Origin: Flavihumibacter soli
Lineage (GTDB): Bacteria; Bacteroidota; Bacteroidia; Sphingobacteriales; Sphingobacteriaceae
Assembly: GCF_010692725.1 (NCBI RefSeq)
Contig: NZ_JAAFZB010000095.1
Coordinates: forward strand, 620,001 to 684,000
DNA length: 64,000 bases
Direction: 5' to 3'
The position numbers were made by a program, and so were the translations under genes. This document shows, in pieces, positions 1 to 64,000 of this stretch. Below the pieces are notes generated by a model. The model did no database searches, had not been told where the DNA came from, and worked only from the letters and a program-made list of their open reading frames with translations. Numbering within the stretch: the stretch's first letter is position 1; the number at the start of each line of letters is the position of its first letter.

Positions 1-2999
1 ACATCGGTTACAGTGCTCAAACGGTTACCATTGGTTCCAGCAATGTGGTGAACGTGGCTTTAACCCTCGACGCACAGCAATTGGGAGAGGTGGTCGTGAC
101 CGGAGCCCTGGGTATTAAGCGCCAGGCAAAAGAGCTGGGTTACTCCACGGCAACTGTCGGCAATAAAGAACTAAACCAGGCCAATGTTGTAAACCTTGCT
201 AACGGTTTGACCGGAAAGGTGTCTGGCTTGCAGGTCAACACCGTAAACAACGGTATTGACCCTTCACTGAGAGTCACCCTTCGTGGTAACCGCTCCATTA
301 ACGGTAATAACAATGCCCTGATCGTTTTAGACGGTGTGCCAATTCCGGGTGGATCGCTGGGTTCCATTAACCCGAATGACGTTGAGGACGTGAACGTTCT
401 GAAGGGGGCCAGCGCTGCAGCTTTGTACGGGTCAGAGGCCTCTAACGGCGCGCTGATCATTACAACGAAAAGAGCCAGTGCAAGCGGAAAACCGATTATC
501 AAATATGGTAATTCCCTGCAGGCGAACAAGGTTTCCTATTTCCCGGAATTTCAGAACAAATTCGGTTTATATGGCGGCGAGGCAGAGTCAGACGGATTTA
601 TTGACCCTTTGACCGGATTTGCCAAGTATGTAAATTACGAGAACCAGCAGTATGGACCTGCGTTCGACGGATCAATGGTGCAATTGGGTAACACGCTTGA
701 GAATGGCGACAAATTCATGGTTCCTTATTCTGCACTCGACAAGCATCCCATTGAAAGCTTTTTTAACACCGGGATTACGATGCAAAATGACTTCTCTTAC
801 CAGACGGGAGATGTCGATAACGCTTTCTTTATATCCGCTCAGCATGTTCTCAGCGACGGGGTGGTTCCGGAAGACAAAAATAGAAGAGCTTCCATAAGAG
901 TTTCCGGAGCTAAACGGTTTGGTATTTTCAAGGCAGATTACTCGGTATCATATGCCAATACCAATGTAAGTACCTACGGTATCAATTACTCAACTAACGC
1001 AACTTCGCAAATTCTTTACGCCAACCTATTCACTACCGGGGCGTTCATTAATCTTAACGATATTAAAGATCCTGAGGGAAAATTTGGTAACCCCAGTAAT
1101 TTCTACAGCGCCTATTCGATAAATCCTTACTGGAATATCGAAAACTCAAGGAATAACCAAAAAAGAGATAATATTATGGGGAATTTAAACCTGACTATTA
1201 AGCCAACAAATTGGTTTGATGCATCTTACAGGATTTCCCAAAACTTCGGGGTAAATACACAAAAAGCTACCCGGGAGGAAGTGGTTTTTACACCTTATGC
1301 CATGTCAGATCCTCAGGGAGCCAGTAGCATTCCCTCCAGGTTTAGAGCTACCGGGAAAGTTCCCGGCTTCGTGAATGACTACACTCAATACGGGGATGGA
1401 TCTAATTTGGTGAATTTCAATACGAATAACGGTCTTTCCAGATTACAGCAGGACATCGTGTTAGGATTTCATCATACAATAAATGATTTTAAGGCAGACC
1501 TTCTTTTGGGTAATACCATCTGGCAATCCCGTGCCCGCACCCAGTTTGACCAGAGTGCCAACTTGCTGATCCCAGACTTTTACAATATCGCTGCTATAGG
1601 GGGCGTACCTTCCGTGGGTCAGGCAGAGTATTTTATCAGACAAATTGGTGTATACGGATCACTAAACGTTGGTTACAAAGATTTCGCGTTTATTGCCGTA
1701 ACCGGCAGGAATGACTGGGATTCCCGACTATCCGAATCTAAAAGATCGTTCTTTTATCCTTCAGTGAGCGGATCTTTCGTTTTCACCAACGCATTTGAAG
1801 CTTTGAAAGACAATAACATTCTAAACTACGGAAAGCTTCGTGCCGCATTTAGTGAAGTTGGCCAGGTAAATGTCGGTCCATATTCAATCAACAATACTTT
1901 TGGTTTAACCTCGGGCTTCCCTTATGGCGCTACCGGCGGTTTATCACTAAGCACCACCAACAATAATCCTTTATTAGAGCCTGAAAAAGTCCGTGAATTC
2001 GAAATTGGTGCTGAATTTGGATTATTCAACAGCCGCATTGATTTGAAAGCGGCCTATTTCAAACAAAACAGCAGGAATCAAACCTTAGGAGTTGAAACAT
2101 CTGCAGCAACCGGTTTCTCCAGGGCAACGATCAATGCCGGCGAAATTGAGAACAGCGGGACAGAATTCGATCTGAACCTGAATGTTCTGGAAAGGTCACC
2201 AAACAAAGTCGGATTAACACTGGGCGGAAACTTCGGTCTTTACAATTCAGAGGTTATTTCATTGATCCCGGGAAACACAATCTTTCAGATTTCAGGGGCT
2301 TCAACCAGCATTTATGCGGAAGTCGGTCAGCCTTATCCTACTTTGCGCGGGTCTGATTTTATTCGTGATCCGGAAGGTCGTGTGGTTGTTAATGCAGTCG
2401 ATGGCTACCCGAGACTAGCTTCGGTTCAAACTAATTATGGAAGAACTACTCCTAAATACATCCTGGGATTAAATACATCTGTAAATTACAAGTTTGCTAC
2501 CCTGTCTGCTGTCGCCGAATACCGCGGCGGTAACGTCATCTACAATGCGGTCGGTTCAACGATGACCTTCGGCGGATCTTCAGCTTACAGTGCGCTTGCG
2601 GATCGCCAGCGGTTCATCTTCCCGAACTCGGTAATTGCCACCGCACCGGACGTCTATGTTCCAAACACTTCCGTAGCCGTCCAGGATGGTAACTACGGTT
2701 TCTGGCAGGAATCTAACTTCAATAGTGCGATTGCTCCGTATGTAAACAGCGCAGCCTTTTGGAAACTAAGAGAAGTGAACCTTGCTTTTGACCTGAACCG
2801 GTTTGTCAGTGATTCGAAATATATAAAAGGGCTGTCAGTGGCCCTAACCGGCAGGAATCTGCTCTTATTTAAAGCGAAAGACAATATGTGGACCGATCCT
2901 GAATTCAACCTGGATAATACCAACGCGATCGGTCAAACCAACATTAACCAATTGCCTCCAACACGCATATTTGGTTTCAACTTACAAGTCACTTTTTAA
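1..2999 (+). CDS. SusC/RagA-type TonB-linked outer membrane transporter, 5' truncated
   Basis: Partial gene. The frame is open from the first base (codon phase begins at position 3), so the ATG at 45 is internal; residues before it (IGYSAQTVTIG) are the end of a carboxypeptidase-regulatory-like domain. The signal peptide and most of that domain lie upstream of the window. What follows is the standard SusC order: linker QLGEVVVTGALG, plug domain with the TALYGSEASNGALIITTKR-type end, then a long 22-strand-type barrel closing in a C-terminal Phe (LQVTF). SusC proteins are TonB-dependent importers of oligosaccharides or peptides, gated by a SusD lid. The SusD partner starts 10 nt after the stop, so the two are co-transcribed. 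No degradative enzyme is adjacent, so the substrate cannot be read from context. Confidence 0.95.
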   Translation, partial: IGYSAQTVTIGSSNVVNVALTLDAQQLGEVVVTGALGIKRQAKELGYSTATVGNKELNQANVVNLANGLTGKVSGLQVNTVNNGIDPSLRVTLRGNRSINGNNNALIVLDGVPIPGGSLGSINPNDVEDVNVLKGASAAALYGSEASNGALIITTKRASASGKPIIKYGNSLQANKVSYFPEFQNKFGLYGGEAESDGFIDPLTGFAKYVNYENQQYGPAFDGSMVQLGNTLENGDKFMVPYSALDKHPIESFFNTGITMQNDFSYQTGDVDNAFFISAQHVLSDGVVPEDKNRRASIRVSGAKRFGIFKADYSVSYANTNVSTYGINYSTNATSQILYANLFTTGAFINLNDIKDPEGKFGNPSNFYSAYSINPYWNIENSRNNQKRDNIMGNLNLTIKPTNWFDASYRISQNFGVNTQKATREEVVFTPYAMSDPQGASSIPSRFRATGKVPGFVNDYTQYGDGSNLVNFNTNNGLSRLQQDIVLGFHHTINDFKADLLLGNTIWQSRARTQFDQSANLLIPDFYNIAAIGGVPSVGQAEYFIRQIGVYGSLNVGYKDFAFIAVTGRNDWDSRLSESKRSFFYPSVSGSFVFTNAFEALKDNNILNYGKLRAAFSEVGQVNVGPYSINNTFGLTSGFPYGATGGLSLSTTNNNPLLEPEKVREFEIGAEFGLFNSRIDLKAAYFKQNSRNQTLGVETSAATGFSRATINAGEIENSGTEFDLNLNVLERSPNKVGLTLGGNFGLYNSEVISLIPGNTIFQISGASTSIYAEVGQPYPTLRGSDFIRDPEGRVVVNAVDGYPRLASVQTNYGRTTPKYILGLNTSVNYKFATLSAVAEYRGGNVIYNAVGSTMTFGGSSAYSALADRQRFIFPNSVIATAPDVYVPNTSVAVQDGNYGFWQESNFNSAIAPYVNSAAFWKLREVNLAFDLNRFVSDSKYIKGLSVALTGRNLLLFKAKDNMWTDPEFNLDNTNAIGQTNINQLPPTRIFGFNLQVTF

Positions 3000-3008
3000 T
3001 CTACGACG

Positions 3009-4514
3009 ATGAAGAAAACACTATCAATCATAGCATGTGCTTTAGTGATCGGATTTACCGCTTGCAAAGAAGACTTCCTCAATCTTGACGAGAACCCCAA
3101 TGTTCCATCAACCGCTACCCCGCAATTATTGTTATCAGGGGCATTAAAGATAACCGCGGATATAGTTAATACCGGAACTACAGCGAGTCAAAGCGCGGTG
3201 TCAACTTATGGCATCTGGATGGGCTACTGGACTCCAAGCGGAAGCTATGTGCCGAACTCCACGTTAAATAACAATAATTTCACGAATACGCATTATCAAA
3301 CGTTTACACCGCTGTACAACAATGCATCTAATTATCAAAACCTGATTAATCTGGGTGCAGCTGATCCTACATTAGTTCATTTTGAAGCGATCGGTATGAT
3401 CATGAAGGCGTTCGATTTTCAGGCTTTAGTAGATACCTACAATAATGTTCCTTATTCAGATGCATTTAAAGCAACTGCCAGTCTGAATCCGAAATATGAT
3501 AAGGGTGAAGCGATTTATGATGATCTTTTAATTCAACTTACCGAAGCCATCGGGAAAATTAAGGGCGCTCCAGCAACGGCCGTTAATCCGGGAAGGGCTG
3601 ATATCATGTACAAAGGGAATATGGATAACTGGGTTAAATTTGCCAACACTTTAAAGCTTCGCATTGCCTTGCGCCAATGGAACAAACTTGCAGGTAAGCA
3701 GAGCGCTTTAAAAACTGCTATCGATGCCACAGCAGCTAATGGGTTTATAGATGAGACCAGCGCGGCGCTTGCCAACCCGGGATATATCAGTGATGATGCT
3801 AACGGTGGAAAGCAAAGCCCATTCTGGTATTCCTATGGCGTGAATGCTGCCGGCGCCCTCCCAACTGCGGGCGATTATTATAAAGCCAATGCCTATGCAG
3901 TTACCAGGTTACAAACCAGCAATGACCCCCGTTTATCCCGTTTCTATGCACCTTTACCATCAGACGGCACAACTTTTAAAGGAAACATCTACGGCGCTAC
4001 CAATACTTCCAGCGGTGCAAACACCAGCAGTATCGGACCGGGCCTATTAAAGGCTCCAACAATGGATGCGGTCATTATGTCGGTTGCTGAAGGATTATTT
4101 CTGCAGTCGGAAGCTGTATTAAACGGCTTGATTGCGGGTGATGCCAAATCATTGTATGAACGGGGCATAACTGCTTCATTTGTACAGACCGTGGTTCCAA
4201 ATGCTGCGGCCGCTGCCCTTACCTATTATAATCAGCCGATTAAGAACATAAACTGGGATGCGTCCCCGGATAAACTAGAAGCGATCATCAACCAAAAGTG
4301 GACCTCCTTAAACGGATATGGTAATATGGAGGCCTATAATGAGTACAGAAGAACAGGGTTCCCCCTGGATGTACCTGTTTCGCTTCAGTCTGTGAAGCCG
4401 GTAATTCCGACCCGCGTATTTTACCCGAACACAGAGTATCAACAAAATGCAGTGAATGTAACTGCTGAAGGAACCATTGATCAATTCGCAAGCAAAATAT
4501 TTTGGGCTAAATAA
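3009..4514 (+). CDS. SusD/RagB-family lipoprotein (SusD-like_2 type)
   Basis: 501 aa. A lipoprotein signal peptide ends in GFTAC with Cys19 as the likely lipidation site, followed by KEDFLNLDENPNVP, a typical SusD N-terminus. Conserved family features include WVKFANTLKLRIALR in the middle and the C-terminal block with NEYRRTGFP. SusD proteins are surface-exposed, TPR-rich glycan- or peptide-binding lids that sit on SusC. It follows its SusC by 9 nt and precedes a DUF1735 lipoprotein by 8 nt, so the three form one operon. Ligand is unknown; the SusD-like_2 subgroup often occurs without an obvious polysaccharide-degrading locus, as here. Confidence 0.94.
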   Translation: MKKTLSIIACALVIGFTACKEDFLNLDENPNVPSTATPQLLLSGALKITADIVNTGTTASQSAVSTYGIWMGYWTPSGSYVPNSTLNNNNFTNTHYQTFTPLYNNASNYQNLINLGAADPTLVHFEAIGMIMKAFDFQALVDTYNNVPYSDAFKATASLNPKYDKGEAIYDDLLIQLTEAIGKIKGAPATAVNPGRADIMYKGNMDNWVKFANTLKLRIALRQWNKLAGKQSALKTAIDATAANGFIDETSAALANPGYISDDANGGKQSPFWYSYGVNAAGALPTAGDYYKANAYAVTRLQTSNDPRLSRFYAPLPSDGTTFKGNIYGATNTSSGANTSSIGPGLLKAPTMDAVIMSVAEGLFLQSEAVLNGLIAGDAKSLYERGITASFVQTVVPNAAAAALTYYNQPIKNINWDASPDKLEAIINQKWTSLNGYGNMEAYNEYRRTGFPLDVPVSLQSVKPVIPTRVFYPNTEYQQNAVNVTAEGTIDQFASKIFWAK

Positions 4515-4522
4515 CTAAGATT

Positions 4523-5062
4523 ATGAAAAGACAATTCAATATATTGAAAGGTGCATCTCTTATTATGGCAACGGTTTTATTATTAAGCGCTTGCCTGAAG
4601 GAAAATGACGACACCTATTTTGATTTCGCCAGTGTGGGGACCTTAGTGGAAATTCCCCTATCGGCTTATGTGGCCAAGCAGTCGAAAAAAGTGCAAAAGC
4701 AGGAATACACTGCCAGTGCAACACCTGCAGATCTGCCCGTAGTTGTAAACATTGCCTCGCCGCAACCGTTGTCAAAAGATCTGAAAGTTGTTTTGGGAGT
4801 TAATGCGAATGATGCATTAGCGAAATTCAATACTGCCAACGGTACCAATTATGTCTTGCTTCCAAACACCGCATTCTCAGTAGCAGACTTAACGACAAAT
4901 ATTCCCGCAGGTCAGCGGTTGGGAACTGTGACTTTTAAAATCAATACAGCTGCGGTTGATAAAACAGTTAGTAATTACGTATTACCGGTGTCTATCGTTG
5001 ACGGTGGTGGTGAGAAGATCAGCAACTACAATACTGTTTATTATAACATTGTTGTAAAATAA
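4523..5062 (+). CDS. DUF1735-like surface lipoprotein
   Basis: 179 aa. The signal peptide ends in LLLSAC with Cys24 as the likely lipid anchor. The mature part (residues about 35-179) is a single beta-sandwich-like domain with the DUF1735/BT_3987 N-terminal pattern: VVNIASPQPLSKDLKVVLGVN, then FNTANGTNYVLLP, then the AGQRLGTVTFKIN strand and VLPVSIVDGGGEKIS near the end. Proteins with this domain are commonly third components of SusCD loci and are thought to bind substrate at the cell surface. It is the last gene of the first SusCD operon and is followed by a strong terminator. Assignment rests on the residue pattern only. Confidence 0.8.
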   Translation: MKRQFNILKGASLIMATVLLLSACLKENDDTYFDFASVGTLVEIPLSAYVAKQSKKVQKQEYTASATPADLPVVVNIASPQPLSKDLKVVLGVNANDALAKFNTANGTNYVLLPNTAFSVADLTTNIPAGQRLGTVTFKINTAAVDKTVSNYVLPVSIVDGGGEKISNYNTVYYNIVVK

Positions 5063-5084
5063 GGTTATCGCCTTTTCTTTTGGA

Positions 5085-5117
5085 GCCGTCCCGAATTTCG
5101 GGACGGCTTCTTTGTTT
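5085..5117 (+). terminator. Rho-independent terminator after first SusCD operon
   Basis: An 11-bp perfect stem GCCGTCCCGAA/TTCGGGACGGC around a single T (5085-5107), followed by a T-rich tail (TTCTTTGTTT). It lies 23 nt after the DUF1735 gene stop. Confidence 0.9.
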
Positions 5118-5841
5118 ATACAACTTTGCTGTATGCCCGAAAACAAGCCTTAAGTATGGCTTCAAATATAGCGGGCGATCATAGTACCGCATGCATCCCA
5201 ACGAATACTCAGGTATTTTTGATGCTATTATGCGGCTGGCGATGCTTAAACCGGGTTGGAGCTGAACAACGAACGGCGGAGACCTGAGGAATGGTCATTT
5301 TTGAGGATTGCGTTATACTGGTAGCAGGCTGTCCCGGAATTAGCAGCAAATGATTGTGTTTTTCCCTTTCCATTGGAAAACGGTCGCATTAGTAAATGTT
5401 TTAGCCGGTGGAGATTAATCCAGCTATGGTTAAACTGCAATTAAATTATATATGAAAGGGTGAAACGCTCTATTATTAGCATGGTAGGTGTCTTAATTTA
5501 TGAACATACGTAGTTTTTGGGGGGACTATCGATAAAATCGGCGTAACTCTCTATAACAGAGCGTTAATTGACAGAATTGCGTAAAAATCCAGTAACAAGT
5601 CTTAATTTTTTGAATTAAATAAGTTGTTCAATAGCATAAATTGTTTCGTCAGTGAAACGCTTCTTAATTTTTGGGCCGATTCTGTAAAATTTCTGTTAAA
5701 AAATGTTAAATTTTATCTCGCTCATTTTCAGTAAGTTATGATTGTTTAATCAAAATAACATGTTCAAAGTTTTGTGAATACACCAAGGTTGAGCATTTTT
5801 AGAGATTAAATAATCAAAAACTAAACATTAATTAATTCAGT
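5118..5841 (+). promoter_or_regulatory. Long intergenic leader region of second SusCD operon
   Basis: More than 700 nt without a convincing gene. The first 350 nt are more GC-balanced and may be a decayed remnant, but I recognise no protein in any frame. The last 350 nt are AT-rich. A plausible Bacteroidota promoter is ATTG at 5640-5643, 21 nt, then TAATTTTT at 5665-5672 (consensus TTTG-N19-21-TAnnTTTG), which would give a leader of about 165 nt before the SusC ATG. The phrase TCTTAATTT recurs at about 5491, 5600 and 5662. No regulator gene is adjacent. Confidence 0.45.
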
Positions 5842-8800
5842 ATGAAAAAACTTCTACAAAGTTTGTTCTTGCTTTTGTTTGTGGCCAGTCAGGTCATTGC
5901 ACAGGAACGGACTGTAACAGGAAAAGTAACAGCCAAGGAGGATGGATTGCCTCTTCCGGGTGTTAGTGTGGTGGTGACAGGGTCCAATATTGGAACCCAA
6001 ACAGGTGTTGACGGGACATTCTCCCTCAAGGTAACATCTGGTAACTCATTAACTTTCACTTACGTCGGATATTCAACCCAAACTGCAACTATTCCCGCCA
6101 GCAACAACTTGAACATTTCATTGGTTCAGGATGCTACCGCTTTAAACGAGGTGGTTGTAACGGGATTGGGCGGTACAAGATCACAAAGGTCATTGCCTTA
6201 TGCAGCGACTAAAGTAGATGGTGGGTCCCTCACCGTCGCAAGAAGCACCGATATCAGTACAGCATTGGCTGGTAAAGTTGCGGGTGTTCAGTTAAACGGT
6301 TCTGCCAGTTCTACTTTTGATAATGGTAGCATTATTATTCGTGGTGTGAATGGTTTCACCATTGGCGATCCTTTGTTTGTAGTTGACGGTACTCCGACTG
6401 CACAGGAGAACGTAAACATGGATAACGTTGAGAGTGTAACGGTTCTTAAAGGAGCTGCTGCAACTGCGTTATACGGACAGCGTGCTTATAACGGTGTGGT
6501 TGTTGTAACCAGCAAAAAGGGTTCAAGAAAAGGTGGTACATCTGTTGAATTTAACAGCAGCTACACTACTGAGAACGTTTCCTTATTGCCGGATTATCAG
6601 AATGAGTACGCCGGTGGCTATTCTGCTGAGTGGCCTACTTTCCACTACAATTCTGCAATCCACCCTGCTTCATGGGCATCTTTCGAAGGTCAGAAAATGC
6701 TTGAGTATGGCGCTGATGCCAGTTTCGGTCCAAAGATCGACGGTTCTCAGTACCGCCCTTACTATAGCTGGTACGAAGGTGCTGACTTTGGTAAAACAGA
6801 GGCTATCGCTTCCCACCCGAATAACGTTAAGGATTTCTTGCGTACAGGTCATAACCTGAATAACACGCTTTCGTTTGCAGGTGGCGGCGAAGGTTATAAC
6901 TTCCGAATTGGCTATACTAACCAAGACAGAAGCTTGATCCAGCGCAATGCTGATCGTTCGATGAACATGTTCAACCTGAACGGAAGCATGGATATCAGCA
7001 AGAAATTCACTGTTTCTACAGATTTTCAATTCTCAAAAGAAGCACGTAAAGGTCAGCCTTATGAAGAATATCGTAATGATGGTCTGAACGTAGTTCAGGG
7101 TTTCAACCAATGGTTTCAACGTCAGATTGACATGAAGAGACTGGAAGCTAACCCGGTTCAGGCTAACGGTAATCCAACTTCATGGAATATTGGTGATCCA
7201 AACGGTACCGGTAACATAGCTGCGATCACTACTCCCCAGTACTGGGATAACCCATTCTGGGTAGCAGACAACAACTACCGCACTGATAAAAGAAACCGCG
7301 TTTTTGGTAACATCGGTTTAAAATATAACTTAACTTCTGATTTCGCTATCCAGGCGAATGTTAGAGGTGATGTAACTAATGGCCTTGGCGATCAGCGTAT
7401 GGCTTCCGGTGGTTTAAAACTTGATTACTACAAAACAAGACAATTCACTAACAACGAGTTTAACTACGAGCTGAATGCTACCTACAAAAAAAGCTTTGGC
7501 GATTTCAGCTTTGACGCTTTAGTTGGTGGTAACCTTCGTAAGGAAGTTCGTGAAGATCTTCGCCTGGAAACAAACGGTGGTTTGAGTTTCCGTAATTACT
7601 TCCATATTGATGCTTCTCTTGCCCGTCCTATTGATGATTTCTTTTACTACAAAAAAGAAGTTAGAAGTGCTTTCGGTAAGGCATCATTCGGATACAAAGG
7701 TTTTGCATATGTTGACGTAACAGCCAGAAATGACTGGTCTTCAGTTTTTGCACCAGGTCTGAACTCTTACTTCTACCCTTCAGTTTCAGGTACTTTCATT
7801 GCTTCAGAATTCTTCCCGGAAAGCTTCAAAGATGTTCTTTCTTTTGCTAAAGTAAGAGCTTCTTACGCACAGGTTGGTTCTGATATCGATCCGTACCGCG
7901 TTGACCTGCAGTTCAACACTGCGAATGCATACGGTACCAGTGCCTCTTTAAACATCGGTGACCAATTGCGTGATGGTAAGATCAAGCCTGCATTAACCGG
8001 ATCTATGGAGGTTGGTGCTGATTTGAAATTCCTGCGTGATCGTATCGGATTAGATTTCTCTTACTTCGTAAACGATAACAAAAACCAGATCCTTTCTGTA
8101 ACCTTAAACGGTGCAACCGGTTATGGAACCAACTTGATCAATGCTGGTAAATTAACAAACAAAGGATTTGAATTCGCTTTAAGCGGTACTCCTATCAAGA
8201 CAAAGAACGTAACATGGGATTTGAACCTGAACTTCAGTAAGTCAAAAACTATGGTTGACGAGATTACCTCAACTCAGCAAAACGTTATCTATGATAACTC
8301 TACTTTCTTCACAAACAGCTTAAACCTTCGTGAAGGACAGGAGTGGGGTTATGTAACAGGTCGTACATTTAACAGAGATGCGAACGGGAACATGATCATC
8401 CAATCTAATGGACTTCCTGCATTCACCACTAACCAGTTCATCGGTTATGCCCGCCCTGATTACACAGGTGGTGCTTACTCATCATTAAGAGTGAAAAACT
8501 TTGATCTTGGTTTCTCTATTGACTTCGCGGAAGGTGGTTTATTCAACTCTACTACCCGCGCATTCAACATGGGTAGCGGTTTATCAACCGAGACTGTTGG
8601 TGTGAATGATAAAGGTATCGATTGGAGGTTACCAGTGGCTCAAGGCGGTGGTTACAAATTCCCAGGTGTATTAGCTGACGGAACTCCGAACAAAACGTAT
8701 CTTGAAGCTTCAACTGCTTTCTATGACGGTATGCAAACCGGTTCCGGTGAAATGTTCATGATCGATGCTTCTTACCTGAAATTGAGAGAGATCAGATTAG

Positions 8801-9009
8801 GATACAACGTACCTAGCCAGTTCCTTGCTTCTAAAGCAGGTTTTGTTAAGAACGCTAACCTTGGCCTGATCGTAGGTAACGCCTGGTTAATTTCTGCACC
8901 TGGTAAGAAATATGGTATTGACCCGTCAGAATTAGAGAATTTTTGGGAAGAAGGTGGTCAGTTGCCACAGGCACGTACCTTCGGTGTTAATTTAAGAGTA
9001 GGGTTTTAA
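5842..9009 (+). CDS. SusC/RagA-type TonB-linked outer membrane transporter
   Basis: 1055 aa, normal length for SusC without an STN domain. Signal peptide MKKLLQSLFLLLFVASQVIA/Q; carboxypeptidase-regulatory-like beta-sandwich at about 22-105 (VTGKVTAKEDGLPLPGVSVV and FTYVGYSTQ); linker LNEVVVTGLGG; plug at about 115-230 ending in ALYGQRAYNGVVVVTSKKG; then the barrel with terminal Phe (GVNLRVGF). The absence of an N-terminal STN domain and of a nearby FecI/FecR pair argues against transenvelope sigma/anti-sigma control. The gene uses many CGT, GGT and AAC codons compared with neighbours, suggesting high expression. The SusD partner begins 20 nt downstream. Confidence 0.96.
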   Translation: MKKLLQSLFLLLFVASQVIAQERTVTGKVTAKEDGLPLPGVSVVVTGSNIGTQTGVDGTFSLKVTSGNSLTFTYVGYSTQTATIPASNNLNISLVQDATALNEVVVTGLGGTRSQRSLPYAATKVDGGSLTVARSTDISTALAGKVAGVQLNGSASSTFDNGSIIIRGVNGFTIGDPLFVVDGTPTAQENVNMDNVESVTVLKGAAATALYGQRAYNGVVVVTSKKGSRKGGTSVEFNSSYTTENVSLLPDYQNEYAGGYSAEWPTFHYNSAIHPASWASFEGQKMLEYGADASFGPKIDGSQYRPYYSWYEGADFGKTEAIASHPNNVKDFLRTGHNLNNTLSFAGGGEGYNFRIGYTNQDRSLIQRNADRSMNMFNLNGSMDISKKFTVSTDFQFSKEARKGQPYEEYRNDGLNVVQGFNQWFQRQIDMKRLEANPVQANGNPTSWNIGDPNGTGNIAAITTPQYWDNPFWVADNNYRTDKRNRVFGNIGLKYNLTSDFAIQANVRGDVTNGLGDQRMASGGLKLDYYKTRQFTNNEFNYELNATYKKSFGDFSFDALVGGNLRKEVREDLRLETNGGLSFRNYFHIDASLARPIDDFFYYKKEVRSAFGKASFGYKGFAYVDVTARNDWSSVFAPGLNSYFYPSVSGTFIASEFFPESFKDVLSFAKVRASYAQVGSDIDPYRVDLQFNTANAYGTSASLNIGDQLRDGKIKPALTGSMEVGADLKFLRDRIGLDFSYFVNDNKNQILSVTLNGATGYGTNLINAGKLTNKGFEFALSGTPIKTKNVTWDLNLNFSKSKTMVDEITSTQQNVIYDNSTFFTNSLNLREGQEWGYVTGRTFNRDANGNMIIQSNGLPAFTTNQFIGYARPDYTGGAYSSLRVKNFDLGFSIDFAEGGLFNSTTRAFNMGSGLSTETVGVNDKGIDWRLPVAQGGGYKFPGVLADGTPNKTYLEASTAFYDGMQTGSGEMFMIDASYLKLREIRLGYNVPSQFLASKAGFVKNANLGLIVGNAWLISAPGKKYGIDPSELENFWEEGGQLPQARTFGVNLRVGF

Positions 9010-9029
9010 GTAAATCATAAAAGACAATC

Positions 9030-10487
9030 ATGAATAAATTAAAAAAATATTTAGCACTATCTCTGGTGAGCGTTGGAATGCTCGCTGCGAGTTGTGAAAA
9101 GATAGAGGACTTCGGCGATACAAACGTCGATCCGACCAAAGTAGCGGTTCCCTCTACCCGGTCATTGCTTACCAATGCCATGCAAAACAGCACCGCATTA
9201 TTTGTCGGAAGTACGCAAGGAACTGTAATTGCCCAGCATTTTTCTGAAGGTCCTTATCTGACCAGTTCAGGTTATGCTGATGCCACAGGCGGCCAGGCTT
9301 ATTCTGCATGGTATACTTCACCTTTGATCCAGTTAAAAAAGATCATCGACTATAACACAGCAGGTACCGTTGAAGCAGATCAAGGTGCGAATGGTTCAAA
9401 AAATAACCAGTTAGCTGTAGCGCGGATCATGAAAGCGTACATATTCTGGAAACTTACTGACCGTTGGGGTGATATTCCTTACTCAGAAGCTTTACAGGGT
9501 GGTGATAACATCACTCCTAAATACGACAAGCAGGAAGATATCTATAAGGATATTTTCAAGGAACTGAAAGAAGCCGCTGCACAGATCGATGCTGGCCTGG
9601 GAGCTCAGGGTGACATTATTTTAGGTGGTAACATGAGTAGATGGAAGAAATTCGCGGCTACGCAAAGAATGCTTATGGCATTGCGTATGTCTAAAGTTTA
9701 TCCTGCAGCTGGTGGCTTAGCGGCAACTGAATTCAATGCAGCTATGGCTGACGTGATTGCATCAAACGCTGAGAATATCCAGTATAAATTCATTAGCGGT
9801 GATCCTAACAATTACAACCCTTGGCATACTAACTATACTATCAGTAACAGGAATGATTTCGCTATCAGCCTGACTATGGTAAACTATATGAAAGCTAATG
9901 GTACTGGAACAGACCCACGTCTGCCAGTTTACGCTGAGGTTTTACCAGGAAACCAGATTAAAGGTCTTACTTACGGTAACAAAGTTCAAACCAACATTCC
10001 TAATGCTTACAGCAGACTAGGTAATAGCTTGCGCTTACCAGGAACTCCTGCCAATATCCTTACTTTTGCCCAAGTACAATTCGCGAAAGCGGAAGCAGCT
10101 AAACTAGGCTGGATCCCGGGTGGCGATGTTGCCGCAAAAGGATTCTATGATTCTGGTATCGACGCTTCTTTAGCGCAAAATGGTGTTGCTGATGCAACTT
10201 TCAAAGATGCATCAGGTATCGCGTATGCACCTGCAACAGCTATAGAGCAGATCGCAACTCAAAGATGGATCCATCTTTATTTAGATGGTTGGGAAGCATG
10301 GTCTGAGTGGAGAAGAACAGGCTTCCCTGTATTGGCCGCTGGTGCTAACAGCGCTAACCCGGCTGGAATTCCAAGAAGACAAATGTATCCTGCTGCCGAT
10401 AAAACGGTTAATGCTAAACAGTATGAGGTAGTTCTTACTCAGCAAGGACCTAATACTTTGAACACCAGAATGTGGTGGGATAAATAG
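9030..10487 (+). CDS. SusD/RagB-family lipoprotein (SusD-like_2 type)
   Basis: 485 aa. Lipoprotein signal peptide ending in LAASC (Cys22), then EKIEDFGDTNVDP. Family landmarks: MKAYIFWKLTDRWGDIPYSEAL (helical TPR region), YDKQEDIYKDIFKELKEA, MSRWKKFAATQRMLMALRM, and the C-terminal WSEWRRTGFPVL and IPRRQMYP segments. It is the surface lid of the SusC transporter encoded 20 nt upstream, and the operon ends at a strong terminator 20 nt downstream. No linked enzyme indicates the ligand. Confidence 0.95.
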   Translation: MNKLKKYLALSLVSVGMLAASCEKIEDFGDTNVDPTKVAVPSTRSLLTNAMQNSTALFVGSTQGTVIAQHFSEGPYLTSSGYADATGGQAYSAWYTSPLIQLKKIIDYNTAGTVEADQGANGSKNNQLAVARIMKAYIFWKLTDRWGDIPYSEALQGGDNITPKYDKQEDIYKDIFKELKEAAAQIDAGLGAQGDIILGGNMSRWKKFAATQRMLMALRMSKVYPAAGGLAATEFNAAMADVIASNAENIQYKFISGDPNNYNPWHTNYTISNRNDFAISLTMVNYMKANGTGTDPRLPVYAEVLPGNQIKGLTYGNKVQTNIPNAYSRLGNSLRLPGTPANILTFAQVQFAKAEAAKLGWIPGGDVAAKGFYDSGIDASLAQNGVADATFKDASGIAYAPATAIEQIATQRWIHLYLDGWEAWSEWRRTGFPVLAAGANSANPAGIPRRQMYPAADKTVNAKQYEVVLTQQGPNTLNTRMWWDK

Positions 10488-10507
10488 TCTTGTTTGTTTC
10501 TTAAAAG

Positions 10508-10541
10508 AGAGGATGGTTGAAAGACCATCCTCTTTTTTTTT
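10508..10541 (+). terminator. Rho-independent terminator after second SusCD operon
   Basis: A 10-bp perfect stem AGAGGATGGT/ACCATCCTCT (10508-10533) with a 6-nt loop, followed by an uninterrupted run of Ts to 10541. Confidence 0.95.
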
Positions 10542-10572
10542 AGGCCGGCCTGATTACTAACCGATATTCTTT

Positions 10573-10580
10573 TATCTTTA
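10573..10580 (+). promoter_or_regulatory. Candidate -7 box for MORN gene
   Basis: TATCTTTA matches the Bacteroidota -7 element TAnnTTTG at seven of eight positions, 21 nt before the ATG. No clear -33 TTTG is present at the right spacing, so only the -7 half is supported. Confidence 0.4.
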
Positions 10581-10601
10581 ATTAAATAAATCAAGCGAAC
10601 T

Positions 10602-11303
10602 ATGAAATTATTTTTAAGCAGTTTTTTATTTACGGCCCTGCTGAGTTCCGCATCTTATGCCCAGGAGTCATGTAAAGTGTTAATGCCTGCAATTTCGGGC
10701 GGTTATGAAGGTGAGTGCAAGAAAGGAAAAGCCGATGGTGCTGGGAAAGCCCAGGGGACTGATACATACACAGGCGAGTTCAGGAGTGGACTACCAAATG
10801 GAAAGGGAGTTTACCAGTGGGCAAATGGTGATGTTTATGATGGGATTTGGAGCAACGGCAAACGTGAAGGTACCGGCGATATGACATTCAAAAAGGCTGG
10901 TCGTCCGGATAGTGTTGTTACCGGGTTCTGGAAGAAGGATGCTTATGTTGGGAAATTTGAGAAGCCGTACAAGGTTCTTAGCCGTAGCCTGCAGGTAGCC
11001 AAGGCCGATGTGAAATTCACACCCTCCCCGGCAAAGGAGATCATTATTCTTGTAAGCAATACTACCGGCAATATGCCAGGTCTGCATTCGGTTGGGACGA
11101 AGGCAGTTTTGAGTGATGTTTCGATTGCAAAAGGGTCCTATACCAGACTGATTAATCTCTATGAAAGAAACAAGGTGCTGGCTTATAAACTGGAGCAAGT
11201 TAATTTTCCTTTCAGAGCCAAATTCAGGGTAGGCAACCAGGACATTGATGTGGAGTTTATGGAAGCCGGGGAATTCGTTTTAGATATAAACCTGAATAAT
11301 TAA
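10602..11303 (+). CDS. Secreted MORN-repeat protein
   Basis: 233 aa. Signal peptide MKLFLSSFLFTALLSSASYA/Q. Residues about 35-115 hold three or four MORN repeats (GGYEGECKKGKADG, DTYTGEFRSGLPNGKGVYQW, GDVYDGIWSNGKREGTGDM, VVTGFWKKDAYVGKF). MORN repeats form beta-hairpin ribbons that bind lipids or proteins; in Bacteroidota secreted versions are common and uncharacterised. The C-terminal half (about 120-233) has no motif I recognise. It stands alone between two SusCD operons, with its own candidate promoter and terminator, so it is probably an independent transcription unit. Confidence 0.85.
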   Translation: MKLFLSSFLFTALLSSASYAQESCKVLMPAISGGYEGECKKGKADGAGKAQGTDTYTGEFRSGLPNGKGVYQWANGDVYDGIWSNGKREGTGDMTFKKAGRPDSVVTGFWKKDAYVGKFEKPYKVLSRSLQVAKADVKFTPSPAKEIIILVSNTTGNMPGLHSVGTKAVLSDVSIAKGSYTRLINLYERNKVLAYKLEQVNFPFRAKFRVGNQDIDVEFMEAGEFVLDINLNN

Positions 11304-11347
11304 TACCAGTTATTACGAGGTTAAATCCTGATTAAATGCTGTAAAAA

Positions 11348-11377
11348 AGCCTTTCCGGAATCGGAGAGGCTTTTTTT
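11348..11377 (+). terminator. Rho-independent terminator after MORN gene
   Basis: Stem AGCCTTTCCG/CGGAGAGGCT with one mismatch and a GAAT loop (11348-11371), then seven Ts. Confidence 0.85.
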
Positions 11378-11415
11378 GTATAGTAACACGATAATTACAT
11401 GCTTTTTGTAAAAAT

Positions 11416-11446
11416 TTTGTTTCATCAGAATTATTAAACATCTTTA
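11416..11446 (+). promoter_or_regulatory. Candidate promoter of third SusCD operon
   Basis: TTTG at 11416-11419, a 19-nt spacer, then CATCTTTA at 11439-11446. This fits the Bacteroidota TTTG-N19-21-TAnnTTTG pattern with two mismatches in the -7 element. It lies 30 nt upstream of the SusC ATG. Confidence 0.5.
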
Positions 11447-11476
11447 GAAACTTAACTAAACTTAAATCAATAAAGA

Positions 11477-14400
11477 ATGAAGAAAATTTTACAAAGTTGT
11501 CTGTTATTCTTGTTCATACTGTCTGCTCAGGCGTATGGTCAAGACCGGAAGGTTTCCGGAACAGTCACGGCGCGTGAGGACGGATTACCTCTGCCCGGTG
11601 TAAGTGTTGTGATCAGAGGTACCCAGACAGGTACACAAACAGACAGGGATGGAAAGTATACCTTGAGTGTACCTTCAGGAAGCAATCAGCTGGAATTTCG
11701 GTTTATTGGCTATGCCAACCAGACAGTAACAATTGGAAGTAACGGTGTTGCGAATGCGATAATGACCATTAGCGCAAAGGAGCTCGGTGAAGTAGTTGTT
11801 ACCGGTTACGGTTCCCAATCTAAAAAAGAATTTACCGGTTCGGCTTCGGCAGTATCAGGTGGTAAAATTGCTGATAAGCCGGTACAAAGTTTTGGACAAG
11901 CCTTGACAGGTCAGGCAGCTGGTGTGAATATCGTACAGCCGAATGGCTTACTGAATAACCCGCCCGTTATCCGTGTAAGGGGTATCAGCTCTATCTCATT
12001 GAGTACGTTTCCCCTGGTTGTCGTTGATGGTATTCCTATTTCTACGGGAGATGTTTCTGCCAACTCTTCGACAAATAACCCGCTGGGAGATATTAATCCT
12101 TCGGATATCGAGAGCATTGACATCTTAAAGGATGCCGCGTCAACCGCTATCTACGGATCTCGTGCAGCAGCCGGCGTTCTGGTGATCACGACCAAAAAAG
12201 GTAAGGCTGGCCAGGCGAAACTAACCTATGAAGGCTGGGGCGGTTTAACTAATGCGGTACGCTTACCGGACGTTCTTGATGCTGAACAGTATGTTGCTCA
12301 TAAGAATATGGCTGTAGCAAATGCTTTGGCAATTAACCCCAATGCAGTAGGCGCAACTCAGCGTGATGCCAATGGGGTAAGTTTCTTTGCAAACAAAAAC
12401 CCTGACGGTTCACTGGTGAATACCAATTGGTTTGATGAGGTTTATCAACAAGCGTTCTCACAAAACCACAACGTATCGATCTCAGGTGCAAATGATAAGA
12501 CATCTTATTATGTTTCAGGCGGCTTATCAGACCAGGAAGGTTTCTTAAAAGCGAATACATTTTCCAGGAAATCGGGTCGTGTTAATCTAAACCATACAGC
12601 GACCAATTGGTTAAAGCTTGGTTTAAACATGAACTATAATAATAGCTTAAACCAGTCACCAAACAGTGGATCTGCACCTGGTGGTGCTTTTGGTTCAGCA
12701 GGTATTGGCCGTATCGCGATGGCCTTATCGCCTAACCTACAGCCCCGCAATCCAGACGGATCATACAGCATAGCCGGGGTAACCAATACTGTTGGAAACG
12801 GAAATAATTTATTTCCAACTCAATGGGCTAACCCGGTAACTCTTATCGAAAGAGATAAAAACTCTTCTGAGACAAACCGTCTTCTTGCAAATCTGAGTGC
12901 CGATGTGAAGCTTTTAGAAGGACTTACCTTCAGGACTGCTTACTCATGGGACCGCTCAAATACAGAGAATATACAGTTCTGGAACCCGCTTCAGGGAGAT
13001 GGCTGGACTTATAACGGCTACGCTTATAACAACGCGGCAAAAAGAGATAACTGGAACTGGATCAATACTTTACAGTTCACTAAGTCTTTTGGCGGCGATC
13101 ATAACGTTACCCTTGTCGTTGGTAATGATGTTCAGAACACCAGGACTGAGAATTGGGGTGCAATTCGTCAGGGTTTATCTGATCCATTCTATAATAGTTT
13201 CCAGGGAAATTTCGGAACAAATGTTGCCGGTGGGAACAGTTTGAACGAGAATTCATATGAAGCATATCTTGCTACAATGAACTATAACTATGCCGGTAAA
13301 TATTTCGTTAGTGCTAACTTCCGGAGAGACGGTAATGCCGGCCTTGCTGAAGAAAATCGCTGGGGTAATTTTGGCGGTGGATCAATCGGATGGACAGTCT
13401 CTGAGGAAGACTTCTTCAAGAACTCTGCCCTGGGAGACAAGATCTCTAATTTAAGATTCAGAGCCAGCTATGGTAAAGTAGGTAACGGTAACGTAGGCTC
13501 ATACAACGCTTACACTACTTATGGTGGGGGATTATATGGATCGGCTCCGATCTGGGCCTTCAACCAGACTGGTAACAAGGAATTGAAATGGGAGACAAGT
13601 AAACAAACGAATATTGGCCTGGATTTCGGTATCCTGAATGACAGGATTAGCTTTGTTGTGGATTACTATAATAAAGATATCGATAACCTGATCCTTGCAG
13701 TTCCGCAGGCGCCATCTAAAGGTATACCAGGCAACTCTATCCTTGCTAACGTTGGATCTATGTATAATAAAGGTCTGGAGCTAGGTGTGACTGGTCGCCC
13801 GTTCACCGGGAAATTCGCCTGGACGTCTAACCTGATCTTTGCGACCAACAAGAACGAAGTAACAGCGCTTGTTGATGACAATACGCCGCTTATTGGTAGT
13901 ACAGGAGGTTTAGAGAATACAAGTATCACCAAAGTGGGTTATCCTGTCGGAAGTTTATTCGCAGTTAAGACCGCTGGTGTAAATCCTGCGAATGGCCGTC
14001 GTATATATATCAACAAGGCCGGAGAACAGGTTCAATATCAACATTTCGGTGGCGTTAATGCATGGACTTATCTTGATGGCAGACCTGCAACAAGTGTTGC
14101 CGGAGACGCCCAGGTTTTGGGAGGCACGAATCCAACCTGGTACGGCGGTTTCAATAACCACTTCAGCTTTGGAAATTTCGATGCAGATATGAACTTCACT
14201 TATTCAGGGGGTAACTACATCTACAACGGAACCAGGGCAGGTTTACTTGATCAACGCGTTTGGAATAATTCTACTGAAGTCCTGAACTCATGGAAGGCAG
14301 CGGGTGATCAGACTAACATCCCACGGGCCGTTTTCGGAGATAACGTTTCTAACGGTTCTTCATTCCCGATTGATGCCAACGTTGAAAAAGGTGATTTCCT

Positions 14401-14635
14401 GCGTTTGCAGACTGCTACTTTGGGCTATCGTCTGCCTGCAAGTGTGTTCAGCCGTTCAGGAATCAGCTCGGTAAGGTTATACGGACAGGTTAATAATGCC
14501 TTTTTGATTACCGGTTATACTGGTTCTGATCCGGAGATATCTTCTAACGGAAACTCAAACCTGGCATCGGGAGTTGAGCGTAACTCCATTCCTCAGGGAA
14601 GGACTATTACTTTTGGACTTAGTGTTGGGTTTTAA
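11477..14635 (+). CDS. SusC/RagA-type TonB-linked outer membrane transporter
   Basis: 1052 aa. Signal peptide MKKILQSCLLFLFILSAQAYG/Q; carboxypeptidase-regulatory-like domain at about 23-105 (VSGTVTAREDGLPLPGVSVV, FRFIGYANQ); linker ELGEVVVTGYGS; plug with IRVRGISSISLSTFPLVVVDG and IESIDILKDAASTAIYGSR-type signatures; barrel to the terminal Phe (GLSVGF). The N-terminal 45 residues are closely similar to the SusC at 5842, so the two are probably paralogues. The SusD partner starts 11 nt after the stop. STN domain and neighbouring sigma/anti-sigma genes are absent. Confidence 0.96.
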   Translation: MKKILQSCLLFLFILSAQAYGQDRKVSGTVTAREDGLPLPGVSVVIRGTQTGTQTDRDGKYTLSVPSGSNQLEFRFIGYANQTVTIGSNGVANAIMTISAKELGEVVVTGYGSQSKKEFTGSASAVSGGKIADKPVQSFGQALTGQAAGVNIVQPNGLLNNPPVIRVRGISSISLSTFPLVVVDGIPISTGDVSANSSTNNPLGDINPSDIESIDILKDAASTAIYGSRAAAGVLVITTKKGKAGQAKLTYEGWGGLTNAVRLPDVLDAEQYVAHKNMAVANALAINPNAVGATQRDANGVSFFANKNPDGSLVNTNWFDEVYQQAFSQNHNVSISGANDKTSYYVSGGLSDQEGFLKANTFSRKSGRVNLNHTATNWLKLGLNMNYNNSLNQSPNSGSAPGGAFGSAGIGRIAMALSPNLQPRNPDGSYSIAGVTNTVGNGNNLFPTQWANPVTLIERDKNSSETNRLLANLSADVKLLEGLTFRTAYSWDRSNTENIQFWNPLQGDGWTYNGYAYNNAAKRDNWNWINTLQFTKSFGGDHNVTLVVGNDVQNTRTENWGAIRQGLSDPFYNSFQGNFGTNVAGGNSLNENSYEAYLATMNYNYAGKYFVSANFRRDGNAGLAEENRWGNFGGGSIGWTVSEEDFFKNSALGDKISNLRFRASYGKVGNGNVGSYNAYTTYGGGLYGSAPIWAFNQTGNKELKWETSKQTNIGLDFGILNDRISFVVDYYNKDIDNLILAVPQAPSKGIPGNSILANVGSMYNKGLELGVTGRPFTGKFAWTSNLIFATNKNEVTALVDDNTPLIGSTGGLENTSITKVGYPVGSLFAVKTAGVNPANGRRIYINKAGEQVQYQHFGGVNAWTYLDGRPATSVAGDAQVLGGTNPTWYGGFNNHFSFGNFDADMNFTYSGGNYIYNGTRAGLLDQRVWNNSTEVLNSWKAAGDQTNIPRAVFGDNVSNGSSFPIDANVEKGDFLRLQTATLGYRLPASVFSRSGISSVRLYGQVNNAFLITGYTGSDPEISSNGNSNLASGVERNSIPQGRTITFGLSVGF

Positions 14636-14646
14636 TAACGAGAAAA

Positions 14647-16107
14647 ATGAATTTTAGAAATATAAAAAATGCAAGGATCAATTTGATAAAAATTGCCTTG
14701 ATCACGATACCCCTTGTTGCTTCGGTTTCTTCCTGCAAAAAGGATTTCCTGGAAGCAGTACCTGAGCTTTCATTGTCTGATGCTAATGCTTTTGATACTC
14801 CGGAACGTATTGCTGCACAGGTCAACGGCCTGTATTTCACTGCCAAAGCGGGTTCTTTCCTGGGTGGACGGTACCAGGTCTACAATGACATCCGGGCGGA
14901 AGAGTTTATCAACCGGACCAGTAATAACGTTACAGGATATAATGTTTTCCAGGGCACACAAAACGCTTCGGATACCTATATCGGTAATATGTGGATCCAG
15001 GGATATTTAACAATCAACCGGATCAATTTGTTCCTGGAAGGTCTTGAAGCGAATTCAAGTAAGATAAGCCCAGCTTTATATGCGAACTATAAAGGTGAAG
15101 CTAAGTTTTTACGCGGACTATGCTACTTTTCTCTGGTGCAGATATTTGCAAAACCATATTCACTGGATGCAGGAGCCTCCAAAGGCTTACCATTAAGATT
15201 GACACCGGAGACCGGTACAGCAAACAATGGAATGCCCAGAAGCACGGTTGCTCAGGTATATACCCAGATCCTTAAGGACCTGAATGAATCAGAGACCGAA
15301 CTGCCTGAAACTTATGCTACTCCGCTTTTGAGAACCACCCGTGCTCATAAAAACACGGCAATTGCCTTAAAAACCCGTGTTCTGCTGGCGAAAGGTGACT
15401 ATGCAGGGGTTATTACTGAGGGTAACAAGTTGGTGTCAGCAGCTGCGCCGTTTACTACTCCTGTGGCAACCAATGCACAGCACGCGCTTCAGGCAAATGT
15501 TGTCAATGTGTTCAGGGCTCCATATACCACTTCTGAATCAATTCTCTCCTTCCCTATGGCCGATACGAATGCTCCTGGTACCCAAAACCAGATTGGCTCC
15601 TATTTCAACTTCGGAAATGTTGAGTTTTACATGAATCGTGCTGCGCCCGGTATTTTAGCCAACGCGCAGTTTAGCGCGACCGATGTGCGCCGTACAGGTT
15701 TAACAGGACCATATCAGACAAACATGACGGTCTCAACCAAGTTTAGTGGTGTATCACCTTATATTGACTTTGTTCCGGTTATCAGGTATGCAGAAGTGCT
15801 TTTGAATCTTGCTGAAGCTGAAGCAGTGGCTGGCAGCCCGGTACGTGCAGCTGCATTACTGGGTGCAGTACATTCGCGTTCTGATGTTGCTGTAAACTTC
15901 GGCGCTTTGACTCCAGGTGCTCTTCTGACTGCCATTCTTACTGAAAGAAGGATAGAGTTATTAGCGGAAGGTTTCAGGGCAAATGATCTTTTACGCAGAG
16001 GAGATCCAATACCTGCTGTAGGAGCTGGTGGAAGTATCGCTTCCAGCGACCCACGCTATGTATTCCCGATTCCTTTAAGTGAAACGAATTCAAATCCGGA
16101 TTTGTAA
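14647..16107 (+). CDS. SusD/RagB-family lipoprotein
   Basis: 486 aa. A 29-residue leader ending in VASVSSC places the lipidated Cys at residue 30, followed by KKDFLEAVPELSLSDANAF, the classical SusD opening (unlike the two SusD-like_2 proteins upstream). Family signatures include GEAKFLRGLCYFSLVQIFAKPY, PRSTVAQVYTQILKDLNESE, FVPVIRYAEVLLNLAEAEA and the C-terminal ERRIELLAEGFRANDLLRRG. It binds the substrate presented to the SusC encoded 11 nt upstream. A strong terminator follows. Confidence 0.95.
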   Translation: MNFRNIKNARINLIKIALITIPLVASVSSCKKDFLEAVPELSLSDANAFDTPERIAAQVNGLYFTAKAGSFLGGRYQVYNDIRAEEFINRTSNNVTGYNVFQGTQNASDTYIGNMWIQGYLTINRINLFLEGLEANSSKISPALYANYKGEAKFLRGLCYFSLVQIFAKPYSLDAGASKGLPLRLTPETGTANNGMPRSTVAQVYTQILKDLNESETELPETYATPLLRTTRAHKNTAIALKTRVLLAKGDYAGVITEGNKLVSAAAPFTTPVATNAQHALQANVVNVFRAPYTTSESILSFPMADTNAPGTQNQIGSYFNFGNVEFYMNRAAPGILANAQFSATDVRRTGLTGPYQTNMTVSTKFSGVSPYIDFVPVIRYAEVLLNLAEAEAVAGSPVRAAALLGAVHSRSDVAVNFGALTPGALLTAILTERRIELLAEGFRANDLLRRGDPIPAVGAGGSIASSDPRYVFPIPLSETNSNPDL

Positions 16108-16123
16108 TTCATATTAAGCTTTA

Positions 16124-16157
16124 AAAGCCTGCCCCGAAAAGGGCAGGCTTTTTTTTT
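16124..16157 (+). terminator. Rho-independent terminator after third SusCD operon
   Basis: An 11-bp perfect stem AAAGCCTGCCC/GGGCAGGCTTT with a 6-nt loop (16124-16151), followed by a run of Ts. Confidence 0.95.
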
Positions 16158-16250
16158 GAGGATTTGGGTGTAACTTCTACTTAAAATTGTTTAAAGGTTG
16201 AACAGAGGACAGTCTGGATCCGGATGTTCAGACAACACCTCGTTCGGCAA

Positions 16251-17444
16251 CTATTTTTTAACGAGGGTAACTTCTACTCTCAGATTTCTTAACCCTTCTT
16301 CAGGATCCTTTGTCACGACTAAGGGCACTTTGCCTCCCACTCCAGTACAGGAAATACGTTTTTCGGCGACTGAATTTTTTGTTAGGAATTTTTTTACGGC
16401 TACTGCACGGTTAAAAGACAGCTGCTGAAGATACCGGGCTGATGCAAATACGTTTTGATTCGTATGGCCCGTTATTTTTACCGTCAAATCAGGTCTGTCT
16501 TTCATCAAAAGAAGCAACCTGTTGAGCTCGGGCATCGAAGAAGGAAGGATCTCGTCTTTATTCGGATAAAAGTGAATATTATTCAATACTAGTTTATTGC
16601 CTATAGCAGGAATGTTAAGAAGAAAATCTAATTCTGAATCATCCGTAACAAAGGTGTCTGCTGTGGTGAACAAGTACCCCGGATGCCATGCGGTAATATT
16701 AAGCGGGCGATTTACAGGAACCCTTACTTTATATCTGCCCGTTAAAGAGTCAGATACAGACTTTCCAATTAGCACGCCTGTGGAATCATCATCTACCATG
16801 ATCTCGGCGGATAGAAAAGCATTGCTCTGCCGGTCCTTAACCGTTCCCGCCAGGTATACGTACGTTTCCTGTATATCCGGGCCTACACTAACCTTTAAGT
16901 CGAAACCTTTGCCGCCATAGATATTGTCAAGGATTAATGCGAATTTCTCCCCTGCCTTAACTCTAAGTGGCAGGGAATAATTATTGCCCGGACCCGGTTT
17001 TGCAAAGTTGCTTTTGCCCTCACTGTTCATTCCGGTTTTGCTGTTTACGGTAATAGCATTCCGCGCATTGTTAGTTCTCAAAGGGCTTGCATAGTCTCCG
17101 GCGATGAGTTTATCAAGTTCAGGGGAATATTTAAACAGCATCCAGTCATAGTCGTCCTTTATCTGGTGCGGTTTCAGGTCAAAGGTGAGCAATCCGTTAA
17201 AGGGAACTTGTATAAGAAACCAGGCGGAGTTCCGTTCTTCGCGAAAAAGATATCCGCTTCGCTGCGGATTCTCTTTAAACTCCTTCTGGCTTCCATAGCC
17301 GCCGGGCGATCTGGCGAATGAGTAAGTTTGATTAATTCCAATAAGTGGTGCTCCCTTTAAGTCTCCCTTCAGCGGGATCATTTCCTGTGCCTTAACTGAA
17401 GGTAAAAGCAACAGGGAAAAACCGAGGAGGAACGCAGTACGCAT
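16251..17444 (-). CDS. OmpA-family outer membrane protein with carboxypeptidase-regulatory domain
   Basis: 397 aa from the ATG at 17444, chosen because it begins a proper signal peptide (MRTAFLLGFSLLLLPSVKA/Q); an upstream in-frame ATG at 17543 would only extend into the preceding gene. Order: an N-terminal beta-rich domain (about 20-185), a regulatory-like beta-sandwich (about 190-270, YLAGTVKDRQSNAFLSAEIM), then an OmpA C-terminal peptidoglycan-binding domain (about 280-397) with ITGHTNQ and the LSFNRAVAVKKFL helix. It should anchor the outer membrane to peptidoglycan. The stop of the upstream doxX-type gene is one base away, so they are co-transcribed with an LD-carboxypeptidase, a peptidoglycan-recycling enzyme. 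Confidence 0.88.
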   Translation of the reverse strand: MRTAFLLGFSLLLLPSVKAQEMIPLKGDLKGAPLIGINQTYSFARSPGGYGSQKEFKENPQRSGYLFREERNSAWFLIQVPFNGLLTFDLKPHQIKDDYDWMLFKYSPELDKLIAGDYASPLRTNNARNAITVNSKTGMNSEGKSNFAKPGPGNNYSLPLRVKAGEKFALILDNIYGGKGFDLKVSVGPDIQETYVYLAGTVKDRQSNAFLSAEIMVDDDSTGVLIGKSVSDSLTGRYKVRVPVNRPLNITAWHPGYLFTTADTFVTDDSELDFLLNIPAIGNKLVLNNIHFYPNKDEILPSSMPELNRLLLLMKDRPDLTVKITGHTNQNVFASARYLQQLSFNRAVAVKKFLTKNSVAEKRISCTGVGGKVPLVVTKDPEEGLRNLRVEVTLVKK

Positions 17445-17445
17445 A

Positions 17446-17853
17446 TCATTTTTTATCAACGCTGTATTTCCCTGGTCCGACAAAAGTGAGACCAAGAAAT
17501 ACAACAGCGGCCTCAATGGCGTGGGAAGCGACGTTAAGACCATCTCCTGTTTTAAGATGCATATTTGCAGCTACCATCATAGCAATACTTAGTAGAAGCG
17601 CAGCCGGCCGAAAGGCTAGTCCGAGAAGGATCAGGAAGCCACCAAAAGTTTCTGTCACACCGGCGAGTAAGCCCCAGCCAACCGGATAAAAGTCAATGCC
17701 AATATGCTTCATTGCACCTCCTACTGTTGTCCACATTGCCGGACCTCCTAATAGTTTTGGATAACCATGAAACATGAACATGATCCCCAGGCCAATCCGC
17801 ATAACAAGTAATCCGGTGTTCCTGTATTTACCAAGGTTAGAAAAAATAGCCAT
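17446..17853 (-). CDS. DoxX-family membrane protein
   Basis: 135 aa, four predicted transmembrane helices. The DoxX pattern is visible: LLVMRIGLGIMFMFHGYPKL in helix 1, GLLAGVTETFGGFLILLGL in helix 2-3, and LSIAMMVAANMHLKTGDG. DoxX proteins are small inner-membrane proteins linked in some bacteria to quinol oxidation or redox stress, but the function of this subgroup is not known. The start overlaps the stop of the LD-carboxypeptidase gene by one base and the stop lies one base before the OmpA-like gene. Confidence 0.88.
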   Translation of the reverse strand: MAIFSNLGKYRNTGLLVMRIGLGIMFMFHGYPKLLGGPAMWTTVGGAMKHIGIDFYPVGWGLLAGVTETFGGFLILLGLAFRPAALLLSIAMMVAANMHLKTGDGLNVASHAIEAAVVFLGLTFVGPGKYSVDKK

Positions 17854-18776
17854 TAATCTAAATAGGTTACGTGCACATTATGATAATCGGCTCTTAAATT
17901 TACTGTTTTTCCTAATATTAAAGCATGGTTATTCTCGATGTGACCGGCGGGGAAGTCGTAACAAACTGGAAAATCATAGTCTTTCAGATGTTCCTGAATA
18001 ATTTCGGCAGCAGTCTGGCCAAATGGAATATCATTATCCTTTAGTTCGGTGAATCCGCCGACAATAATACCGTTCAGCCCAGCTAACTTGCCCGCTCTTT
18101 TAAGACTCCACATCATTCGGTCAATGGAATAGAGGTATTCCCCGACATCTTCAATAAAAAGGATCTTGCCGGCGTAGTTCATTTCCGATACGGAGCCAGA
18201 CATCATTAAAAGCAAGGTCAGGTTGCCGCCGATCAGTATACCTGAAGCTTCACCTGCTTTGTTTTCGATGGTGCTCTCATAACGATAATCGAATGGTTCA
18301 TTGAACAGTGCCTTCCGGAGTGTTTCTAAAGATTCTTTTGTTCCATCGGGAATAGTTAATGGCATCTGACCGTGAATGCTCTGCACCTGGTGCTGCGCAA
18401 AAATATGGCTGTGAAGAACTGTAATATCACTGAACCCGATTATCCATTTGGGATTATTGGCGAATTCGCCGAATTCCAGGTTATCGATGATGCGAATTGT
18501 CCCGTATCCGCCACGGGCGGCAAATATGGCTTTAACCGAGTCATTGTTAAGAAAGCTTTGGAAGTCTTTGGTTCGCAAAGCATCGTCACCTGCAAACTGG
18601 TTATATGATGCCGATACTGTTTCTCCTAAGAGAACATTTAATCCCCAGGATTCAAGCAGACGGACAGCATCGGTTATCTCATGTGGTAGTTTCTTTGCGG
18701 GGCAGGTAATGGCAACTGTGTCGCCTTTTTTAAGATAAGGTGGAGTTTTCAATTTATTAATTTGCTGATTTGTCAA
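17853..18776 (-). CDS. LD-carboxypeptidase (peptidase S66)
   Basis: 307 aa, the usual S66 length. The Ser-Glu-His triad is recognisable: Ser116 in WIIGFSDIT, Glu209 in LFIEDVGEYLYSIDRM and His279 in FPAGHIENNHALILG. These cytoplasmic enzymes (LdcA family) cut the L-Lys/mDAP-D-Ala bond of murein tetrapeptides during peptidoglycan recycling. It is the first gene of a three-gene operon with DoxX and the OmpA-like protein. Its first ten codons are encoded by an AT-rich degenerate repeat with AGCAAATT phrases, so the N-terminus is low-complexity; conserved sequence starts at about residue 11 and no other start is available. Confidence 0.92.
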   Translation of the reverse strand: MTNQQINKLKTPPYLKKGDTVAITCPAKKLPHEITDAVRLLESWGLNVLLGETVSASYNQFAGDDALRTKDFQSFLNNDSVKAIFAARGGYGTIRIIDNLEFGEFANNPKWIIGFSDITVLHSHIFAQHQVQSIHGQMPLTIPDGTKESLETLRKALFNEPFDYRYESTIENKAGEASGILIGGNLTLLLMMSGSVSEMNYAGKILFIEDVGEYLYSIDRMMWSLKRAGKLAGLNGIIVGGFTELKDNDIPFGQTAAEIIQEHLKDYDFPVCYDFPAGHIENNHALILGKTVNLRADYHNVHVTYLD

Positions 18777-18912
18777 TTTGCTAATGGCTGGTAAAAGCGT
18801 TTACTAATAGAATGTTTTTAAGCCTGGTTACTACCGGTTGACCGGTTGGCTTATGATTGTGTAAACATTGTCTAATTAACGAATTGTCATATTAGCAAAT
18901 TACCACATTAGC
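18740..18912. repeat. Degenerate ATTTGCTAAT/ATTAGCAAAT repeat clusters between divergent genes
   Basis: AT-rich phrases such as TTTGCTGATTTGTCAATTTGCT (about 18757-18784) and ATTAGCAAATTACCACATTAG (about 18891-18911) are inverted relative to each other and flank the LD-carboxypeptidase/metG intergenic region. They overlap the first codons of the LD-carboxypeptidase gene. Confidence 0.5.
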
Positions 18913-18915
18913 CTT

Positions 18916-18923
18916 TATCTTTG
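18916..18923 (+). promoter_or_regulatory. metG -7 promoter element
   Basis: TATCTTTG is a perfect match to the Bacteroidota -7 consensus TAnnTTTG, 43 nt before the metG start. No good -33 TTTG is seen at 19-21 nt upstream. Confidence 0.6.
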
Positions 18924-18966
18924 CCAAATTATAAAAACAAGCTTAGAAACTATAATTTCCCCGATT

Positions 18967-21066
18967 TTGGCAGACGATAAACATAAAAGATATACAGTAA
19001 CGGCGGCTTTGCCTTACACGAATGGCCCGGTACATATTGGCCACCTGGCCGGTGTTTATGTACCTGCTGACATATACGTAAGGTATTTGCGCTCGAGAGG
19101 AAAAGATGTTGTCTTTATTTGCGGTTCTGACGAGCACGGGGTACCCATCACGCTGAAAGCAAAAAAAGAAGGAGTTACTCCTCAGCAAGTGGTGGATAAA
19201 TACCATCGGATCATTGGCGATTCCTTCAGGGATTTTGGTGTTTCCTTTAACATCTACCATCGCACTTCTTCACAGACGCATCATGAAACCGCTGCTGGAT
19301 TTTTCAAAAATCTATATGATAAGGGTGTTTTCACCGAGGAAGTCACTGAACAATATTTTGATGAGAAGGCTAACCAGTTCCTGGCCGACAGGTACATTAC
19401 AGGAACCTGTCCGAATTGCGGGAATGAGAATGCCTATGGAGATCAGTGTGAAAAATGCGGCACCTCTCTAAGTCCCACGGAGCTTATTAATCCTAAGTCG
19501 ACCCTCTCCGGAGATAAACCGGTATTGAAAGCCACCCGTAACTGGTTCTTGCCGCTTGATAAGATGCAGCCTCAGGTCGAAGCTTATATCGACTCACATA
19601 AAGAATGGCGTCCAACTGTTTTCGGACAATGTAAATCGTGGCTGAACGGTGGACTGCAAGCCCGCGCAATGACACGTGACCTTGACTGGGGTGTACATGT
19701 TCCGGTTGAAGGCGCTGATGGCAAAGTTCTATATGTTTGGTTTGATGCCCCAATCGGCTATATCTCGGCCACAAAGGACCTGTTTAACGCTCAACTAAGC
19801 CAGCCAAAGAAAGAGGAATATTATTTTAACGAACCCTTGAAGCCTGAAGGAGCCTGGGAGGATTACTGGAAATCCGACGATACAAAGCTGGTTCATTTTA
19901 TAGGGAAAGACAATATCGTCTTCCATTGCATCATATTCCCCGCTATGCTGATGGCTCATGGAGAATATACGCTTGCCGATAACGTGCCTGCCAATGAATT
20001 CCTGAACCTGGAAGGAGATAAGATATCTACATCCAGGAACTGGGCAGTATGGCTGCATGAGTATCTCGCCGACTTTCCAGGCAAGCAGGATGTGCTGCGG
20101 TATGTATTGACAGCGACGGCTCCGGAAACCAAGGATAATGACTTTACATGGAAGGACTTCCAGGCCCGTAATAACAATGAACTGGTAGCCATATTCGGAA
20201 ACTTTATTAATCGGGTGCTGGTACTGTCCCATAAATATTTTGACGGTAAAGTGTTAATGGGCTCTGCTTTTACGGAGACAGACCGGGAGGTTCTTACAGA
20301 GATGGGTATCTATCCGGAAAAGATAAGCTCCAGTCTTGAACATTATCGCTTTAGAGAGGCTCTGGGAGAATTTATGAACCTTGCACGCCTGGGTAATAAA
20401 TACCTGGCAGATATGGAGCCCTGGAAGCTGATCAAAACAGATGAAGAACGTGTTAAGACAATTCTGAATGTTGGCCTGCAAATCTCGGCTAATCTTGCGA
20501 TCCTTGCTCAACCCTTTCTTCCGTTTTCCGCAGACAGGCTGTTCGGGATGCTTAACCTTGAAAGCGTGGACTGGGATCGTGCAGGAGAATCAGATCTCAT
20601 CGGTGTTGGGCACCAGTTGAATGAGGCTTCGTTATTATTTGAAAAGATCGAGGATGCCGCTATAGAAGCTCAGATACAAAAATTGATGGATACAAAAACT
20701 GCAAATGAATTAGTGACCGCACCTGTTACAGAATCAAAGCCAGATATCAGTTTTGAACAGTTTGCTGAAATGGATGTCCGTGTGGGTACCATCCTGACTG
20801 CCGAGAAAGTGGCGAAAACCAAGAAACTCCTTAAACTAACGATAGATACCGGGATAGATCAGCGAACGGTTGTTTCAGGTATAGCCGAATATTTTGACCC
20901 CGAAAACATCATTGGCAAGCAGGTTTCGATCCTGGTAAACCTGGCACCGCGCGAGATAAAAGGAATTTTATCACAAGGAATGATTCTAATGGCCGAAAAT
21001 TCCGATGGAAAACTTAGTTTTGTAGCACCGGCAGAAAATCTGGCTAACGGATCAGTTGTACGGTAA
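18967..21066 (+). CDS. metG: Methionyl-tRNA synthetase
   Basis: 699 aa. Charges tRNA-Met with methionine in the cytoplasm. Seen: ATP-binding HIGH at residues 23-26 ([11 protein letters not shown]), a four-Cys zinc knuckle near 143-160 (CPNCG and CEKCG), the KMSKS loop as KISTS ([12 protein letters not shown]), and an EMAPII/Trbp111-type tRNA-binding domain at about 595-699 ([14 protein letters not shown]). The length and appended domain fit the Bacteroidota form. The start is TTG; no in-frame ATG or GTG lies nearby and the conserved N-terminus begins about eight residues in, so TTG is the best choice. A tRNA-Arg gene follows 6 nt after the stop. Confidence 0.97.
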
Positions 21067-21072
21067 TTTATC

Positions 21073-21144
21073 GGCCTCGTAGTTCAACGGATAGAATAGG
21101 CGTTTCCTAAACTCTAGATATGGGTTCGATTCCCGTCGAGGCTA
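21073..21144 (+). tRNA. tRNA-Arg (anticodon CCT)
   Basis: The 72-nt sequence folds as a cloverleaf: acceptor GGCCTCG/CGAGGCT with a G-U first pair, D arm GTTC/GAAT, anticodon loop TTCCTAA with anticodon CCT (21106-21108), a 4-nt variable loop and T arm ATGGG-TTCGATT-CCCGT. The discriminator is A and CCA is not encoded. The anticodon stem GGCGT/ACTCT contains a C-U mismatch (21101 against 21113). It follows metG by 6 nt and has its own terminator. Confidence 0.93.
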
Positions 21145-21146
21145 CT

Positions 21147-21184
21147 AAAAAGAGGCAGCACTTTGTGTCTGCCTCTTTTTATTT
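21147..21184 (+). terminator. Terminator after metG/tRNA-Arg
   Basis: A 12-bp perfect stem AAAAAGAGGCAG/CTGCCTCTTTTT (21147-21180) with a T-rich 3' side running on to 21184. Confidence 0.92.
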
Positions 21185-21244
21185 CCAGGAAGGCATTCGT
21201 TTCCGAATCACCTCGCGTTATACCTTAGCTAAGCTTCAGGGTGA

Positions 21245-21361
21245 TTAACAATATCCCAAAGCAACCCAGATTAAAATAAATACCACGATCGTTCCAAGGC
21301 ATCCGCCGCCAAGTTTTTTAGCGCCGTAACCGGCAATAATTGCTCTGAAGAAATTGTTCAT
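21245..21361 (-). CDS. Single-helix membrane microprotein, 38 aa
   Basis: ATG at 21361 opens a 38-residue frame, MNNFFRAIIAGYGAKKLGGG then CLGTIVVFILIWVALGYC. An amphipathic, positively charged N-terminus with a GYGAKKLGGGC motif precedes one hydrophobic helix (about residues 22-37). I recall similar small proteins with the phrase GYGAKKLGGGC in Sphingobacteriales, but I cannot name a family. Its function is unknown. It lies downstream of the terminator of the TonB-type receptor gene on the same strand and downstream (antisense) of tRNA-Arg. The composition and clean start/stop support a real gene despite its length. Confidence 0.7.
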   Translation of the reverse strand: MNNFFRAIIAGYGAKKLGGGCLGTIVVFILIWVALGYC

Positions 21362-21430
21362 AAAGTTTGAGTTTTCAGTTTTTAAGTAAACCGAAAAAAG
21401 CTTTTAAGGTTTTACTTCCTTAAACATCAA

Positions 21431-21460
21431 TAAAAAGGCCGGAATAATATCCCGGCCTTT
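21431..21460 (-). terminator. Terminator of the TonB-type receptor gene (minus strand)
   Basis: Stem AAAGGCCGG/CCGGCCTTT at 21434-21460 with A-rich sequence on its left side, which reads as a T-run on the minus strand. It lies 20 nt past the stop at 21480. Confidence 0.88.
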
Positions 21461-21479
21461 GAAAAGCTCTTGTATTTAC

Positions 21480-24278
21480 TTAAAATCCACCCTCTCTTCT
21501 CATCTCAAATCTCTCTCCGCGGCCGGGCATCTGCATTGGTGTTTCCTTACCATTAAACTTTTGTAGTCGCATGGTAAAGCTCAACATGAAATAGCGGGAT
21601 AAACGGTTGCTACGGCTATCTATAGTTGAATTCCCGATTACATTACGGCTTACGCTCGTGTTCTCGTCCAGCAGATCAAATGCCTGCAATCTGAGTGTTC
21701 CTTTCTTATCCTTGAAGAATTGTTTCTCCAGGTAGGTATTGATGATAAAGGGATTAGAAGCAAGCAGGCTGCTGTACCCGCTGTTAACCGTTTTACTTAA
21801 ATCGACCCCGATTAAGAAAGTTTTAAGGAAGTATGTTTTACTGTTGAAATTGATTCCATAGGTCGAAACCTTCGTGTTGCTATTCGTTATGATATCATTT
21901 GAATTGGTGTTATAACTATAGGTGAAACCGGGATTCATTTCAAGCCATTTTACAGGATTTATCTGGGTATTAAGCCCTTGTGTCAGGATCCAGTTTTTTC
22001 CAATACTCTTTTCGCCTTCAACAAAAGACACGTTATTATTAAAGTTGGCTGAACCATTTATCGAAACAACATATTTTCTATCGGCAAAAGGCTTGGAGTA
22101 AGTGTAAAATCCATTTGCGGTATAATAGCCATCGGTATTGCGGTAACGTGTTTCCTGAACACGACCCACTGTAGGGACATTTTCTAAAACAGTGATGTCG
22201 TTGACTATTTTATCCTCCGTAAAGGCGAAAGAAACGTTAGTAAACAATACATTTCCGGTATTGAACTCAAAATTGTTATAGCGCAGGTTCAACCGGTGAC
22301 TAAATTCCGCATTCAGGTTTGGATTACCGTAAATCGTGTACTGCGGGTTAGAAATATCCGGGATAGGCTGTAGTTGTGTGTATTCCGGTTCGGTGCTTCT
22401 GCCAAAGTAGCTGGCGTTGAACGCACGGGTCCGGGAAAAGTTATATGAAAAACGGGCAGTAGGGACAAAATTCAACCCCGTGTTTCTGTAAGAATTGAAA
22501 GTGTTATTGATCACCGAATTTCCCTCCAGGACACTAGGCTGCAAACTGGCACCTATTGAATAGTTATACTTTTTCTGGTTAACACGGTAGTTGACACCAA
22601 GGCGATTCGTTGCGAATGAGTAGTCGTAGTTATTACTCAGGGCATCATTGCGGGTTTCGCTTTCTAACTGATCGACATCGAACGTTTCTCTTTCGTTCTT
22701 ATATTTGGTGTAATTGAAGTTATAAGTGAATTCAAGGTTTGATGTACGGGTCAACGGTTCATTGTACGACAGTGTTGCACCCGTATTGACACTCCGGTTG
22801 ATTATGTCCAGGTTCTGACGCAGATAGACATCCGTATTTCCCTCTTCCCGGTAATTGGTATAATCATTCAGTTCTTCTCTTTGCTGATCGGTTTGTCCAC
22901 TGTTAACCGACAGGTTTAGCGACACATTTCTTCCGCGCTTTGCAAAGCGGTGGTTTAAAAGCAGGTTACCACCAATATTGGGTACTTCAGAGGCAGAGTT
23001 GCTAGATGTGATACCTACTGAGTTTGGTTCTCCATTATCCAGCTGGTTATAATCGGAGAATCCCTGCGCATCCGACATCGAATAGCTGAAAGACGGTGAA
23101 AATTTAATGTAGTTTAAGCTGTCCGGACGGTACTCCAGGTTCCAGTTTAAGCGATGATTCGTGCTTTGAGTGCTATTGGAATTATTCTGGTCATTCAGGA
23201 TCATGCTATTCTTGAATGTGCTTAGAGTTTGCTGATTGCTCAACAACTCATTATCACGATTAGAGAAGCTATAACTTCCGTAAGAGGTAAGTTTTTTGCT
23301 CCAGTCGTCGCGGTAATTGAGCCCGATAGAGCCCACAAGGGTAATACCATCGCCGCCGGCGTTGTTTGTATTACCGCCCATCCTCATGCCGCCGCCACCG
23401 CCACCGCCTTGGATCCTGATGCCACCACCACCGCCACCGTTGAAATTAAATACAGAGCTGTTGGTGTTATTGAGGTTGCCCAGGAAAGAAAGTTGTTGTT
23501 TATCCTTAAAGGAGTTGGCTGTTAAAGACGCCTGGTAGCGTTCTTTGTTACCACCACCCAGTGTACCGCGCGTCATATAGCCTTTGTTTTTATCGGGGCT
23601 GATCTCGATATTAAGCACTTTTTCCGGGTCGCCGTTCTTTATCCCTGTAAGGTTAGCCTGGTCGCCATAATCATCTACGATCTGAATTTTACTGATCATA
23701 TCCGCCGGGAGCTGTTGAGTTGCCGTCTTTACGTCTCCGCCAAAGAAGTCTTTACCGTTCACCCGGATCTTTGTGATGGCCTTACCCTGCGCTTTAACAT
23801 TTCCGTCTTTATCGACTTCCACACCGGGTAATTTCTTTAAAAGGTCTTCAGCTAGAGCGTTTTCACGAAGCTTATAATCTGATGCTTTGTATTCCACCGT
23901 ATCCTCTTTGATAGTAACTTTTGGGGTACCGGAAATGACAACTTCATTCAAAAGCTGGCTTTCAAACTTTAGGGTTATAGGATCTAATGTAAGTGGTATA
24001 TTTCCATTCCCGAACTTATAGCTGCGGCTGAAGATTTCAAAGCCAAGTCTGGTAATAGTGATCGTAAAGTCTGATGCTTTGACATTCGAAAATGTAAATG
24101 CACCCTTATCATTGGTACTGGATGCTAAAGTGTCTTTGGCTGATACCAATCTCACGCTGGCAGCACTGATCTTGTTTCCAGCGGAATCTGCAACTGATCC
24201 AATCACCTGTCTGCCACTTTGTGCAGCCGCTGAAAAGCTCAGGAAGGTCAAAATCAGGAAAAGTAAAGTTTTATTCAT
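21480..24278 (-). CDS. TonB-dependent receptor-like outer membrane beta-barrel protein
   Basis: 932 aa. Signal peptide MNKTLLFLILTFLSFSAAA/Q; carboxypeptidase-regulatory-like domain at about 22-105 (VIGSVADSAGNKISAASVRL); linker LLNEVVISGTPKVTIKEDTV; plug at about 120-235 with LLKKLPGVEVDKDGNVKAQG and KIQIVDDYGDQANLTGIK, the pattern of the outer-membrane-barrel family 3 group rather than SusC; then a large barrel. Residues about 275-305 form a glycine-rich loop with runs of six and seven Gly. The C-terminus ends in REGGF. No SusD is adjacent. Its partner is the secreted protein encoded 4 nt upstream. Confidence 0.9.
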   Translation of the reverse strand: MNKTLLFLILTFLSFSAAAQSGRQVIGSVADSAGNKISAASVRLVSAKDTLASSTNDKGAFTFSNVKASDFTITITRLGFEIFSRSYKFGNGNIPLTLDPITLKFESQLLNEVVISGTPKVTIKEDTVEYKASDYKLRENALAEDLLKKLPGVEVDKDGNVKAQGKAITKIRVNGKDFFGGDVKTATQQLPADMISKIQIVDDYGDQANLTGIKNGDPEKVLNIEISPDKNKGYMTRGTLGGGNKERYQASLTANSFKDKQQLSFLGNLNNTNSSVFNFNGGGGGGIRIQGGGGGGGMRMGGNTNNAGGDGITLVGSIGLNYRDDWSKKLTSYGSYSFSNRDNELLSNQQTLSTFKNSMILNDQNNSNSTQSTNHRLNWNLEYRPDSLNYIKFSPSFSYSMSDAQGFSDYNQLDNGEPNSVGITSSNSASEVPNIGGNLLLNHRFAKRGRNVSLNLSVNSGQTDQQREELNDYTNYREEGNTDVYLRQNLDIINRSVNTGATLSYNEPLTRTSNLEFTYNFNYTKYKNERETFDVDQLESETRNDALSNNYDYSFATNRLGVNYRVNQKKYNYSIGASLQPSVLEGNSVINNTFNSYRNTGLNFVPTARFSYNFSRTRAFNASYFGRSTEPEYTQLQPIPDISNPQYTIYGNPNLNAEFSHRLNLRYNNFEFNTGNVLFTNVSFAFTEDKIVNDITVLENVPTVGRVQETRYRNTDGYYTANGFYTYSKPFADRKYVVSINGSANFNNNVSFVEGEKSIGKNWILTQGLNTQINPVKWLEMNPGFTYSYNTNSNDIITNSNTKVSTYGINFNSKTYFLKTFLIGVDLSKTVNSGYSSLLASNPFIINTYLEKQFFKDKKGTLRLQAFDLLDENTSVSRNVIGNSTIDSRSNRLSRYFMLSFTMRLQKFNGKETPMQMPGRGERFEMRREGGF

Positions 24279-24282
24279 TTAT

Positions 24283-25080
24283 TTAATTGTTAAGATTTTT
24301 TGCGAGAATGCTTTTTATCCAAAAGCCTGTAGGTTCGTTACTTTTACTGTACCGTGGCATTCGCTCGTAGCCGTATCCCCGTTGGGGATAACCATATCTG
24401 CTGCTGCGGTAGTCCTGGTTGGGATCATAGGAAGCCCGTGGTGCTTTGATGCCATTGATCTCAAATAAGCAAAACAGGGGTTGCTGCGGGTCAGTAATAT
24501 TTAGCAGCCGGATAGGTACAGCGAGTTCAATTATCAAATTGTCCTGCGCATCAAGGAAAGCAGCGGCTGAAACTCCATAGTTGTTATTGATTGAAATAGC
24601 CCCGTCACGTATATCTGGAAATCCAAAAACATTGATCCGTTTTATATCGGCAAGCATTTTCTTCTGGATTTCCTTTACCTGCGCGGGAGTAGGTGCCTTA
24701 GCCGGCTTTAATGCCTGGCTGCTGCGATCGATGATGGGGAAAACAATAGTAGGTCCGTTTTTTTTCTTTCCTTCGGTATTGAAAGAAAAGCTGATACCGC
24801 GGGAGAAGATCCGGCCAAGGTTCTGTTTATCTGTACTTTTAACCGCAATAAAGATCGTTTCACTGTTGTTACTGATGTCAAAAGCGAAACGGGTATCATC
24901 ATTATAAAAACTTAACGAATCACTCCAGTCATTTAGCTGGGCATCTATGGAAAAAGGCCTGGCGGCCCACTGATTATGTATAATTTCGTCTTTCTTGATA
25001 GTTTGCGCTGCCGCAGGTCTGAGAAGAACGACGCTGAGACAAACCATCCCTAATAGAAAAAAAGGCGTAAAAATTTTCAT
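24283..25080 (-). CDS. Secreted protein, possibly carbohydrate-binding (CBM9/DOMON-like)
   Basis: 265 aa from the ATG at 25080, which starts a signal peptide (MKIFTPFFLLGMVCLSVVLL, cut after RPAAA). An in-frame ATG at 25182 would add 34 non-signal residues. The mature part begins QWAARPFSIDAQLNDWSDSL and continues with FAFDISNNSETIFIAVKSTD, the opening pattern of CBM9-like/DOMON sandwiches that bind sugars or haem; later parts are divergent. The C-terminal 40 residues are rich in Tyr, Arg and Gly (RSSRYGYPQRGYGYERMPRY). It is co-transcribed with the receptor-like barrel gene 4 nt downstream. Function is inferred weakly. Confidence 0.7.
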   Translation of the reverse strand: MKIFTPFFLLGMVCLSVVLLRPAAAQTIKKDEIIHNQWAARPFSIDAQLNDWSDSLSFYNDDTRFAFDISNNSETIFIAVKSTDKQNLGRIFSRGISFSFNTEGKKKNGPTIVFPIIDRSSQALKPAKAPTPAQVKEIQKKMLADIKRINVFGFPDIRDGAISINNNYGVSAAAFLDAQDNLIIELAVPIRLLNITDPQQPLFCLFEINGIKAPRASYDPNQDYRSSRYGYPQRGYGYERMPRYSKSNEPTGFWIKSILAKNLNN

Positions 25081-25245
25081 GTTGTATTTCGACTGAGGAA
25101 AAAGCTGATAGTTTAAGGCTACCTTTAATTTAATTAAATTAATGCGGCCAGAAAGCCGGCTAAGATAAGGAGAGCATAGCAATGAACGTGTTAAATGCTG
25201 TTAAGGTTAGCTTGTTAACATCATTGTTACGATATGAGGAATTTC

Positions 25246-27429
25246 TTATCGAAGGACCATTTCCTGGTCTGAAAAGTATCGTTCGATAGCGTTGTCCAGG
25301 GGAGACAACAAATTACCCCGTTCGCTTTTTAGCACACTATAGGAGGGGCGCATAGCCTTGAAGGCCATATTGTTAAGCGATACCGGGTTGATTAGTTTAG
25401 GGTTATAAGATCCCCGGAGCGCGATCTCTCGTGCGAAATCTGCCCATGTAAGCTCTGAGTCATTTGCCAGGTTCCATATTCCGTGCTCTCCATCCAGGAG
25501 CAGATCCAGAGCTGAATTGACCAGGTCGGGGACATAGGTAGGCGAGATAAACACATCGTCGACCGCGTTAAATGGTAGCCGGTTCTGCAGGGAATTAAGC
25601 ACACTAGTCGCAAAGTTATAGCGGTCCCAGGGTCCGAAAAATGCGCTGGTACGAATTACGAGTGAAGTTGGATCGATCTCCAATACCGATTGTTCAGCTT
25701 TTGCCTTACTCATTCCATAAATATTCAAGGGCGAGACATCATCACTTTCCACATACGGTTGAAGCTTTTTTCCATTAAAGACAAGATCAGATGAGAATGT
25801 GAGGAGAGCTACATTGTATTTACGGCAAATGATCGCCAAATTCTCCGGCCCGGTAGCGTTTGCATTGAAACAACTCTCTGCCTCGGCTTCCGCATCATCA
25901 ACCCTGACGAATCCTGCGGTATTGATAATTGCCCACGGGCGCTTAGTTATTATCACCTGTTCAATCTGATCCAGATTTTCGATGTTAAGTTCATCCCTGC
26001 CTAGCAGTTCATGAGTGATCCCCCGAATTGTACATGCCCTGAAGAAAGCATGGCCAAGCGTGCCGGTTTTTCCGGTGATAATTAAGGGTGCCGAACGAGC
26101 CGGAATTTTTACAGGCAATATCTTTTGCGCTCCGCGAGGATAAAGGATTCGCTTGTCGGTGTTCCACCAGCCGTCGTTATTTAAAACCGGGTGGTTAAAC
26201 GGCTGGCCTTTTGCATATGATTTTATGATCTGGGTTAAAATAGTCGGCCGGGGAACCCCCGATCGAATATCGAAAACACCGCTTTCATACTCTCCGTCTT
26301 CCTGTGTAAGTAATTTATTCCAGCCGTAAGATCCAAGCATAGCCCAGGCAGTTATTGCTTCTATGGCTACACCCTCGCTTATTAATTCATTAGCAGCGGT
26401 CCACACACAATTAAACCATCGTAATTGCTCTTCACGGGTACAATGCAGGTGAACTTCGGTAACAGCAAGGGGGATCTTAAAGTAATTCCAGGCTTCATGG
26501 AGCAGTCCTTTTAAACCCAGCCTCTCTGCGTGACCGTTCCGGACTGCTTCAACATCCGCATACTGGTGCTGGAAGTTTGCCCCATGAGTATGAACAGGGT
26601 AGTTTTCGATATTCTCATCCAAATATCTTTCTGATGTGAGATAATGATTAAATCCAATGATATGAGGGGGACATGCATGCTTAATAAAATAGAACAGATC
26701 TTCTTTATCTGCACCGGCAAATATCAGGTACTGCCACATCGGGTGTACAGGAGTTACTTTTCCGCAAATAAGGTCAAATGACAGCCAGCGGCGCTGATTT
26801 TCGAAATCGGCCTGGTACTTTAACATGGGCGTGCTATAGGTTTTCCCCAGATCTTCCGTTTGGATCAGTTTTGCTTCAGGATTAATTTTCCGGATAGCCT
26901 GCATGGCCATTACTGTTCCCTTGCACTCATTTATCAGGATCTTTATAAAGCTTTTATCGTCCTTTTTATGGGGATGCCAGATTCCGTATAGCCCGGAAAA
27001 GCGTGCTGTCGTCAGCGGCTCATTGATAGGCGTGTAATATTCGAGCCAGGGAAATTTTTCTGCAACCTTGTAAGCAAAGTCAGCCAGAGACTCCGGAAAA
27101 GTTGAATCAAGAGTATTAGAGTAACGTGGACCGCTACCGTGGTGCACAAGCCCTGCTATTGGATCGACGCCCAGCTCTTTTAGTTGGTTTAGCTTCTTTT
27201 CAATGCTGCTCCAGTCGACAACGCTGTTCTGCTCCGGCTGGAGTTTCTCCCATAGTATCGGGTAGCGCATGCGGCTTATCCCCAGATTGGCGAAAAGACT
27301 TATGTCCTCTTCCCGTTCATAGTGCCCTGTATCTTTTAACTGATCAAAGTACTTATCATTTACCCGATTATAAGTACACTCGATTCCCCCCCAAATCTCA
27401 ATTTTTGGATTTAAGTATGTTCTTTTCAT
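25246..27429 (-). CDS. Fusion of GH1-like glycosidase and RmlD-like sugar-nucleotide reductase
   Basis: 727 aa with two enzyme domains. Residues 1-about 415 resemble a family 1 glycoside hydrolase: Glu137 in TPINEP (acid/base position) and Glu325 in AVTEVHLH (nucleophile position), plus ECTYNRVNDKYFDQ near the N-terminus. Residues about 445-725 are an RmlD/extended SDR domain: ITGKTGTLGHAFF (NAD(P) loop, about 451-463), FSSDLVFNG, and YGMSK (Tyr571/Lys575). RmlD enzymes reduce dTDP-4-keto-6-deoxysugars. The start overlaps the glf gene by 32 nt, so translation is probably coupled. Last gene of a glycosyltransferase-glf operon; a role in making or trimming a surface glycan is inference, and the GH1-like part may be a binding rather than hydrolytic module. 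Confidence 0.88.
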   Translation of the reverse strand: MKRTYLNPKIEIWGGIECTYNRVNDKYFDQLKDTGHYEREEDISLFANLGISRMRYPILWEKLQPEQNSVVDWSSIEKKLNQLKELGVDPIAGLVHHGSGPRYSNTLDSTFPESLADFAYKVAEKFPWLEYYTPINEPLTTARFSGLYGIWHPHKKDDKSFIKILINECKGTVMAMQAIRKINPEAKLIQTEDLGKTYSTPMLKYQADFENQRRWLSFDLICGKVTPVHPMWQYLIFAGADKEDLFYFIKHACPPHIIGFNHYLTSERYLDENIENYPVHTHGANFQHQYADVEAVRNGHAERLGLKGLLHEAWNYFKIPLAVTEVHLHCTREEQLRWFNCVWTAANELISEGVAIEAITAWAMLGSYGWNKLLTQEDGEYESGVFDIRSGVPRPTILTQIIKSYAKGQPFNHPVLNNDGWWNTDKRILYPRGAQKILPVKIPARSAPLIITGKTGTLGHAFFRACTIRGITHELLGRDELNIENLDQIEQVIITKRPWAIINTAGFVRVDDAEAEAESCFNANATGPENLAIICRKYNVALLTFSSDLVFNGKKLQPYVESDDVSPLNIYGMSKAKAEQSVLEIDPTSLVIRTSAFFGPWDRYNFATSVLNSLQNRLPFNAVDDVFISPTYVPDLVNSALDLLLDGEHGIWNLANDSELTWADFAREIALRGSYNPKLINPVSLNNMAFKAMRPSYSVLKSERGNLLSPLDNAIERYFSDQEMVLR

Positions 27430-28540
27430 CAGACGCAGGTTTAGAAATTTCGTTGTTTAAAATTTTCTTAAATGTTGAGAGAGCCTGAGCTACCACCTGG
27501 TCCATGTTGTAATACTTGTAAGTTGCCAGTCTTCCAACGAAATAGGTGTTTGAAAGCTGATCGGCAAGAGCCTGATATTTTTTATACAACAGACCGTTTT
27601 CGGGTTTTGGAATCGGATAATATGGATCTCCCTCGGCTTTGGGGAATTCATAAACAATGGATGTTCGCGGATTTTTTTGACCGGTAAGGTATTTAAATTC
27701 GGTTATGCGGGTAAAGGCATAATCATTCGGGTAGTTTACTGTGCCGGTTGGTTGAAAGTGTTCCTTTTCAAGAGTTTCGAACTTGAATTCGATTGAGCGA
27801 TAGGGTAATTTGCCAAAGCAGTAATTGAAATACTCATCAATTGGTCCTGTGAAGATCAGTTTTTTATAGCTGATCTCATCCATGATCTCCTGGTAGTTGG
27901 TATTGAGCATGATCTTGATATTCGGATGCGAAAGCATCTTTTCAAACATCTTCGTGTATCCATGCAATGGCATAGCCTGATAAGTGTCAGTGAAGTACCT
28001 GTCGTCCTTGTTAGTTCTTGTAGGCACCCGGGCGGTAACCGAGGCATCCAGTTCTGAGGGGTCCAGATCCCACATTTTGCGGGTATAGCCCCTGAAGAAT
28101 TTTTCGTAAAGCTCACGACCTACTTTGCTAACTACCACATCTTCGGATGTAGTGATCTGTTTGACCTCCTCTGCCCGGGATGCAAAGAAATCCTCGACAT
28201 CTGCACTACTCAGATTCAGGCCGTACAAAGAGTTAATAGTGTTCAGATTGATCGGCATTGGAACCATCTGCCCGTCAACGCTGGCAAGTACCTTATGCTG
28301 ATAGTTATGCCATTCAGTAAACTTGGAGAGGTAATCAAAAACATCGCTGCTATTCGTATGGAAAATATGCGGGCCGTATTTATGAACCAGTATTCCGTCT
28401 TCATTGTAGTGATCGTATGCATTACCGGCTATATGATATCTTTTGTCTATGATCAAGACCTTCTTATTGGCAACCCTTGCTAATCTTTCGGCCAATACAC
28501 TTCCCGCATATCCTGCCCCCACTATCAAATAATCGAACAT
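27398..28540 (-). CDS. glf: UDP-galactopyranose mutase
   Basis: 380 aa, the usual length. Interconverts UDP-galactopyranose and UDP-galactofuranose using reduced FAD. Seen: FAD-binding VGAGYAGSVLAERLA at residues 7-21, KRYHIAGNAYDHYNEDGILVHKYGPHIFHT (Glf signature, about 33-62), the substrate-region FRGYTRKMWDLDPSELD, and YEFPKAEGDPYYPIP with the conserved Tyr/Pro cluster near the C-terminus. It lies 3 nt after the glycosyltransferase stop and overlaps the next gene. Glf activity implies that the cell makes galactofuranose for a surface polysaccharide or lipid-linked glycan. Confidence 0.96.
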   Translation of the reverse strand: MFDYLIVGAGYAGSVLAERLARVANKKVLIIDKRYHIAGNAYDHYNEDGILVHKYGPHIFHTNSSDVFDYLSKFTEWHNYQHKVLASVDGQMVPMPINLNTINSLYGLNLSSADVEDFFASRAEEVKQITTSEDVVVSKVGRELYEKFFRGYTRKMWDLDPSELDASVTARVPTRTNKDDRYFTDTYQAMPLHGYTKMFEKMLSHPNIKIMLNTNYQEIMDEISYKKLIFTGPIDEYFNYCFGKLPYRSIEFKFETLEKEHFQPTGTVNYPNDYAFTRITEFKYLTGQKNPRTSIVYEFPKAEGDPYYPIPKPENGLLYKKYQALADQLSNTYFVGRLATYKYYNMDQVVAQALSTFKKILNNEISKPASDEKNILKSKN

Positions 28541-28543
28541 CGC

Positions 28544-29740
28544 TTAAATCGTTGAAATAGTAATTTTTTCTCTCTTCCGGATCTGCTCCATGGTTGCTTC
28601 TACCTGATGGAGCATTTTCGCGCAGGTGAGGTCCCATGAATTCTGCAAGAGGAACTCATCGACATTCTTGATCCATTCTTCTTTTGGTTTTATAAGCTCT
28701 TCATCTATTGCGGCAATGAATTCATCCGGTGTTTCAGCTATACGAACGAGTGCTTTGTCGCCATATGGCCGCACAACATCCTTTATTGGGCTTGATACCA
28801 CAGGTATTCCTGCAGCCAGGTATTCCGGTGTCTTGGTCGGGCTTATAAACCGTGTCGATTCATTTAAAAGAAATGGGATCAGGGCAATATCCCAACCGGA
28901 TAAATATTCCGGAAGCTCGAGGTATGTTTTCGAACCCTTATAGTGAATGTTCTCTCTCTGCGGAAGCGTGGCCGGGTCAATCTTAACTACAGGTCCAATC
29001 AGGATAAACTGCCAGTCCGGTCTTTTTTCGGCCATCACCCGTATCAGCTCGATATCAAAGCGCTCATCAATAACACCAAAGAATCCTATCCGGGGTCTCC
29101 CGATATCGTTCTGGTCATTGGGAGCTTTCTTATAAGTTCTCGCTTTTTCAAAATGCTGTTTATCAATACTGCTTGGAAAAGGGAAGATATTTGAATGTTC
29201 GTGCTGCTTGGCTTCATAGAGCGAATACCCTCCCGTGAATACAACATCTGCTTTGGTGAATAATTTTTTCTCAAGTTCTTTTATTGCAGCTGGTGCGAAC
29301 TTAAAGGCGGAAAGTTCATCCATACAGTCGTATATGATCATTGCCGGCTTCAGTTTTTCTGAATACTCCAAAGCCATTGGCGTGTAGTACCAGAAGGCAA
29401 AATCATTCAGGTTCTCCTGTTTCAGAAACTTATTTACAAGGTCCTCCTGTATGTCAATGATCTTTTGCTGACTGAGGCCTTCCGGTAAGTGTGGGATCAG
29501 CACCCATAAGTTCTCCTCTCTTGTGGATTTAGAAAGAAATGGTGCGGCAATATTCTCAAATATCGGTTCTTCCATGAAGTAGACGTTAAAGATCTTGGCG
29601 AACCTTGTGAGTAAATGTTGTGGTCGCTGGAACACGAAGTCCCAGCGTAAATGCGAAAAGCAAAGAATGTTTGAAGGAATTAATCTTTTTATACGAGGTA
29701 GTGTATCAATTTCATTGATATCGGAAGATTGTTTAGCCAT
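28544..29740 (-). CDS. Glycosyltransferase, GT4/GT1-like (GT-B fold)
   Basis: 398 aa. N-terminal half has the ILCFSHLRWDFVFQRPQHLL signature often seen in glycosyltransferases encoded next to glf. The C-terminal Rossmann half contains IGFFGVIDERFDIELI, WQFILIGPVV and the donor-binding segment TKTPEYLAAGIPVVSSPI. No signal peptide or membrane helix; probably a cytoplasmic enzyme acting on a lipid-linked acceptor at the inner membrane. It heads the operon with glf 3 nt downstream. Given the neighbour, UDP-galactofuranose is a reasonable donor, but this is inference. Confidence 0.88.
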   Translation of the reverse strand: MAKQSSDINEIDTLPRIKRLIPSNILCFSHLRWDFVFQRPQHLLTRFAKIFNVYFMEEPIFENIAAPFLSKSTREENLWVLIPHLPEGLSQQKIIDIQEDLVNKFLKQENLNDFAFWYYTPMALEYSEKLKPAMIIYDCMDELSAFKFAPAAIKELEKKLFTKADVVFTGGYSLYEAKQHEHSNIFPFPSSIDKQHFEKARTYKKAPNDQNDIGRPRIGFFGVIDERFDIELIRVMAEKRPDWQFILIGPVVKIDPATLPQRENIHYKGSKTYLELPEYLSGWDIALIPFLLNESTRFISPTKTPEYLAAGIPVVSSPIKDVVRPYGDKALVRIAETPDEFIAAIDEELIKPKEEWIKNVDEFLLQNSWDLTCAKMLHQVEATMEQIRKREKITISTI

Positions 29741-29779
29741 AATTCATAAGTGATGTAGAATTATAACAACAAAAAACTT

Positions 29780-29791
29780 CAAAACGTTTTG
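29780..29791. promoter_or_regulatory. Palindrome CAAAACGTTTTG upstream of glycosyltransferase-glf operon
   Basis: A perfect 12-bp palindrome with a central CG, 40 nt upstream of the operon start. The shape resembles LacI/GalR-family operators (AAACGTTT cores). No such regulator gene is in the window, so operator function is a hypothesis. Confidence 0.4.
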
Positions 29792-29957
29792 TTACAGGCG
29801 GGCCATCCCTGTTAAACACGTATTTTGCATGTCAAAAAGCGTATTTCTGCCTGCTAAATTACCTATTTCATAACTTCAAAAAGGGAAAGCAGGTATTTCC
29901 CGCATAGAAATTTGGTTATATTCTGAGTAGAGTATTTGGAGCCGAAAATCGGCGATA

Positions 29958-31214
29958 TCAGGCAGGAGTTTCTTCTTCCCAGATCATTGCGAGATGGATA
30001 ATCGTTTCCACTGCTTTTTGCATATCCTGCACCGATACCCATTCCTGTTTTCCATGGAAAGCATGTTCGCCGGCAAAAATATTCGGACACGGAAGTCCCA
30101 TAAACGAAAGCCGGGAACCGTCGGTACCACCCCGTATGCTCCGCAGTTTGGGCTTCAGGCCAGCACGTAAGATTGCTTTCTGCCCGAACTCAATTACCTG
30201 GGGATATTTATCCAGGATTGATTTCATATTCCTGTATTGCTCTTTCACGACCAGTTGATAGGTTGAGTTCGGATAATTACCGATCACTTCCTTAACAATC
30301 TCTTCGAGTATCCGCTCGTGGGCAGTTAATCCTTCATCGCTGAAATCCCGGATGATAAATTCAATTTTAGCCTGTTCCACTGTTCCGTGTAAATTGGTAG
30401 GATGAATGAAGCCTTCTTTAAACCAGGAACTTTCGGGCGACAATGTTTCCTTAGGCAGGAAAGCTATGATCTCTGCAGCTATTTTCAGGGCGCTTTCCAT
30501 CTTGCCTTTGGCAAACCCCGGATGTGAACTGACGCCGTTAATAGTCAGAGAAACGCCGTCTGCCGAGAAGGTTTCATCCTCTAGGGAACCGGCCGTTTCT
30601 CCGTCAACAGTGTAGGCGAAATCTGCTCCCAGCTTTTTTAAATCAGCTTTCTCCACCCCACGCCCTATTTCCTCGTCCGGTGTGAAAAGTATCTTTATCG
30701 TACCATGTTTAACTTCCGGGTGGGCTGCGAAATAGTGCGCCATATCCATTATTTCGGCTAAACCGGCTTTGTTGTCGGCCCCCAGCAAAGTGGTTCCACT
30801 CGCGGTAATGATATCATTACCCAGCTGTTCCTGCAGGTCCGGGTGATCTTTCATTCGAATAATCTGCGTGTGATCGTGGGGTAATATGAGGTCTTCTCCT
30901 GAATAATCTTTGTGAACGATCGGTTCCACACCCTCACCGCTGCAGTCCGGCGAAGTATCCATGTGGGAACAAAAACAGATAACCGGCACCTTTTTCTCTG
31001 AAGTCGAGGGAATGGTCGCGTAAACATAGCCGTACTCATCGAGATGTGCATCGGATAAACCCAGTTCCAGAAGTTCTTTCACGAGGATGCGACCAAGATT
31101 CTTTTGCTTTTCTGTTGATGGGCAGGTGTCGGAAGCCGCATCGGACTGAGTGTCGATCCTGACATAGTTTAAAAAACGACTTGCTGCAGTAAATGAAATT
31201 TTTGGAAGGCTCAT
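29958..31214 (-). CDS. pepT: Peptidase T (tripeptide aminopeptidase)
   Basis: 418 aa. Cytoplasmic M20B zinc metallopeptidase releasing N-terminal residues from tripeptides. Seen: CFCSHMDTSPDCSGEGVEP (first metal His, then Asp), TTLLGADNKAGLAEIM (bridging Asp), ILFTPDEEIGRGV (catalytic Glu-Glu), VDGETAG and IRGGTDGSRLSFMGLPCPN, with the final metal His in AGEHAFHGKQEW. Length and motifs match E. coli PepT closely. It is a single-gene unit divergent from the + cluster at 31331; the 116-nt gap must hold both promoters. Confidence 0.97.
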   Translation of the reverse strand: MSLPKISFTAASRFLNYVRIDTQSDAASDTCPSTEKQKNLGRILVKELLELGLSDAHLDEYGYVYATIPSTSEKKVPVICFCSHMDTSPDCSGEGVEPIVHKDYSGEDLILPHDHTQIIRMKDHPDLQEQLGNDIITASGTTLLGADNKAGLAEIMDMAHYFAAHPEVKHGTIKILFTPDEEIGRGVEKADLKKLGADFAYTVDGETAGSLEDETFSADGVSLTINGVSSHPGFAKGKMESALKIAAEIIAFLPKETLSPESSWFKEGFIHPTNLHGTVEQAKIEFIIRDFSDEGLTAHERILEEIVKEVIGNYPNSTYQLVVKEQYRNMKSILDKYPQVIEFGQKAILRAGLKPKLRSIRGGTDGSRLSFMGLPCPNIFAGEHAFHGKQEWVSVQDMQKAVETIIHLAMIWEEETPA

Positions 31215-31330
31215 ATTAGGAAAAGTCAGATAAAATATGAATATTTAAGTAAGATCAGAGGGTTAAGGAAATCAAAACTATTTAGTTTTTTATAATTTTA
31301 GAGACTCAATTTACTATTAACGCTAACGAT

Positions 31331-32041
31331 TTGAAAAAGCTTCTCTTCTTTTTATTTGCCACATTTATCTGTTCCGATGCTTTTTCACAATACAATTTCC
31401 ATCGTTTTAGTTTGGGCTTAGGCGGAGGCCCCAACCAGCCCTATTCAGATGTTTCCCGTAACAAGATGAACGGGGGGATCACGATTTATTCCGATTTTTA
31501 TTTCACGCCCTTTGTGATCGGCGGAGTAGAAGCTCAGGTCGGTAAATTGGTAGGTGGCGACCGCGTGCTGGATCCGCATTTAAGGGAATTTGAAAATTCA
31601 TATAAAACGGTCCTGTTCACAGGAAAGCTTGCATTGGGACAGCTTCTCAATTACAACCGCCGCAGCATCCTCAATACTTTTAAAGGATTATATGTAGGAT
31701 CTGGATTCGGGTTCATGCTTAATAAGATGGCCTTTGTTACGCGGATCAAACCGGATGGTCAGAACAATTATACTTTCCCCGGCGAAGACTCCGGTGTGAA
31801 TCTTGTCATACCTTCTACCTTTGGAATTGCCTTTAACATACTCGACGGATGGGATGAAACCCGCTATATCGTCAGCGCAGGCTACCAGATGAACCTTACT
31901 TTCGGGGAAGGGATGGACGGCTTTAATGATCCCCCGGAAAAATTTGAAAATAACTATAACGACATGTACAGCTATGCGACCTTAAGCCTGAAATACTGTT
32001 TTGGTCGTAAGGGAGTACACTATCGTCCGTTCAGGTACTGA
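31331..32041 (+). CDS. Outer membrane beta-barrel protein, function unknown
   Basis: 236 aa. Signal peptide MKKLLFFLFATFICSDAFS/Q (start codon TTG; no in-frame ATG exists upstream of the signal peptide). The mature part has alternating hydrophobic beta-strand patterns with aromatic girdle residues (FHRFSLGLGGGPNQPYSD, ITIYSDFYFTPFVIGG, YVGSGFGFMLNK, YATLSLKYCFG), consistent with a small 8-10 stranded barrel. No specific family is recognised. It overlaps the following MmcQ/YjbR gene by one base, making it the first gene of a tightly packed cluster. Confidence 0.75.
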   Translation: MKKLLFFLFATFICSDAFSQYNFHRFSLGLGGGPNQPYSDVSRNKMNGGITIYSDFYFTPFVIGGVEAQVGKLVGGDRVLDPHLREFENSYKTVLFTGKLALGQLLNYNRRSILNTFKGLYVGSGFGFMLNKMAFVTRIKPDGQNNYTFPGEDSGVNLVIPSTFGIAFNILDGWDETRYIVSAGYQMNLTFGEGMDGFNDPPEKFENNYNDMYSYATLSLKYCFGRKGVHYRPFRY

Positions 32042-32388
32042 TGAATATTGAAACTCTTCGTGAATATTGCCTTGCCAAACCTGGAGTGACGGAGACTCTG
32101 CCCTTTGGCCCCGATACGCTAGTGTTCAAGGTAATGGATAAAATGTTCCTGCTCACGAGTCTGAATAATCCTGAGAGCTTTAATGTCAAATGCGATCCTG
32201 AGAGAGCCGTTCAGCTTCGTGAAGAATATTCGGAGGTTACACCAGGCTATCATATGAACAAAACTCACTGGAATACGGTATTTATTAAAGGGAGACTCAC
32301 CGAGGCGCAGTTAAAAGATATGATAGACGATTCCTACGAACTCATTGTGGCGAGTCTGCCCAGGAGTAAACAGGAACAACTAAGGTAA
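32041..32388 (+). CDS. MmcQ/YjbR family protein
   Basis: 115 aa, the standard length. Family signatures: [23 protein letters not shown] at the start, [31 protein letters not shown] and [14 protein letters not shown]. The fold is a double-wing CyaY-like domain; E. coli YjbR has been proposed to bind DNA but no role is established. Translationally coupled by a one-base overlap to the barrel gene and followed two bases later by a pterin dehydratase gene. Confidence 0.92.
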
Positions 32389-32390
32389 TT

Positions 32391-32642
32391 ATGGACTGGA
32401 AAGAGGAAAACACCAATGAGAGCCAGTCAGCTCTGGTGAAGGAATTCAAGTTTAAAAACTTTATTGAAGCATGGGCATTTATGAGCCGTGTGGCTCTGAT
32501 TGCCGAAAAAATGGATCATCATCCTGATTGGACGAATGTTTACAACCAGGTAAATATCCGGCTGTCTACCCATGATGCAGGTAACAAGATCACCGATAAA
32601 GATCGCAAACTTGCTTCGGAGATAGATAAATTAAAGGTTTGA
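32391..32642 (+). CDS. Pterin-4a-carbinolamine dehydratase
   Basis: 83 aa, slightly shorter than the usual 95-110. The active-site signature is intact: Glu39, His43-His44-Pro45, Tyr51, His61 and a following Asp near 71 ([20 protein letters not shown] then [13 protein letters not shown]). These enzymes dehydrate 4a-hydroxytetrahydrobiopterin in the recycling of the aromatic amino acid hydroxylase cofactor. No hydroxylase gene is in the window. It sits between yjbR-like and M14 peptidase genes, with 2 nt upstream and 36 nt downstream. Confidence 0.92.
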
Positions 32643-32678
32643 TGATATATTTGGGGCGGCCTCCTGACCCCTGTTTTA

Positions 32679-34424
32679 ATGAAAAAAATTCTTCTGCTCC
32701 TGCTCCTCATGCCTTCTACCTTTCAATATGTATCAGCACAGCTGACGCCTTTCGAAAAGAGCAAAGACAGGAATACCACGGCAACTTACCCCGAAGTCAT
32801 ATCCTTTTACAAGGCTCTGGATGAGAAATATCCGCAACTTAAAATGCTTACCTGCGGGCCAACCGATATTGGCAAGCCCCTGCACCTGGTAGTTTTATCG
32901 AAAGAAAAGGTTTTCGATCCTGAAGCTATACGCCGGCAAAACAAGCGCATCCTGCTTATCAACAACGGCATTCATCCCGGCGAGCCCGAAGGAATTGACG
33001 CCACCATGATGCTTGCGCGCAACCTGCTGGAACAAGATAAGCTTCCTAAAGACGTAGTGATCTGTATTATACCGGTTTATAACATAGACGGCAGCCTGAA
33101 CCGGGGTGTATCACGCATTAACCAGAACGGGCCTGAAACTTACGGCTTCAGGGGGAACTATCAGAACCTGGATCTGAACCGTGATTTTATCAAGGGTGAT
33201 TCACAGAATTCGCAAAGTTTTCAGGAGATCTTCAATACTTGGAAACCGGAAATATTTATTGATAACCATACCAGTAACGGCGCCGATTACCAGTACATTA
33301 TTACCCTGATCCCTACACAGAAGGACAAACTGCAGCCCGTTCTCGCAGAATACCTTTCCGGGAGCCTGGTTCCCGAACTATATGCGAAGATGGCAAAGGC
33401 GGGATTCCCGTTGACACCCTATGTAAACAGCATTGGGGAAACCCCTGATACCGGAATTGAAGGTTTTTTAGAAACTGCGAGATACAGTACGGGCTACGCT
33501 GCGCTTCATAATACCATCGGGTTTATGCCTGAAACCCATATGTTGAAACCTTACAAGCAACGGGTAGAATCGACTTATCAGTTCATGCATGAAATGTTAA
33601 CTATCATGCAGCGTGATGCACAACTGATTGGCAAAAACAGGAAAAGGGCTGACGAAATTATTAAAAACCAGGTTGTGTTTCCCCTTAGCTGGAAACTTGA
33701 CAGGAAAGACTCAACTGAATTTAATTTTAGTGGGTACGAAGCGAAATACAAGCCGAGCGAAGTAAGCAGCTTCGACAGGCTGTATTATGACCGTAATTCT
33801 CCTTTCGAAAAATCAATTAAGGTATGGAATAAGTTTGTGCCCGCGACAGAGGTCAGCAAACCGCTTGCCTATATCATTCCGCAGGCCTGGCAGAAAGTCA
33901 TCAGTCTTTTGAAAATGAATGGGGTGCAAATGAAGCAGCTGAGTACTGACGTGAGTCTCGATGTGGATATGTATTACGTTAATGACTACAAGACTTCACC
34001 CCGTCCATATGAAGGGCATTACATCCACAGCAGTGTGAAACTCAATGTTGAAAAGCAGCGGGTGAATTTTTATGCCGGTGACTATGTACTTTATGTTAAC
34101 CAACCACAAAACCGCTATATTGTCGAAACCCTCGAGCCGCAGGGTGTGGATTCCTTTTTTGCATGGAATTTCTTTGACCCGATACTAGGCCAGAAAGAAC
34201 ATTTTTCGGCTTATGTTTTCGAAGATGAAGCAGCGAGATTAATGAAAGATGATCCCAAACTTAAAAAGCAGTTTGAAGACGAAAAACTTTCAAATCCCGA
34301 ACTTGGCAAAAGCGGCTCTGCTGCCTTAAACTGGGTTTACAGACATTCCGTATATTACGAAAAAACATTTATGCGCTATCCGGTCGGACGAATAATGAGC
34401 GACATCAAACTAGATCTAAAATAA
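32679..34424 (+). CDS. Secreted M14-family zinc carboxypeptidase
   Basis: 581 aa. Signal peptide MKKILLLLLLMPSTFQYVSA/Q. The M14 metal site is visible as His99 and Glu102 in NNGIHPGEPEG and a later His in IFIDNHTSNG; LDLNRDF supplies the conserved Asn-Arg; the general-base Glu is probably in the MPETHML segment. The roughly 220 residues after the catalytic domain form an accessory region seen in periplasmic Bacteroidota members. It should remove C-terminal residues from peptides or muropeptides in the periplasm. It overlaps the rhomboid gene by one base. Confidence 0.9.
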   Translation: MKKILLLLLLMPSTFQYVSAQLTPFEKSKDRNTTATYPEVISFYKALDEKYPQLKMLTCGPTDIGKPLHLVVLSKEKVFDPEAIRRQNKRILLINNGIHPGEPEGIDATMMLARNLLEQDKLPKDVVICIIPVYNIDGSLNRGVSRINQNGPETYGFRGNYQNLDLNRDFIKGDSQNSQSFQEIFNTWKPEIFIDNHTSNGADYQYIITLIPTQKDKLQPVLAEYLSGSLVPELYAKMAKAGFPLTPYVNSIGETPDTGIEGFLETARYSTGYAALHNTIGFMPETHMLKPYKQRVESTYQFMHEMLTIMQRDAQLIGKNRKRADEIIKNQVVFPLSWKLDRKDSTEFNFSGYEAKYKPSEVSSFDRLYYDRNSPFEKSIKVWNKFVPATEVSKPLAYIIPQAWQKVISLLKMNGVQMKQLSTDVSLDVDMYYVNDYKTSPRPYEGHYIHSSVKLNVEKQRVNFYAGDYVLYVNQPQNRYIVETLEPQGVDSFFAWNFFDPILGQKEHFSAYVFEDEAARLMKDDPKLKKQFEDEKLSNPELGKSGSAALNWVYRHSVYYEKTFMRYPVGRIMSDIKLDLK

Positions 34425-35059
34425 TGGAGAGTTTTATAACCGATACCCCTGTTGCCACCATCATCTTTATTTTCACGATAATAACCAGTTTATATGCCTT
34501 TTCTAACGAAACGGTTTATGGGAAATTCATGCTGCACCCGTACAGCGTGAGTCGTGGGCAGCGCCTCTATTCCCTCATTACCAGCGGATTGATCCATAAG
34601 GACTGGGCTCACCTGCTGGTGAACATGCTTTCCTATTATTTCTTCGCCTTCCCGCTTGAAAAAACTTTTGCTTCCCTGAGCAGCTGGGGTCATGTGCAGT
34701 TTGGAATACTATATCTGGTAAGTATCATCCTAAGTGATATTACCTCCATAATGAAGCACAAAGACCATTTCTGGTTCAATAGCCTGGGTGCTTCGGGAGC
34801 CGTCTGTGCCGTGGTGTTCAGCTATATCCTGTTTTACCCGCTAAATAAGATGATCATTCTGCCGATCCCTTTTCCTATTCCCGCGGTAATCTACGGATTT
34901 TTATTCCTTGCATACTGCTGGTATGCGGCCCGCAATTCGAGGGATGCGATCAATCATGATGCGCACTTTTACGGCGCTTTAACAGGCGTTCTGCTGACGA
35001 TCATTTTCTTTCCGGATGTTGCGGGATATTTCATAAACACCCTGAAGGGCGGGATATAA
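34424..35059 (+). CDS. Rhomboid-family intramembrane serine protease
   Basis: 211 aa, six hydrophobic segments. Catalytic dyad: Ser in NSLGASGAVCAVV (GxSG motif, helix 4) and His in NHDAHFYGALTG (helix 6); the conserved His-Asn pair of helix 2 is in HLLVNMLSYYFF. Rhomboids cut transmembrane substrates within the membrane. Co-translated with the upstream M14 carboxypeptidase by a one-base overlap and convergent with the HD-domain gene 19 nt downstream. Confidence 0.92.
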   Translation: MESFITDTPVATIIFIFTIITSLYAFSNETVYGKFMLHPYSVSRGQRLYSLITSGLIHKDWAHLLVNMLSYYFFAFPLEKTFASLSSWGHVQFGILYLVSIILSDITSIMKHKDHFWFNSLGASGAVCAVVFSYILFYPLNKMIILPIPFPIPAVIYGFLFLAYCWYAARNSRDAINHDAHFYGALTGVLLTIIFFPDVAGYFINTLKGGI

Positions 35060-35078
35060 GCATCTTAAGGGTTTTTTC

Positions 35079-35618
35079 TCAGGAAAGTTTATCTAGCGTT
35101 TTAATGGCTCGTTGGCGCAATTCTGCATTGCCGTTCTTCATATGTTTTAAGAGGCAGCGCGCTTCATTTATAAACTTTCTGCCGAACTGCGGATCATGCT
35201 TTAAAATATCAAAGGCGTTGTCAATCAGGTCGGCATATTTAATGGTCTGGGCAGCCGCACTTGTTTTCGACAGTCTCGTCGTCTCCATTTCCTTCCTGCT
35301 TTTCCGGTTTAAATGAGGGAAGTCCTTTTTGATATAGACATCCGTAAGCTCCTCAACTAATTCCAATGTTTTTCGGGCCTGCGCCTGCGGCATCAGTTCG
35401 GTAAGAAACTGTTCAATTTCGGCGCTCGTAACGGGTGTGTCTTCCAGGACATCATGAAGCAGGGCCGCGGCCTGCACGGGTATATCTGTAACATACTCCC
35501 GGCAGATCAGCATAACCCGCTCCGGGTGGACAATATATCTTTCGGGAGTGTACTTCCGCATCTGGTCACCATGTGCTTTATCTGCAAAATCCTTAATCTT
35601 CAGGAGAAGCTCTTCCAT
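35079..35618 (-). CDS. HD-domain phosphohydrolase (small alarmone hydrolase-like)
   Basis: 179 aa, one HD domain with the RelA/SpoT-type layout: AHGDQMRKYTPERYIVHPERV (first His and the RKYTxxPYxxHP-like motif), AALLHDVLEDTP (HD and ED), and IKYADLIDN (distal Asp). Small stand-alone proteins of this type (MESH1/SAH) remove the 3' pyrophosphate of (p)ppGpp or act on other nucleotides; the synthetase domain is absent. Assignment to (p)ppGpp is inference. It is convergent with the rhomboid gene and divergent from the APC transporter, separated by a structured repeat. Confidence 0.85.
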   Translation of the reverse strand: MEELLLKIKDFADKAHGDQMRKYTPERYIVHPERVMLICREYVTDIPVQAAALLHDVLEDTPVTSAEIEQFLTELMPQAQARKTLELVEELTDVYIKKDFPHLNRKSRKEMETTRLSKTSAAAQTIKYADLIDNAFDILKHDPQFGRKFINEARCLLKHMKNGNAELRQRAIKTLDKLS

Positions 35619-35702
35619 ATAATAAATTACATATTATTCCCTGTTTAGTTTCCTGATACTTGAGAAGGACTTCGCATGAGAAGCTGAGATCGGCTGCGGT
35701 TT

Positions 35703-35780
35703 TCGCTCAGGTCAGGTAGCACTCATGTTAAGGTTAGTCCGCTAATTTAGCGGACTAACCCCTAGCAGACCTAAACGAGT
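35703..35780 (+). repeat. Structured dispersed repeat, copy 1
   Basis: A perfect 14-bp inverted repeat with one central base (GGTTAGTCCGCTAA at 35732-35745, complement at 35747-35760) is enclosed by an outer imperfect stem (35703-35713 with 35770-35780, nine of eleven pairs). The left strand at 35707-35728 matches the minus strand of 58095-58116 at 21 of 22 positions. No T-run follows and the flanking genes diverge, so it is not a simple terminator. Confidence 0.7.
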
Positions 35781-35884
35781 CCTAAACAAGTTGATAGCCA
35801 TCCGGGATATCTCGTCCTAATATTTCCCGGGATTAAACCCGTCTTCCGAAAATAATATTAGCTTAGGTTAAATTTTAATATCAT

Positions 35885-37291
35885 ATGGGCAGTACGTCAA
35901 AATTAAACCGGTCGCTGGGACTTCGATACGTGATTGTTGTTGTGATTGCTAATATCATCGGCTCGGGGGTGTACAAGAAGATTGCCCCGATGTCTGCCGA
36001 ACTGAATTCCTCCGGCTGGGTGCTTATAGCGTGGATAATTGCCGGTGTCATTACTTTGTTCGGCGCATTATGCAATGCCGAGGTAGCAGGCTTGCTGGCT
36101 GACACGGGCGGGGAATTCGCCTACTATAAAAAGATCTATAATAAATTTTTCGCGTTTATGTTCGGCTGGTCACTGTTCACGGTTATTCAGACAGCGGCCA
36201 TCTCCTCGATCGCGTATGTTTTTGCACAGTCCTTCGACAGTATCGTGCACCTTCCTGCGCTCTTTTCGGAATATTCGCATCTCAGCATCGGTGGTGTTTT
36301 TTACCCTTTCCAGGGCTTTTCTGTAAAACTCACTGCGATACTGCTAATCATTCTCCTCACCTGGATAAACACCCGTGGTATTAAAACGGGGGTAGGTGTG
36401 AGTAATGTTATCCTGCTTACCGTATTTGCCGGAATTGCACTTATTGTGATATTCGGGCTAAGCAGTGAGAGGGCAGTGATTTCCCGGAGTTTCGAACTTA
36501 GCACCGTTACGAATTCCCCGGTGACTGTCAGCGCACTCTTTACCGCCATGCTTGCCGCCTTCTGGGCGTACCAGGGCTGGTACTCGATCGGGTTTATCGG
36601 CGGTGAGATCAAGGATGCGAAACGTACTCTCCCGAAAGGGGTCGTTATCGGGGTATTTATTGTCATTGCGATCTACCTGCTTGTGAATGTCACCTATCTC
36701 TCACTACTATCGGTTCCGGAGCTCAGCGAAATTTTTCGTTCTGTCGACAAGATTGCGGCAATAGAAGCGGTAAGAAGTTTCTGGGGTGATAAGGGCGCTT
36801 TGTTTATTTCGGTATTGATCCTTATCACGACCCTGGGTTGCACTAACGCGACTGTGTTAACAGGCGCCCGACCATACTATGCTATGGCAAAGGAAGGCTT
36901 GTTTTTTTCTAATATTTCAAAGCTGAATGAAAAACAGGTGCCGGCCAACTCTTTGATACTACAGTGTGTCTGGGCCTGCGTATTAGTGTTATCCGGAAGT
37001 TTCGACCAGTTAACGGATATGGTCATTTTCGCCGTTTTCGTTTATTATGGGGCAACTGCCCTGGGGGTATTTATATTGCGCAGAAAGATGCCTGACGCGG
37101 AGCGGCCATACAAGGTGTGGGGTTATCCCATCGTGCCGGCTGTATTTATACTGTTCTGTGCGGCTTTATTTGTGAATACTTTTCTGACCCGGCCGCGTGA
37201 GGCGGCTATCGGCCTGGTATTGATGCTCACGGGTGTGCCGATGTATTTCTGGTTTAAAAGGTTATCTGCAGGGAAAAAAGACGGATTGTAA
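35885..37291 (+). CDS. APC-superfamily amino acid permease
   Basis: 468 aa, about twelve transmembrane helices. The helix-1 substrate/cation motif is IANIIGSGVYKK and the cytoplasmic loop contains the conserved GEIKDAKRTLPKGV (LAT/APC-type) sequence after the WAYQGWYSIGFIGGE helix; further on, NATVLTGARPYYAMAKEGLFF is typical. It should import or exchange amino acids across the inner membrane; the specific substrate is not deducible. Its start is about 105 nt downstream of the structured repeat. No operon partner is evident. Confidence 0.92.
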   Translation: MGSTSKLNRSLGLRYVIVVVIANIIGSGVYKKIAPMSAELNSSGWVLIAWIIAGVITLFGALCNAEVAGLLADTGGEFAYYKKIYNKFFAFMFGWSLFTVIQTAAISSIAYVFAQSFDSIVHLPALFSEYSHLSIGGVFYPFQGFSVKLTAILLIILLTWINTRGIKTGVGVSNVILLTVFAGIALIVIFGLSSERAVISRSFELSTVTNSPVTVSALFTAMLAAFWAYQGWYSIGFIGGEIKDAKRTLPKGVVIGVFIVIAIYLLVNVTYLSLLSVPELSEIFRSVDKIAAIEAVRSFWGDKGALFISVLILITTLGCTNATVLTGARPYYAMAKEGLFFSNISKLNEKQVPANSLILQCVWACVLVLSGSFDQLTDMVIFAVFVYYGATALGVFILRRKMPDAERPYKVWGYPIVPAVFILFCAALFVNTFLTRPREAAIGLVLMLTGVPMYFWFKRLSAGKKDGL

Positions 37292-37461
37292 GAACCTTCT
37301 TTTTTGTTCTGGCCAAACTTTTGGAGGAATATGGACTTCTGACCAGGAGGAACGGAAATCACCTGGAGTTTCAACGTTCTTGTATTAATTTTATAGGCAG
37401 TTGCTGCTCCTGAGCCACTGCAGGCCCGAGTAATGTGCCAGCGATAACCAAATTATAAAAT

Positions 37462-38097
37462 ATGAACACCGGCGAGGCTTACGATAAATGGGCGAAGACC
37501 TATGACCAGGTCGAAAATAAAACGCGCGATCTGGAAAAAAGAGCGGTCCGTACGATTCTGAAAGATATAGATGTCCCTCATATACTTGAGATAGGGTGCG
37601 GTACAGGAAAGAACACCGCCTGGCTTGCCGGCCACTGTCAGGAGCTGACTGCTCTTGATTTTTCAGAAGGCATGCTTCGGAGGGCACGGCAGAAGATCAG
37701 CGATGCAAAAGTAAATTTCCGCCAGGCTGATATTACAAAGCCATGGGCTGTCAAACCGGCGGACCTCATTTGCTGCAGCCTTGTATTGGAACATATTGAA
37801 GACCTGGATTTCATCTTCAGGCAGGCGGAAGTCTCGCTTTCGGCAGGTGGGCAGTTTTACATTTGTGAGCTGCATCCCTTCAGGCAGTTGCGTGGTTCAC
37901 GCGCCAGGTTTGAGCATGAGGGTGATACCCATCACCTCGAATACTTTGTTCATCATATCTCCGATTATTTAAGTGTGGCAATCGCAAACGGCTTCACGTG
38001 CTCTGGTTTACAGGAATGGTTTGACGAGGACAACCGCAATGAAATTCCCCGGCTGGTATCTTACCAGTTTCATAAAAGATCAGGTACGTCGCAATAG
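37462..38097 (+). CDS. Class I SAM-dependent methyltransferase
   Basis: 211 aa. Motif I is ILEIGCGTGKNTAWLA (residues about 38-53), followed by LTALDFSEGMLRRAR (motif II region) and ADLICCSLVLEHIEDLD (motif IV). The pattern is that of the Methyltransf_11/25 group acting on small molecules; the substrate is unknown. The 170-nt gap upstream holds no gene. It is followed by a peroxiredoxin gene with its own promoter. Confidence 0.9.
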   Translation: MNTGEAYDKWAKTYDQVENKTRDLEKRAVRTILKDIDVPHILEIGCGTGKNTAWLAGHCQELTALDFSEGMLRRARQKISDAKVNFRQADITKPWAVKPADLICCSLVLEHIEDLDFIFRQAEVSLSAGGQFYICELHPFRQLRGSRARFEHEGDTHHLEYFVHHISDYLSVAIANGFTCSGLQEWFDEDNRNEIPRLVSYQFHKRSGTSQ

Positions 38098-38177
38098 CTA
38101 ATGATGATATATTTTTGTATGATATAGGTTGCGTCTATATGGTATAAAGAAAAAGAATGGGTAATTTCTGGCCATTG

Positions 38178-38209
38178 ATTGCTTTAGAGGGCCATTAGCC
38201 GTATCTTTG
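38178..38209 (+). promoter_or_regulatory. Promoter of peroxiredoxin gene
   Basis: ATTG at 38178-38181, 20-nt spacer, then a perfect TATCTTTG -7 box at 38202-38209. This is a near-consensus Bacteroidota housekeeping promoter, 36 nt before the ATG. Confidence 0.75.
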
Positions 38210-38244
38210 CGTCAGATTTTAAAACCCATAACAGAATAACAATT

Positions 38245-38790
38245 ATGATAAGCATAGGACAGAAATTCCCTTCGTTTGTGAAGACAGCCGTAGTAAGTAT
38301 CGAAAAAGGTAAAGAGTTTGACACTATTTCTTCTGAGTTCTTTACTAACGAAGACAACGTATGGACAGTGATGTTCTGGTGGCCAAAAGACTTCACTTTT
38401 GTATGCCCAACAGAGATCAAAGAATTTAATAATGCTTTTGGAGAGTTCCGTGACCGCGATGCCCGTTTGATCGGTGCCTCAACTGATACAGAGAACGTGC
38501 ACCTGGCGTGGAGACATAGCCATGATGACCTGCGCGACCTGAAATTCCCAATGCTTGCCGATACTTCCAAATCATTGGCTGAAGAATTAGGTATTTTAGA
38601 GCCAACCGAAAAGATTGCTTACCGTGCAACTTATATCATAGATCCAACAGGCGTTATCCGTTGGGTAAGTGTAAATGACCTGAGTGTTGGCCGTAATGTT
38701 AAAGAAGTACTTCGGGTGCTTGACGGCTTACAAACTGACGAACTTTGCCCTTGTAACTGGGAAAAAGGTCAGGAAACGCTAACTGTATAA
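38245..38790 (+). CDS. Peroxiredoxin (AhpC/TSA family)
   Basis: 181 aa. Peroxidatic Cys54 in DFTFVCPTEI; candidate resolving cysteines Cys168 and Cys170 in ELCPCNW near the C-terminus. It reduces peroxides in the cytoplasm. The downstream gene encodes an AhpD-like CxxC protein, the reductant partner of AhpC in Mycobacterium, so AhpC/AhpD pairing is likely rather than AhpF. The strong promoter and codon use suggest high expression. A hairpin with T-run between the two genes probably lowers expression of the second. Confidence 0.94.
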   Translation: MISIGQKFPSFVKTAVVSIEKGKEFDTISSEFFTNEDNVWTVMFWWPKDFTFVCPTEIKEFNNAFGEFRDRDARLIGASTDTENVHLAWRHSHDDLRDLKFPMLADTSKSLAEELGILEPTEKIAYRATYIIDPTGVIRWVSVNDLSVGRNVKEVLRVLDGLQTDELCPCNWEKGQETLTV

Positions 38791-38807
38791 TTATTTATCC
38801 CGTAAAG

Positions 38808-38849
38808 CTCCTCTTTATCCTGAAGTCCGGGAATGAAGAGGAGTTTTTT
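38808..38849 (+). terminator. Terminator/attenuator between peroxiredoxin and AhpD-like genes
   Basis: Stem CTCCTCTT/AAGAGGAG (38808-38815 with 38836-38843) followed by six Ts. It contains the distal ATG (38833), which argues for the AhpD start at 38872. Confidence 0.75.
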
Positions 38850-38871
38850 ATTAAATCATAAATCTGAAATA

Positions 38872-39456
38872 ATGAACGAAAGTACTGAAGTGATCCATGA
38901 ATTGTTAGGAAGCATTGGTTCTGATACGGTTTACCGTACAGCCTCCCTTTCCCTGTTAGAAGAAGGAAATTCACGTTACCTGCGGGATCTGAAACTTAAT
39001 TTTAGCAGCACCTTAACCTCTGAGCATTTATCAGCAAAGGAGATTGCCCTTCTGGGTATTAGTGTTGCTGTGAATGAACGCAATAACCTGTTGATCACTT
39101 TCTTTAAAAAGATGGCTGAGGACAATGAATCAACCGCTGAAGAGATTGCTGAAGCTGTGGGCTGTGCGTCCTTGCTGGCGTCGAACAATGTTTTCTACCG
39201 TTTCCGTCACTTTACCAAAAAAGAGAAGTATACCCAGATACCAGCTCGAATCAGAATGCAGATCATGATGAAGCCGGTTACCGGTAAAGAGTTCTTTGAA
39301 CTTATGAGCCTGGCTATCTCCGCTGTTAACGGTTGTGAAATGTGTGTCAACTCACACGAAGATTCACTTATTAAGCTCGGATCTACAGAAGAGCGAATCT
39401 TTGACGCAGTCCGGATTGCCTCCGTTATCACCGCTACCGGCAAGATCGTGTACTAA
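38872..39456 (+). CDS. AhpD-like carboxymuconolactone decarboxylase-family protein
   Basis: 194 aa from the ATG at 38872. The in-frame ATG at 38833 lies in the preceding terminator hairpin and adds only 13 unconserved residues. The AhpD active-site motif is present: Cys155-Glu-Met-Cys158 and His162 in NGCEMCVNSHE. AhpD-type proteins pass electrons to AhpC-type peroxiredoxins, here encoded 81 nt upstream. All-helical composition fits the AhpD fold. The physiological reductant of this AhpD is unknown. Confidence 0.9.
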   Translation: MNESTEVIHELLGSIGSDTVYRTASLSLLEEGNSRYLRDLKLNFSSTLTSEHLSAKEIALLGISVAVNERNNLLITFFKKMAEDNESTAEEIAEAVGCASLLASNNVFYRFRHFTKKEKYTQIPARIRMQIMMKPVTGKEFFELMSLAISAVNGCEMCVNSHEDSLIKLGSTEERIFDAVRIASVITATGKIVY

Positions 39457-39520
39457 AGATGTTTTCCAAAAAGAATAGCCGCTTAACTAAGAAAAAAAAG
39501 TTAAAATGTCCTACTCAGAT

Positions 39521-39552
39521 ATTGACATCTCAAAAGTTAATTTGTAATTTTA
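39521..39552 (+). promoter_or_regulatory. Candidate promoter of an orphan small RNA
   Basis: ATTG at 39521-39524, 20-nt spacer, then TAATTTTA at 39545-39552, matching the Bacteroidota pattern. No protein-coding frame of credible size follows before the terminator at 39672. Confidence 0.45.
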
Positions 39553-39557
39553 AAACT

Positions 39558-39709
39558 TAAAGGTTAATCACCTTAAAGTCATCATCAAAGTGGTAATTTT
39601 CCAGACATGCAGTGATGTATTTCGGATTTGAGATTGCTTTAAGGAATAAGTTTTTATTGTAATTTTTGGGTGAAACGGCCAGGTATGAACTATCTGGCCG
39701 TTTCTTTTT
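39558..39709 (+). ncRNA. Possible small RNA, about 150 nt
   Basis: The interval between a candidate promoter (39521-39552) and a strong terminator (39672-39709) has no credible coding frame. A 5' hairpin AAGGT/ACCTT sits at about 39560-39575, close to the predicted start. I do not recognise an RNA family. It could instead be an untranslated tail of the AhpD transcript. Confidence 0.35.
39672..39709 (+). terminator. Rho-independent terminator in ahpD-GH9 intergenic region
   Basis: An 11-bp perfect stem GAAACGGCCAG/CTGGCCGTTTC (39672-39682 with 39694-39704), followed by five Ts. Confidence 0.93.
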
Positions 39710-39811
39710 AACTGATAACCTGACAGGGAAGCTTTAATTGCAAGGGGGCGCTTAAAAAATGAAGTATAAATTTTAATTTCAACGCTCAGTAGACACCAAC
39801 CGATCCGTTAG

Positions 39812-41614
39812 ATGAAAAAGCTTATTGTTATTAGCCTTCTATTTGTCCTGTTTTCGTCGTTTAACACAAAAAAGCCGCAAAGTTCCTGGATAAGAATTAA
39901 CCAGCTGGGCTACTCTGTCAAAGGTCAGAAGGTGGCTGTGTGGGCCTCGAAGTCTGGTGAGCGCATCAAAACCTTCCGGATTGTGGATTCCGCTACTAAC
40001 AAAACGGTATATAAGGAGAAAGCGGGCCGGGCTTACGGGGAATACGGTCCTTTCAAAGAAACCTATCGCTTAAACTTCACGGCATTGACGTCCCCGGGAA
40101 CTTATTATGTTGAATCAGAAAACGTTAGGTCTCCATATTTTAAAATATCAGGCACTGTTTATTCGGGTCTGGCAGATTTTGCTCTGCGTTACATGCGTCA
40201 GCAACGCAGCGGATTTAATCCATATCTGAAGGATTCCTGCCATACAAATGATGGCTATACGATGTACGGGCCAATGCCTGACAGTACAATCATTGATGTC
40301 TCCGGCGGCTGGCATGATGCCTCAGACTATCTGCAGTACTCTACCACTTCAGCTAACGCTACCTACCACCTGCTTGCGGCCTATCGCGATTTTCCTGCAG
40401 TGTTCGGTGATCAGCACCTGGCCAATGGCCTTAACGGCAGCAATGGCACCGCTGATGTGCTGGACGAAGCAAAATGGGGTCTGGAGTGGCTTCTTAAAAT
40501 GCATCCGAAAGAAGACTGGCTCTTCAATCAGCTTGCCGATGACCGTGACCACATGAGCTTCAGGTTACCTACCGACGATTTGGTAGATTACGGGATGGGC
40601 AAAGGAAAGGCGCGTCCGGTTTACTTCGCAAGCGGAAAGCCGCAAGGGTTAAAGAAGCATAAGAACAGGGCCACGGGAGTTGCTTCTATCGCCGGAAAGT
40701 TTGCCAGCGCATTCGCACTGGCTTCTCAGATATACAATAAACAAGATAATGATCTGGCCGGGGTATTCAGGCAGAAGGCACTGTCCGCGTATAAGCTAGG
40801 CCTTAATAAACCCGGTGTAAGTCAGACAGCGCCACATGGTGCGCCATATTTTTATGAGGAAGATAACTGGGTTGACGATATGGAGCTCGGATCTGCGGCT
40901 TTGTATCAGCTGACCGGTCAAAGCGAATACTATCAAAAGGCTTATGATTTTGGTAAACAGGAGACCGTAACGCCATGGATGGGAGCTGATACCGCCCGCC
41001 ATTATCAATGGTATCCGTTTCATAATTTCGGGCATTACGAGCTAGCGAAGAGATCAGAGGGGCAGCAGCGCGAGCAGCTGATCGCCTATTACCGTGAAGG
41101 AATAGAGCGGGTCTGGAAGAAGTCGCAGAACAACGGCTTTTACCGGGGAGTTCCGTTTATCTGGTGTTCTAACAACCTGACCACTTCTTTCGCGATACAA
41201 TGTTTCCTCTACCGCGAGCTGAGTGGGGACAATACTTATATCGAACTGGAACAAGCCAGTTTTGATTGGCTTTTCGGCGTTAATCCATGGGGTACCAGTA
41301 TGGTATATGGTATGCCTGCTCATGGTGATACGCCCGCAGATCCACATTCTGCACTCACCGCAAAATACAAATACCCGGTTGATGGCGGCCTGATAGATGG
41401 TCCGGTATATGGAAGCATTTACAATAATCTGATCGGGATAACCTTATATCAGCCGGATGAATATGCTCAATTCCAGTCTAAGTTAGTTGTCTATCATGAT
41501 GATTACGGCGACTATAGTACGAATGAACCGACCATGGATGGCACGGCATCGCTTATCTATCTATTAGCCGCCAAGGAAAAGGAATCCCGGGAGGTGGCAC
41601 GGCCAAAAAAGTAG
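39812..41614 (+). CDS. Glycoside hydrolase family 9 enzyme (possibly extended by -1 frameshift)
   Basis: 600 aa in frame. Signal peptide MKKLIVISLLFVLFSSFN; N-terminal Ig-like cellulase domain at about 25-115 (IRINQLGYSVKGQKVAVW); GH9 catalytic domain at about 120-590 with candidate catalytic aspartates Asp169 and Asp172 in GGWHDASDYLQY and proton-donor Glu572 in DYGDYSTNEPTMDG. GH9 enzymes cut beta-1,4-glucans and related chains such as chito-oligosaccharides; the neighbouring deacetylases favour an amino-sugar polymer, by inference. The frame ends KK-stop on the sequence CCA AAA AAG TAG, where a -1 slip enters a polysaccharide-deacetylase frame (see separate entries). First gene of a five- or six-gene operon. 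Confidence 0.92.
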   Translation: MKKLIVISLLFVLFSSFNTKKPQSSWIRINQLGYSVKGQKVAVWASKSGERIKTFRIVDSATNKTVYKEKAGRAYGEYGPFKETYRLNFTALTSPGTYYVESENVRSPYFKISGTVYSGLADFALRYMRQQRSGFNPYLKDSCHTNDGYTMYGPMPDSTIIDVSGGWHDASDYLQYSTTSANATYHLLAAYRDFPAVFGDQHLANGLNGSNGTADVLDEAKWGLEWLLKMHPKEDWLFNQLADDRDHMSFRLPTDDLVDYGMGKGKARPVYFASGKPQGLKKHKNRATGVASIAGKFASAFALASQIYNKQDNDLAGVFRQKALSAYKLGLNKPGVSQTAPHGAPYFYEEDNWVDDMELGSAALYQLTGQSEYYQKAYDFGKQETVTPWMGADTARHYQWYPFHNFGHYELAKRSEGQQREQLIAYYREGIERVWKKSQNNGFYRGVPFIWCSNNLTTSFAIQCFLYRELSGDNTYIELEQASFDWLFGVNPWGTSMVYGMPAHGDTPADPHSALTAKYKYPVDGGLIDGPVYGSIYNNLIGITLYQPDEYAQFQSKLVVYHDDYGDYSTNEPTMDGTASLIYLLAAKEKESREVARPKK

Positions 41615-41646
41615 TTACCGATAGATTCGGCGCGATCATACGCGGT
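41589..41646 (+). promoter_or_regulatory. Candidate programmed -1 ribosomal frameshift signal
   Basis: SD-like GGGAGGTGG at 41589-41597, slippery heptamer A AAA AAG at 41605-41611 in the zero-frame phase of the GH9 gene, stop TAG at 41612-41614, then two short adjacent hairpins (CCGA/TCGG at 41618-41630, CGCG/CGCG at 41631-41644), with an alternative ACCG/CGGT closing stem at 41617-41646. The 10-nt SD spacing and 6-nt hairpin spacing match the E. coli dnaX arrangement. The stems are only four bp each. Confidence 0.6.
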
Positions 41647-42315
41647 GATACTTCGCTAAAGAAGATAGCGCTTGTCTTTACAGGCGATGAGTTTGCAGAT
41701 GGCGGCAATCATATCCGCAAGACTTTGAAGGAAGCCAGGATCAAGGCCTCTTTCTTTTTCACGGGCAGATTTTATGCGCAACCAACATTCGGGTCGCTGA
41801 TCTCTGATCTGAAAAATGACGGCCATTACCTCGGAGCGCATTCCGACCAGCATCTCCTGTATTGTGACTGGACGAAGCGTGATAGCACCCTCGTCACCCG
41901 GAAGCAGTTCAGCGACGACGTGCGAAACAACTACGGGCGAATGGCGAAGTTCGGTGTCACAGCAAAATCTGCTCCCTACTTTTTGCCACCCTATGAATGG
42001 TATAATTCGACAATAGCCGATTGGACTTCCGCGGAAGGCCTTCAACTGGTTAATTTTTCTCCCGGCACACGCTCAACAGCTGATTACACCTGGCCCGAGA
42101 TGGGCAAGAACTACCGAAGCTCCGACGAGATATATAGGTCGATCATGAGCCTGGAGGAACGCGATCTGAATGGGCTGAATGGATTTATATTGCTTGTCCA
42201 TGTAGGCACGGACCCGCGACGGACAGACAAGTTTTATTTTCGATTGAAGGAGTTACTCGCAGAACTTTCAAACAAAGGTTATCGCTTTGAAAGAATTGAT
42301 GATTTATTGAACTAA
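41611..42315 (+). CDS. Polysaccharide deacetylase (NodB) domain, reached by -1 frameshift from GH9
   Basis: The frame is open from 41527 to 42315 with no ATG, GTG or TTG before a TTG at 41725. The NodB metal site needs both TGDE (ALVFTGDEFAD, 41680-41691, equivalent to TFDD) and HSDQH (41839-41853). The TTG start would drop the first motif, so translation most likely enters by -1 slippage at 41605-41611, giving about 234 residues after the GH9 part (total about 834 aa). NodB enzymes remove N- or O-acetyl groups from chitin-, xylan- or peptidoglycan-type chains. Alternatives are a real inactivating indel, a homopolymer sequencing error, or a shortened protein from TTG. Confidence 0.75.
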   Translation, partial: VVTDRFGAIIRGDTSLKKIALVFTGDEFADGGNHIRKTLKEARIKASFFFTGRFYAQPTFGSLISDLKNDGHYLGAHSDQHLLYCDWTKRDSTLVTRKQFSDDVRNNYGRMAKFGVTAKSAPYFLPPYEWYNSTIADWTSAEGLQLVNFSPGTRSTADYTWPEMGKNYRSSDEIYRSIMSLEERDLNGLNGFILLVHVGTDPRRTDKFYFRLKELLAELSNKGYRFERIDDLLN

Positions 42316-42399
42316 GGTTGTTTGCTACTGTAATTTATTTGTTCCAGATCGGGGTTGCTCTGCTTTTTTGGTTATTTTCGAAACGATTAAAATCCCCGC

Positions 42400-44856
42400 A
42401 TGAACATTCGTAATCTTCTTTTTGGCTTTATACTTGCCCTTCCGGTATCCCTACATGCACAATACAGTCCCCAACCCAGTTCTTCGGAAATCAAACTGGC
42501 CCTGCAAAAGTTAAATACCGTTGGAAGCGTGTTATATATGGCCGCTCATCCGGATGACGAAAATACCAGACTCCTGTCGTACCTGGCGAAGGAGCGGAAG
42601 CTTCGTACCGGCTACCTTTCACTGACAAGGGGAGACGGTGGGCAGAATCTCATCGGTACAGAGCAGGGAGAATTGCTGGGGCTGATAAGAACCCAGGAAT
42701 TGCTCGCCGCAAGAAGAACTGACGGCGCGGAACAATTTTTCTCACGGGCTATAGATTTCGGATACTCTAAAACTTCTGAAGAGACTTTCCGGATCTGGGG
42801 TAAGGAGCAGATCCTTGCAGATGCGGTTTGGGTTATCCGAAACTTTCGACCGGATGTTATCATCACCCGTTTTCCTGAAGACAGCCGGGCGGGACATGGT
42901 CAGCATGCTGCTTCGGCCATAATTGCCCGTGAAGCCTTTGCTGCTGCTGCAGACCCCCGACGTTTCCCGGATCAGTTAAAATTCGTGCAACCCTGGCAGG
43001 CAAAAAGACTCGTGTGGAACAACTATAATTTCGGAGGAACCAATACCACTTCGGATGATCAGCTTAAAATAAATGTAGGCGTCTTTAATCCCCTGCTCGG
43101 TAAGGGATATGGTGAGATAGCCGCCGAGAGCAGAACAAACCATAAGAGTCAGGGATTTGGCAGTGCACGTCAACGCGGGCAATCAGTTGAATACTTTACA
43201 ACGGTTGCCGGCGAGCCGGCAATAAATGATTTATTTGAAGGAATTGATCAGAGTTGGAATCGTGTTAAAGGCAGTGTAGGGCTGGCAAAATTAATCAGGC
43301 AGGCAGACACAAACTTTCAGATGGATAAACCATCGGGCTCTGTGCCGCTTTTAATAAACGTATTAAAGGAATTAAAGAAGCTGCAGGATCCTTATTGGAA
43401 GGCTCAAAAGGAAAAGGAAACCACTGATTTAATAGCTGCCGCCGCGGGATTGTGGTTTGAGGCTGGTGCCGCGGCTCCTGTGCAAGCTATTCATCAAACG
43501 GTTGCAGTGACGGCTCAGGCCATACTTAATAGTGATCTGAAGGTTAGTTTTGCAGCGGGACAGGCCGCAGGCCAGAATTCTGATTTTAAGGTCTTAGAGA
43601 AGGGTGTTCTGGTTTCAGAGAGCGACAGTCTCAAAGCCCTGAAGTTATCGCAGCCTTACTGGCTGAATAAGAAAAGCAGCATAGGCAACTATGCAATTGC
43701 CGATCAGCAGTTGGTCGGCTTCCCGGAAGATCCGGATAAGCTGAGTGTCTGGTTTAATTTCATGATCGAAGGGTATCCGGTTTCGTTCCGGCGGCCTGTG
43801 ATATTCAAATCTACGGACCAGGTACGCGGTGAGGTTTACCAGCCGCTGGTAATTGCCCCTCCCGTTACGGCGACCATCACTGAAAACGCATATGTGTTTA
43901 ATGAAAATACTCCCCGGAGTATCCAGGTTCAGCTTAAAAGTTTCCGGGATAACGCTAGCGGAGCGTTGGAACCTCAGGTACCGGCGGGGTGGAAGATCAG
44001 TCCGGCAAGGATAGATTTTAATCTCATTAAAAAGGGAGATGAACGTGCCGTGAGTTTTACTCTGACACCTGGTGGAAATGTAAACAGCGGTCATATAGCC
44101 ATGCATATTAAGCTGGATGGACAGACATTTGACCGCGGATTGAAAGTCGTCTCTTATGATCATATTCCGCTGCAGACCCTATTCCCCCTGTCAGAATCAA
44201 GGGTTGAAAGGCTGAAAGTGATAACAGACGGTAAGAAGATCGGGTACCTGGCCGGTGCCGGTGACATGATCCCGGAATCTTTAACGCAACTGGGTTATGA
44301 GGTTACCATTATCAATGAGAACCAGATACTAAATGGCGATCTATCTAAATATGATGCGATCATTGCCGGGATCAGGGCCTACAATGTGAATAGTCGCCTT
44401 CGGTATATTCAGCCGAAGCTCATGGAGTACGTAGAAAACGGCGGTACTTATCTCGTTCAGTACAATGTGAGCAACCCGCTGGTTATGGAAGATATAGGTC
44501 CATATCCGTTTAAAATTTCCCGCGACAGGGTAACAGAGGAAGACGCAAATGTTTCCGTATTAGCCGCAGACAACCCTGTATTAAACTACCCGAACAAGAT
44601 TACTGCCGACGACTTTCAGGGCTGGGTGCAGGAACGCGGAATTTACTTCCTGTCTGATATGGATAAGAAGTACACCCCCCTTCTTGCTATGAGCGATAAG
44701 AATGAAAAACAAAGCAACGGTTCCCTTATAGTTACAGATTACGGGAAAGGTCGCTTTATCTACACATCATTAGTTTTTTTCAGGCAATTGCCGGCGGGTG
44801 TACCGGGCGCATACAGATTATTTGTAAATTTGATCGCTAACAAGAACAATAAATAA
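42400..44856 (+). CDS. PIG-L/LmbE-family deacetylase, multidomain
   Basis: 818 aa. Signal peptide MNIRNLLFGFILALPVSLHA/Q. Catalytic domain about 25-330: AAHPDDEN (His50, Asp52-Asp53-Glu54) and RAGHGQHAAS (metal His pair), the zinc site of GlcNAc deacetylases. About 480-600 is an Ig-like NEW3-type domain; about 610-815 resembles a class I glutamine-amidotransferase/ThuA-type flavodoxin fold (KYDAIIAGIRAYN, YVENGGTYLVQYN). PIG-L enzymes deacetylate N-acetylglucosamine-containing substrates; here the protein is periplasmic or surface exposed. Same operon as GH9 and the symporter, 84 nt after the deacetylase stop. Confidence 0.92.
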   Translation: MNIRNLLFGFILALPVSLHAQYSPQPSSSEIKLALQKLNTVGSVLYMAAHPDDENTRLLSYLAKERKLRTGYLSLTRGDGGQNLIGTEQGELLGLIRTQELLAARRTDGAEQFFSRAIDFGYSKTSEETFRIWGKEQILADAVWVIRNFRPDVIITRFPEDSRAGHGQHAASAIIAREAFAAAADPRRFPDQLKFVQPWQAKRLVWNNYNFGGTNTTSDDQLKINVGVFNPLLGKGYGEIAAESRTNHKSQGFGSARQRGQSVEYFTTVAGEPAINDLFEGIDQSWNRVKGSVGLAKLIRQADTNFQMDKPSGSVPLLINVLKELKKLQDPYWKAQKEKETTDLIAAAAGLWFEAGAAAPVQAIHQTVAVTAQAILNSDLKVSFAAGQAAGQNSDFKVLEKGVLVSESDSLKALKLSQPYWLNKKSSIGNYAIADQQLVGFPEDPDKLSVWFNFMIEGYPVSFRRPVIFKSTDQVRGEVYQPLVIAPPVTATITENAYVFNENTPRSIQVQLKSFRDNASGALEPQVPAGWKISPARIDFNLIKKGDERAVSFTLTPGGNVNSGHIAMHIKLDGQTFDRGLKVVSYDHIPLQTLFPLSESRVERLKVITDGKKIGYLAGAGDMIPESLTQLGYEVTIINENQILNGDLSKYDAIIAGIRAYNVNSRLRYIQPKLMEYVENGGTYLVQYNVSNPLVMEDIGPYPFKISRDRVTEEDANVSVLAADNPVLNYPNKITADDFQGWVQERGIYFLSDMDKKYTPLLAMSDKNEKQSNGSLIVTDYGKGRFIYTSLVFFRQLPAGVPGAYRLFVNLIANKNNK

Positions 44857-44922
44857 CAATAACATAACCTGCGGTCCTTAACCCAGGTTAATTTTTATCA
44901 GGCATTTTAATACATATCTCAA

Positions 44923-45105
44923 ATGAAACAACACCACACACCGGACATTGACTACACTTATTTTTATATCCTTGCATTAGTTTGCGGTATTTTAACTGCA
45001 TGGGTCATATCAGGTTCGGTTCTCTGGACAATACTTGGAGCGATCCTGGGTCTTTTATTTGCGGCTTTCTTTGTAAACGCCTTGGTAAAGGACAGTGAAG
45101 TTTGA
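44923..45105 (+). CDS. Two-helix membrane microprotein, 60 aa
   Basis: Starts with ATG 66 nt after the PIG-L gene. Two hydrophobic segments: YTYFYILALVCGILTAWVIS and VLWTILGAILGLLFAAFFVN. No family is recognised. It overlaps the next small frame by 11 nt, and that frame overlaps the symporter start, so the two small proteins and the symporter are translationally linked. A role as an accessory subunit of the symporter is inference from position. Confidence 0.8.
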   Translation: MKQHHTPDIDYTYFYILALVCGILTAWVISGSVLWTILGAILGLLFAAFFVNALVKDSEV

Positions 45106-45217
45106 TCCGGAACTCCCTCCTTTTATTAAAAGCTGGAACCAGTTCTACTCCCTCCTGGTAGTATGGCTGGTTCTGCTGATTATACTTTTTTATTTGTTCA
45201 CCAAGACATTTGAATGA
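45095..45217 (+). CDS. Single-helix membrane microprotein, 40 aa
   Basis: GTG at 45095 opens a 40-residue frame: VKFDPELPPFIKSWNQFYSL, then a hydrophobic helix LVVWLVLLIILFYLFTKTFE. The 11-nt overlap with the preceding 60-aa gene and the ATGA overlap with the symporter start strongly suggest it is translated. No named family is recognised. Short single-helix proteins directly upstream of sodium:solute symporters are plausible accessory subunits, but this is inference. Confidence 0.75.
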   Translation: MKFDPELPPFIKSWNQFYSLLVVWLVLLIILFYLFTKTFE

Positions 45218-46905
45218 GTGTAACCGACTGGATCGTCTTAATAGTTACCCTGCTGGCAATTGTGGCCTATGGCATTTATAAAAGCCGCGGAACACATAAT
45301 ATTGACGGTTTTTTCCTGGGCAATCAGTCCCTACCCTGGTATCATGTCACCCTATCGGTGATGGCTACCCAAGCCAGCGCTATCACTTTCCTGTCTGCTC
45401 CCGGCCTGGCTTATTCTAAAGGAATGAGCTTCGTTCAGTTCTATTTCGGACTTCCATTGGCAATGATTGTCCTTTGTATCACCTTCGTTCCAATCTTTCA
45501 CCGGCTCAAGGTTTACACAGCTTACGAATTCCTGGAGAAGCGCTTTGATATGAAAACGCGCGCCTTAACTGCCTTTCTGTTCCTGGTTCAGCGTGGATTG
45601 TCTACCGGTATCACGATATATGCGCCTTCGATCATACTCTCAACCATACTGAATATTGATACAACCTATACCACCCTGTTCATCGGGGGATTGGTGATAG
45701 TCTATACAGTTTACGGCGGCACCCGGGCCGTCTCCTATACCCAGCTATTACAGATGAGTATTATCTTTTCCGGGCTGTTTATCGCAGGTGTAATGGTCGT
45801 TCGAATGCTCCCAGGAGATATCGGGTTCAGCGATGCGCTCCAGATTGCCGGTAAAATGGGGAGGACTAACGCGATCGACTGGTCTTTTGACTGGAACAAT
45901 CAATATACTGTGTGGAGCGGCCTGATAGGCGGTTTCTTTCTGCAGCTGTCATACTTTGGTACCGATCAGAGTCAGGTGGGACGTTATCTCACGGGTGCCT
46001 CGGTAGGCCAAAGCCGGCTCGGCCTCTTAATGAACGGTCTGGTGAAGATACCCATGCAGTTCCTGATCCTGCTCATCGGGGTTCTTGTTTTCGCTTTCTA
46101 CCAGTTCAATCAGCCGCCAATCTTCTTCAACAGCTACGAATTAAACAAGATAGAGAAGAGTGAATACAACGCCGAACTAAACAGGATAAAAGCTGATTAT
46201 GGCCGGGCATTCAATGAAAAACAAGCGCAGGTAAAAGAGTTGAATACTGCCATAGAAGCCGACGATGAGAAAGCAATAAATCAGCACCGGACCGTTCTCC
46301 AGACTGCGGACGAGAAGACAAAGGCAATCCGGCAGGAGGCAGTAGACCTGATGCTGAAAAATGATCCGGATGCAGATACCAACGATAACAATTATATCTT
46401 TCTAAGTTTTGTTACCCGCTACCTGCCGCAAGGCCTAATAGGCTTGCTGATAGCGATCATTTTCCTTGCATCAATGGGCTCAACCGCCAGCGCTCTGAAT
46501 TCTCTTACATCAACCACTGTAATAGACATTTACAAAAGGTTTATGAATAAGGATGGAACGGATAACAAATACCTGTCAGTTTCACGATGGACGACTATAG
46601 GCTGGGGCCTATTCTGTATACTAATGGCTTTATACGCCAGCAAGATGGGGAACCTGATTGAGGCTGTGAATATCCTGGGCTCTCTATTTTATGGTACTAT
46701 ACTCGGCATATTCGTTGTGGCCTTTTATTTCAAAAAAATTGGCGGCTCAGCGACTTTTAAAGCAGCACTGATAACCGAAGTTATTGTATTCACATTCTGG
46801 ATTACGGATGTGATGGCCTTTCTTTGGCTGAACATTGCCGGCTGCGTGATCCTGGTTGTTATTGCATGGCTGTTTGAAATGATATCTCCTGAAAAACCGC
46901 TATAG
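45214..46905 (+). CDS. Sodium:solute symporter (SSS family)
   Basis: 563 aa, about thirteen helices. N-terminal helix MSVTDWIVLIVTLLAIVAYG, then GFFLGNQSLPWYHVTLSVMA and TQASAITFLSAPGLAYSKGM, the SSS sodium/substrate core, and LLQMSIIFSGLFIAGV. Residues about 305-390 form a charged, coiled-coil-like insert (EKSEYNAELNRIKADYGRAF onward) before EEN-type NDNNYIFLSFVTRYLPQGL. Such inserts occur in Bacteroidota SSS proteins. It imports a solute with sodium, here presumably a product of the GH9/deacetylase steps. ATGA overlap with the 40-aa gene; terminator 30 nt downstream. Confidence 0.93.
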   Translation: MSVTDWIVLIVTLLAIVAYGIYKSRGTHNIDGFFLGNQSLPWYHVTLSVMATQASAITFLSAPGLAYSKGMSFVQFYFGLPLAMIVLCITFVPIFHRLKVYTAYEFLEKRFDMKTRALTAFLFLVQRGLSTGITIYAPSIILSTILNIDTTYTTLFIGGLVIVYTVYGGTRAVSYTQLLQMSIIFSGLFIAGVMVVRMLPGDIGFSDALQIAGKMGRTNAIDWSFDWNNQYTVWSGLIGGFFLQLSYFGTDQSQVGRYLTGASVGQSRLGLLMNGLVKIPMQFLILLIGVLVFAFYQFNQPPIFFNSYELNKIEKSEYNAELNRIKADYGRAFNEKQAQVKELNTAIEADDEKAINQHRTVLQTADEKTKAIRQEAVDLMLKNDPDADTNDNNYIFLSFVTRYLPQGLIGLLIAIIFLASMGSTASALNSLTSTTVIDIYKRFMNKDGTDNKYLSVSRWTTIGWGLFCILMALYASKMGNLIEAVNILGSLFYGTILGIFVVAFYFKKIGGSATFKAALITEVIVFTFWITDVMAFLWLNIAGCVILVVIAWLFEMISPEKPL

Positions 46906-46934
46906 AGCCGAAGGATCTGGATATTGTGAAATAA

Positions 46935-46970
46935 AAAAGCCCTTCGATCATAATCAAAGGGCTTTTGAAA
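46935..46970. terminator. Bidirectional terminator between symporter and DUF2911 gene
   Basis: Stem AAAAGCCCTT/AAGGGCTTTT (46935-46944 with 46957-46966); A-rich on the left and T-rich on the right, so it can serve both convergent genes. Confidence 0.88.
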
Positions 46971-46984
46971 TAAGTAGCGTATTT

Positions 46985-47842
46985 TTATTTTTTTGCTTCC
47001 GCGATCAGTTTCTCATTTAAAGCTACATAGTCAGGATTGTTCTGCGTTTTTGCATTACCCATCGAACTTGTTGCTGAGGAAATCGCACCTTTCTTGTCAC
47101 CCATCTTTAACTGGATCTTTGCTTTCAGGTGTTCCACCCAGTATTTGTCAGGACTTTGTTCAACTGCTTTGCTTGCCCATTGAAAGGCTTGTTTCAGGTC
47201 TTTGCCGCTTTCGTAATAGTAAGAAGCTGCTTCATAGTATGGCTTCCTGTCTGTAGGTGCCATAGCAGTTTCTATTTGTTTCATGATGCGGGAATCAACA
47301 TCTGTATTCACGGTAAAGCCCACGGCGGTGTTCTCCCAAACCAATTGTACTTCCAGCGACTGGGAGGTAATATTGCCGAAAAGAATAGTAAACGTTTCTG
47401 TGCTGAACGGTAACGTTGATGGCTTGGCTTTAAACCGAACAAGATCGTCAGACTGTTTGTAGCCCATCGAACCCCAGAGAGCCGTATTTTTACTCAAAAT
47501 GAATGTCCATTCATCCTTACCCGGAATGCTGTAAAGGGCGTATTCACCTTTTGGTATTGCATTGCCTTCAATTTTAACATCTTCACCAAAGGTGATCTTG
47601 GTTGGCTGATTTGCACCTGTGCGCCATACCTGGTTGTTGTAAGGCACCAGGTCGCCCATAATCTTGCGACCTTTTACGCTGGGGCGGGAATAAGACACAG
47701 AGATTTCAGACAGCGCGAACTCCTGTTTGATTGTCTGCAGCGGACTTGCCGCAGGTAATTTGATGCCCTGGGCTTGCAGCGAATTGATTATTGCGGGAAC
47801 AATAAACAGGGCCAGCATAAAGGATAATAACTTACTTTTCAT
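46985..47842 (-). CDS. DUF2911-domain secreted protein
   Basis: 285 aa. Signal peptide MKSKLLSFMLALFIVPAIIN, cut after SLQA. DUF2911 occupies about 30-175 with its typical phrases: ISVSYSRPSVKGRKIMGDLV, VWRTGANQPTKITF, PKGEYALYSIPGKDEWTFIL and NTALWGS. The C-terminal 90 residues look like TPR-type helices (PYYEAASYYYESGKDLKQA, QWASKAVEQSPDKYWVEHL). Function is unknown; DUF2911 proteins are abundant periplasmic proteins in Bacteroidota. Monocistronic, with a terminator on the far side shared with the symporter gene. Confidence 0.9.
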   Translation of the reverse strand: MKSKLLSFMLALFIVPAIINSLQAQGIKLPAASPLQTIKQEFALSEISVSYSRPSVKGRKIMGDLVPYNNQVWRTGANQPTKITFGEDVKIEGNAIPKGEYALYSIPGKDEWTFILSKNTALWGSMGYKQSDDLVRFKAKPSTLPFSTETFTILFGNITSQSLEVQLVWENTAVGFTVNTDVDSRIMKQIETAMAPTDRKPYYEAASYYYESGKDLKQAFQWASKAVEQSPDKYWVEHLKAKIQLKMGDKKGAISSATSSMGNAKTQNNPDYVALNEKLIAEAKK

Positions 47843-47921
47843 ATGAATTGGTTTTATTGATTGATAATTTAAAGATACAGCGAATCTATAAATAAAGATT
47901 GAGGCTGTTACCGCATGACAA

Positions 47922-47949
47922 AAAAGCCCCCAGCGTGTGCTGAGGGCTT
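47922..47949 (-). terminator. Terminator after sigma/anti-sigma operon (minus strand)
   Basis: Stem AAGCCCCCAGC/GCTGAGGGCTT with a GTGT loop and one mismatch (47924-47949); the A-run at 47920-47925 reads as Ts on the minus strand. Confidence 0.88.
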
Positions 47950-48036
47950 CAACCTAAACCTTATCACAATTAAACCAAATAATGGTTCACTTAGTAAACA
48001 ACAACAACTCAAAAAAGTTCAAAAAAATTACTTTTT

Positions 48037-48534
48037 TTAACGGCTATTTGAGAGCATCCGCTTCCGTATCACAGAATCAAAGAAATACAGTCCAAGTATC
48101 AGATCAGCGAAAAGAAAGACACGTAAAAATGCATCATCCATAAATGACAAATAATCCACCTTCGGAATTTCATATTCGGGTAATGCGGTGCCTGCGGCTT
48201 GTGTCCATTCTACCTGACTGAAGATAGCCGTCAGCAATACAAGGAGAGCTACCGCAAAAAAGGCAGCGATAGAATATATGATCCTTTTGTCAACCGAAGA
48301 GCGGATGGAACCCGGCATCGGAGATGCCGCGACTTTGTCCATCACGTTTCGAGTAAAACCCATCGATGGCTCGTCAAGTTCTATTCCTGACAGATCGAGG
48401 TGCAGGCTTTTCAATTCAGAGTATGTTGTCCTATAAGCCTCATCGGTTTCGATCAGATGCCCGATTTTTTTGTGTTCCTGCCCATTGCAGGTTCCGTCCA
48501 GGTAATCCCAGACTTGTTGTTCAATTATATTCAT
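48037..48534 (-). CDS. Putative single-pass membrane anti-sigma factor
   Basis: 165 aa. The cytoplasmic part (1-about 80) starts NIIEQQVWDYLDGTCNGQE, as in zinc-free anti-sigma domains of Bacteroidota; the HxxxCxxC zinc motif is absent. One transmembrane helix at about 86-105 (IIYSIAAFFAVALLVLLTAI) is followed by an extracytoplasmic part with a second hydrophobic stretch at about 138-156. It overlaps the ECF sigma stop by 4 nt (ATGA), the usual arrangement for sigma/anti-sigma pairs, which is the main ground for the call. Confidence 0.8.
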   Translation of the reverse strand: MNIIEQQVWDYLDGTCNGQEHKKIGHLIETDEAYRTTYSELKSLHLDLSGIELDEPSMGFTRNVMDKVAASPMPGSIRSSVDKRIIYSIAAFFAVALLVLLTAIFSQVEWTQAAGTALPEYEIPKVDYLSFMDDAFLRVFLFADLILGLYFFDSVIRKRMLSNSR

Positions 48535-49112
48535 AACAACTCTTCTACTTCATGATGTAACAGTGCTTCCAGCTTCTCTTTTAAACGATGCCGTGCCCTG
48601 TGTAGTTTTACTTTTACCGTATTTGTTTCCATTCCCATTGTGCGGGCCACTTCTTCCAGGGACTGCTCCCCTTTGTAGAAAAGGGTAATGATGGCCGCAT
48701 CATCCGGGAGTAACTGGCTAATAGCCATATTCAGATAGGCGAACTTTGATTTCTGCTCTACCTGGTCAGCACGGAAATCGGAAGTATGGTTCTCTAGCTG
48801 TATCAATGACCCTTCGCTGTCAATTGATTCAGTTTCGAGTCTCTTTTTGCGAAGGAAGGTCATAGATGTGGTATAAACAATCGTATACAGCCAGGTACTA
48901 AACTTTGCGGTCTGCTGGAAACTGTTTAAAGAACGATAAGCTTTGACAAAACAATCCTGCGCAATCTCTTCGGCGTCCTCCCGATTTTTAGCAAAGCGGA
49001 GAGCCAGCGTAAATACAAAGCGCTGATGCCTCCGGATCAGTTCGGCATAAGCCCCCTGGTTTCCCGCCAGCACCTGTTTGATCAGGTTTATTTCCGTTGT
49101 TTTGTTCTGCAT
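48531..49112 (-). CDS. ECF-family RNA polymerase sigma factor
   Basis: 193 aa, normal ECF length. Region 2 is present (about 22-90): AYAELIRRHQRFVFTLALRF, DAEEIAQDCFVKAYRSLNSF and KFSTWLYTIVYTTSMTFLR. Region 4 is at about 130-185: LPDDAAIITLFYKGEQSLEE and VARTMGMETNTVKVKLHRAR. It directs RNA polymerase to an unknown regulon and is probably held inactive by the membrane protein encoded with a 4-nt overlap downstream. A 10-bp palindrome CAGGTACCTG lies at 49152-49161, 40 nt upstream; whether it is regulatory is not known. Confidence 0.95.
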   Translation of the reverse strand: MQNKTTEINLIKQVLAGNQGAYAELIRRHQRFVFTLALRFAKNREDAEEIAQDCFVKAYRSLNSFQQTAKFSTWLYTIVYTTSMTFLRKKRLETESIDSEGSLIQLENHTSDFRADQVEQKSKFAYLNMAISQLLPDDAAIITLFYKGEQSLEEVARTMGMETNTVKVKLHRARHRLKEKLEALLHHEVEELL

Positions 49113-49349
49113 CAGTTAACAACTCTGACTACATGCTGATTTAAAAGGTTACAGGTACCTGCTATTTTTCCGAATAAATACCTGTTTTGTTGGGCCGGAT
49201 AACCGTTCCCTAAAAAAAACCTACCGTTCACCCTTATTTTCCAGAAAGGTTATTGGAATAAGGTTTCTTTACAATCTACTAATATCTAAACCTATAAACA
49301 AGTCATTAGCCTGGCATCTGGTATAAGCCGGCGCTGAATCGTTCTGACC

Positions 49350-49859
49350 ATGAAAAATGTTCTGGTTTCTTTATTCTTTCTCGCACTGGTTTCCTGCGGA
49401 GAAGGCTCGGATCACAACCGCAAAATAAACATTGTGAATGTTTCGGCGTTCAGTTTTTTCAATGTTAAATCGGGGAATAGCATTCCGCTGTCTGCCACCG
49501 AAGGAAATATAACTTTTGCTTTCGGTGAACCTGCAACTATACGCTCAGCCGCTGCAAAGGGCAATAGCTACCCTTGCAGCCGTTGGATCTATAATGGTGC
49601 GTCCATTAATATAAAGGCTGGGCGAATGGTCGACTTCATCGTTAATACAGGTGATTTCGGATGCGCTTTCAACGGTACAGTTATCAAAGTTGGTGAAAAT
49701 GTAAGCCGACTGAAAAGCATATTCCCTAATTCCTACTCTGCTAAATCGCCTAACAAAATGCTGGTAGGAATGCATTTCAATGGTGAACCTATCGAGAGCC
49801 GCATTCAATTTGACTATAATTCAGAAAACCATATCACTGCGATCATTCTGATGAACTAA
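49350..49859 (+). CDS. Predicted lipoprotein, function unknown
   Basis: 169 aa. Lipoprotein signal peptide with lipobox LVSC (Cys16). The mature part, beginning GEGSDHNRKINIVNVSAFSF, contains alternating beta-type hydrophobic stretches and a Cys pair (PCSRW at about 75 and FGCAF at about 108) that might form a disulfide. I recognise no family. It is divergent from the ECF sigma gene; the intergenic 237 nt must hold both promoters. Possibly under control of the neighbouring sigma factor, but no evidence in sequence supports this beyond position. Confidence 0.7.
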   Translation: MKNVLVSLFFLALVSCGEGSDHNRKINIVNVSAFSFFNVKSGNSIPLSATEGNITFAFGEPATIRSAAAKGNSYPCSRWIYNGASINIKAGRMVDFIVNTGDFGCAFNGTVIKVGENVSRLKSIFPNSYSAKSPNKMLVGMHFNGEPIESRIQFDYNSENHITAIILMN

Positions 49860-50004
49860 GATCCTCAGTCCTGGAAATCATTCTTCAAAGTATTTTATTA
49901 ATTTCTTATTCCGGGTGTAACCTGATTAAAGTTGCTGTAGTCATAGTTTCCAGATCGGTTGATCGACAGCATTTAAATCATTTAGAAACCTTAATAATAA
50001 AGTC

Positions 50005-50367
50005 ATGAACGGCCCAGAAATTTTAATCCCAATTACATTATTCATCTGCTTTTTCGCCATGGTATTTTCCCTGCGTTACTTTTCAAACAGAGAGCGGATG
50101 GCCATGATCCAGAACGGTATGGATCCCGGTCTCCAGCAAGCCCAGCCACAGCCCTATGCTGTTCTGAAATGGGGGTTATTATTGATGGGTGCGGGTGTAG
50201 GTTTGTTTTTAGCTTTCCTGCTGGATAATACAGTTTTCAATTTCAATAACGGTGATCATCACAGAGATAATGTAGCCATCTATTTCTCTCTTATCGGAAT
50301 CTTCGGCGGACTTGGATTGTTTATTTCCTACCTGATAGAAAAGAAAGAAGTCCTGGATAAAAGATAA
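50005..50367 (+). CDS. DUF6249-like membrane protein
   Basis: 120 aa. Three hydrophobic segments: ILIPITLFICFFAMVFSLRY, WGLLLMGAGVGLFLAFLLD and IYFSLIGIFGGLGLFISYLI. The cytoplasmic loop NRERMAMIQNGMDPGLQQ is a pattern common in small Bacteroidota membrane proteins annotated DUF6249. Function is unknown. The 145 nt upstream holds no gene; a bidirectional terminator follows. Confidence 0.82.
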   Translation: MNGPEILIPITLFICFFAMVFSLRYFSNRERMAMIQNGMDPGLQQAQPQPYAVLKWGLLLMGAGVGLFLAFLLDNTVFNFNNGDHHRDNVAIYFSLIGIFGGLGLFISYLIEKKEVLDKR

Positions 50368-50382
50368 TTATCCATGAATTTT

Positions 50383-50416
50383 AAAAAAGCCATCCTGAAC
50401 GTCAGGGTGGCTTTTT
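50383..50416. terminator. Bidirectional terminator between DUF6249-like and thioesterase genes
   Basis: Stem AAAAAGCCATCCTGA/TCAGGGTGGCTTTTT with one mismatch and an ACG loop, flanked by As and Ts. Confidence 0.88.
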
Positions 50417-50435
50417 ATTTATAGAAGCGAATCTC

Positions 50436-50861
50436 TTATTTGCTTACCGGTATTATCGCTACTGTTAAGCGGCTCACGCAATTCATTTTGCCGCGATCCG
50501 TCATCATCCTGATCTCCCAGACATGGGTTTTTGCCCCGATATGCAGGGCTTTGCAGGTCCCGGTTACAAAACCGGTGGTAACCGGCCGAAGATGATTTGC
50601 ATTCACTTCGAGGCCAACACCCATAAACTTTGAATCGTCCACTATCATGTTGGAAGCCATGCTGCCAAGTGTCTCGGCAAGAACGATAGATGCGCCGCCA
50701 TGCAAAATACCTGCGGGCTGGTGAGTTCGTGCATCGACGGGCATCCTTGCTTCCAGGTAGTCATCTCCTATAACGGTAAAGTCAATGCCAATCAGGCCAC
50801 TAATATTATTCCTGCCCCGGGCATTTAATTCTTCAAGCGAGTAGTTCCTGAACCAGATCAT
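50436..50861 (-). CDS. Hotdog-fold acyl-CoA thioesterase, MenI-like
   Basis: 141 aa. The signature HQPAGILHGGASIVLAETLG holds Glu63, the position of the catalytic Glu in E. coli MenI (YdiI), which hydrolyses 1,4-dihydroxy-2-naphthoyl-CoA in menaquinone synthesis. Menaquinone is the usual Bacteroidota quinone, so this role is plausible, but related PaaI-type enzymes with other substrates share the motif. The start overlaps the DinB gene stop by 4 nt. No other men gene is in the window. Confidence 0.87.
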   Translation of the reverse strand: MIWFRNYSLEELNARGRNNISGLIGIDFTVIGDDYLEARMPVDARTHQPAGILHGGASIVLAETLGSMASNMIVDDSKFMGVGLEVNANHLRPVTTGFVTGTCKALHIGAKTHVWEIRMMTDRGKMNCVSRLTVAIIPVSK

Positions 50862-51364
50862 AGATACCGTTCTTCAAGGATTCGACGGTGATGATTTACA
50901 TGCCCCACCAGGATGTACAACAGCGCCCTCACGCTGACAGGCTTTTCACTGGCGGTGCCCCTCCGGTTATATTCTTCTTCCGTCAGTGAATTGAAAAAAT
51001 AGGAATTAGCCCGCCTGACTGCAGCAAATTCATCGGCCAGGCTTTGCAGGTTGCGGTCATTAAATGATGCGTTGGCAACGTAGTCATTCTCTTCAAATCC
51101 CGCTAATGGAGTCTTATCATTTCGGGCGATACGCAGCGCACGGTAGGCCATAATCCTTTCCGTGTCGATCATATGACCGACGAGTTCCTTGATCGTCCAT
51201 TTGCCTACTGCATAGGCGTAACAGGACTTCTCGTCCGAAATAAGTTTCAGAAGCGCGGGTAAAGAGGTAGCCTGATACTCCATCTCGCCAAGTACATTTT
51301 CAGATACGGTGTTTATATAAGTTGCATAATATGGTGCAAACTCATCATCCTGTGGTCGGTTCAT
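50858..51364 (-). CDS. DinB-family protein
   Basis: 168 aa, a four-helix bundle with a likely metal-binding His triad: His in ELVGHMIDTERI (helix 2) and two in GHVNHHRRILEERY (C-terminal helix). DinB/YfiT-type proteins are metal-dependent thiol-conjugating or hydrolytic enzymes; the substrate here is unknown. It overlaps the histidine kinase gene by 20 nt upstream and the thioesterase by 4 nt downstream, so the three are one operon, although their functions do not obviously connect. Confidence 0.88.
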   Translation of the reverse strand: MNRPQDDEFAPYYATYINTVSENVLGEMEYQATSLPALLKLISDEKSCYAYAVGKWTIKELVGHMIDTERIMAYRALRIARNDKTPLAGFEENDYVANASFNDRNLQSLADEFAAVRRANSYFFNSLTEEEYNRRGTASEKPVSVRALLYILVGHVNHHRRILEERYL

Positions 51365-52568
51365 AAATCAAGTTACTTTTTAAAACAATACGAAAGACGG
51401 TTCCCTTACCAAGTTCAGAATCTTTCACGAAGATCTGTCCCTGGTGATAGTTTTCAACAATACGTTTCGTCAGTGAGAGTCCGAGTCCCCAGCCGCGCTT
51501 CCGGGTAGTATAACCCGGCTGAAAAACGGTGTCAAACTTTAACCGGGATATCCCTTTCCCGGTATCACTGATATCTATAAAAACCTGCTCCTTAGCAAGA
51601 TTCTCAGTTATGGTTATCTCTATACTGCCAGCACCCTCAATGGCGTTGACCGAATTCTTCAGCAAATTCTCCAGCACCCAGTCGAACAGGGGGACATTCA
51701 CCAGTGCTTCTACCTGCTGGTCGCCCGATACGATGAAATTAATCTTATCACTGACCCGGATCTTAAAGTACTCTACAAATTCCACGATGACGTCGTATAC
51801 GCCATGGTTTTGAAGCACAGGTTTAGACCCGATCTTAGAAAAGCGGTCAGCGACCATTTCGAGTCGCTTAACGTCATTTTCCATTTCCATGACGATAGGA
51901 TCATTTTCATCATTCATTTTTGCTTTCAGGAGTTCGACCCAGGCCATCAGTGCAGAGATTGGCGTTCCCAGCTGATGGGCGGTTTCTTTTGCCAGCCCGA
52001 CCCATACCTGGTCCTGTTCAGAACGTCTTGAGGAACTGAATACCAAGTAAGCTACAAAGAGAAAAATGGCGATTACCGTTAGCTGGATGTATGGGAAGAT
52101 CCTTAACTGGGTAAGCAACATCGAGTCTTTATAATACACGAGCAGCTTACCGCTTCCGCCCCGTGCCAGTTCGATACTGATGGGCGGATGCTGGGCCTTC
52201 ATCTCTCGGAGCTGATCCCGAAAATATTTAGGGTCGTATTTCTTTATACTGTCAGCTTCCAACTCAAAATTGGTTTTTGTAGAGTCAAGGCCACGGTATG
52301 AAGTAATATTATCAGCCGAATCAGCGACAATGGCCGGCACCGCAAGGCTGTCGCGTATGGAATAGATAAAGGTGATGTATTCGTCATTCACATCCGGCAT
52401 TTCAATAATGTTCCGGGTGCTCTTCGACCAGACTTCTGCCCGCGTACGCTCAGCGTCCGATATATTCTTAACGAGATAATTGGTATACCATAGAGAGGCT
52501 CCTGCAATTACGATGGCAAAAGCCAGCAGTATAAATTTCCAGCGCCTCTTTTGTTCATATGGATTCAT
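51345..52568 (-). CDS. Membrane sensor histidine kinase
   Basis: 407 aa from the ATG at 52568 (a TTG codon at 52571 immediately precedes it). Helix 1 at about 12-33; periplasmic sensor region about 35-155; helix 2 at about 158-178. The dimerisation/phosphoacceptor box LAKETAHQLGTPISALMAWV places His198 as the phosphorylation site. The ATPase domain has N box ENLLKNSVNAIEG, G1 DTGKGIS, and G2 RGWGLGLSLTKRIV. No response regulator is adjacent, so the partner is elsewhere (orphan kinase). Divergent from gltX with only 71 nt between starts. Confidence 0.92.
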   Translation of the reverse strand: MNPYEQKRRWKFILLAFAIVIAGASLWYTNYLVKNISDAERTRAEVWSKSTRNIIEMPDVNDEYITFIYSIRDSLAVPAIVADSADNITSYRGLDSTKTNFELEADSIKKYDPKYFRDQLREMKAQHPPISIELARGGSGKLLVYYKDSMLLTQLRIFPYIQLTVIAIFLFVAYLVFSSSRRSEQDQVWVGLAKETAHQLGTPISALMAWVELLKAKMNDENDPIVMEMENDVKRLEMVADRFSKIGSKPVLQNHGVYDVIVEFVEYFKIRVSDKINFIVSGDQQVEALVNVPLFDWVLENLLKNSVNAIEGAGSIEITITENLAKEQVFIDISDTGKGISRLKFDTVFQPGYTTRKRGWGLGLSLTKRIVENYHQGQIFVKDSELGKGTVFRIVLKSNLIYEPTTG

Positions 52569-52627
52569 CAAATGCCAAATTACAAAAAGGATGGCAATGC
52601 GCAGAAATTACATTGTCAGCAAAAAAC

Positions 52628-52635
52628 TATCTTTG
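52628..52635 (+). promoter_or_regulatory. gltX -7 promoter element next to the start codon
   Basis: A perfect TATCTTTG (TAnnTTTG) ends only 4 nt before the gltX ATG at 52640. A start site 4-8 nt downstream of it would give a leaderless or nearly leaderless mRNA. No matching -33 TTTG is visible at the usual distance. Confidence 0.6.
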
Positions 52636-52639
52636 CAGC

Positions 52640-54160
52640 ATGTTAAGTAACAAAAGAGTCAGAGTACGTTTCGCACCGAGCCCAACCGGCGGCTTGCATT
52701 TGGGAGGAGTAAGAACCGTTTTATTTAATTATTTATTCGCCCGTAAGAACGGCGGCGATTTCATTTTACGAATAGAAGACACAGATCAGAACCGTTATGT
52801 CGATGGAGCTGAGCAATATATAGCCGACTGTTTAAAATGGTGCGGCCTGAATCCGGATGAAAGCCCTGAGAAAGGTGGCCCATTCGCGCCCTATCGTCAA
52901 AGCGAACGGAAAGAGAATTACAGGCAGTATGCAGAACAGCTTGTTAGGGATGGTTATGCTTACTACGCTTTCGATACGACGGAAGAACTGGAAGCACAAA
53001 GACAACAGACACCAAACTTTCGTTACGGTCACGGAAACCGCGAAGGCCTGAGGAATTCCCTGAACCTTCCTGACTCTGAAGTACAGGAACTGCTGTCGCA
53101 AAATGTGCCGCACGTGATCCGTATTAAAATGCCGGCCAATGAAACGGTCAGTTTCAATGATATGATCCGTGGGATCGTGAGTTTTGATACCAACCTGGTT
53201 GACGATAAAGTATTGCTGAAAGCTGATGGGATGCCGACTTATCACCTTGCCGTGGTTGTCGATGATTACCTGATGAAGATCAGTCATGCTTTCCGGGGCG
53301 AAGAGTGGTTGCCATCTGCTCCCGTTCATATCCTGTTATGGGATTACCTGGGTTGGAAGGCCGACATGCCTGAATGGGTGCATTTGCCCCTGATCCTGAA
53401 ACCGGATGGTAATGGTAAGTTAAGCAAGCGTGACGGCGATCGCCTTGGATTCCCGGTCTACGCTATGAACTGGAAAGATCCGAAAACAGGGGATGTAACG
53501 AAAGGCTTCCGGGAAATGGGCTACCTTCCGGAGGCCTTTATCAATATGCTCGCTCTTTTAGGCTGGAATGATGGAACGGAGCAGGAAATATTTACGCTCG
53601 ACGAACTAATCGAAAAGTTCTCGATAGAGCGGGTAAGTAAAGCGGGAGCGAAGTTCGACTTTGAAAAAGCTAAATGGTTCAGTCATGAATATATAATGCG
53701 AGCCGACAGTAAAGAGGTTAAAACAACTATCCTCCAAATCCTTAGCGATAAAGGTATCTCCGTAGCCGATGACGACTTCCTGGTAAATGTGATCAGCCTG
53801 GTGAAGGATCGTTTAACATTTCTCCAGGATTTCTGGGAGCAGGCCTCGTTCTTCTTCGAACAGCCTAAGGAATATGACCTGAATGCGGTAAAGCCTAAAT
53901 GGAACGATGATAAAACAGCCTTTTTCCGCGAATACATTTCCAGCCTGAACGGACACGGGAATTCAGCACCGGAACTTGAAGCCGCTTTTAAAGACCTTGC
54001 ACAGGCTAAAAATATTAAAGTGGGTGAGCTTATGCTGCCGCTGCGCGTGATGCTGGTGGGTGGTAAGTTCGGCCCGGGTGTATTTGAGATAGCAGCATTA
54101 TTAGGTAAGGAAGAGAGCATCAGCCGAATCGAGCTTGCGCTTTCTGCATTTACTTCATAA
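52640..54160 (+). CDS. gltX: Glutamyl-tRNA synthetase
   Basis: 506 aa. Start chosen at 52640 (MLSNKRVRVRFAPSPTGGLH); an in-frame ATG at 52559 would add 27 unrelated residues and run through the promoter. Signature HIGH-type PSPTGGLHLGG at residues 13-23 and KMSKS-type GKLSKRDGDRLG near residue 260. The domain order is that of a non-discriminating or discriminating bacterial GluRS; the sequence alone does not say which. Essential cytoplasmic enzyme. Followed by a repeat region rather than a gene. Confidence 0.97.
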   Translation: MLSNKRVRVRFAPSPTGGLHLGGVRTVLFNYLFARKNGGDFILRIEDTDQNRYVDGAEQYIADCLKWCGLNPDESPEKGGPFAPYRQSERKENYRQYAEQLVRDGYAYYAFDTTEELEAQRQQTPNFRYGHGNREGLRNSLNLPDSEVQELLSQNVPHVIRIKMPANETVSFNDMIRGIVSFDTNLVDDKVLLKADGMPTYHLAVVVDDYLMKISHAFRGEEWLPSAPVHILLWDYLGWKADMPEWVHLPLILKPDGNGKLSKRDGDRLGFPVYAMNWKDPKTGDVTKGFREMGYLPEAFINMLALLGWNDGTEQEIFTLDELIEKFSIERVSKAGAKFDFEKAKWFSHEYIMRADSKEVKTTILQILSDKGISVADDDFLVNVISLVKDRLTFLQDFWEQASFFFEQPKEYDLNAVKPKWNDDKTAFFREYISSLNGHGNSAPELEAAFKDLAQAKNIKVGELMLPLRVMLVGGKFGPGVFEIAALLGKEESISRIELALSAFTS

Positions 54161-54170
54161 AATTGAATCC

Positions 54171-54344
54171 TGATCCTGAAGGAATCAAAGGTTTATAAAG
54201 CTGTCTGTGCATTATTCTGACAAGTCCGAAGGTGTCGAACAATTTTTAAGGTTCTGATCGATACGTTATGTGCGACCGCCTCCGGGGTCGGAAACATTGG
54301 GTTGCACTAATTTCTACAACCTTCGATACCTTCGGCATCGTTCC
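54171..54344 (+). repeat. Palindromic intergenic repeat, copy A
   Basis: About 170 nt, co-linear with copy B at 54426-54596. Shared blocks in order: GATCCnGAAGGnATCAAAGG (start), AGGTGTCGAACAATTT, a variable hairpin (here CGACC/GGTCG at 54273-54290), TTGnACTAATTTnTAC, and a terminal CCTTC-type/GCATCG end (CGATACCTTCGGCATCG at 54324-54340). It contains several short hairpins and only chance reading frames. Confidence 0.7.
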
Positions 54345-54425
54345 ACTAAGGCAAAGTTCATTGCAAGTTGTATCTAAGCCGTCAGCATTGCGGTTATCGC
54401 CGGGATGTAAGGTGAGGACAAACCA

Positions 54426-54596
54426 TGATCCCGAAGGGATCAAAGGTTTATAGAAGCTCTTTGTGCAAATGCCATCACGACCCCAGAGGTGTCGAACAAT
54501 TTCTTAAAGGCTACTTTCAATGTTAATGTGAGACTGCCTGTCGGAAAAACAGGTTGTACTAATTTATACCGACTTTCGGGACCTTCTGCATCGTCC
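54426..54596 (+). repeat. Palindromic intergenic repeat, copy B
   Basis: Direct repeat of copy A about 255 nt away, beginning with the palindrome GATCCCGAAGGGATC (54427-54441). The unit ends GGACCTTCTGCATCGTCC. The spacer between copies (54345-54425) is not obviously repeated. Similar repeats with these phrases are, as I recall, dispersed in Sphingobacteriales genomes. Confidence 0.7.
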
Positions 54597-54613
54597 ATCA
54601 ACGCAAATTCACT

Positions 54614-55357
54614 TTATTTAAACACTGCGCTTAGCGATTGTTTCATCCTCTGTACTTTCGCGCTGCTGGTTTCCATGATGGCAAAGTCTCCATCCTGCTT
54701 AGCTAGATCCCCGGAGGCGTGATAGCTCATTGCTGAGACAACAGTTGTTTTTGCCGTGCTGTGAAACTGCCTGACCCCGGTCTTTTCGGCAATAAGCGCA
54801 ATATTTTCTTCCGTAATTCCTGAACCGGCCATAATGGCAATGCGAGCGCCTGCCTGCTCAACAAGCTTTTTTAACTTGTCAGGCGCATCGGCAGCGCTTA
54901 ATTCTCCGCCGGAGGTGAGCACCCGCTGGCATCCAAGTGAAATGATATCTTCCAATCCTCTTTCGAGGTCATTGCAACGGTCAAAAGCACGGTGGAAAGT
55001 GACCTGCATGGGCTGAGCCAGCTTTACAAGTTCGCTGCATCTTGCTGTATCGATGCTGCCATCTCCATTTAATATGCCGATAACCACACCTTCGCATCCG
55101 GCATTCTTACAAAACGAGATGTCCTGCTTCATTATTGCAAACTCTTCGTCAGAATACAGGAAATCACCGCCGCGGGGCCTGATAATAGGAAACACCGGGA
55201 TAGAAAGCAGCTTTTTACACTGCATGATCATACCGGCCGAAGGAGTTGTTCCTCCTTCAGCCATATTATCGCATAATTCAATCCGACTGGCCCCTCCCAG
55301 TTGAGCGGCTAAAGCTGATAATATTGAATTTGCGCAGATCTCTAACTCAAAGTCCAT
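54614..55357 (-). CDS. cutC: CutC-family protein
   Basis: 247 aa, the usual TIM-barrel length. Recognisable CutC blocks: LEICANSILSALAAQLGGAS at the N-terminus, RIELCDNMAEGGTTPSAGM, PIIRPRGGDFLYSDEE, and VTFHRAFDRCNDLERGLEDI with LTSGG following. CutC was named for copper homeostasis, but its biochemical role is not settled. The start overlaps the stop of the glycosylasparaginase gene by one base, so they are co-transcribed. Confidence 0.94.
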   Translation of the reverse strand: MDFELEICANSILSALAAQLGGASRIELCDNMAEGGTTPSAGMIMQCKKLLSIPVFPIIRPRGGDFLYSDEEFAIMKQDISFCKNAGCEGVVIGILNGDGSIDTARCSELVKLAQPMQVTFHRAFDRCNDLERGLEDIISLGCQRVLTSGGELSAADAPDKLKKLVEQAGARIAIMAGSGITEENIALIAEKTGVRQFHSTAKTTVVSAMSYHASGDLAKQDGDFAIMETSSAKVQRMKQSLSAVFK

Positions 55358-56388
55358 TAATAATAGCTTTTACCCTTGATCAGGGTATCCTGCGATTCCT
55401 TATTGCAAACCGCAAAGCTGAATCCCTTCTGAATGGCGTAGGCACCGTATTGTCCTTTTTTATTCAAGGCTAAGAATCCAACCTGGATCTCTTTGGCTGT
55501 TTCGGGTTTCTTTTTGATGATGCGCATGACCGCTTCTTTACAAGCTTCTTCAGGCGGATATCCCTGGCGCATCAGCTCAACGACAAGAAAACTGCCCACG
55601 TTGCGGATCACTTCCTCACCAACGCCGGTAGATGTGGCACCGCCGATCTCATTGTCTACATATAATCCGGCCCCGATGATGGGCGAGTCACCGACACGGC
55701 CATGCATCTTATAAGCCATTCCGCTGGTCGTGCAGGCTCCCGACAGGTTGCCCTTGGCATCCATAGCCAGCATACCGATGGTATCATGGTTATATTCATT
55801 ACCGGGAAGTTTCCGCGGGCTGAAATTCTTATTCTCTATATTGATGACCGGCTTATATTCCGCTTTTTTCAACCATTCTTTCCAGGCCTTCTCTGCTTCT
55901 GCCGTCAGAAGGTTTGTTCTTTTAAATCCCTGCTCAAGGGCGAACTGCAAAGCGCCGTCACCTACCAGCATGACATGCGGTGTTTTTTCCATCACCTTAC
56001 GCGCAACTGATATAGGGTGCATAATGTGCTGCAGTGCAGCCACACTCCCGCAGTTACCAAATTCATCCATAATACAGGCATCGAGAGTAACCTTTCCATC
56101 GCGGTCAGGCAACCCGCCATAACCTACACTCTGGTTCTTCACATCTGCTTCAGGGACATGAACACCTTTTTCAACGGCATCCAATGCCCTGCCATTATTC
56201 CGAAGAACTTCCCAGGCAGCAGCATTAGCTGCGATTCCGAAGTCCCAGGTTGAAATAACGATCGGATTGTTTTCGAGAGGCTGAATATGATCTTCCTGAA
56301 ACGGTGCTGACCATACTTCTCCCGGGACCAGTAAGGCGGCGGCTCCCGCGACGGCAGATTGAGTAATAAATTTACGACGGTTGAACAT
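55357..56388 (-). CDS. N4-(beta-N-acetylglucosaminyl)-L-asparaginase
   Basis: 343 aa. An Ntn-hydrolase that cuts the GlcNAc-Asn linkage of N-glycans. The N-terminal leader has a Tat-like MFNRRKFITQSAVAGAAALL region. Autocleavage occurs before the nucleophile Thr203 in NHDTIGMLAMD, with the conserved SGMAYKMHGRVGDSPIIGAG downstream. The arrangement and length match glycosylasparaginases rather than isoaspartyl peptidases. Periplasmic location is inferred from the twin-Arg leader. Co-transcribed with cutC; the upstream M28 peptidase gene is 54 nt away on the same strand. Confidence 0.93.
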   Translation of the reverse strand: MFNRRKFITQSAVAGAAALLVPGEVWSAPFQEDHIQPLENNPIVISTWDFGIAANAAAWEVLRNNGRALDAVEKGVHVPEADVKNQSVGYGGLPDRDGKVTLDACIMDEFGNCGSVAALQHIMHPISVARKVMEKTPHVMLVGDGALQFALEQGFKRTNLLTAEAEKAWKEWLKKAEYKPVINIENKNFSPRKLPGNEYNHDTIGMLAMDAKGNLSGACTTSGMAYKMHGRVGDSPIIGAGLYVDNEIGGATSTGVGEEVIRNVGSFLVVELMRQGYPPEEACKEAVMRIIKKKPETAKEIQVGFLALNKKGQYGAYAIQKGFSFAVCNKESQDTLIKGKSYY

Positions 56389-56442
56389 AGCGGATAATGG
56401 GTATAAAAAACCTAAAGTACATAATTTTCAGACTAAGCAGCA

Positions 56443-57399
56443 TCAGTCTTGCTTAATAAAATCAATTGGCTCTTCCCTGGCAGACAGCGTTAAGACCGCC
56501 TTATAGATATAGTCGCAAACCTGCTTTTCGCCCTTTATATTGATCAGTGCTGCTTTATCCTCCGGTTTATGATATTGGGGATGCCCGCCGGTATGGAGGC
56601 CCAGGACTGAAATGTTTTTCTTGTAAAAAGAAACATGATCCGAGCCGCCAACTTCGCCCGCATGTACGATCGGATTTAAGTTGAACTCAGCCCCCAGACC
56701 CTTCATAAGTTCCATGCCCTTACTGAATGTGCCGGCACCGCCCATGTAAATATGGCCGGAATCATTTAACCGGCCCACCATATCCATATTGACCATCAGG
56801 CGGATCTGATCTAAGGGCACTGGCGGATGCGATGTAACATATTTTGATCCCAGCAGACCCTGCTCTTCAGCGCCGAAAGCCATTACCAGGATGCTCCGCT
56901 TTAACAAACTCCTGTTAGCAGCCAGCTTTTCCGCGATCTCAAGTAAAGCAGCTGTGCCGCTGGCATTGTCATCAGCGCCATGATGAACAGCCACCGTGTC
57001 CGGACTTTTGGAAGAAGGGCCTCCCATTCCCAGGTGGTCGTAATGGGCACCTAACACAATATATTCATTTTTCAGAATCGGATCGCTGCCTTCGATCAGC
57101 CCGATCACATTCCAGGTCTTCACAACCGGTGTATCCGGAACTCCTTTCTTCACCCGGAGCTTTGCATTGAACTCCTGGAAATAAGAATCCCCCATTTTAC
57201 TGATTCCCGAACTGCGGAAGTCTTTCCGGAGATATTTAACGACGCGCTGGTTCTCTTTCGAACCCGGATAACGGCCCTTCATCCGCCCGGATGACAGGAA
57301 CTCGATGTGATCTTTAATTTCACTGGTAGTTATCTCTGTCTGCGCATTTACCTTGTTAAAGCTTAACAGGCTGAGGATAAAAAATATTAGTAACTTCAT
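56443..57399 (-). CDS. Secreted M28-family zinc aminopeptidase
   Basis: 318 aa. Signal peptide MKLLIFFILSLLSFNKVNA/Q. Zinc ligands of M28: His in GAHYDHLG, bridging Asp in HGADDNASGT, catalytic Glu-Glu in GAEEQGLLGS, Asp in VNMDMVGRL and His in GGSDHVSFY. It should release N-terminal residues from peptides in the periplasm. Upstream in a probable operon with glycosylasparaginase and cutC; glycopeptide breakdown is a plausible combined role (inference). Divergent from the osmC-type gene. Confidence 0.93.
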   Translation of the reverse strand: MKLLIFFILSLLSFNKVNAQTEITTSEIKDHIEFLSSGRMKGRYPGSKENQRVVKYLRKDFRSSGISKMGDSYFQEFNAKLRVKKGVPDTPVVKTWNVIGLIEGSDPILKNEYIVLGAHYDHLGMGGPSSKSPDTVAVHHGADDNASGTAALLEIAEKLAANRSLLKRSILVMAFGAEEQGLLGSKYVTSHPPVPLDQIRLMVNMDMVGRLNDSGHIYMGGAGTFSKGMELMKGLGAEFNLNPIVHAGEVGGSDHVSFYKKNISVLGLHTGGHPQYHKPEDKAALINIKGEKQVCDYIYKAVLTLSAREEPIDFIKQD

Positions 57400-57527
57400 G
57401 CGACGGCTAAAATATCATAATGGCTTTAAACTCTGTCGTAATTTATTGAAATCTCCTCTCAGTAAAACTACAACCGGCTTTCATCGTTATTGAATTCAAC
57501 ACTTTAAACCAAAATAAAACAAGTATC

Positions 57528-57974
57528 ATGGCATTAAAAAGAAGAGCAACATCAAAATGGCAGGGCAGCGGTGCACAGGGCAGCGGCACGCTCAACGGCG
57601 TGAGCGGTGTATTAAAAGACACCCCATATAATACGAAAGCTCGTTTCGAAAACGAGGACGGCATGGCCGGGACTAATCCGGAAGAACTGATAGCTGCAGC
57701 ACATGCCGGATGTTTCAATATGGCCCTTAGTTTTCAGATAGACGGGGCGGGCTTTACAGCAGACGAACTGGAAACGACAGCCGTCGTCACAGTCGATAAA
57801 GTGGATGATGGCTACGCCATTACTGATATCCTGCTCGACCTTAAAGGTAGGGTAAGCGGAATGGACGAAGCGAAATTTAAAGAGCTTGCCGAAAAGGCCA
57901 AAGCAGGCTGCCCGGTGTCGAAAGCCCTTTCGGCAGTTCCAATCACGCTGAACGTTACCTTTAACAAGGCTTAA
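57528..57974 (+). CDS. OsmC-family peroxiredoxin
   Basis: 148 aa. Starts MALKRRATSKWQGSGAQGSG, typical of OsmC. Two reactive cysteines are present: one in AAAHAGCFNMAL and one in KAGCPVSKAL, with GTNPEELIAAAHAG as the family signature. OsmC proteins reduce organic hydroperoxides in the cytoplasm. Monocistronic between the divergent M28 gene and a structured repeat region; no terminator of classical form follows. Confidence 0.94.
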   Translation: MALKRRATSKWQGSGAQGSGTLNGVSGVLKDTPYNTKARFENEDGMAGTNPEELIAAAHAGCFNMALSFQIDGAGFTADELETTAVVTVDKVDDGYAITDILLDLKGRVSGMDEAKFKELAEKAKAGCPVSKALSAVPITLNVTFNKA

Positions 57975-58040
57975 ATTAAATAATAATCCTGCCTGACATT
58001 GCTGAACATTCTGAGAAAAATTCAGATCTCAGTACCAACA

Positions 58041-58123
58041 GATTTGTTCGGGTCTGACTCAGACCAGGTAGTGGTCAAGTCCATCAATTCATGGACATGA
58101 CTGCTACCTGACCTGAACAAATC
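58041..58123 (-). repeat. Structured dispersed repeat, copy 2
   Basis: A long imperfect hairpin: outer arms GATTTGTTCGGGT (58041-58053) and ACCTGAACAAATC (58111-58123) pair at all but one position; inner arms 58065-58084 and 58091-58110 pair at 17 of 20 positions around a CAATTC loop; a side palindrome GTCTGA-C-TCAGAC sits at 58052-58064. On the minus strand 58116-58095 matches 35707-35728 at 21 of 22 positions. Confidence 0.75.
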
Positions 58124-58270
58124 CGCGGGGAGAACCCTCCCTGCATCATCCGCGAGTTTCCTATTTCGCCGTTAAAAATCCTGGTTAAATGCATTTACTC
58201 TTAAAATGTGTCGCGGAAGTATTTAACCCTGGTTAAAGTTTTCTCTTCTTGTTTAAATAATCGTAATGGT
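58124..58270. other. Intergenic sequence without a recognised feature
   Basis: The roughly 150 nt between the structured repeat and the tricorn-like gene promoter holds no credible coding frame and no clear hairpin. Confidence 0.5.
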
Positions 58271-58279
58271 GTATCTTGA
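58249..58279 (+). promoter_or_regulatory. Candidate promoter of tricorn-like protease gene
   Basis: TTG at 58249-58251, 20-nt spacer, TATCTTGA at 58272-58279. The placement favours translation from the ATG at 58300 rather than the TTG/ATG pair at 58276/58279. Confidence 0.5.
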
Positions 58280-58299
58280 TGAAATCTTACCATTTCATT

Positions 58300-61200
58300 A
58301 TGAGGAAACTGTTATCAATCGCTTTCGCCGGTTTGTTTGTACTTCCGCAGCTTGTCAGTGCCATAGACATCAAAGACACCCGGATGCTGGCTCAGCCTGC
58401 GGTAAGTAATTCGCACATCGCCTTTATCTATGCCGAAGATCTCTGGCTGGCAAACCTGGATGGTTCGCAACCAAGAAGGCTCACAGTAGACGAAGGGATA
58501 GAATCCAGCCCGGTCTTCTCACCCGATGGAAGTCTTATTGCGTTCAGTGCGCAATATGACGGTAACACCGATGTGTTTACCGTACCCGTTGAAGGAGGTG
58601 TTCCCAAAAGGCTAACCTGGCACCCGGGTGCAGACCTTGTAAGGAGTTTTACTACTGACGGTAAATCCGTTCTGTTCATCTCACAGAGGGAAGTTTTCAC
58701 CAACCGTTATGCCCAGCTTTTTACAGTTCCATTAACGGGCGGCCTTCCTAAAAAGATTGACGTTCCCAATGCAAATCATGCCGTTTATTCTCCCGACGGT
58801 AAACATATAGCCTACACACCTATTAATGACGCCTTCAAACAGTGGAAGAATTATCGCGGCGGTTCCATTGCTAATATCTGGCTGTTTTCCCTTGGTGACA
58901 ATTCAGTGGTTAAGATTCCTCAGCCCGAATCCGGCAGCAATGATACCGGCCCCATGTGGATGGGAAATACGATCTATTTCCGGAGCGACAGAAATGGCGA
59001 TTTCAATTTATACTCATACGACATACCCTCAAAGAATATTAAACAACTGACGCAATTCAAGGATTTTCCGGTCCTGAACGCATCGGCGGGTAATGGGAAG
59101 ATCATTTTCGAGCAGGCAGGATACCTGCATATTTTTGATCCGGCCACATCCGCGTCTAAAAAACTTACTGTCGGAATCGCTGCCGATCTTCTTGAATTGC
59201 GAGCTCGCTTTGTGAAAGGCAGCAGTTACATTCGCAGTGCGGATATCTCTCCTTCCGGGTCAAGGGCAGTCTTTGATTTTCGCGGCGATGTTCTTACTCT
59301 TCCAGCAGAAAAAGGGGATGCCCGGAATCTGACGACTACTACATCTGCCCATGAAAAATATCCGTCATGGTCGCCCGACGGTCGCTCGGTAGCTTACTTC
59401 TCCGACCAGTCGGGCGAATACCTGCTGCATGTGAAAGCGCAGGACGGTAAGGGCGAAGCGAAGCAATATAAAATGCAGGGGACAGGCTTTTACGCTTTCC
59501 CGAAATGGTCGCCCGACAGCAAGAAGATCAGCTATGTTGATAATGGGAGGAACTTATACATACTGGACCTGGCTTCAGGCAATTCGAAAAAGATTGACTC
59601 GGATGAACTTTATGTACCGGGTCCGTTCAGGGACATGGCCGGTGACTGGTCGCCGGACTCAAGATGGCTGGCCTATACCAAAGTGACCGAGACGCAGTTC
59701 AAGCGGATATTGCTTTATTCAGTGGATGAGCAGAAAGCTTACTCTATGACCGATGGTTTAAGTGATGCCGCCGATCCTAAGTTCGACCGCCATGGTAAAT
59801 ACCTGTTTTTCTTTGCCTCCACCGATGCGGGACCCGTCGTAAACTGGTTTGACCAATCCAATGCGGATATGCGGTCGAGCAGTTCTATCTACCTGGTAAC
59901 ACTTCAAAAGGAGACAATTTCTCCTTTAGCAAAAGAGAGCGACGAGGAATCACCTGCGAAAGAACCTGCAGTTGAAAAAGCAAAACCGGATAAGAAAGAT
60001 ACTAAAGCTGTAGCCGAAAGTAAACCGGCGGCAATGCGCATTGACTGGGAGGATATTCAGAACCGGATAGTCGATCTCCCTGTTCCCGCGGGAAACCTGG
60101 GTAATCTGGCGATCGAGGATGAAGGAAAGATATTGTATGTCTCTTATAGCTACAATGATCCGGGTCCGGGCATGATGCACCTGTACGATCTGAAGAAACG
60201 CAAGGATTCTGAAGTGACCGAAATGAATGGCTTCACCTTGTCGGCGGATGGAAAGAAGATGCTTTATTTAAAGGAGAATGCCTGGTTCATCAGCAATTCA
60301 GGAGAAAAACCTGAAACCGGTAAAGGTCCCTTAAATACGAATGATCTGCAGGTGAAGATCGATCCGGCGAAAGAGTGGCCGCAGATCTTTGACGAAGCCT
60401 GGCGGGTGAACCGCGATTATTTTTACGATCCGGGCATGCATGGAACTGACTGGGCTGCAATGAAAAAGAAATATGCCGTCTTCCTTCCGGACCTGGCAAG
60501 CCGGAGTGATCTGAACATGCTGATCCAGTGGATGTGCAGTGAACTGGCTGTCGGTCACCACCGGATATCAGGAGCCGGCGACCGACTGAACAACCCGGAA
60601 CGGGTACCCGGCGGTTTACTGGGAGCTGATTACAGCCTCGAGAATAACCGCTACCGCTTTAAGAAGATCTATGGCGGTTTAAACTGGAATCCCAAACTCC
60701 GCTCACCTTTAACGGAGCCGGGTGTGAACGCCAAACCGGGTGAATACCTCCTGGCCGTGAATGGGCAGAATGTTGAATCATCTGACAACCTCTTCCAGTT
60801 CTTTGAGAATACCTCAGGCAAAATAGTTGAGTTAACCATCGGGCCGAATCCTGATATGAAAGGATCGCGGGTGGTGAAGGTGGTGCCAGTGGATAACGAA
60901 TTTGCCCTTCGGAACCGGGATTGGGTTGAAGGAAATCTTCGGAAGGTAAATGAGGCAACGAAAGGGCAGGTAGCCTATGTATATGTTCCCAATACGGCTG
61001 AATTAGGTCATGAATATTTCAAACGTTATTTCTTTCCGCAGGCCAACAAGAAAGCGATCATCATAGACGAGCGTTTTAACGGCGGCGGGCAACTCGCCGA
61101 CTATTATATTGATCTGCTCCAAAGGCCTTACCAGGCACACTGGAATATGCGCTATGGGAAGGATCTTAAGACGCCGGGAGCGTCTATTCAGGGGCCCAAA

Positions 61201-61572
61201 GTGATGATCATTGATGAGACAGCCGGCTCGGGTGGCGACATGCTGCCCTGGATGTTCAGGAAGTATAAAGTGGGCACTCTTGTTGGAAAGCGCACATGGG
61301 GCGGCCTTGTTGGTATCCTCGGTTTCCCGGAATTTATTGACGGTGGCTCTGTAACCGCACCAAACGTTGCTATCTGGACCAATGATGGTTTCATTGTTGA
61401 GAATGTAGGTATTGCACCGGATATTGAAGTTGAGCAATGGCCTTCAGAGGTTCTGAAAGGCAGAGATCCGCAGTTGGAGAAGGCTATCGAAGTAGCCCTG
61501 AAGGAACTGGAGAAAAATCCCCAGCCGGAAGCGGTTCGGCCTCCTTATCCTGTCCGGGCAATAAAAGAATAA
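58300..61572 (+). CDS. Tricorn-like S41 protease with beta-propeller
   Basis: 1090 aa from the ATG at 58300 (signal peptide MRKLLSIAFAGLFVLPQLVS/A); alternative starts at 58276 and 58279 overlap the promoter. N-terminal PD40/WD40-type propeller repeats (LTVDEGIESSPVFSPDGSLI, YPSWSPDGRSVAYFSDQ, FPKWSPDSKKISYVDNG); a Lys-rich linker at about 545-580; then a helical C1, PDZ and S41 protease domain. The catalytic Ser is about residue 977 in DETAGSGGDMLPWM, and DERFNGGGQ resembles the conserved upstream motif. Tricorn-type proteases degrade peptides in a large cage; this secreted form is common in Bacteroidota. Confidence 0.93.
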   Translation: MRKLLSIAFAGLFVLPQLVSAIDIKDTRMLAQPAVSNSHIAFIYAEDLWLANLDGSQPRRLTVDEGIESSPVFSPDGSLIAFSAQYDGNTDVFTVPVEGGVPKRLTWHPGADLVRSFTTDGKSVLFISQREVFTNRYAQLFTVPLTGGLPKKIDVPNANHAVYSPDGKHIAYTPINDAFKQWKNYRGGSIANIWLFSLGDNSVVKIPQPESGSNDTGPMWMGNTIYFRSDRNGDFNLYSYDIPSKNIKQLTQFKDFPVLNASAGNGKIIFEQAGYLHIFDPATSASKKLTVGIAADLLELRARFVKGSSYIRSADISPSGSRAVFDFRGDVLTLPAEKGDARNLTTTTSAHEKYPSWSPDGRSVAYFSDQSGEYLLHVKAQDGKGEAKQYKMQGTGFYAFPKWSPDSKKISYVDNGRNLYILDLASGNSKKIDSDELYVPGPFRDMAGDWSPDSRWLAYTKVTETQFKRILLYSVDEQKAYSMTDGLSDAADPKFDRHGKYLFFFASTDAGPVVNWFDQSNADMRSSSSIYLVTLQKETISPLAKESDEESPAKEPAVEKAKPDKKDTKAVAESKPAAMRIDWEDIQNRIVDLPVPAGNLGNLAIEDEGKILYVSYSYNDPGPGMMHLYDLKKRKDSEVTEMNGFTLSADGKKMLYLKENAWFISNSGEKPETGKGPLNTNDLQVKIDPAKEWPQIFDEAWRVNRDYFYDPGMHGTDWAAMKKKYAVFLPDLASRSDLNMLIQWMCSELAVGHHRISGAGDRLNNPERVPGGLLGADYSLENNRYRFKKIYGGLNWNPKLRSPLTEPGVNAKPGEYLLAVNGQNVESSDNLFQFFENTSGKIVELTIGPNPDMKGSRVVKVVPVDNEFALRNRDWVEGNLRKVNEATKGQVAYVYVPNTAELGHEYFKRYFFPQANKKAIIIDERFNGGGQLADYYIDLLQRPYQAHWNMRYGKDLKTPGASIQGPKVMIIDETAGSGGDMLPWMFRKYKVGTLVGKRTWGGLVGILGFPEFIDGGSVTAPNVAIWTNDGFIVENVGIAPDIEVEQWPSEVLKGRDPQLEKAIEVALKELEKNPQPEAVRPPYPVRAIKE

Positions 61573-61611
61573 CTATTTGACATCGCTTCAAATTATTCTT
61601 CTGGTTGCTCA

Positions 61612-61646
61612 TTTATAGCCGCATCTTGTAAAAATGCGGCTATAAA
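61612..61646 (+). terminator. Probable terminator after tricorn-like gene
   Basis: A 13-bp perfect stem TTTATAGCCGCAT/ATGCGGCTATAAA with a 9-nt loop. No T-run follows, so termination strength is uncertain. Confidence 0.6.
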
Positions 61647-61678
61647 TTGGCGTCCTAAATATTATTGATTTATCTTTA
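61647..61678 (+). promoter_or_regulatory. Candidate promoter of the last barrel gene
   Basis: TTG at 61647-61649, 21-nt spacer, TATCTTTA at 61671-61678, giving a leader of about 130 nt before the ATG at 61815. Confidence 0.5.
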
Positions 61679-61814
61679 ATAACAGATCACGTTATAGTAA
61701 TTCCCATTTATTTTCTATTGAACCCGGCTGCCTGTTAGATTAGCCCTTTCCCTCCCATTTCCACGTTCGCACTCATTCATCTTTTAAGAATCATTCATTT
61801 AAAGATAGTCTGAA

Positions 61815-64000
61815 ATGGAATCGTTGATGAAAATTGCCTGTGTGTTATCACTTCTGATGATATGCAACATGAACGGAGTCGCTCAGTCGGTTATCCGCGG
61901 TAAGGTAACAGATAAGAATGGCAAGGCGGTGCAGGGCGCAAATGTCGTTCTTTTAGGCGCAAAGGATTCGGCAATGGTAAAGGGCGCTATTGCATCCGCT
62001 GACGGCTCCTACATCCTGGAGAATATCAAACCGGGTAATTATCGTATTACAAGCAGCTTTATTGGCTACAAACAATTTTATTCAGGAGAGTTCACACTAA
62101 CTGAATCTCCGGGCACTAAGGATATTCCTGTGAGCCTGGAAGAGATTGGGGTGAACCTGGAAGAGGTAGTGATTTCGGCCAAGAAGCCGCTCTATGAACA
62201 GAAGGTAGACCGGATGGTGATCAATGTTCAGAGCAGCATTGTGGCCGTTGGCGGAACTGCGTTGGATGTACTGGAAAGATCTCCCGGGGTCATGGTTAAC
62301 CGGCAAAATAACAGCCTATCAATAAGCGGTAAAGACGGCGTGGTCGTGATGATCAACGGAAAGATCAATTACATGCCGGTGTCGGCGATACTGCAGCTGC
62401 TCGAGGGTACCAGCGCCGGAAACATTGAAAAGATCGAACTCATCACCACGCCGCCGGCAAAGTATGATGCCGAAGGGAATGCAGGCTTTATCAACATTGT
62501 GATGGTGAACAATCCCGGCGCAGGAACGAACGGGTCATATTCCTTAAGCCTGGGTTACGGATTAGGGGAAACCTCGCTTGCAAGCATGAATTTCAATCAC
62601 CGCAGTGCTAAAGTTAATTTTTATGGTGATTATTCGTTTTTAAGAACGCACCAGCCGCAGCGCCTCACTTCCTACCGGCAGGTAAACAATGTGGAAAATT
62701 CCATAGAAAATTCCTCCGTCTCGGAGCGTGATCCGACAGTAAATGTTCATAACGGCCGGCTCGGAATGGATTACGAGATAAGTAAGAAAACCATACTTGG
62801 TGCCCTGTTATCAGGCTACTACAGAAAATGGACGATGGATGCGGTTAATGAGGTCAGGATACTAAACAATGAGCACTTAGACACTACACTGACTATCGTC
62901 AATGATGAACTCAACAGGTGGAAAAACTACGGGATCAACGTCAATGCGCAGCATACCTTCACCAATACGGGTGTATTAACAGCCAACCTCGATCATCTCT
63001 ACTATCACCAGACCAATCCTTCCGGTTACCTCAATTCTTACTACAACGGGTCAGGACTGTTCCTGTATGAGAATCAAACGAAAAGCGGCAAGGAAACCCC
63101 TATCAACATGTGGGTATCGAATGCTGATTATTCGCGGAAGCTGGGCAAGAAGATCGATCTCGAGATGGGTTTAAAGGCTGCTGTTTCCCGTTTTACAAAT
63201 GATGTGCGGGTAGATCGGCTCCTGCAAACCGACTGGGAAGTGGACGACGCTCTCACCGCGAAATATAATCTGAAGGAGCAGATAGGAGCGGCCTACTCCT
63301 CGGTCAGCTTCAATATAAATCCAAAGATCGACATGAAGCTGGGCCTGCGGTATGAGTACACGATATCCAATCTCGGCAGTGATCTTGAAAAGGATATAGT
63401 TGACCGCAGTTATGGTAACCTGTTCCCTACCTTTTTCATATCCCGGAAGATAAGCGAGCATAAGTCCCTGAATCTTTCATATAACAAACGGATCGCCCGG
63501 CCCACTTTTAACGACATGGCACCCTTTGTGATCTTTATTGACCCTAATACGTTCTTTGCAGGCAATGCAGCCCTGCAACCATCAATTTCCAATTCTTTAA
63601 GCACTTCCTACAGTTATAAAAACTATATATTTTCTCTCAGTTACAGCCATGATGATAATGCAATCGCCGGTTTCCAGTCGCACATCGATTCTACCATCAA
63701 CAGGGAGGTTCTGACATCGGAAAACCTTGATCATATCAAGAATCTTTCTTTAACGATGGTTCTTCCGGTCGATATTAGTTCCTGGTGGAATATTCAAAAC
63801 AACCTGCTCGGCAGGTGGCAGCAGGTAAACGGCTTTTATAACAGTGATAAGGTTCGGATAGATAAAACGACCTTCCAGATAGTATCCAGTCATAATTTCA
63901 AACTGCCCAAAGACTGGTCCATGGAACTGACCGGATTTTACCAGTCGGCCGATATGTTCGGCCTGGCAGTGATGAAGCCCTTCGCAATGGTGAATTTCGG
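61815..64000 (+). CDS. Outer membrane beta-barrel family protein (TonB-receptor-like), 3' truncated
   Basis: At least 728 residues, open to the window end. Start at ATG 61815 or the ATG at 61827 (MKIACVLSLLMICNMNGVAQ signal peptide). Carboxypeptidase-regulatory-like domain at about 25-105 (IRGKVTDKNGKAVQGANVVL); linker VNLEEVVISAKKPLYEQKVD; plug-like segment with ERSPGVMVNRQNNSLSISGK and ELITTPPAKYDAEGNAG; then barrel strands ending in the window. This is the outer-membrane-barrel family 3 pattern, as in the gene at 21480, not SusC. The substrate is unknown and no SusD is visible before the window ends. Confidence 0.92.
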   Translation, partial: MESLMKIACVLSLLMICNMNGVAQSVIRGKVTDKNGKAVQGANVVLLGAKDSAMVKGAIASADGSYILENIKPGNYRITSSFIGYKQFYSGEFTLTESPGTKDIPVSLEEIGVNLEEVVISAKKPLYEQKVDRMVINVQSSIVAVGGTALDVLERSPGVMVNRQNNSLSISGKDGVVVMINGKINYMPVSAILQLLEGTSAGNIEKIELITTPPAKYDAEGNAGFINIVMVNNPGAGTNGSYSLSLGYGLGETSLASMNFNHRSAKVNFYGDYSFLRTHQPQRLTSYRQVNNVENSIENSSVSERDPTVNVHNGRLGMDYEISKKTILGALLSGYYRKWTMDAVNEVRILNNEHLDTTLTIVNDELNRWKNYGINVNAQHTFTNTGVLTANLDHLYYHQTNPSGYLNSYYNGSGLFLYENQTKSGKETPINMWVSNADYSRKLGKKIDLEMGLKAAVSRFTNDVRVDRLLQTDWEVDDALTAKYNLKEQIGAAYSSVSFNINPKIDMKLGLRYEYTISNLGSDLEKDIVDRSYGNLFPTFFISRKISEHKSLNLSYNKRIARPTFNDMAPFVIFIDPNTFFAGNAALQPSISNSLSTSYSYKNYIFSLSYSHDDNAIAGFQSHIDSTINREVLTSENLDHIKNLSLTMVLPVDISSWWNIQNNLLGRWQQVNGFYNSDKVRIDKTTFQIVSSHNFKLPKDWSMELTGFYQSADMFGLAVMKPFAMVNF

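Follow-up and report, generated by a model that had tools for sequence, protein, structure and literature searches.

The window, i.e., the whole stretch of 64,000 nt of Flavihumibacter soli DNA that was analyzed, contains a GH9 gene followed in the -1 frame by a polysaccharide deacetylase domain. The features of the locus are:

39812–41614, + strand: GH9 gene in the zero frame, with a CelD_N Ig-like domain and a GH9 domain; 600 aa, with a hydrophobic N-terminal leader and an end in KK-stop.
41589–41594, + strand: internal Shine-Dalgarno (SD)-like element GGGAGG, which ends 10 nt 5' of the heptamer.
41605–41611, + strand: slippery heptamer A_AAA_AAG in zero-frame phase; the A6 run is at 41605–41610 and the G at 41611.
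41612–41614, + strand: zero-frame stop TAG, abutting the heptamer; the -1 frame continues with GTA from 41611.
41611–42315, + strand: -1 frame with a CE4/NodB-like polysaccharide deacetylase domain; 234 aa, in which motif 1 is not preceded by a start codon.
41680–41691, + strand: deacetylase motif 1, TGDE, which is lost if the start is TTG 41725.
41839–41853, + strand: deacetylase motif 2, HSDQH.
41618–41644, + strand: predicted small 4-bp hairpins 3' of the slip site, no better than shuffles and not conserved in the window's junction type.

The GH9 frame terminates in CCA AAA AAG TAG, and the heptamer has the phase X_XXY_YYZ. The initial annotation proposed an in-phase A_AAA_AAG at the GH9 end, an element 10 nt upstream and a -1 frame open to 42315 that encodes a NodB deacetylase. 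A re-reading of the sequence places 41605–41611 in zero phase and GGGAGG (41589–41594) at 10 nt, and Polysacc_deac_1 matches the open -1 frame. Also as proposed, TTG 41725 is the first ATG/GTG/TTG that the -1 frame offers past its upstream stop. It lies beyond TGDE, and a short deacetylase initiated there would have no leader and would be missing the first metal motif. The pattern GGAGGN7-13AAAAAAGTA has one forward match and no reverse match in the 4.44 Mb genome, and the sole match is this junction. The backwards version of the pattern, used as a control, has no forward match and one reverse match in the same 4.44 Mb.

Pfam analysis of the window proteins shows CelD_N and Glyco_hydro_9 first and Polysacc_deac_1 after. 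The Glyco_hydro_9 score of 238.6 bits (gathering cut-off 27.7) places the first enzyme in GH9, and the Polysacc_deac_1 score of 43.9 bits (cut-off 23.1), together with the fold, places the second in CE4/NodB. NCBIfam matches of the GH9 and deacetylase proteins are both under the curated cut-offs. The best solved structure match to the GH9 part is the endoglucanase 3x17, and the xyloglucanase BoGH9A (6dht) ranks lower. The deacetylase domain model shows a CE4 fold with a mean pLDDT of 95. PdaA (1w17) and Bc1960 (4l1g) are among its best solved matches (TM by query length 0.71–0.74); these CE4 deacetylases have the fold in common with the window's domain, which differs from them in its 18–24% identity and in its position C-terminal to GH9. 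Residues D26, H77 and H81 are invariant in 30 aligned sequences and E27 is present in at least 90%. The D and H-x3-H residues (D26, H77, H81) are presumably the metal-binding sites. Motif 1 is at the end of strand 18–25 in the model, and a start at TTG 41725 would delete this strand. A relative's natural in-frame fusion (L064) was modelled with poor quality, with a mean pLDDT of 70, a pTM of 0.62 and much of GH9 below 50; the model displays only a low-confidence linker near residues 603–613 and is given no weight. At a cut-off of E 1e-20, no match to the PIG-L and SSS neighbours was found across 77 long loci, and therefore no operon-based function is claimed. The simplest use of a fusion would be to equip part of the exported hydrolase with the deacetylase.

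Searches and fetched stretches provided 305 loci, of which 304 have a deacetylase match (one without was dropped); removal of those with identical first 400 bases left 276 distinct loci. Sorted by GH9 and deacetylase frame, these represent 130 in-frame fusions, 100 loci split by -1, three split by +1 and 43 without GH9 directly upstream. Both states, fused and split at the slip site, are thus found among the homologues. The loci are best matches together with hand-picked ones, many of the latter picked for short deacetylase frames, and matches were fetched in part. As this is not a random sample, the split to fused ratio (100 to 130) does not represent a prevalence, and because of the relatedness of the loci, there are fewer independent tests than the counts imply. 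Many Pedobacter matches carry a "1 TAA" flag that suggested stop readthrough; this was rejected, because these are fused frames with no stop until the match reaches its C-terminus.

The slip site is conserved at the split junctions. An A-run of at least six is present in 96 of the 100 distinct -1 split loci, 73 with A6–A8 and 23 with A9 or A10. Among the 73 A6–A8 loci, an in-phase A_AAA_AAG is found in 71, A_AAA_AAA in one (L078) and no in-phase heptamer in one (L270), and the stop is one base 3' of the run in 68. The locus from the window's genus (L003) and that of Daejeonella lutea (L074) have an identical junction. The initial annotation regarded splits without a conserved slippery site as evidence against a -1 frameshift. 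There are four -1 loci without an A-run of six or more, i.e., L189, L266 and L267, in which the deacetylase has a start codon and a hydrophobic leader of its own, and L009, a broken copy; in a fifth, L270, the A6 is out of phase and the deacetylase has its own leader. The A6G split itself recurs in dozens of species, which bears out the -1 frameshift reading, and with an identical junction in dozens of other species, chance is no explanation.

The SD-like element accompanies the run. Across the 72 A6-class loci, the distance from the GGAGG end to the heptamer is 10 nt in 56, 13 nt in seven, 16 nt in one and 9 nt in one; the remaining seven show a degraded purine-rich form of the SD. As a sequence, an internal SD at exactly 10 nt is therefore present in 56/72. 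GGAGG accompanies the short runs, with 65/73 for A6–A8 versus 4/23 for A9/A10 (Fisher p 2.3e-10, uncorrected for relatedness). In-frame fusion junctions differ in both elements: an A6+ run is found in 19/129 versus 96/99 of the split junctions, and GGAGG in 15/129 versus 69/99. Codon choice shows that conservation of the in-phase heptamer (71/73 A6–A8 loci) extends beyond the needs of the protein. In all but one of the 72 A6-class loci (71/72), AAG serves as the second slippery codon, while the same genes have 760 AAG and 1090 AAA (41% AAG, 760/1850 Lys codons). Within the SD window, Glu is encoded by GAG 97 times and by GAA 4 times, compared with 580 GAG and 781 GAA in the same genes.

Three junction types exist: SD(10)+A6G in 64 loci (type I, that of the window), SD(13)+A6G+hairpin in eight (type II) and a run of A9–A10 in 23 (type III). 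Type I is found in Hymenobacteraceae, Sphingobacteriaceae and Fulvivirgaceae, with Pontibacter, Daejeonella, Arcticibacter, Pararcticibacter and Chryseolinea among the genera. The SD-like element is approximately 10 nt 5' of the heptamer, and the heptamer is 71 nt past the GH9 anchor in 64/64 loci. The type I linker is 95 or 92 nt in length, compared with 25 different lengths between 69 and 180 nt in 127 fused linkers. Type II, which includes Pedobacter and Chitinophagaceae, has the SD at 13 nt (once at 16) and a hairpin that starts 5 nt 3' of the heptamer. In this hairpin 97.9% of the cells are paired and two pairs show double changes; slid versions reach at most 58.3% paired. In type II shuffles the covariation score was reached in 8/500 and the number of double changes in 53/500. 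The hairpin pattern is found in only one of 128 fused junctions (L064). The different linker position of type II makes a separate origin probable. The type III loci show GGAGG in four of 23, codon phases 0, 1 and 2 are all present and the distance to the stop varies.

A downstream hairpin, present in dnaX, was treated here as non-obligatory for a -1 frameshift. One is found in the eight type II loci and not in the window's type. The initial annotation listed hairpins 6 nt downstream of the window's slip site; 4-bp stems are indeed predicted there, but they do not exceed chance and are not conserved in this junction type. The hairpin stretch of the window has a z of -0.94 against shuffles, and 32/200 shuffles fold equally well or better. 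An alignment of 17 type I sequences gives a consensus of -1.55 kcal/mol with a covariation term of 0.02, i.e., no shared structure. Given the shuffles and this alignment, a conserved downstream hairpin was rejected for type I. The downstream windows of the A6 class as a whole show a weak structure excess (mean z -0.69 to -1.02, versus -0.20 to 0.17 in controls). The downstream fold of this class is more stable than that of fused homologues (p 1.8e-7), but not when taken relative to shuffles (p 0.15).

The translation machinery of the genome was also analyzed. The 38 tRNA genes found and typed include a single tRNA-Lys gene (UUU); the same situation, a lone tRNA-Lys, has been described for E. 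coli dnaX (PMC5009743). At its 3' end, GGAATACCTCCTTTCT, the 16S RNA contains ACCTCC and thus has an intact anti-SD core. The anti-SD is reportedly masked on Bacteroidota ribosomes, and according to the same source internal SDs for the prfB +1 shift are nevertheless common in Bacteroidia (PMC8710568). The retention of an internal SD despite an occluded anti-SD is a property that prfB and the present junction have in common. As described in that source, prfB differs in that its shift is +1, at CUU UGA, and autoregulatory, with neither the heptamer nor a domain fusion (PMC8710568).

These features make it very probable that a programmed -1 ribosomal frameshift occurs at the window's A_AAA_AAG, which would yield both GH9 and a GH9-deacetylase fusion. 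Termination at TAG 41612 would be the outcome for most ribosomes, with the GH9 enzyme alone as the product. The 16S anti-SD would pair with GGGAGG 10 nt upstream, probably aiding the slip, and the Lys-tRNAs on A_AAA_AAG would move one base back into the -1 frame. Reading in this frame past the TAG would then produce an exported GH9-deacetylase fusion. The junction is a genuine conserved recoding site. We infer that one gene gives two products, a short and a long enzyme, that the ribosome slips at a useful rate and that GGAGG acts as the stimulator. The short GH9 form would be the commoner of the two, and both forms would presumably be used.

The -1 frame deacetylase is under purifying selection. 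With pairs limited to a synonymous difference of 0.03–0.55, the deacetylase of the A6-class loci has a median dN/dS of 0.13 (126 pairs), a value that represents selection at the protein level. The values are 0.127 in the A9 loci (7 pairs) and 0.089 in the fusions (55 pairs). The GH9 part of the A6-class loci, at 0.033 (118 pairs), is below the deacetylase.

A second way to a fusion is programmed transcriptional slippage, where the polymerase adds an A in the run and normal translation follows. For the window's junction this is improbable; the assessment differs by junction type. Slippage on nine As is documented in bacteria (PMC5009743), and the addition of one A gives the -1 direction that is seen in all 23 A9/A10 loci. 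In these loci the run is in phase 0, 1 or 2, the stop distance varies and GGAGG is present in only 4/23. Transcriptional slippage is plausible there, and type III junctions possibly represent it, although a long A-run can equally slip on the ribosome in any phase. Polymerase realignment is characteristic of homopolymers of about 8–9 or more in free phase, as in the A9–A10 runs of type III with their varied phase; the window has A6, and type I has a fixed phase. At A6 the process is unlikely in view of the single heptamer offset from the GH9 anchor in 64/64 type I loci, the fixed G after the run, the fixed GGAGG spacing and the tie of GGAGG to short runs (65/73 versus 4/23). Phase, final G and SD spacing should matter to the ribosome and not to the polymerase, and their fixation in type I favours the ribosome.

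Reinitiation or internal initiation, where GGAGG would serve the start of a separate deacetylase, is less probable still. A GGAGG just 5' of a stop resembles a coupled junction, TTG 41725 is present, and an ATG/GTG/TTG precedes the GAIIRGD motif in 13 of 95 slip loci. Further in, a start before motif 1 is found in 45/72 A6-class and 14/23 A9 loci. However, no start precedes GAIIRGD in 63/72 A6-class loci, and the starts in the rest have no one common position. Presence of a leader was defined as a start codon plus a 10-residue stretch with a mean Kyte-Doolittle value of at least 1.8, with no signal-peptide predictor. By this definition a deacetylase start with a hydrophobic leader is present in 0/95 slip loci, yet in 7/7 split loci without a slip site and in 40/40 loci without GH9 upstream (from the 43 of 276 without GH9 directly upstream, three weak ones with E above 1e-20 were excluded). 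Reinitiation also leaves the fixed A_AAA_AAG unexplained. Since the slip-locus deacetylases are without a start and leader, the fusion is their sole evident export route and the likely product of these loci.

An error in sequencing or assembly, or a pseudogene in decay, the least probable reading, might be suspected because A6 runs are error-prone, as the initial annotation cautioned, and because near relatives are one A apart (A10 in L146 and A11 in L278; A6 in L060 and A7 in L064), but the identical A6G split in dozens of species, several with one-contig genomes, makes an error very unlikely, and the fixed site phase and codon choice and the deacetylase dN/dS of 0.13 argue against decay.

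Comparison of the split and fused states on gene trees shows that near relatives toggle between them via single As. The larger tree has 230 rows from the 233 loci with GH9 (L009 and L226, where the pieces were short, and one locus without a stop within it were left out), and seven rows of state "other" were excluded from the count of changes. On the 223 rows counted there are at least 22 changes between frameshift and fused state, versus a mean of 72.3 and a minimum of 63 when states are shuffled. A 69-row mixture-model tree requires 16 changes; type I alone requires eight, six of them forced by well-supported branches. The split L146 (A10) and the fused L278 (A11) form a sister pair in either tree. 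In the larger tree L060 (A6, split) is near L064 and L105 (A7, fused), which have kept the SD, and L064 has also kept the hairpin. The single position at which type I is found points to shared ancestry with repeated losses, or to transfer; gene trees cannot discriminate between the two, nor between gain and loss. Type II, with its different linker position, is probably of separate origin.

The junction resembles several known systems. As described for E. coli dnaX, the heptamer is A_AAA_AAG with an SD 10 nt upstream, as in type I, and a sole tRNA-Lys is common to both (PMC5009743, PMC3711429). The dnaX hairpin has a counterpart 5 nt downstream in type II, while type I is without a conserved one. 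The present case differs from the E. coli gene in that the longer product would arise from the frameshift, a stop follows the heptamer immediately in the zero frame and the gene encodes an exported carbohydrate enzyme. In the two-ORF dnaX genes of Chlorobium, Chloroherpeton and others, which have A7–A10 runs, the short product comes from the zero frame and the long one from the shift (PMC3711429, PMC5009743), as would be the case here. For these genes ribosomal or polymerase slippage is discussed by species within one gene family, according to the same sources. The present loci differ from them in gene and phylum and in having three junction types beside in-frame fusions. The archaeal alpha-L-fucosidase is also a glycoside hydrolase gene expressed via -1 frameshifting (PMC8037382). 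As described there, its shift leads to one functional fucosidase, whereas here the shift would add a second catalytic domain. Among the papers listed by searches of open-access article texts, none reports a frameshift in a GH9/deacetylase gene.

Most known cases of programmed frameshifting in bacteria come from mobile elements and a small number of housekeeping genes (PMC3711429). Here, a frameshift in a carbohydrate enzyme would be one kept across several Bacteroidota families, and the in-frame fused relatives are natural controls, which makes the reason for dosing a domain by recoding directly testable. Single-frame gene finders would split such genes and miss the fusion. The conserved GGAGG at 10 nt offers a native case for how a largely occluded anti-SD acts in elongation. 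We tentatively suggest, at somewhat less than even confidence, that recoding determines the GH9-deacetylase share, a trait that evolution would have tuned, and that Bacteroidota repeatedly toggled between a constitutive and a recoded fusion via at least three cassettes (SD+A6G, SD+A6G+hairpin and a long A-run), often by one A. If this is true, elongating Bacteroidota ribosomes would use the internal SD for both -1 and +1 shifts, though initiation mostly ignores the SD.

The region 3' of the GH9/deacetylase locus contains three further reading frames, and a single tRNA gene, the only one detected by ARAGORN in the window, is found elsewhere in the stretch:

21073-21145, tRNA-Arg (CCT)
42400-44856, PIG-L family deacetylase of 818 aa
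45214-46905, sodium:solute symporter
46985-47842, minus strand, open reading frame of 285 aa

The PIG-L deacetylase and the symporter gave no matches in the 77 long related loci at an E value of 1e-20. Relatives of the 285-aa open reading frame are present 3' of the deacetylase in 25 of the 77 loci, i.e., in 20 in-frame fusions and five A6-class splits; the aa sequence identity is 34-36%, as determined from the first six examined.

In the copy L009/L013 (G026) the deacetylase reading frame switches mid-gene, which produces two separate matches in different frames, the first in the same frame as GH9. This copy represents a gene that is decaying or mis-sequenced. In L007/L123 (G022) the deacetylase is within a 417-codon open frame and has 61% identity to that of the window; no GH9 was found upstream of it.

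Variants of the junction are found at longer A runs. In the related loci L145 and L147, CGACCnTCGGGTCG is 3' of an A10 run and represents a short inverted repeat ahead of the zero-frame stop. The zero-frame stops differ between the two, and the inverted repeat is common to both. Loci L263, L264 and L269 display GGAGG, the internal Shine-Dalgarno-like element, 7-10 nt upstream of an A9 run, with the zero-frame stop 7-22 nt past the run. These three junctions are intermediate between type I (A6 with the element approximately 10 nt upstream) and type III (A9/A10 runs).
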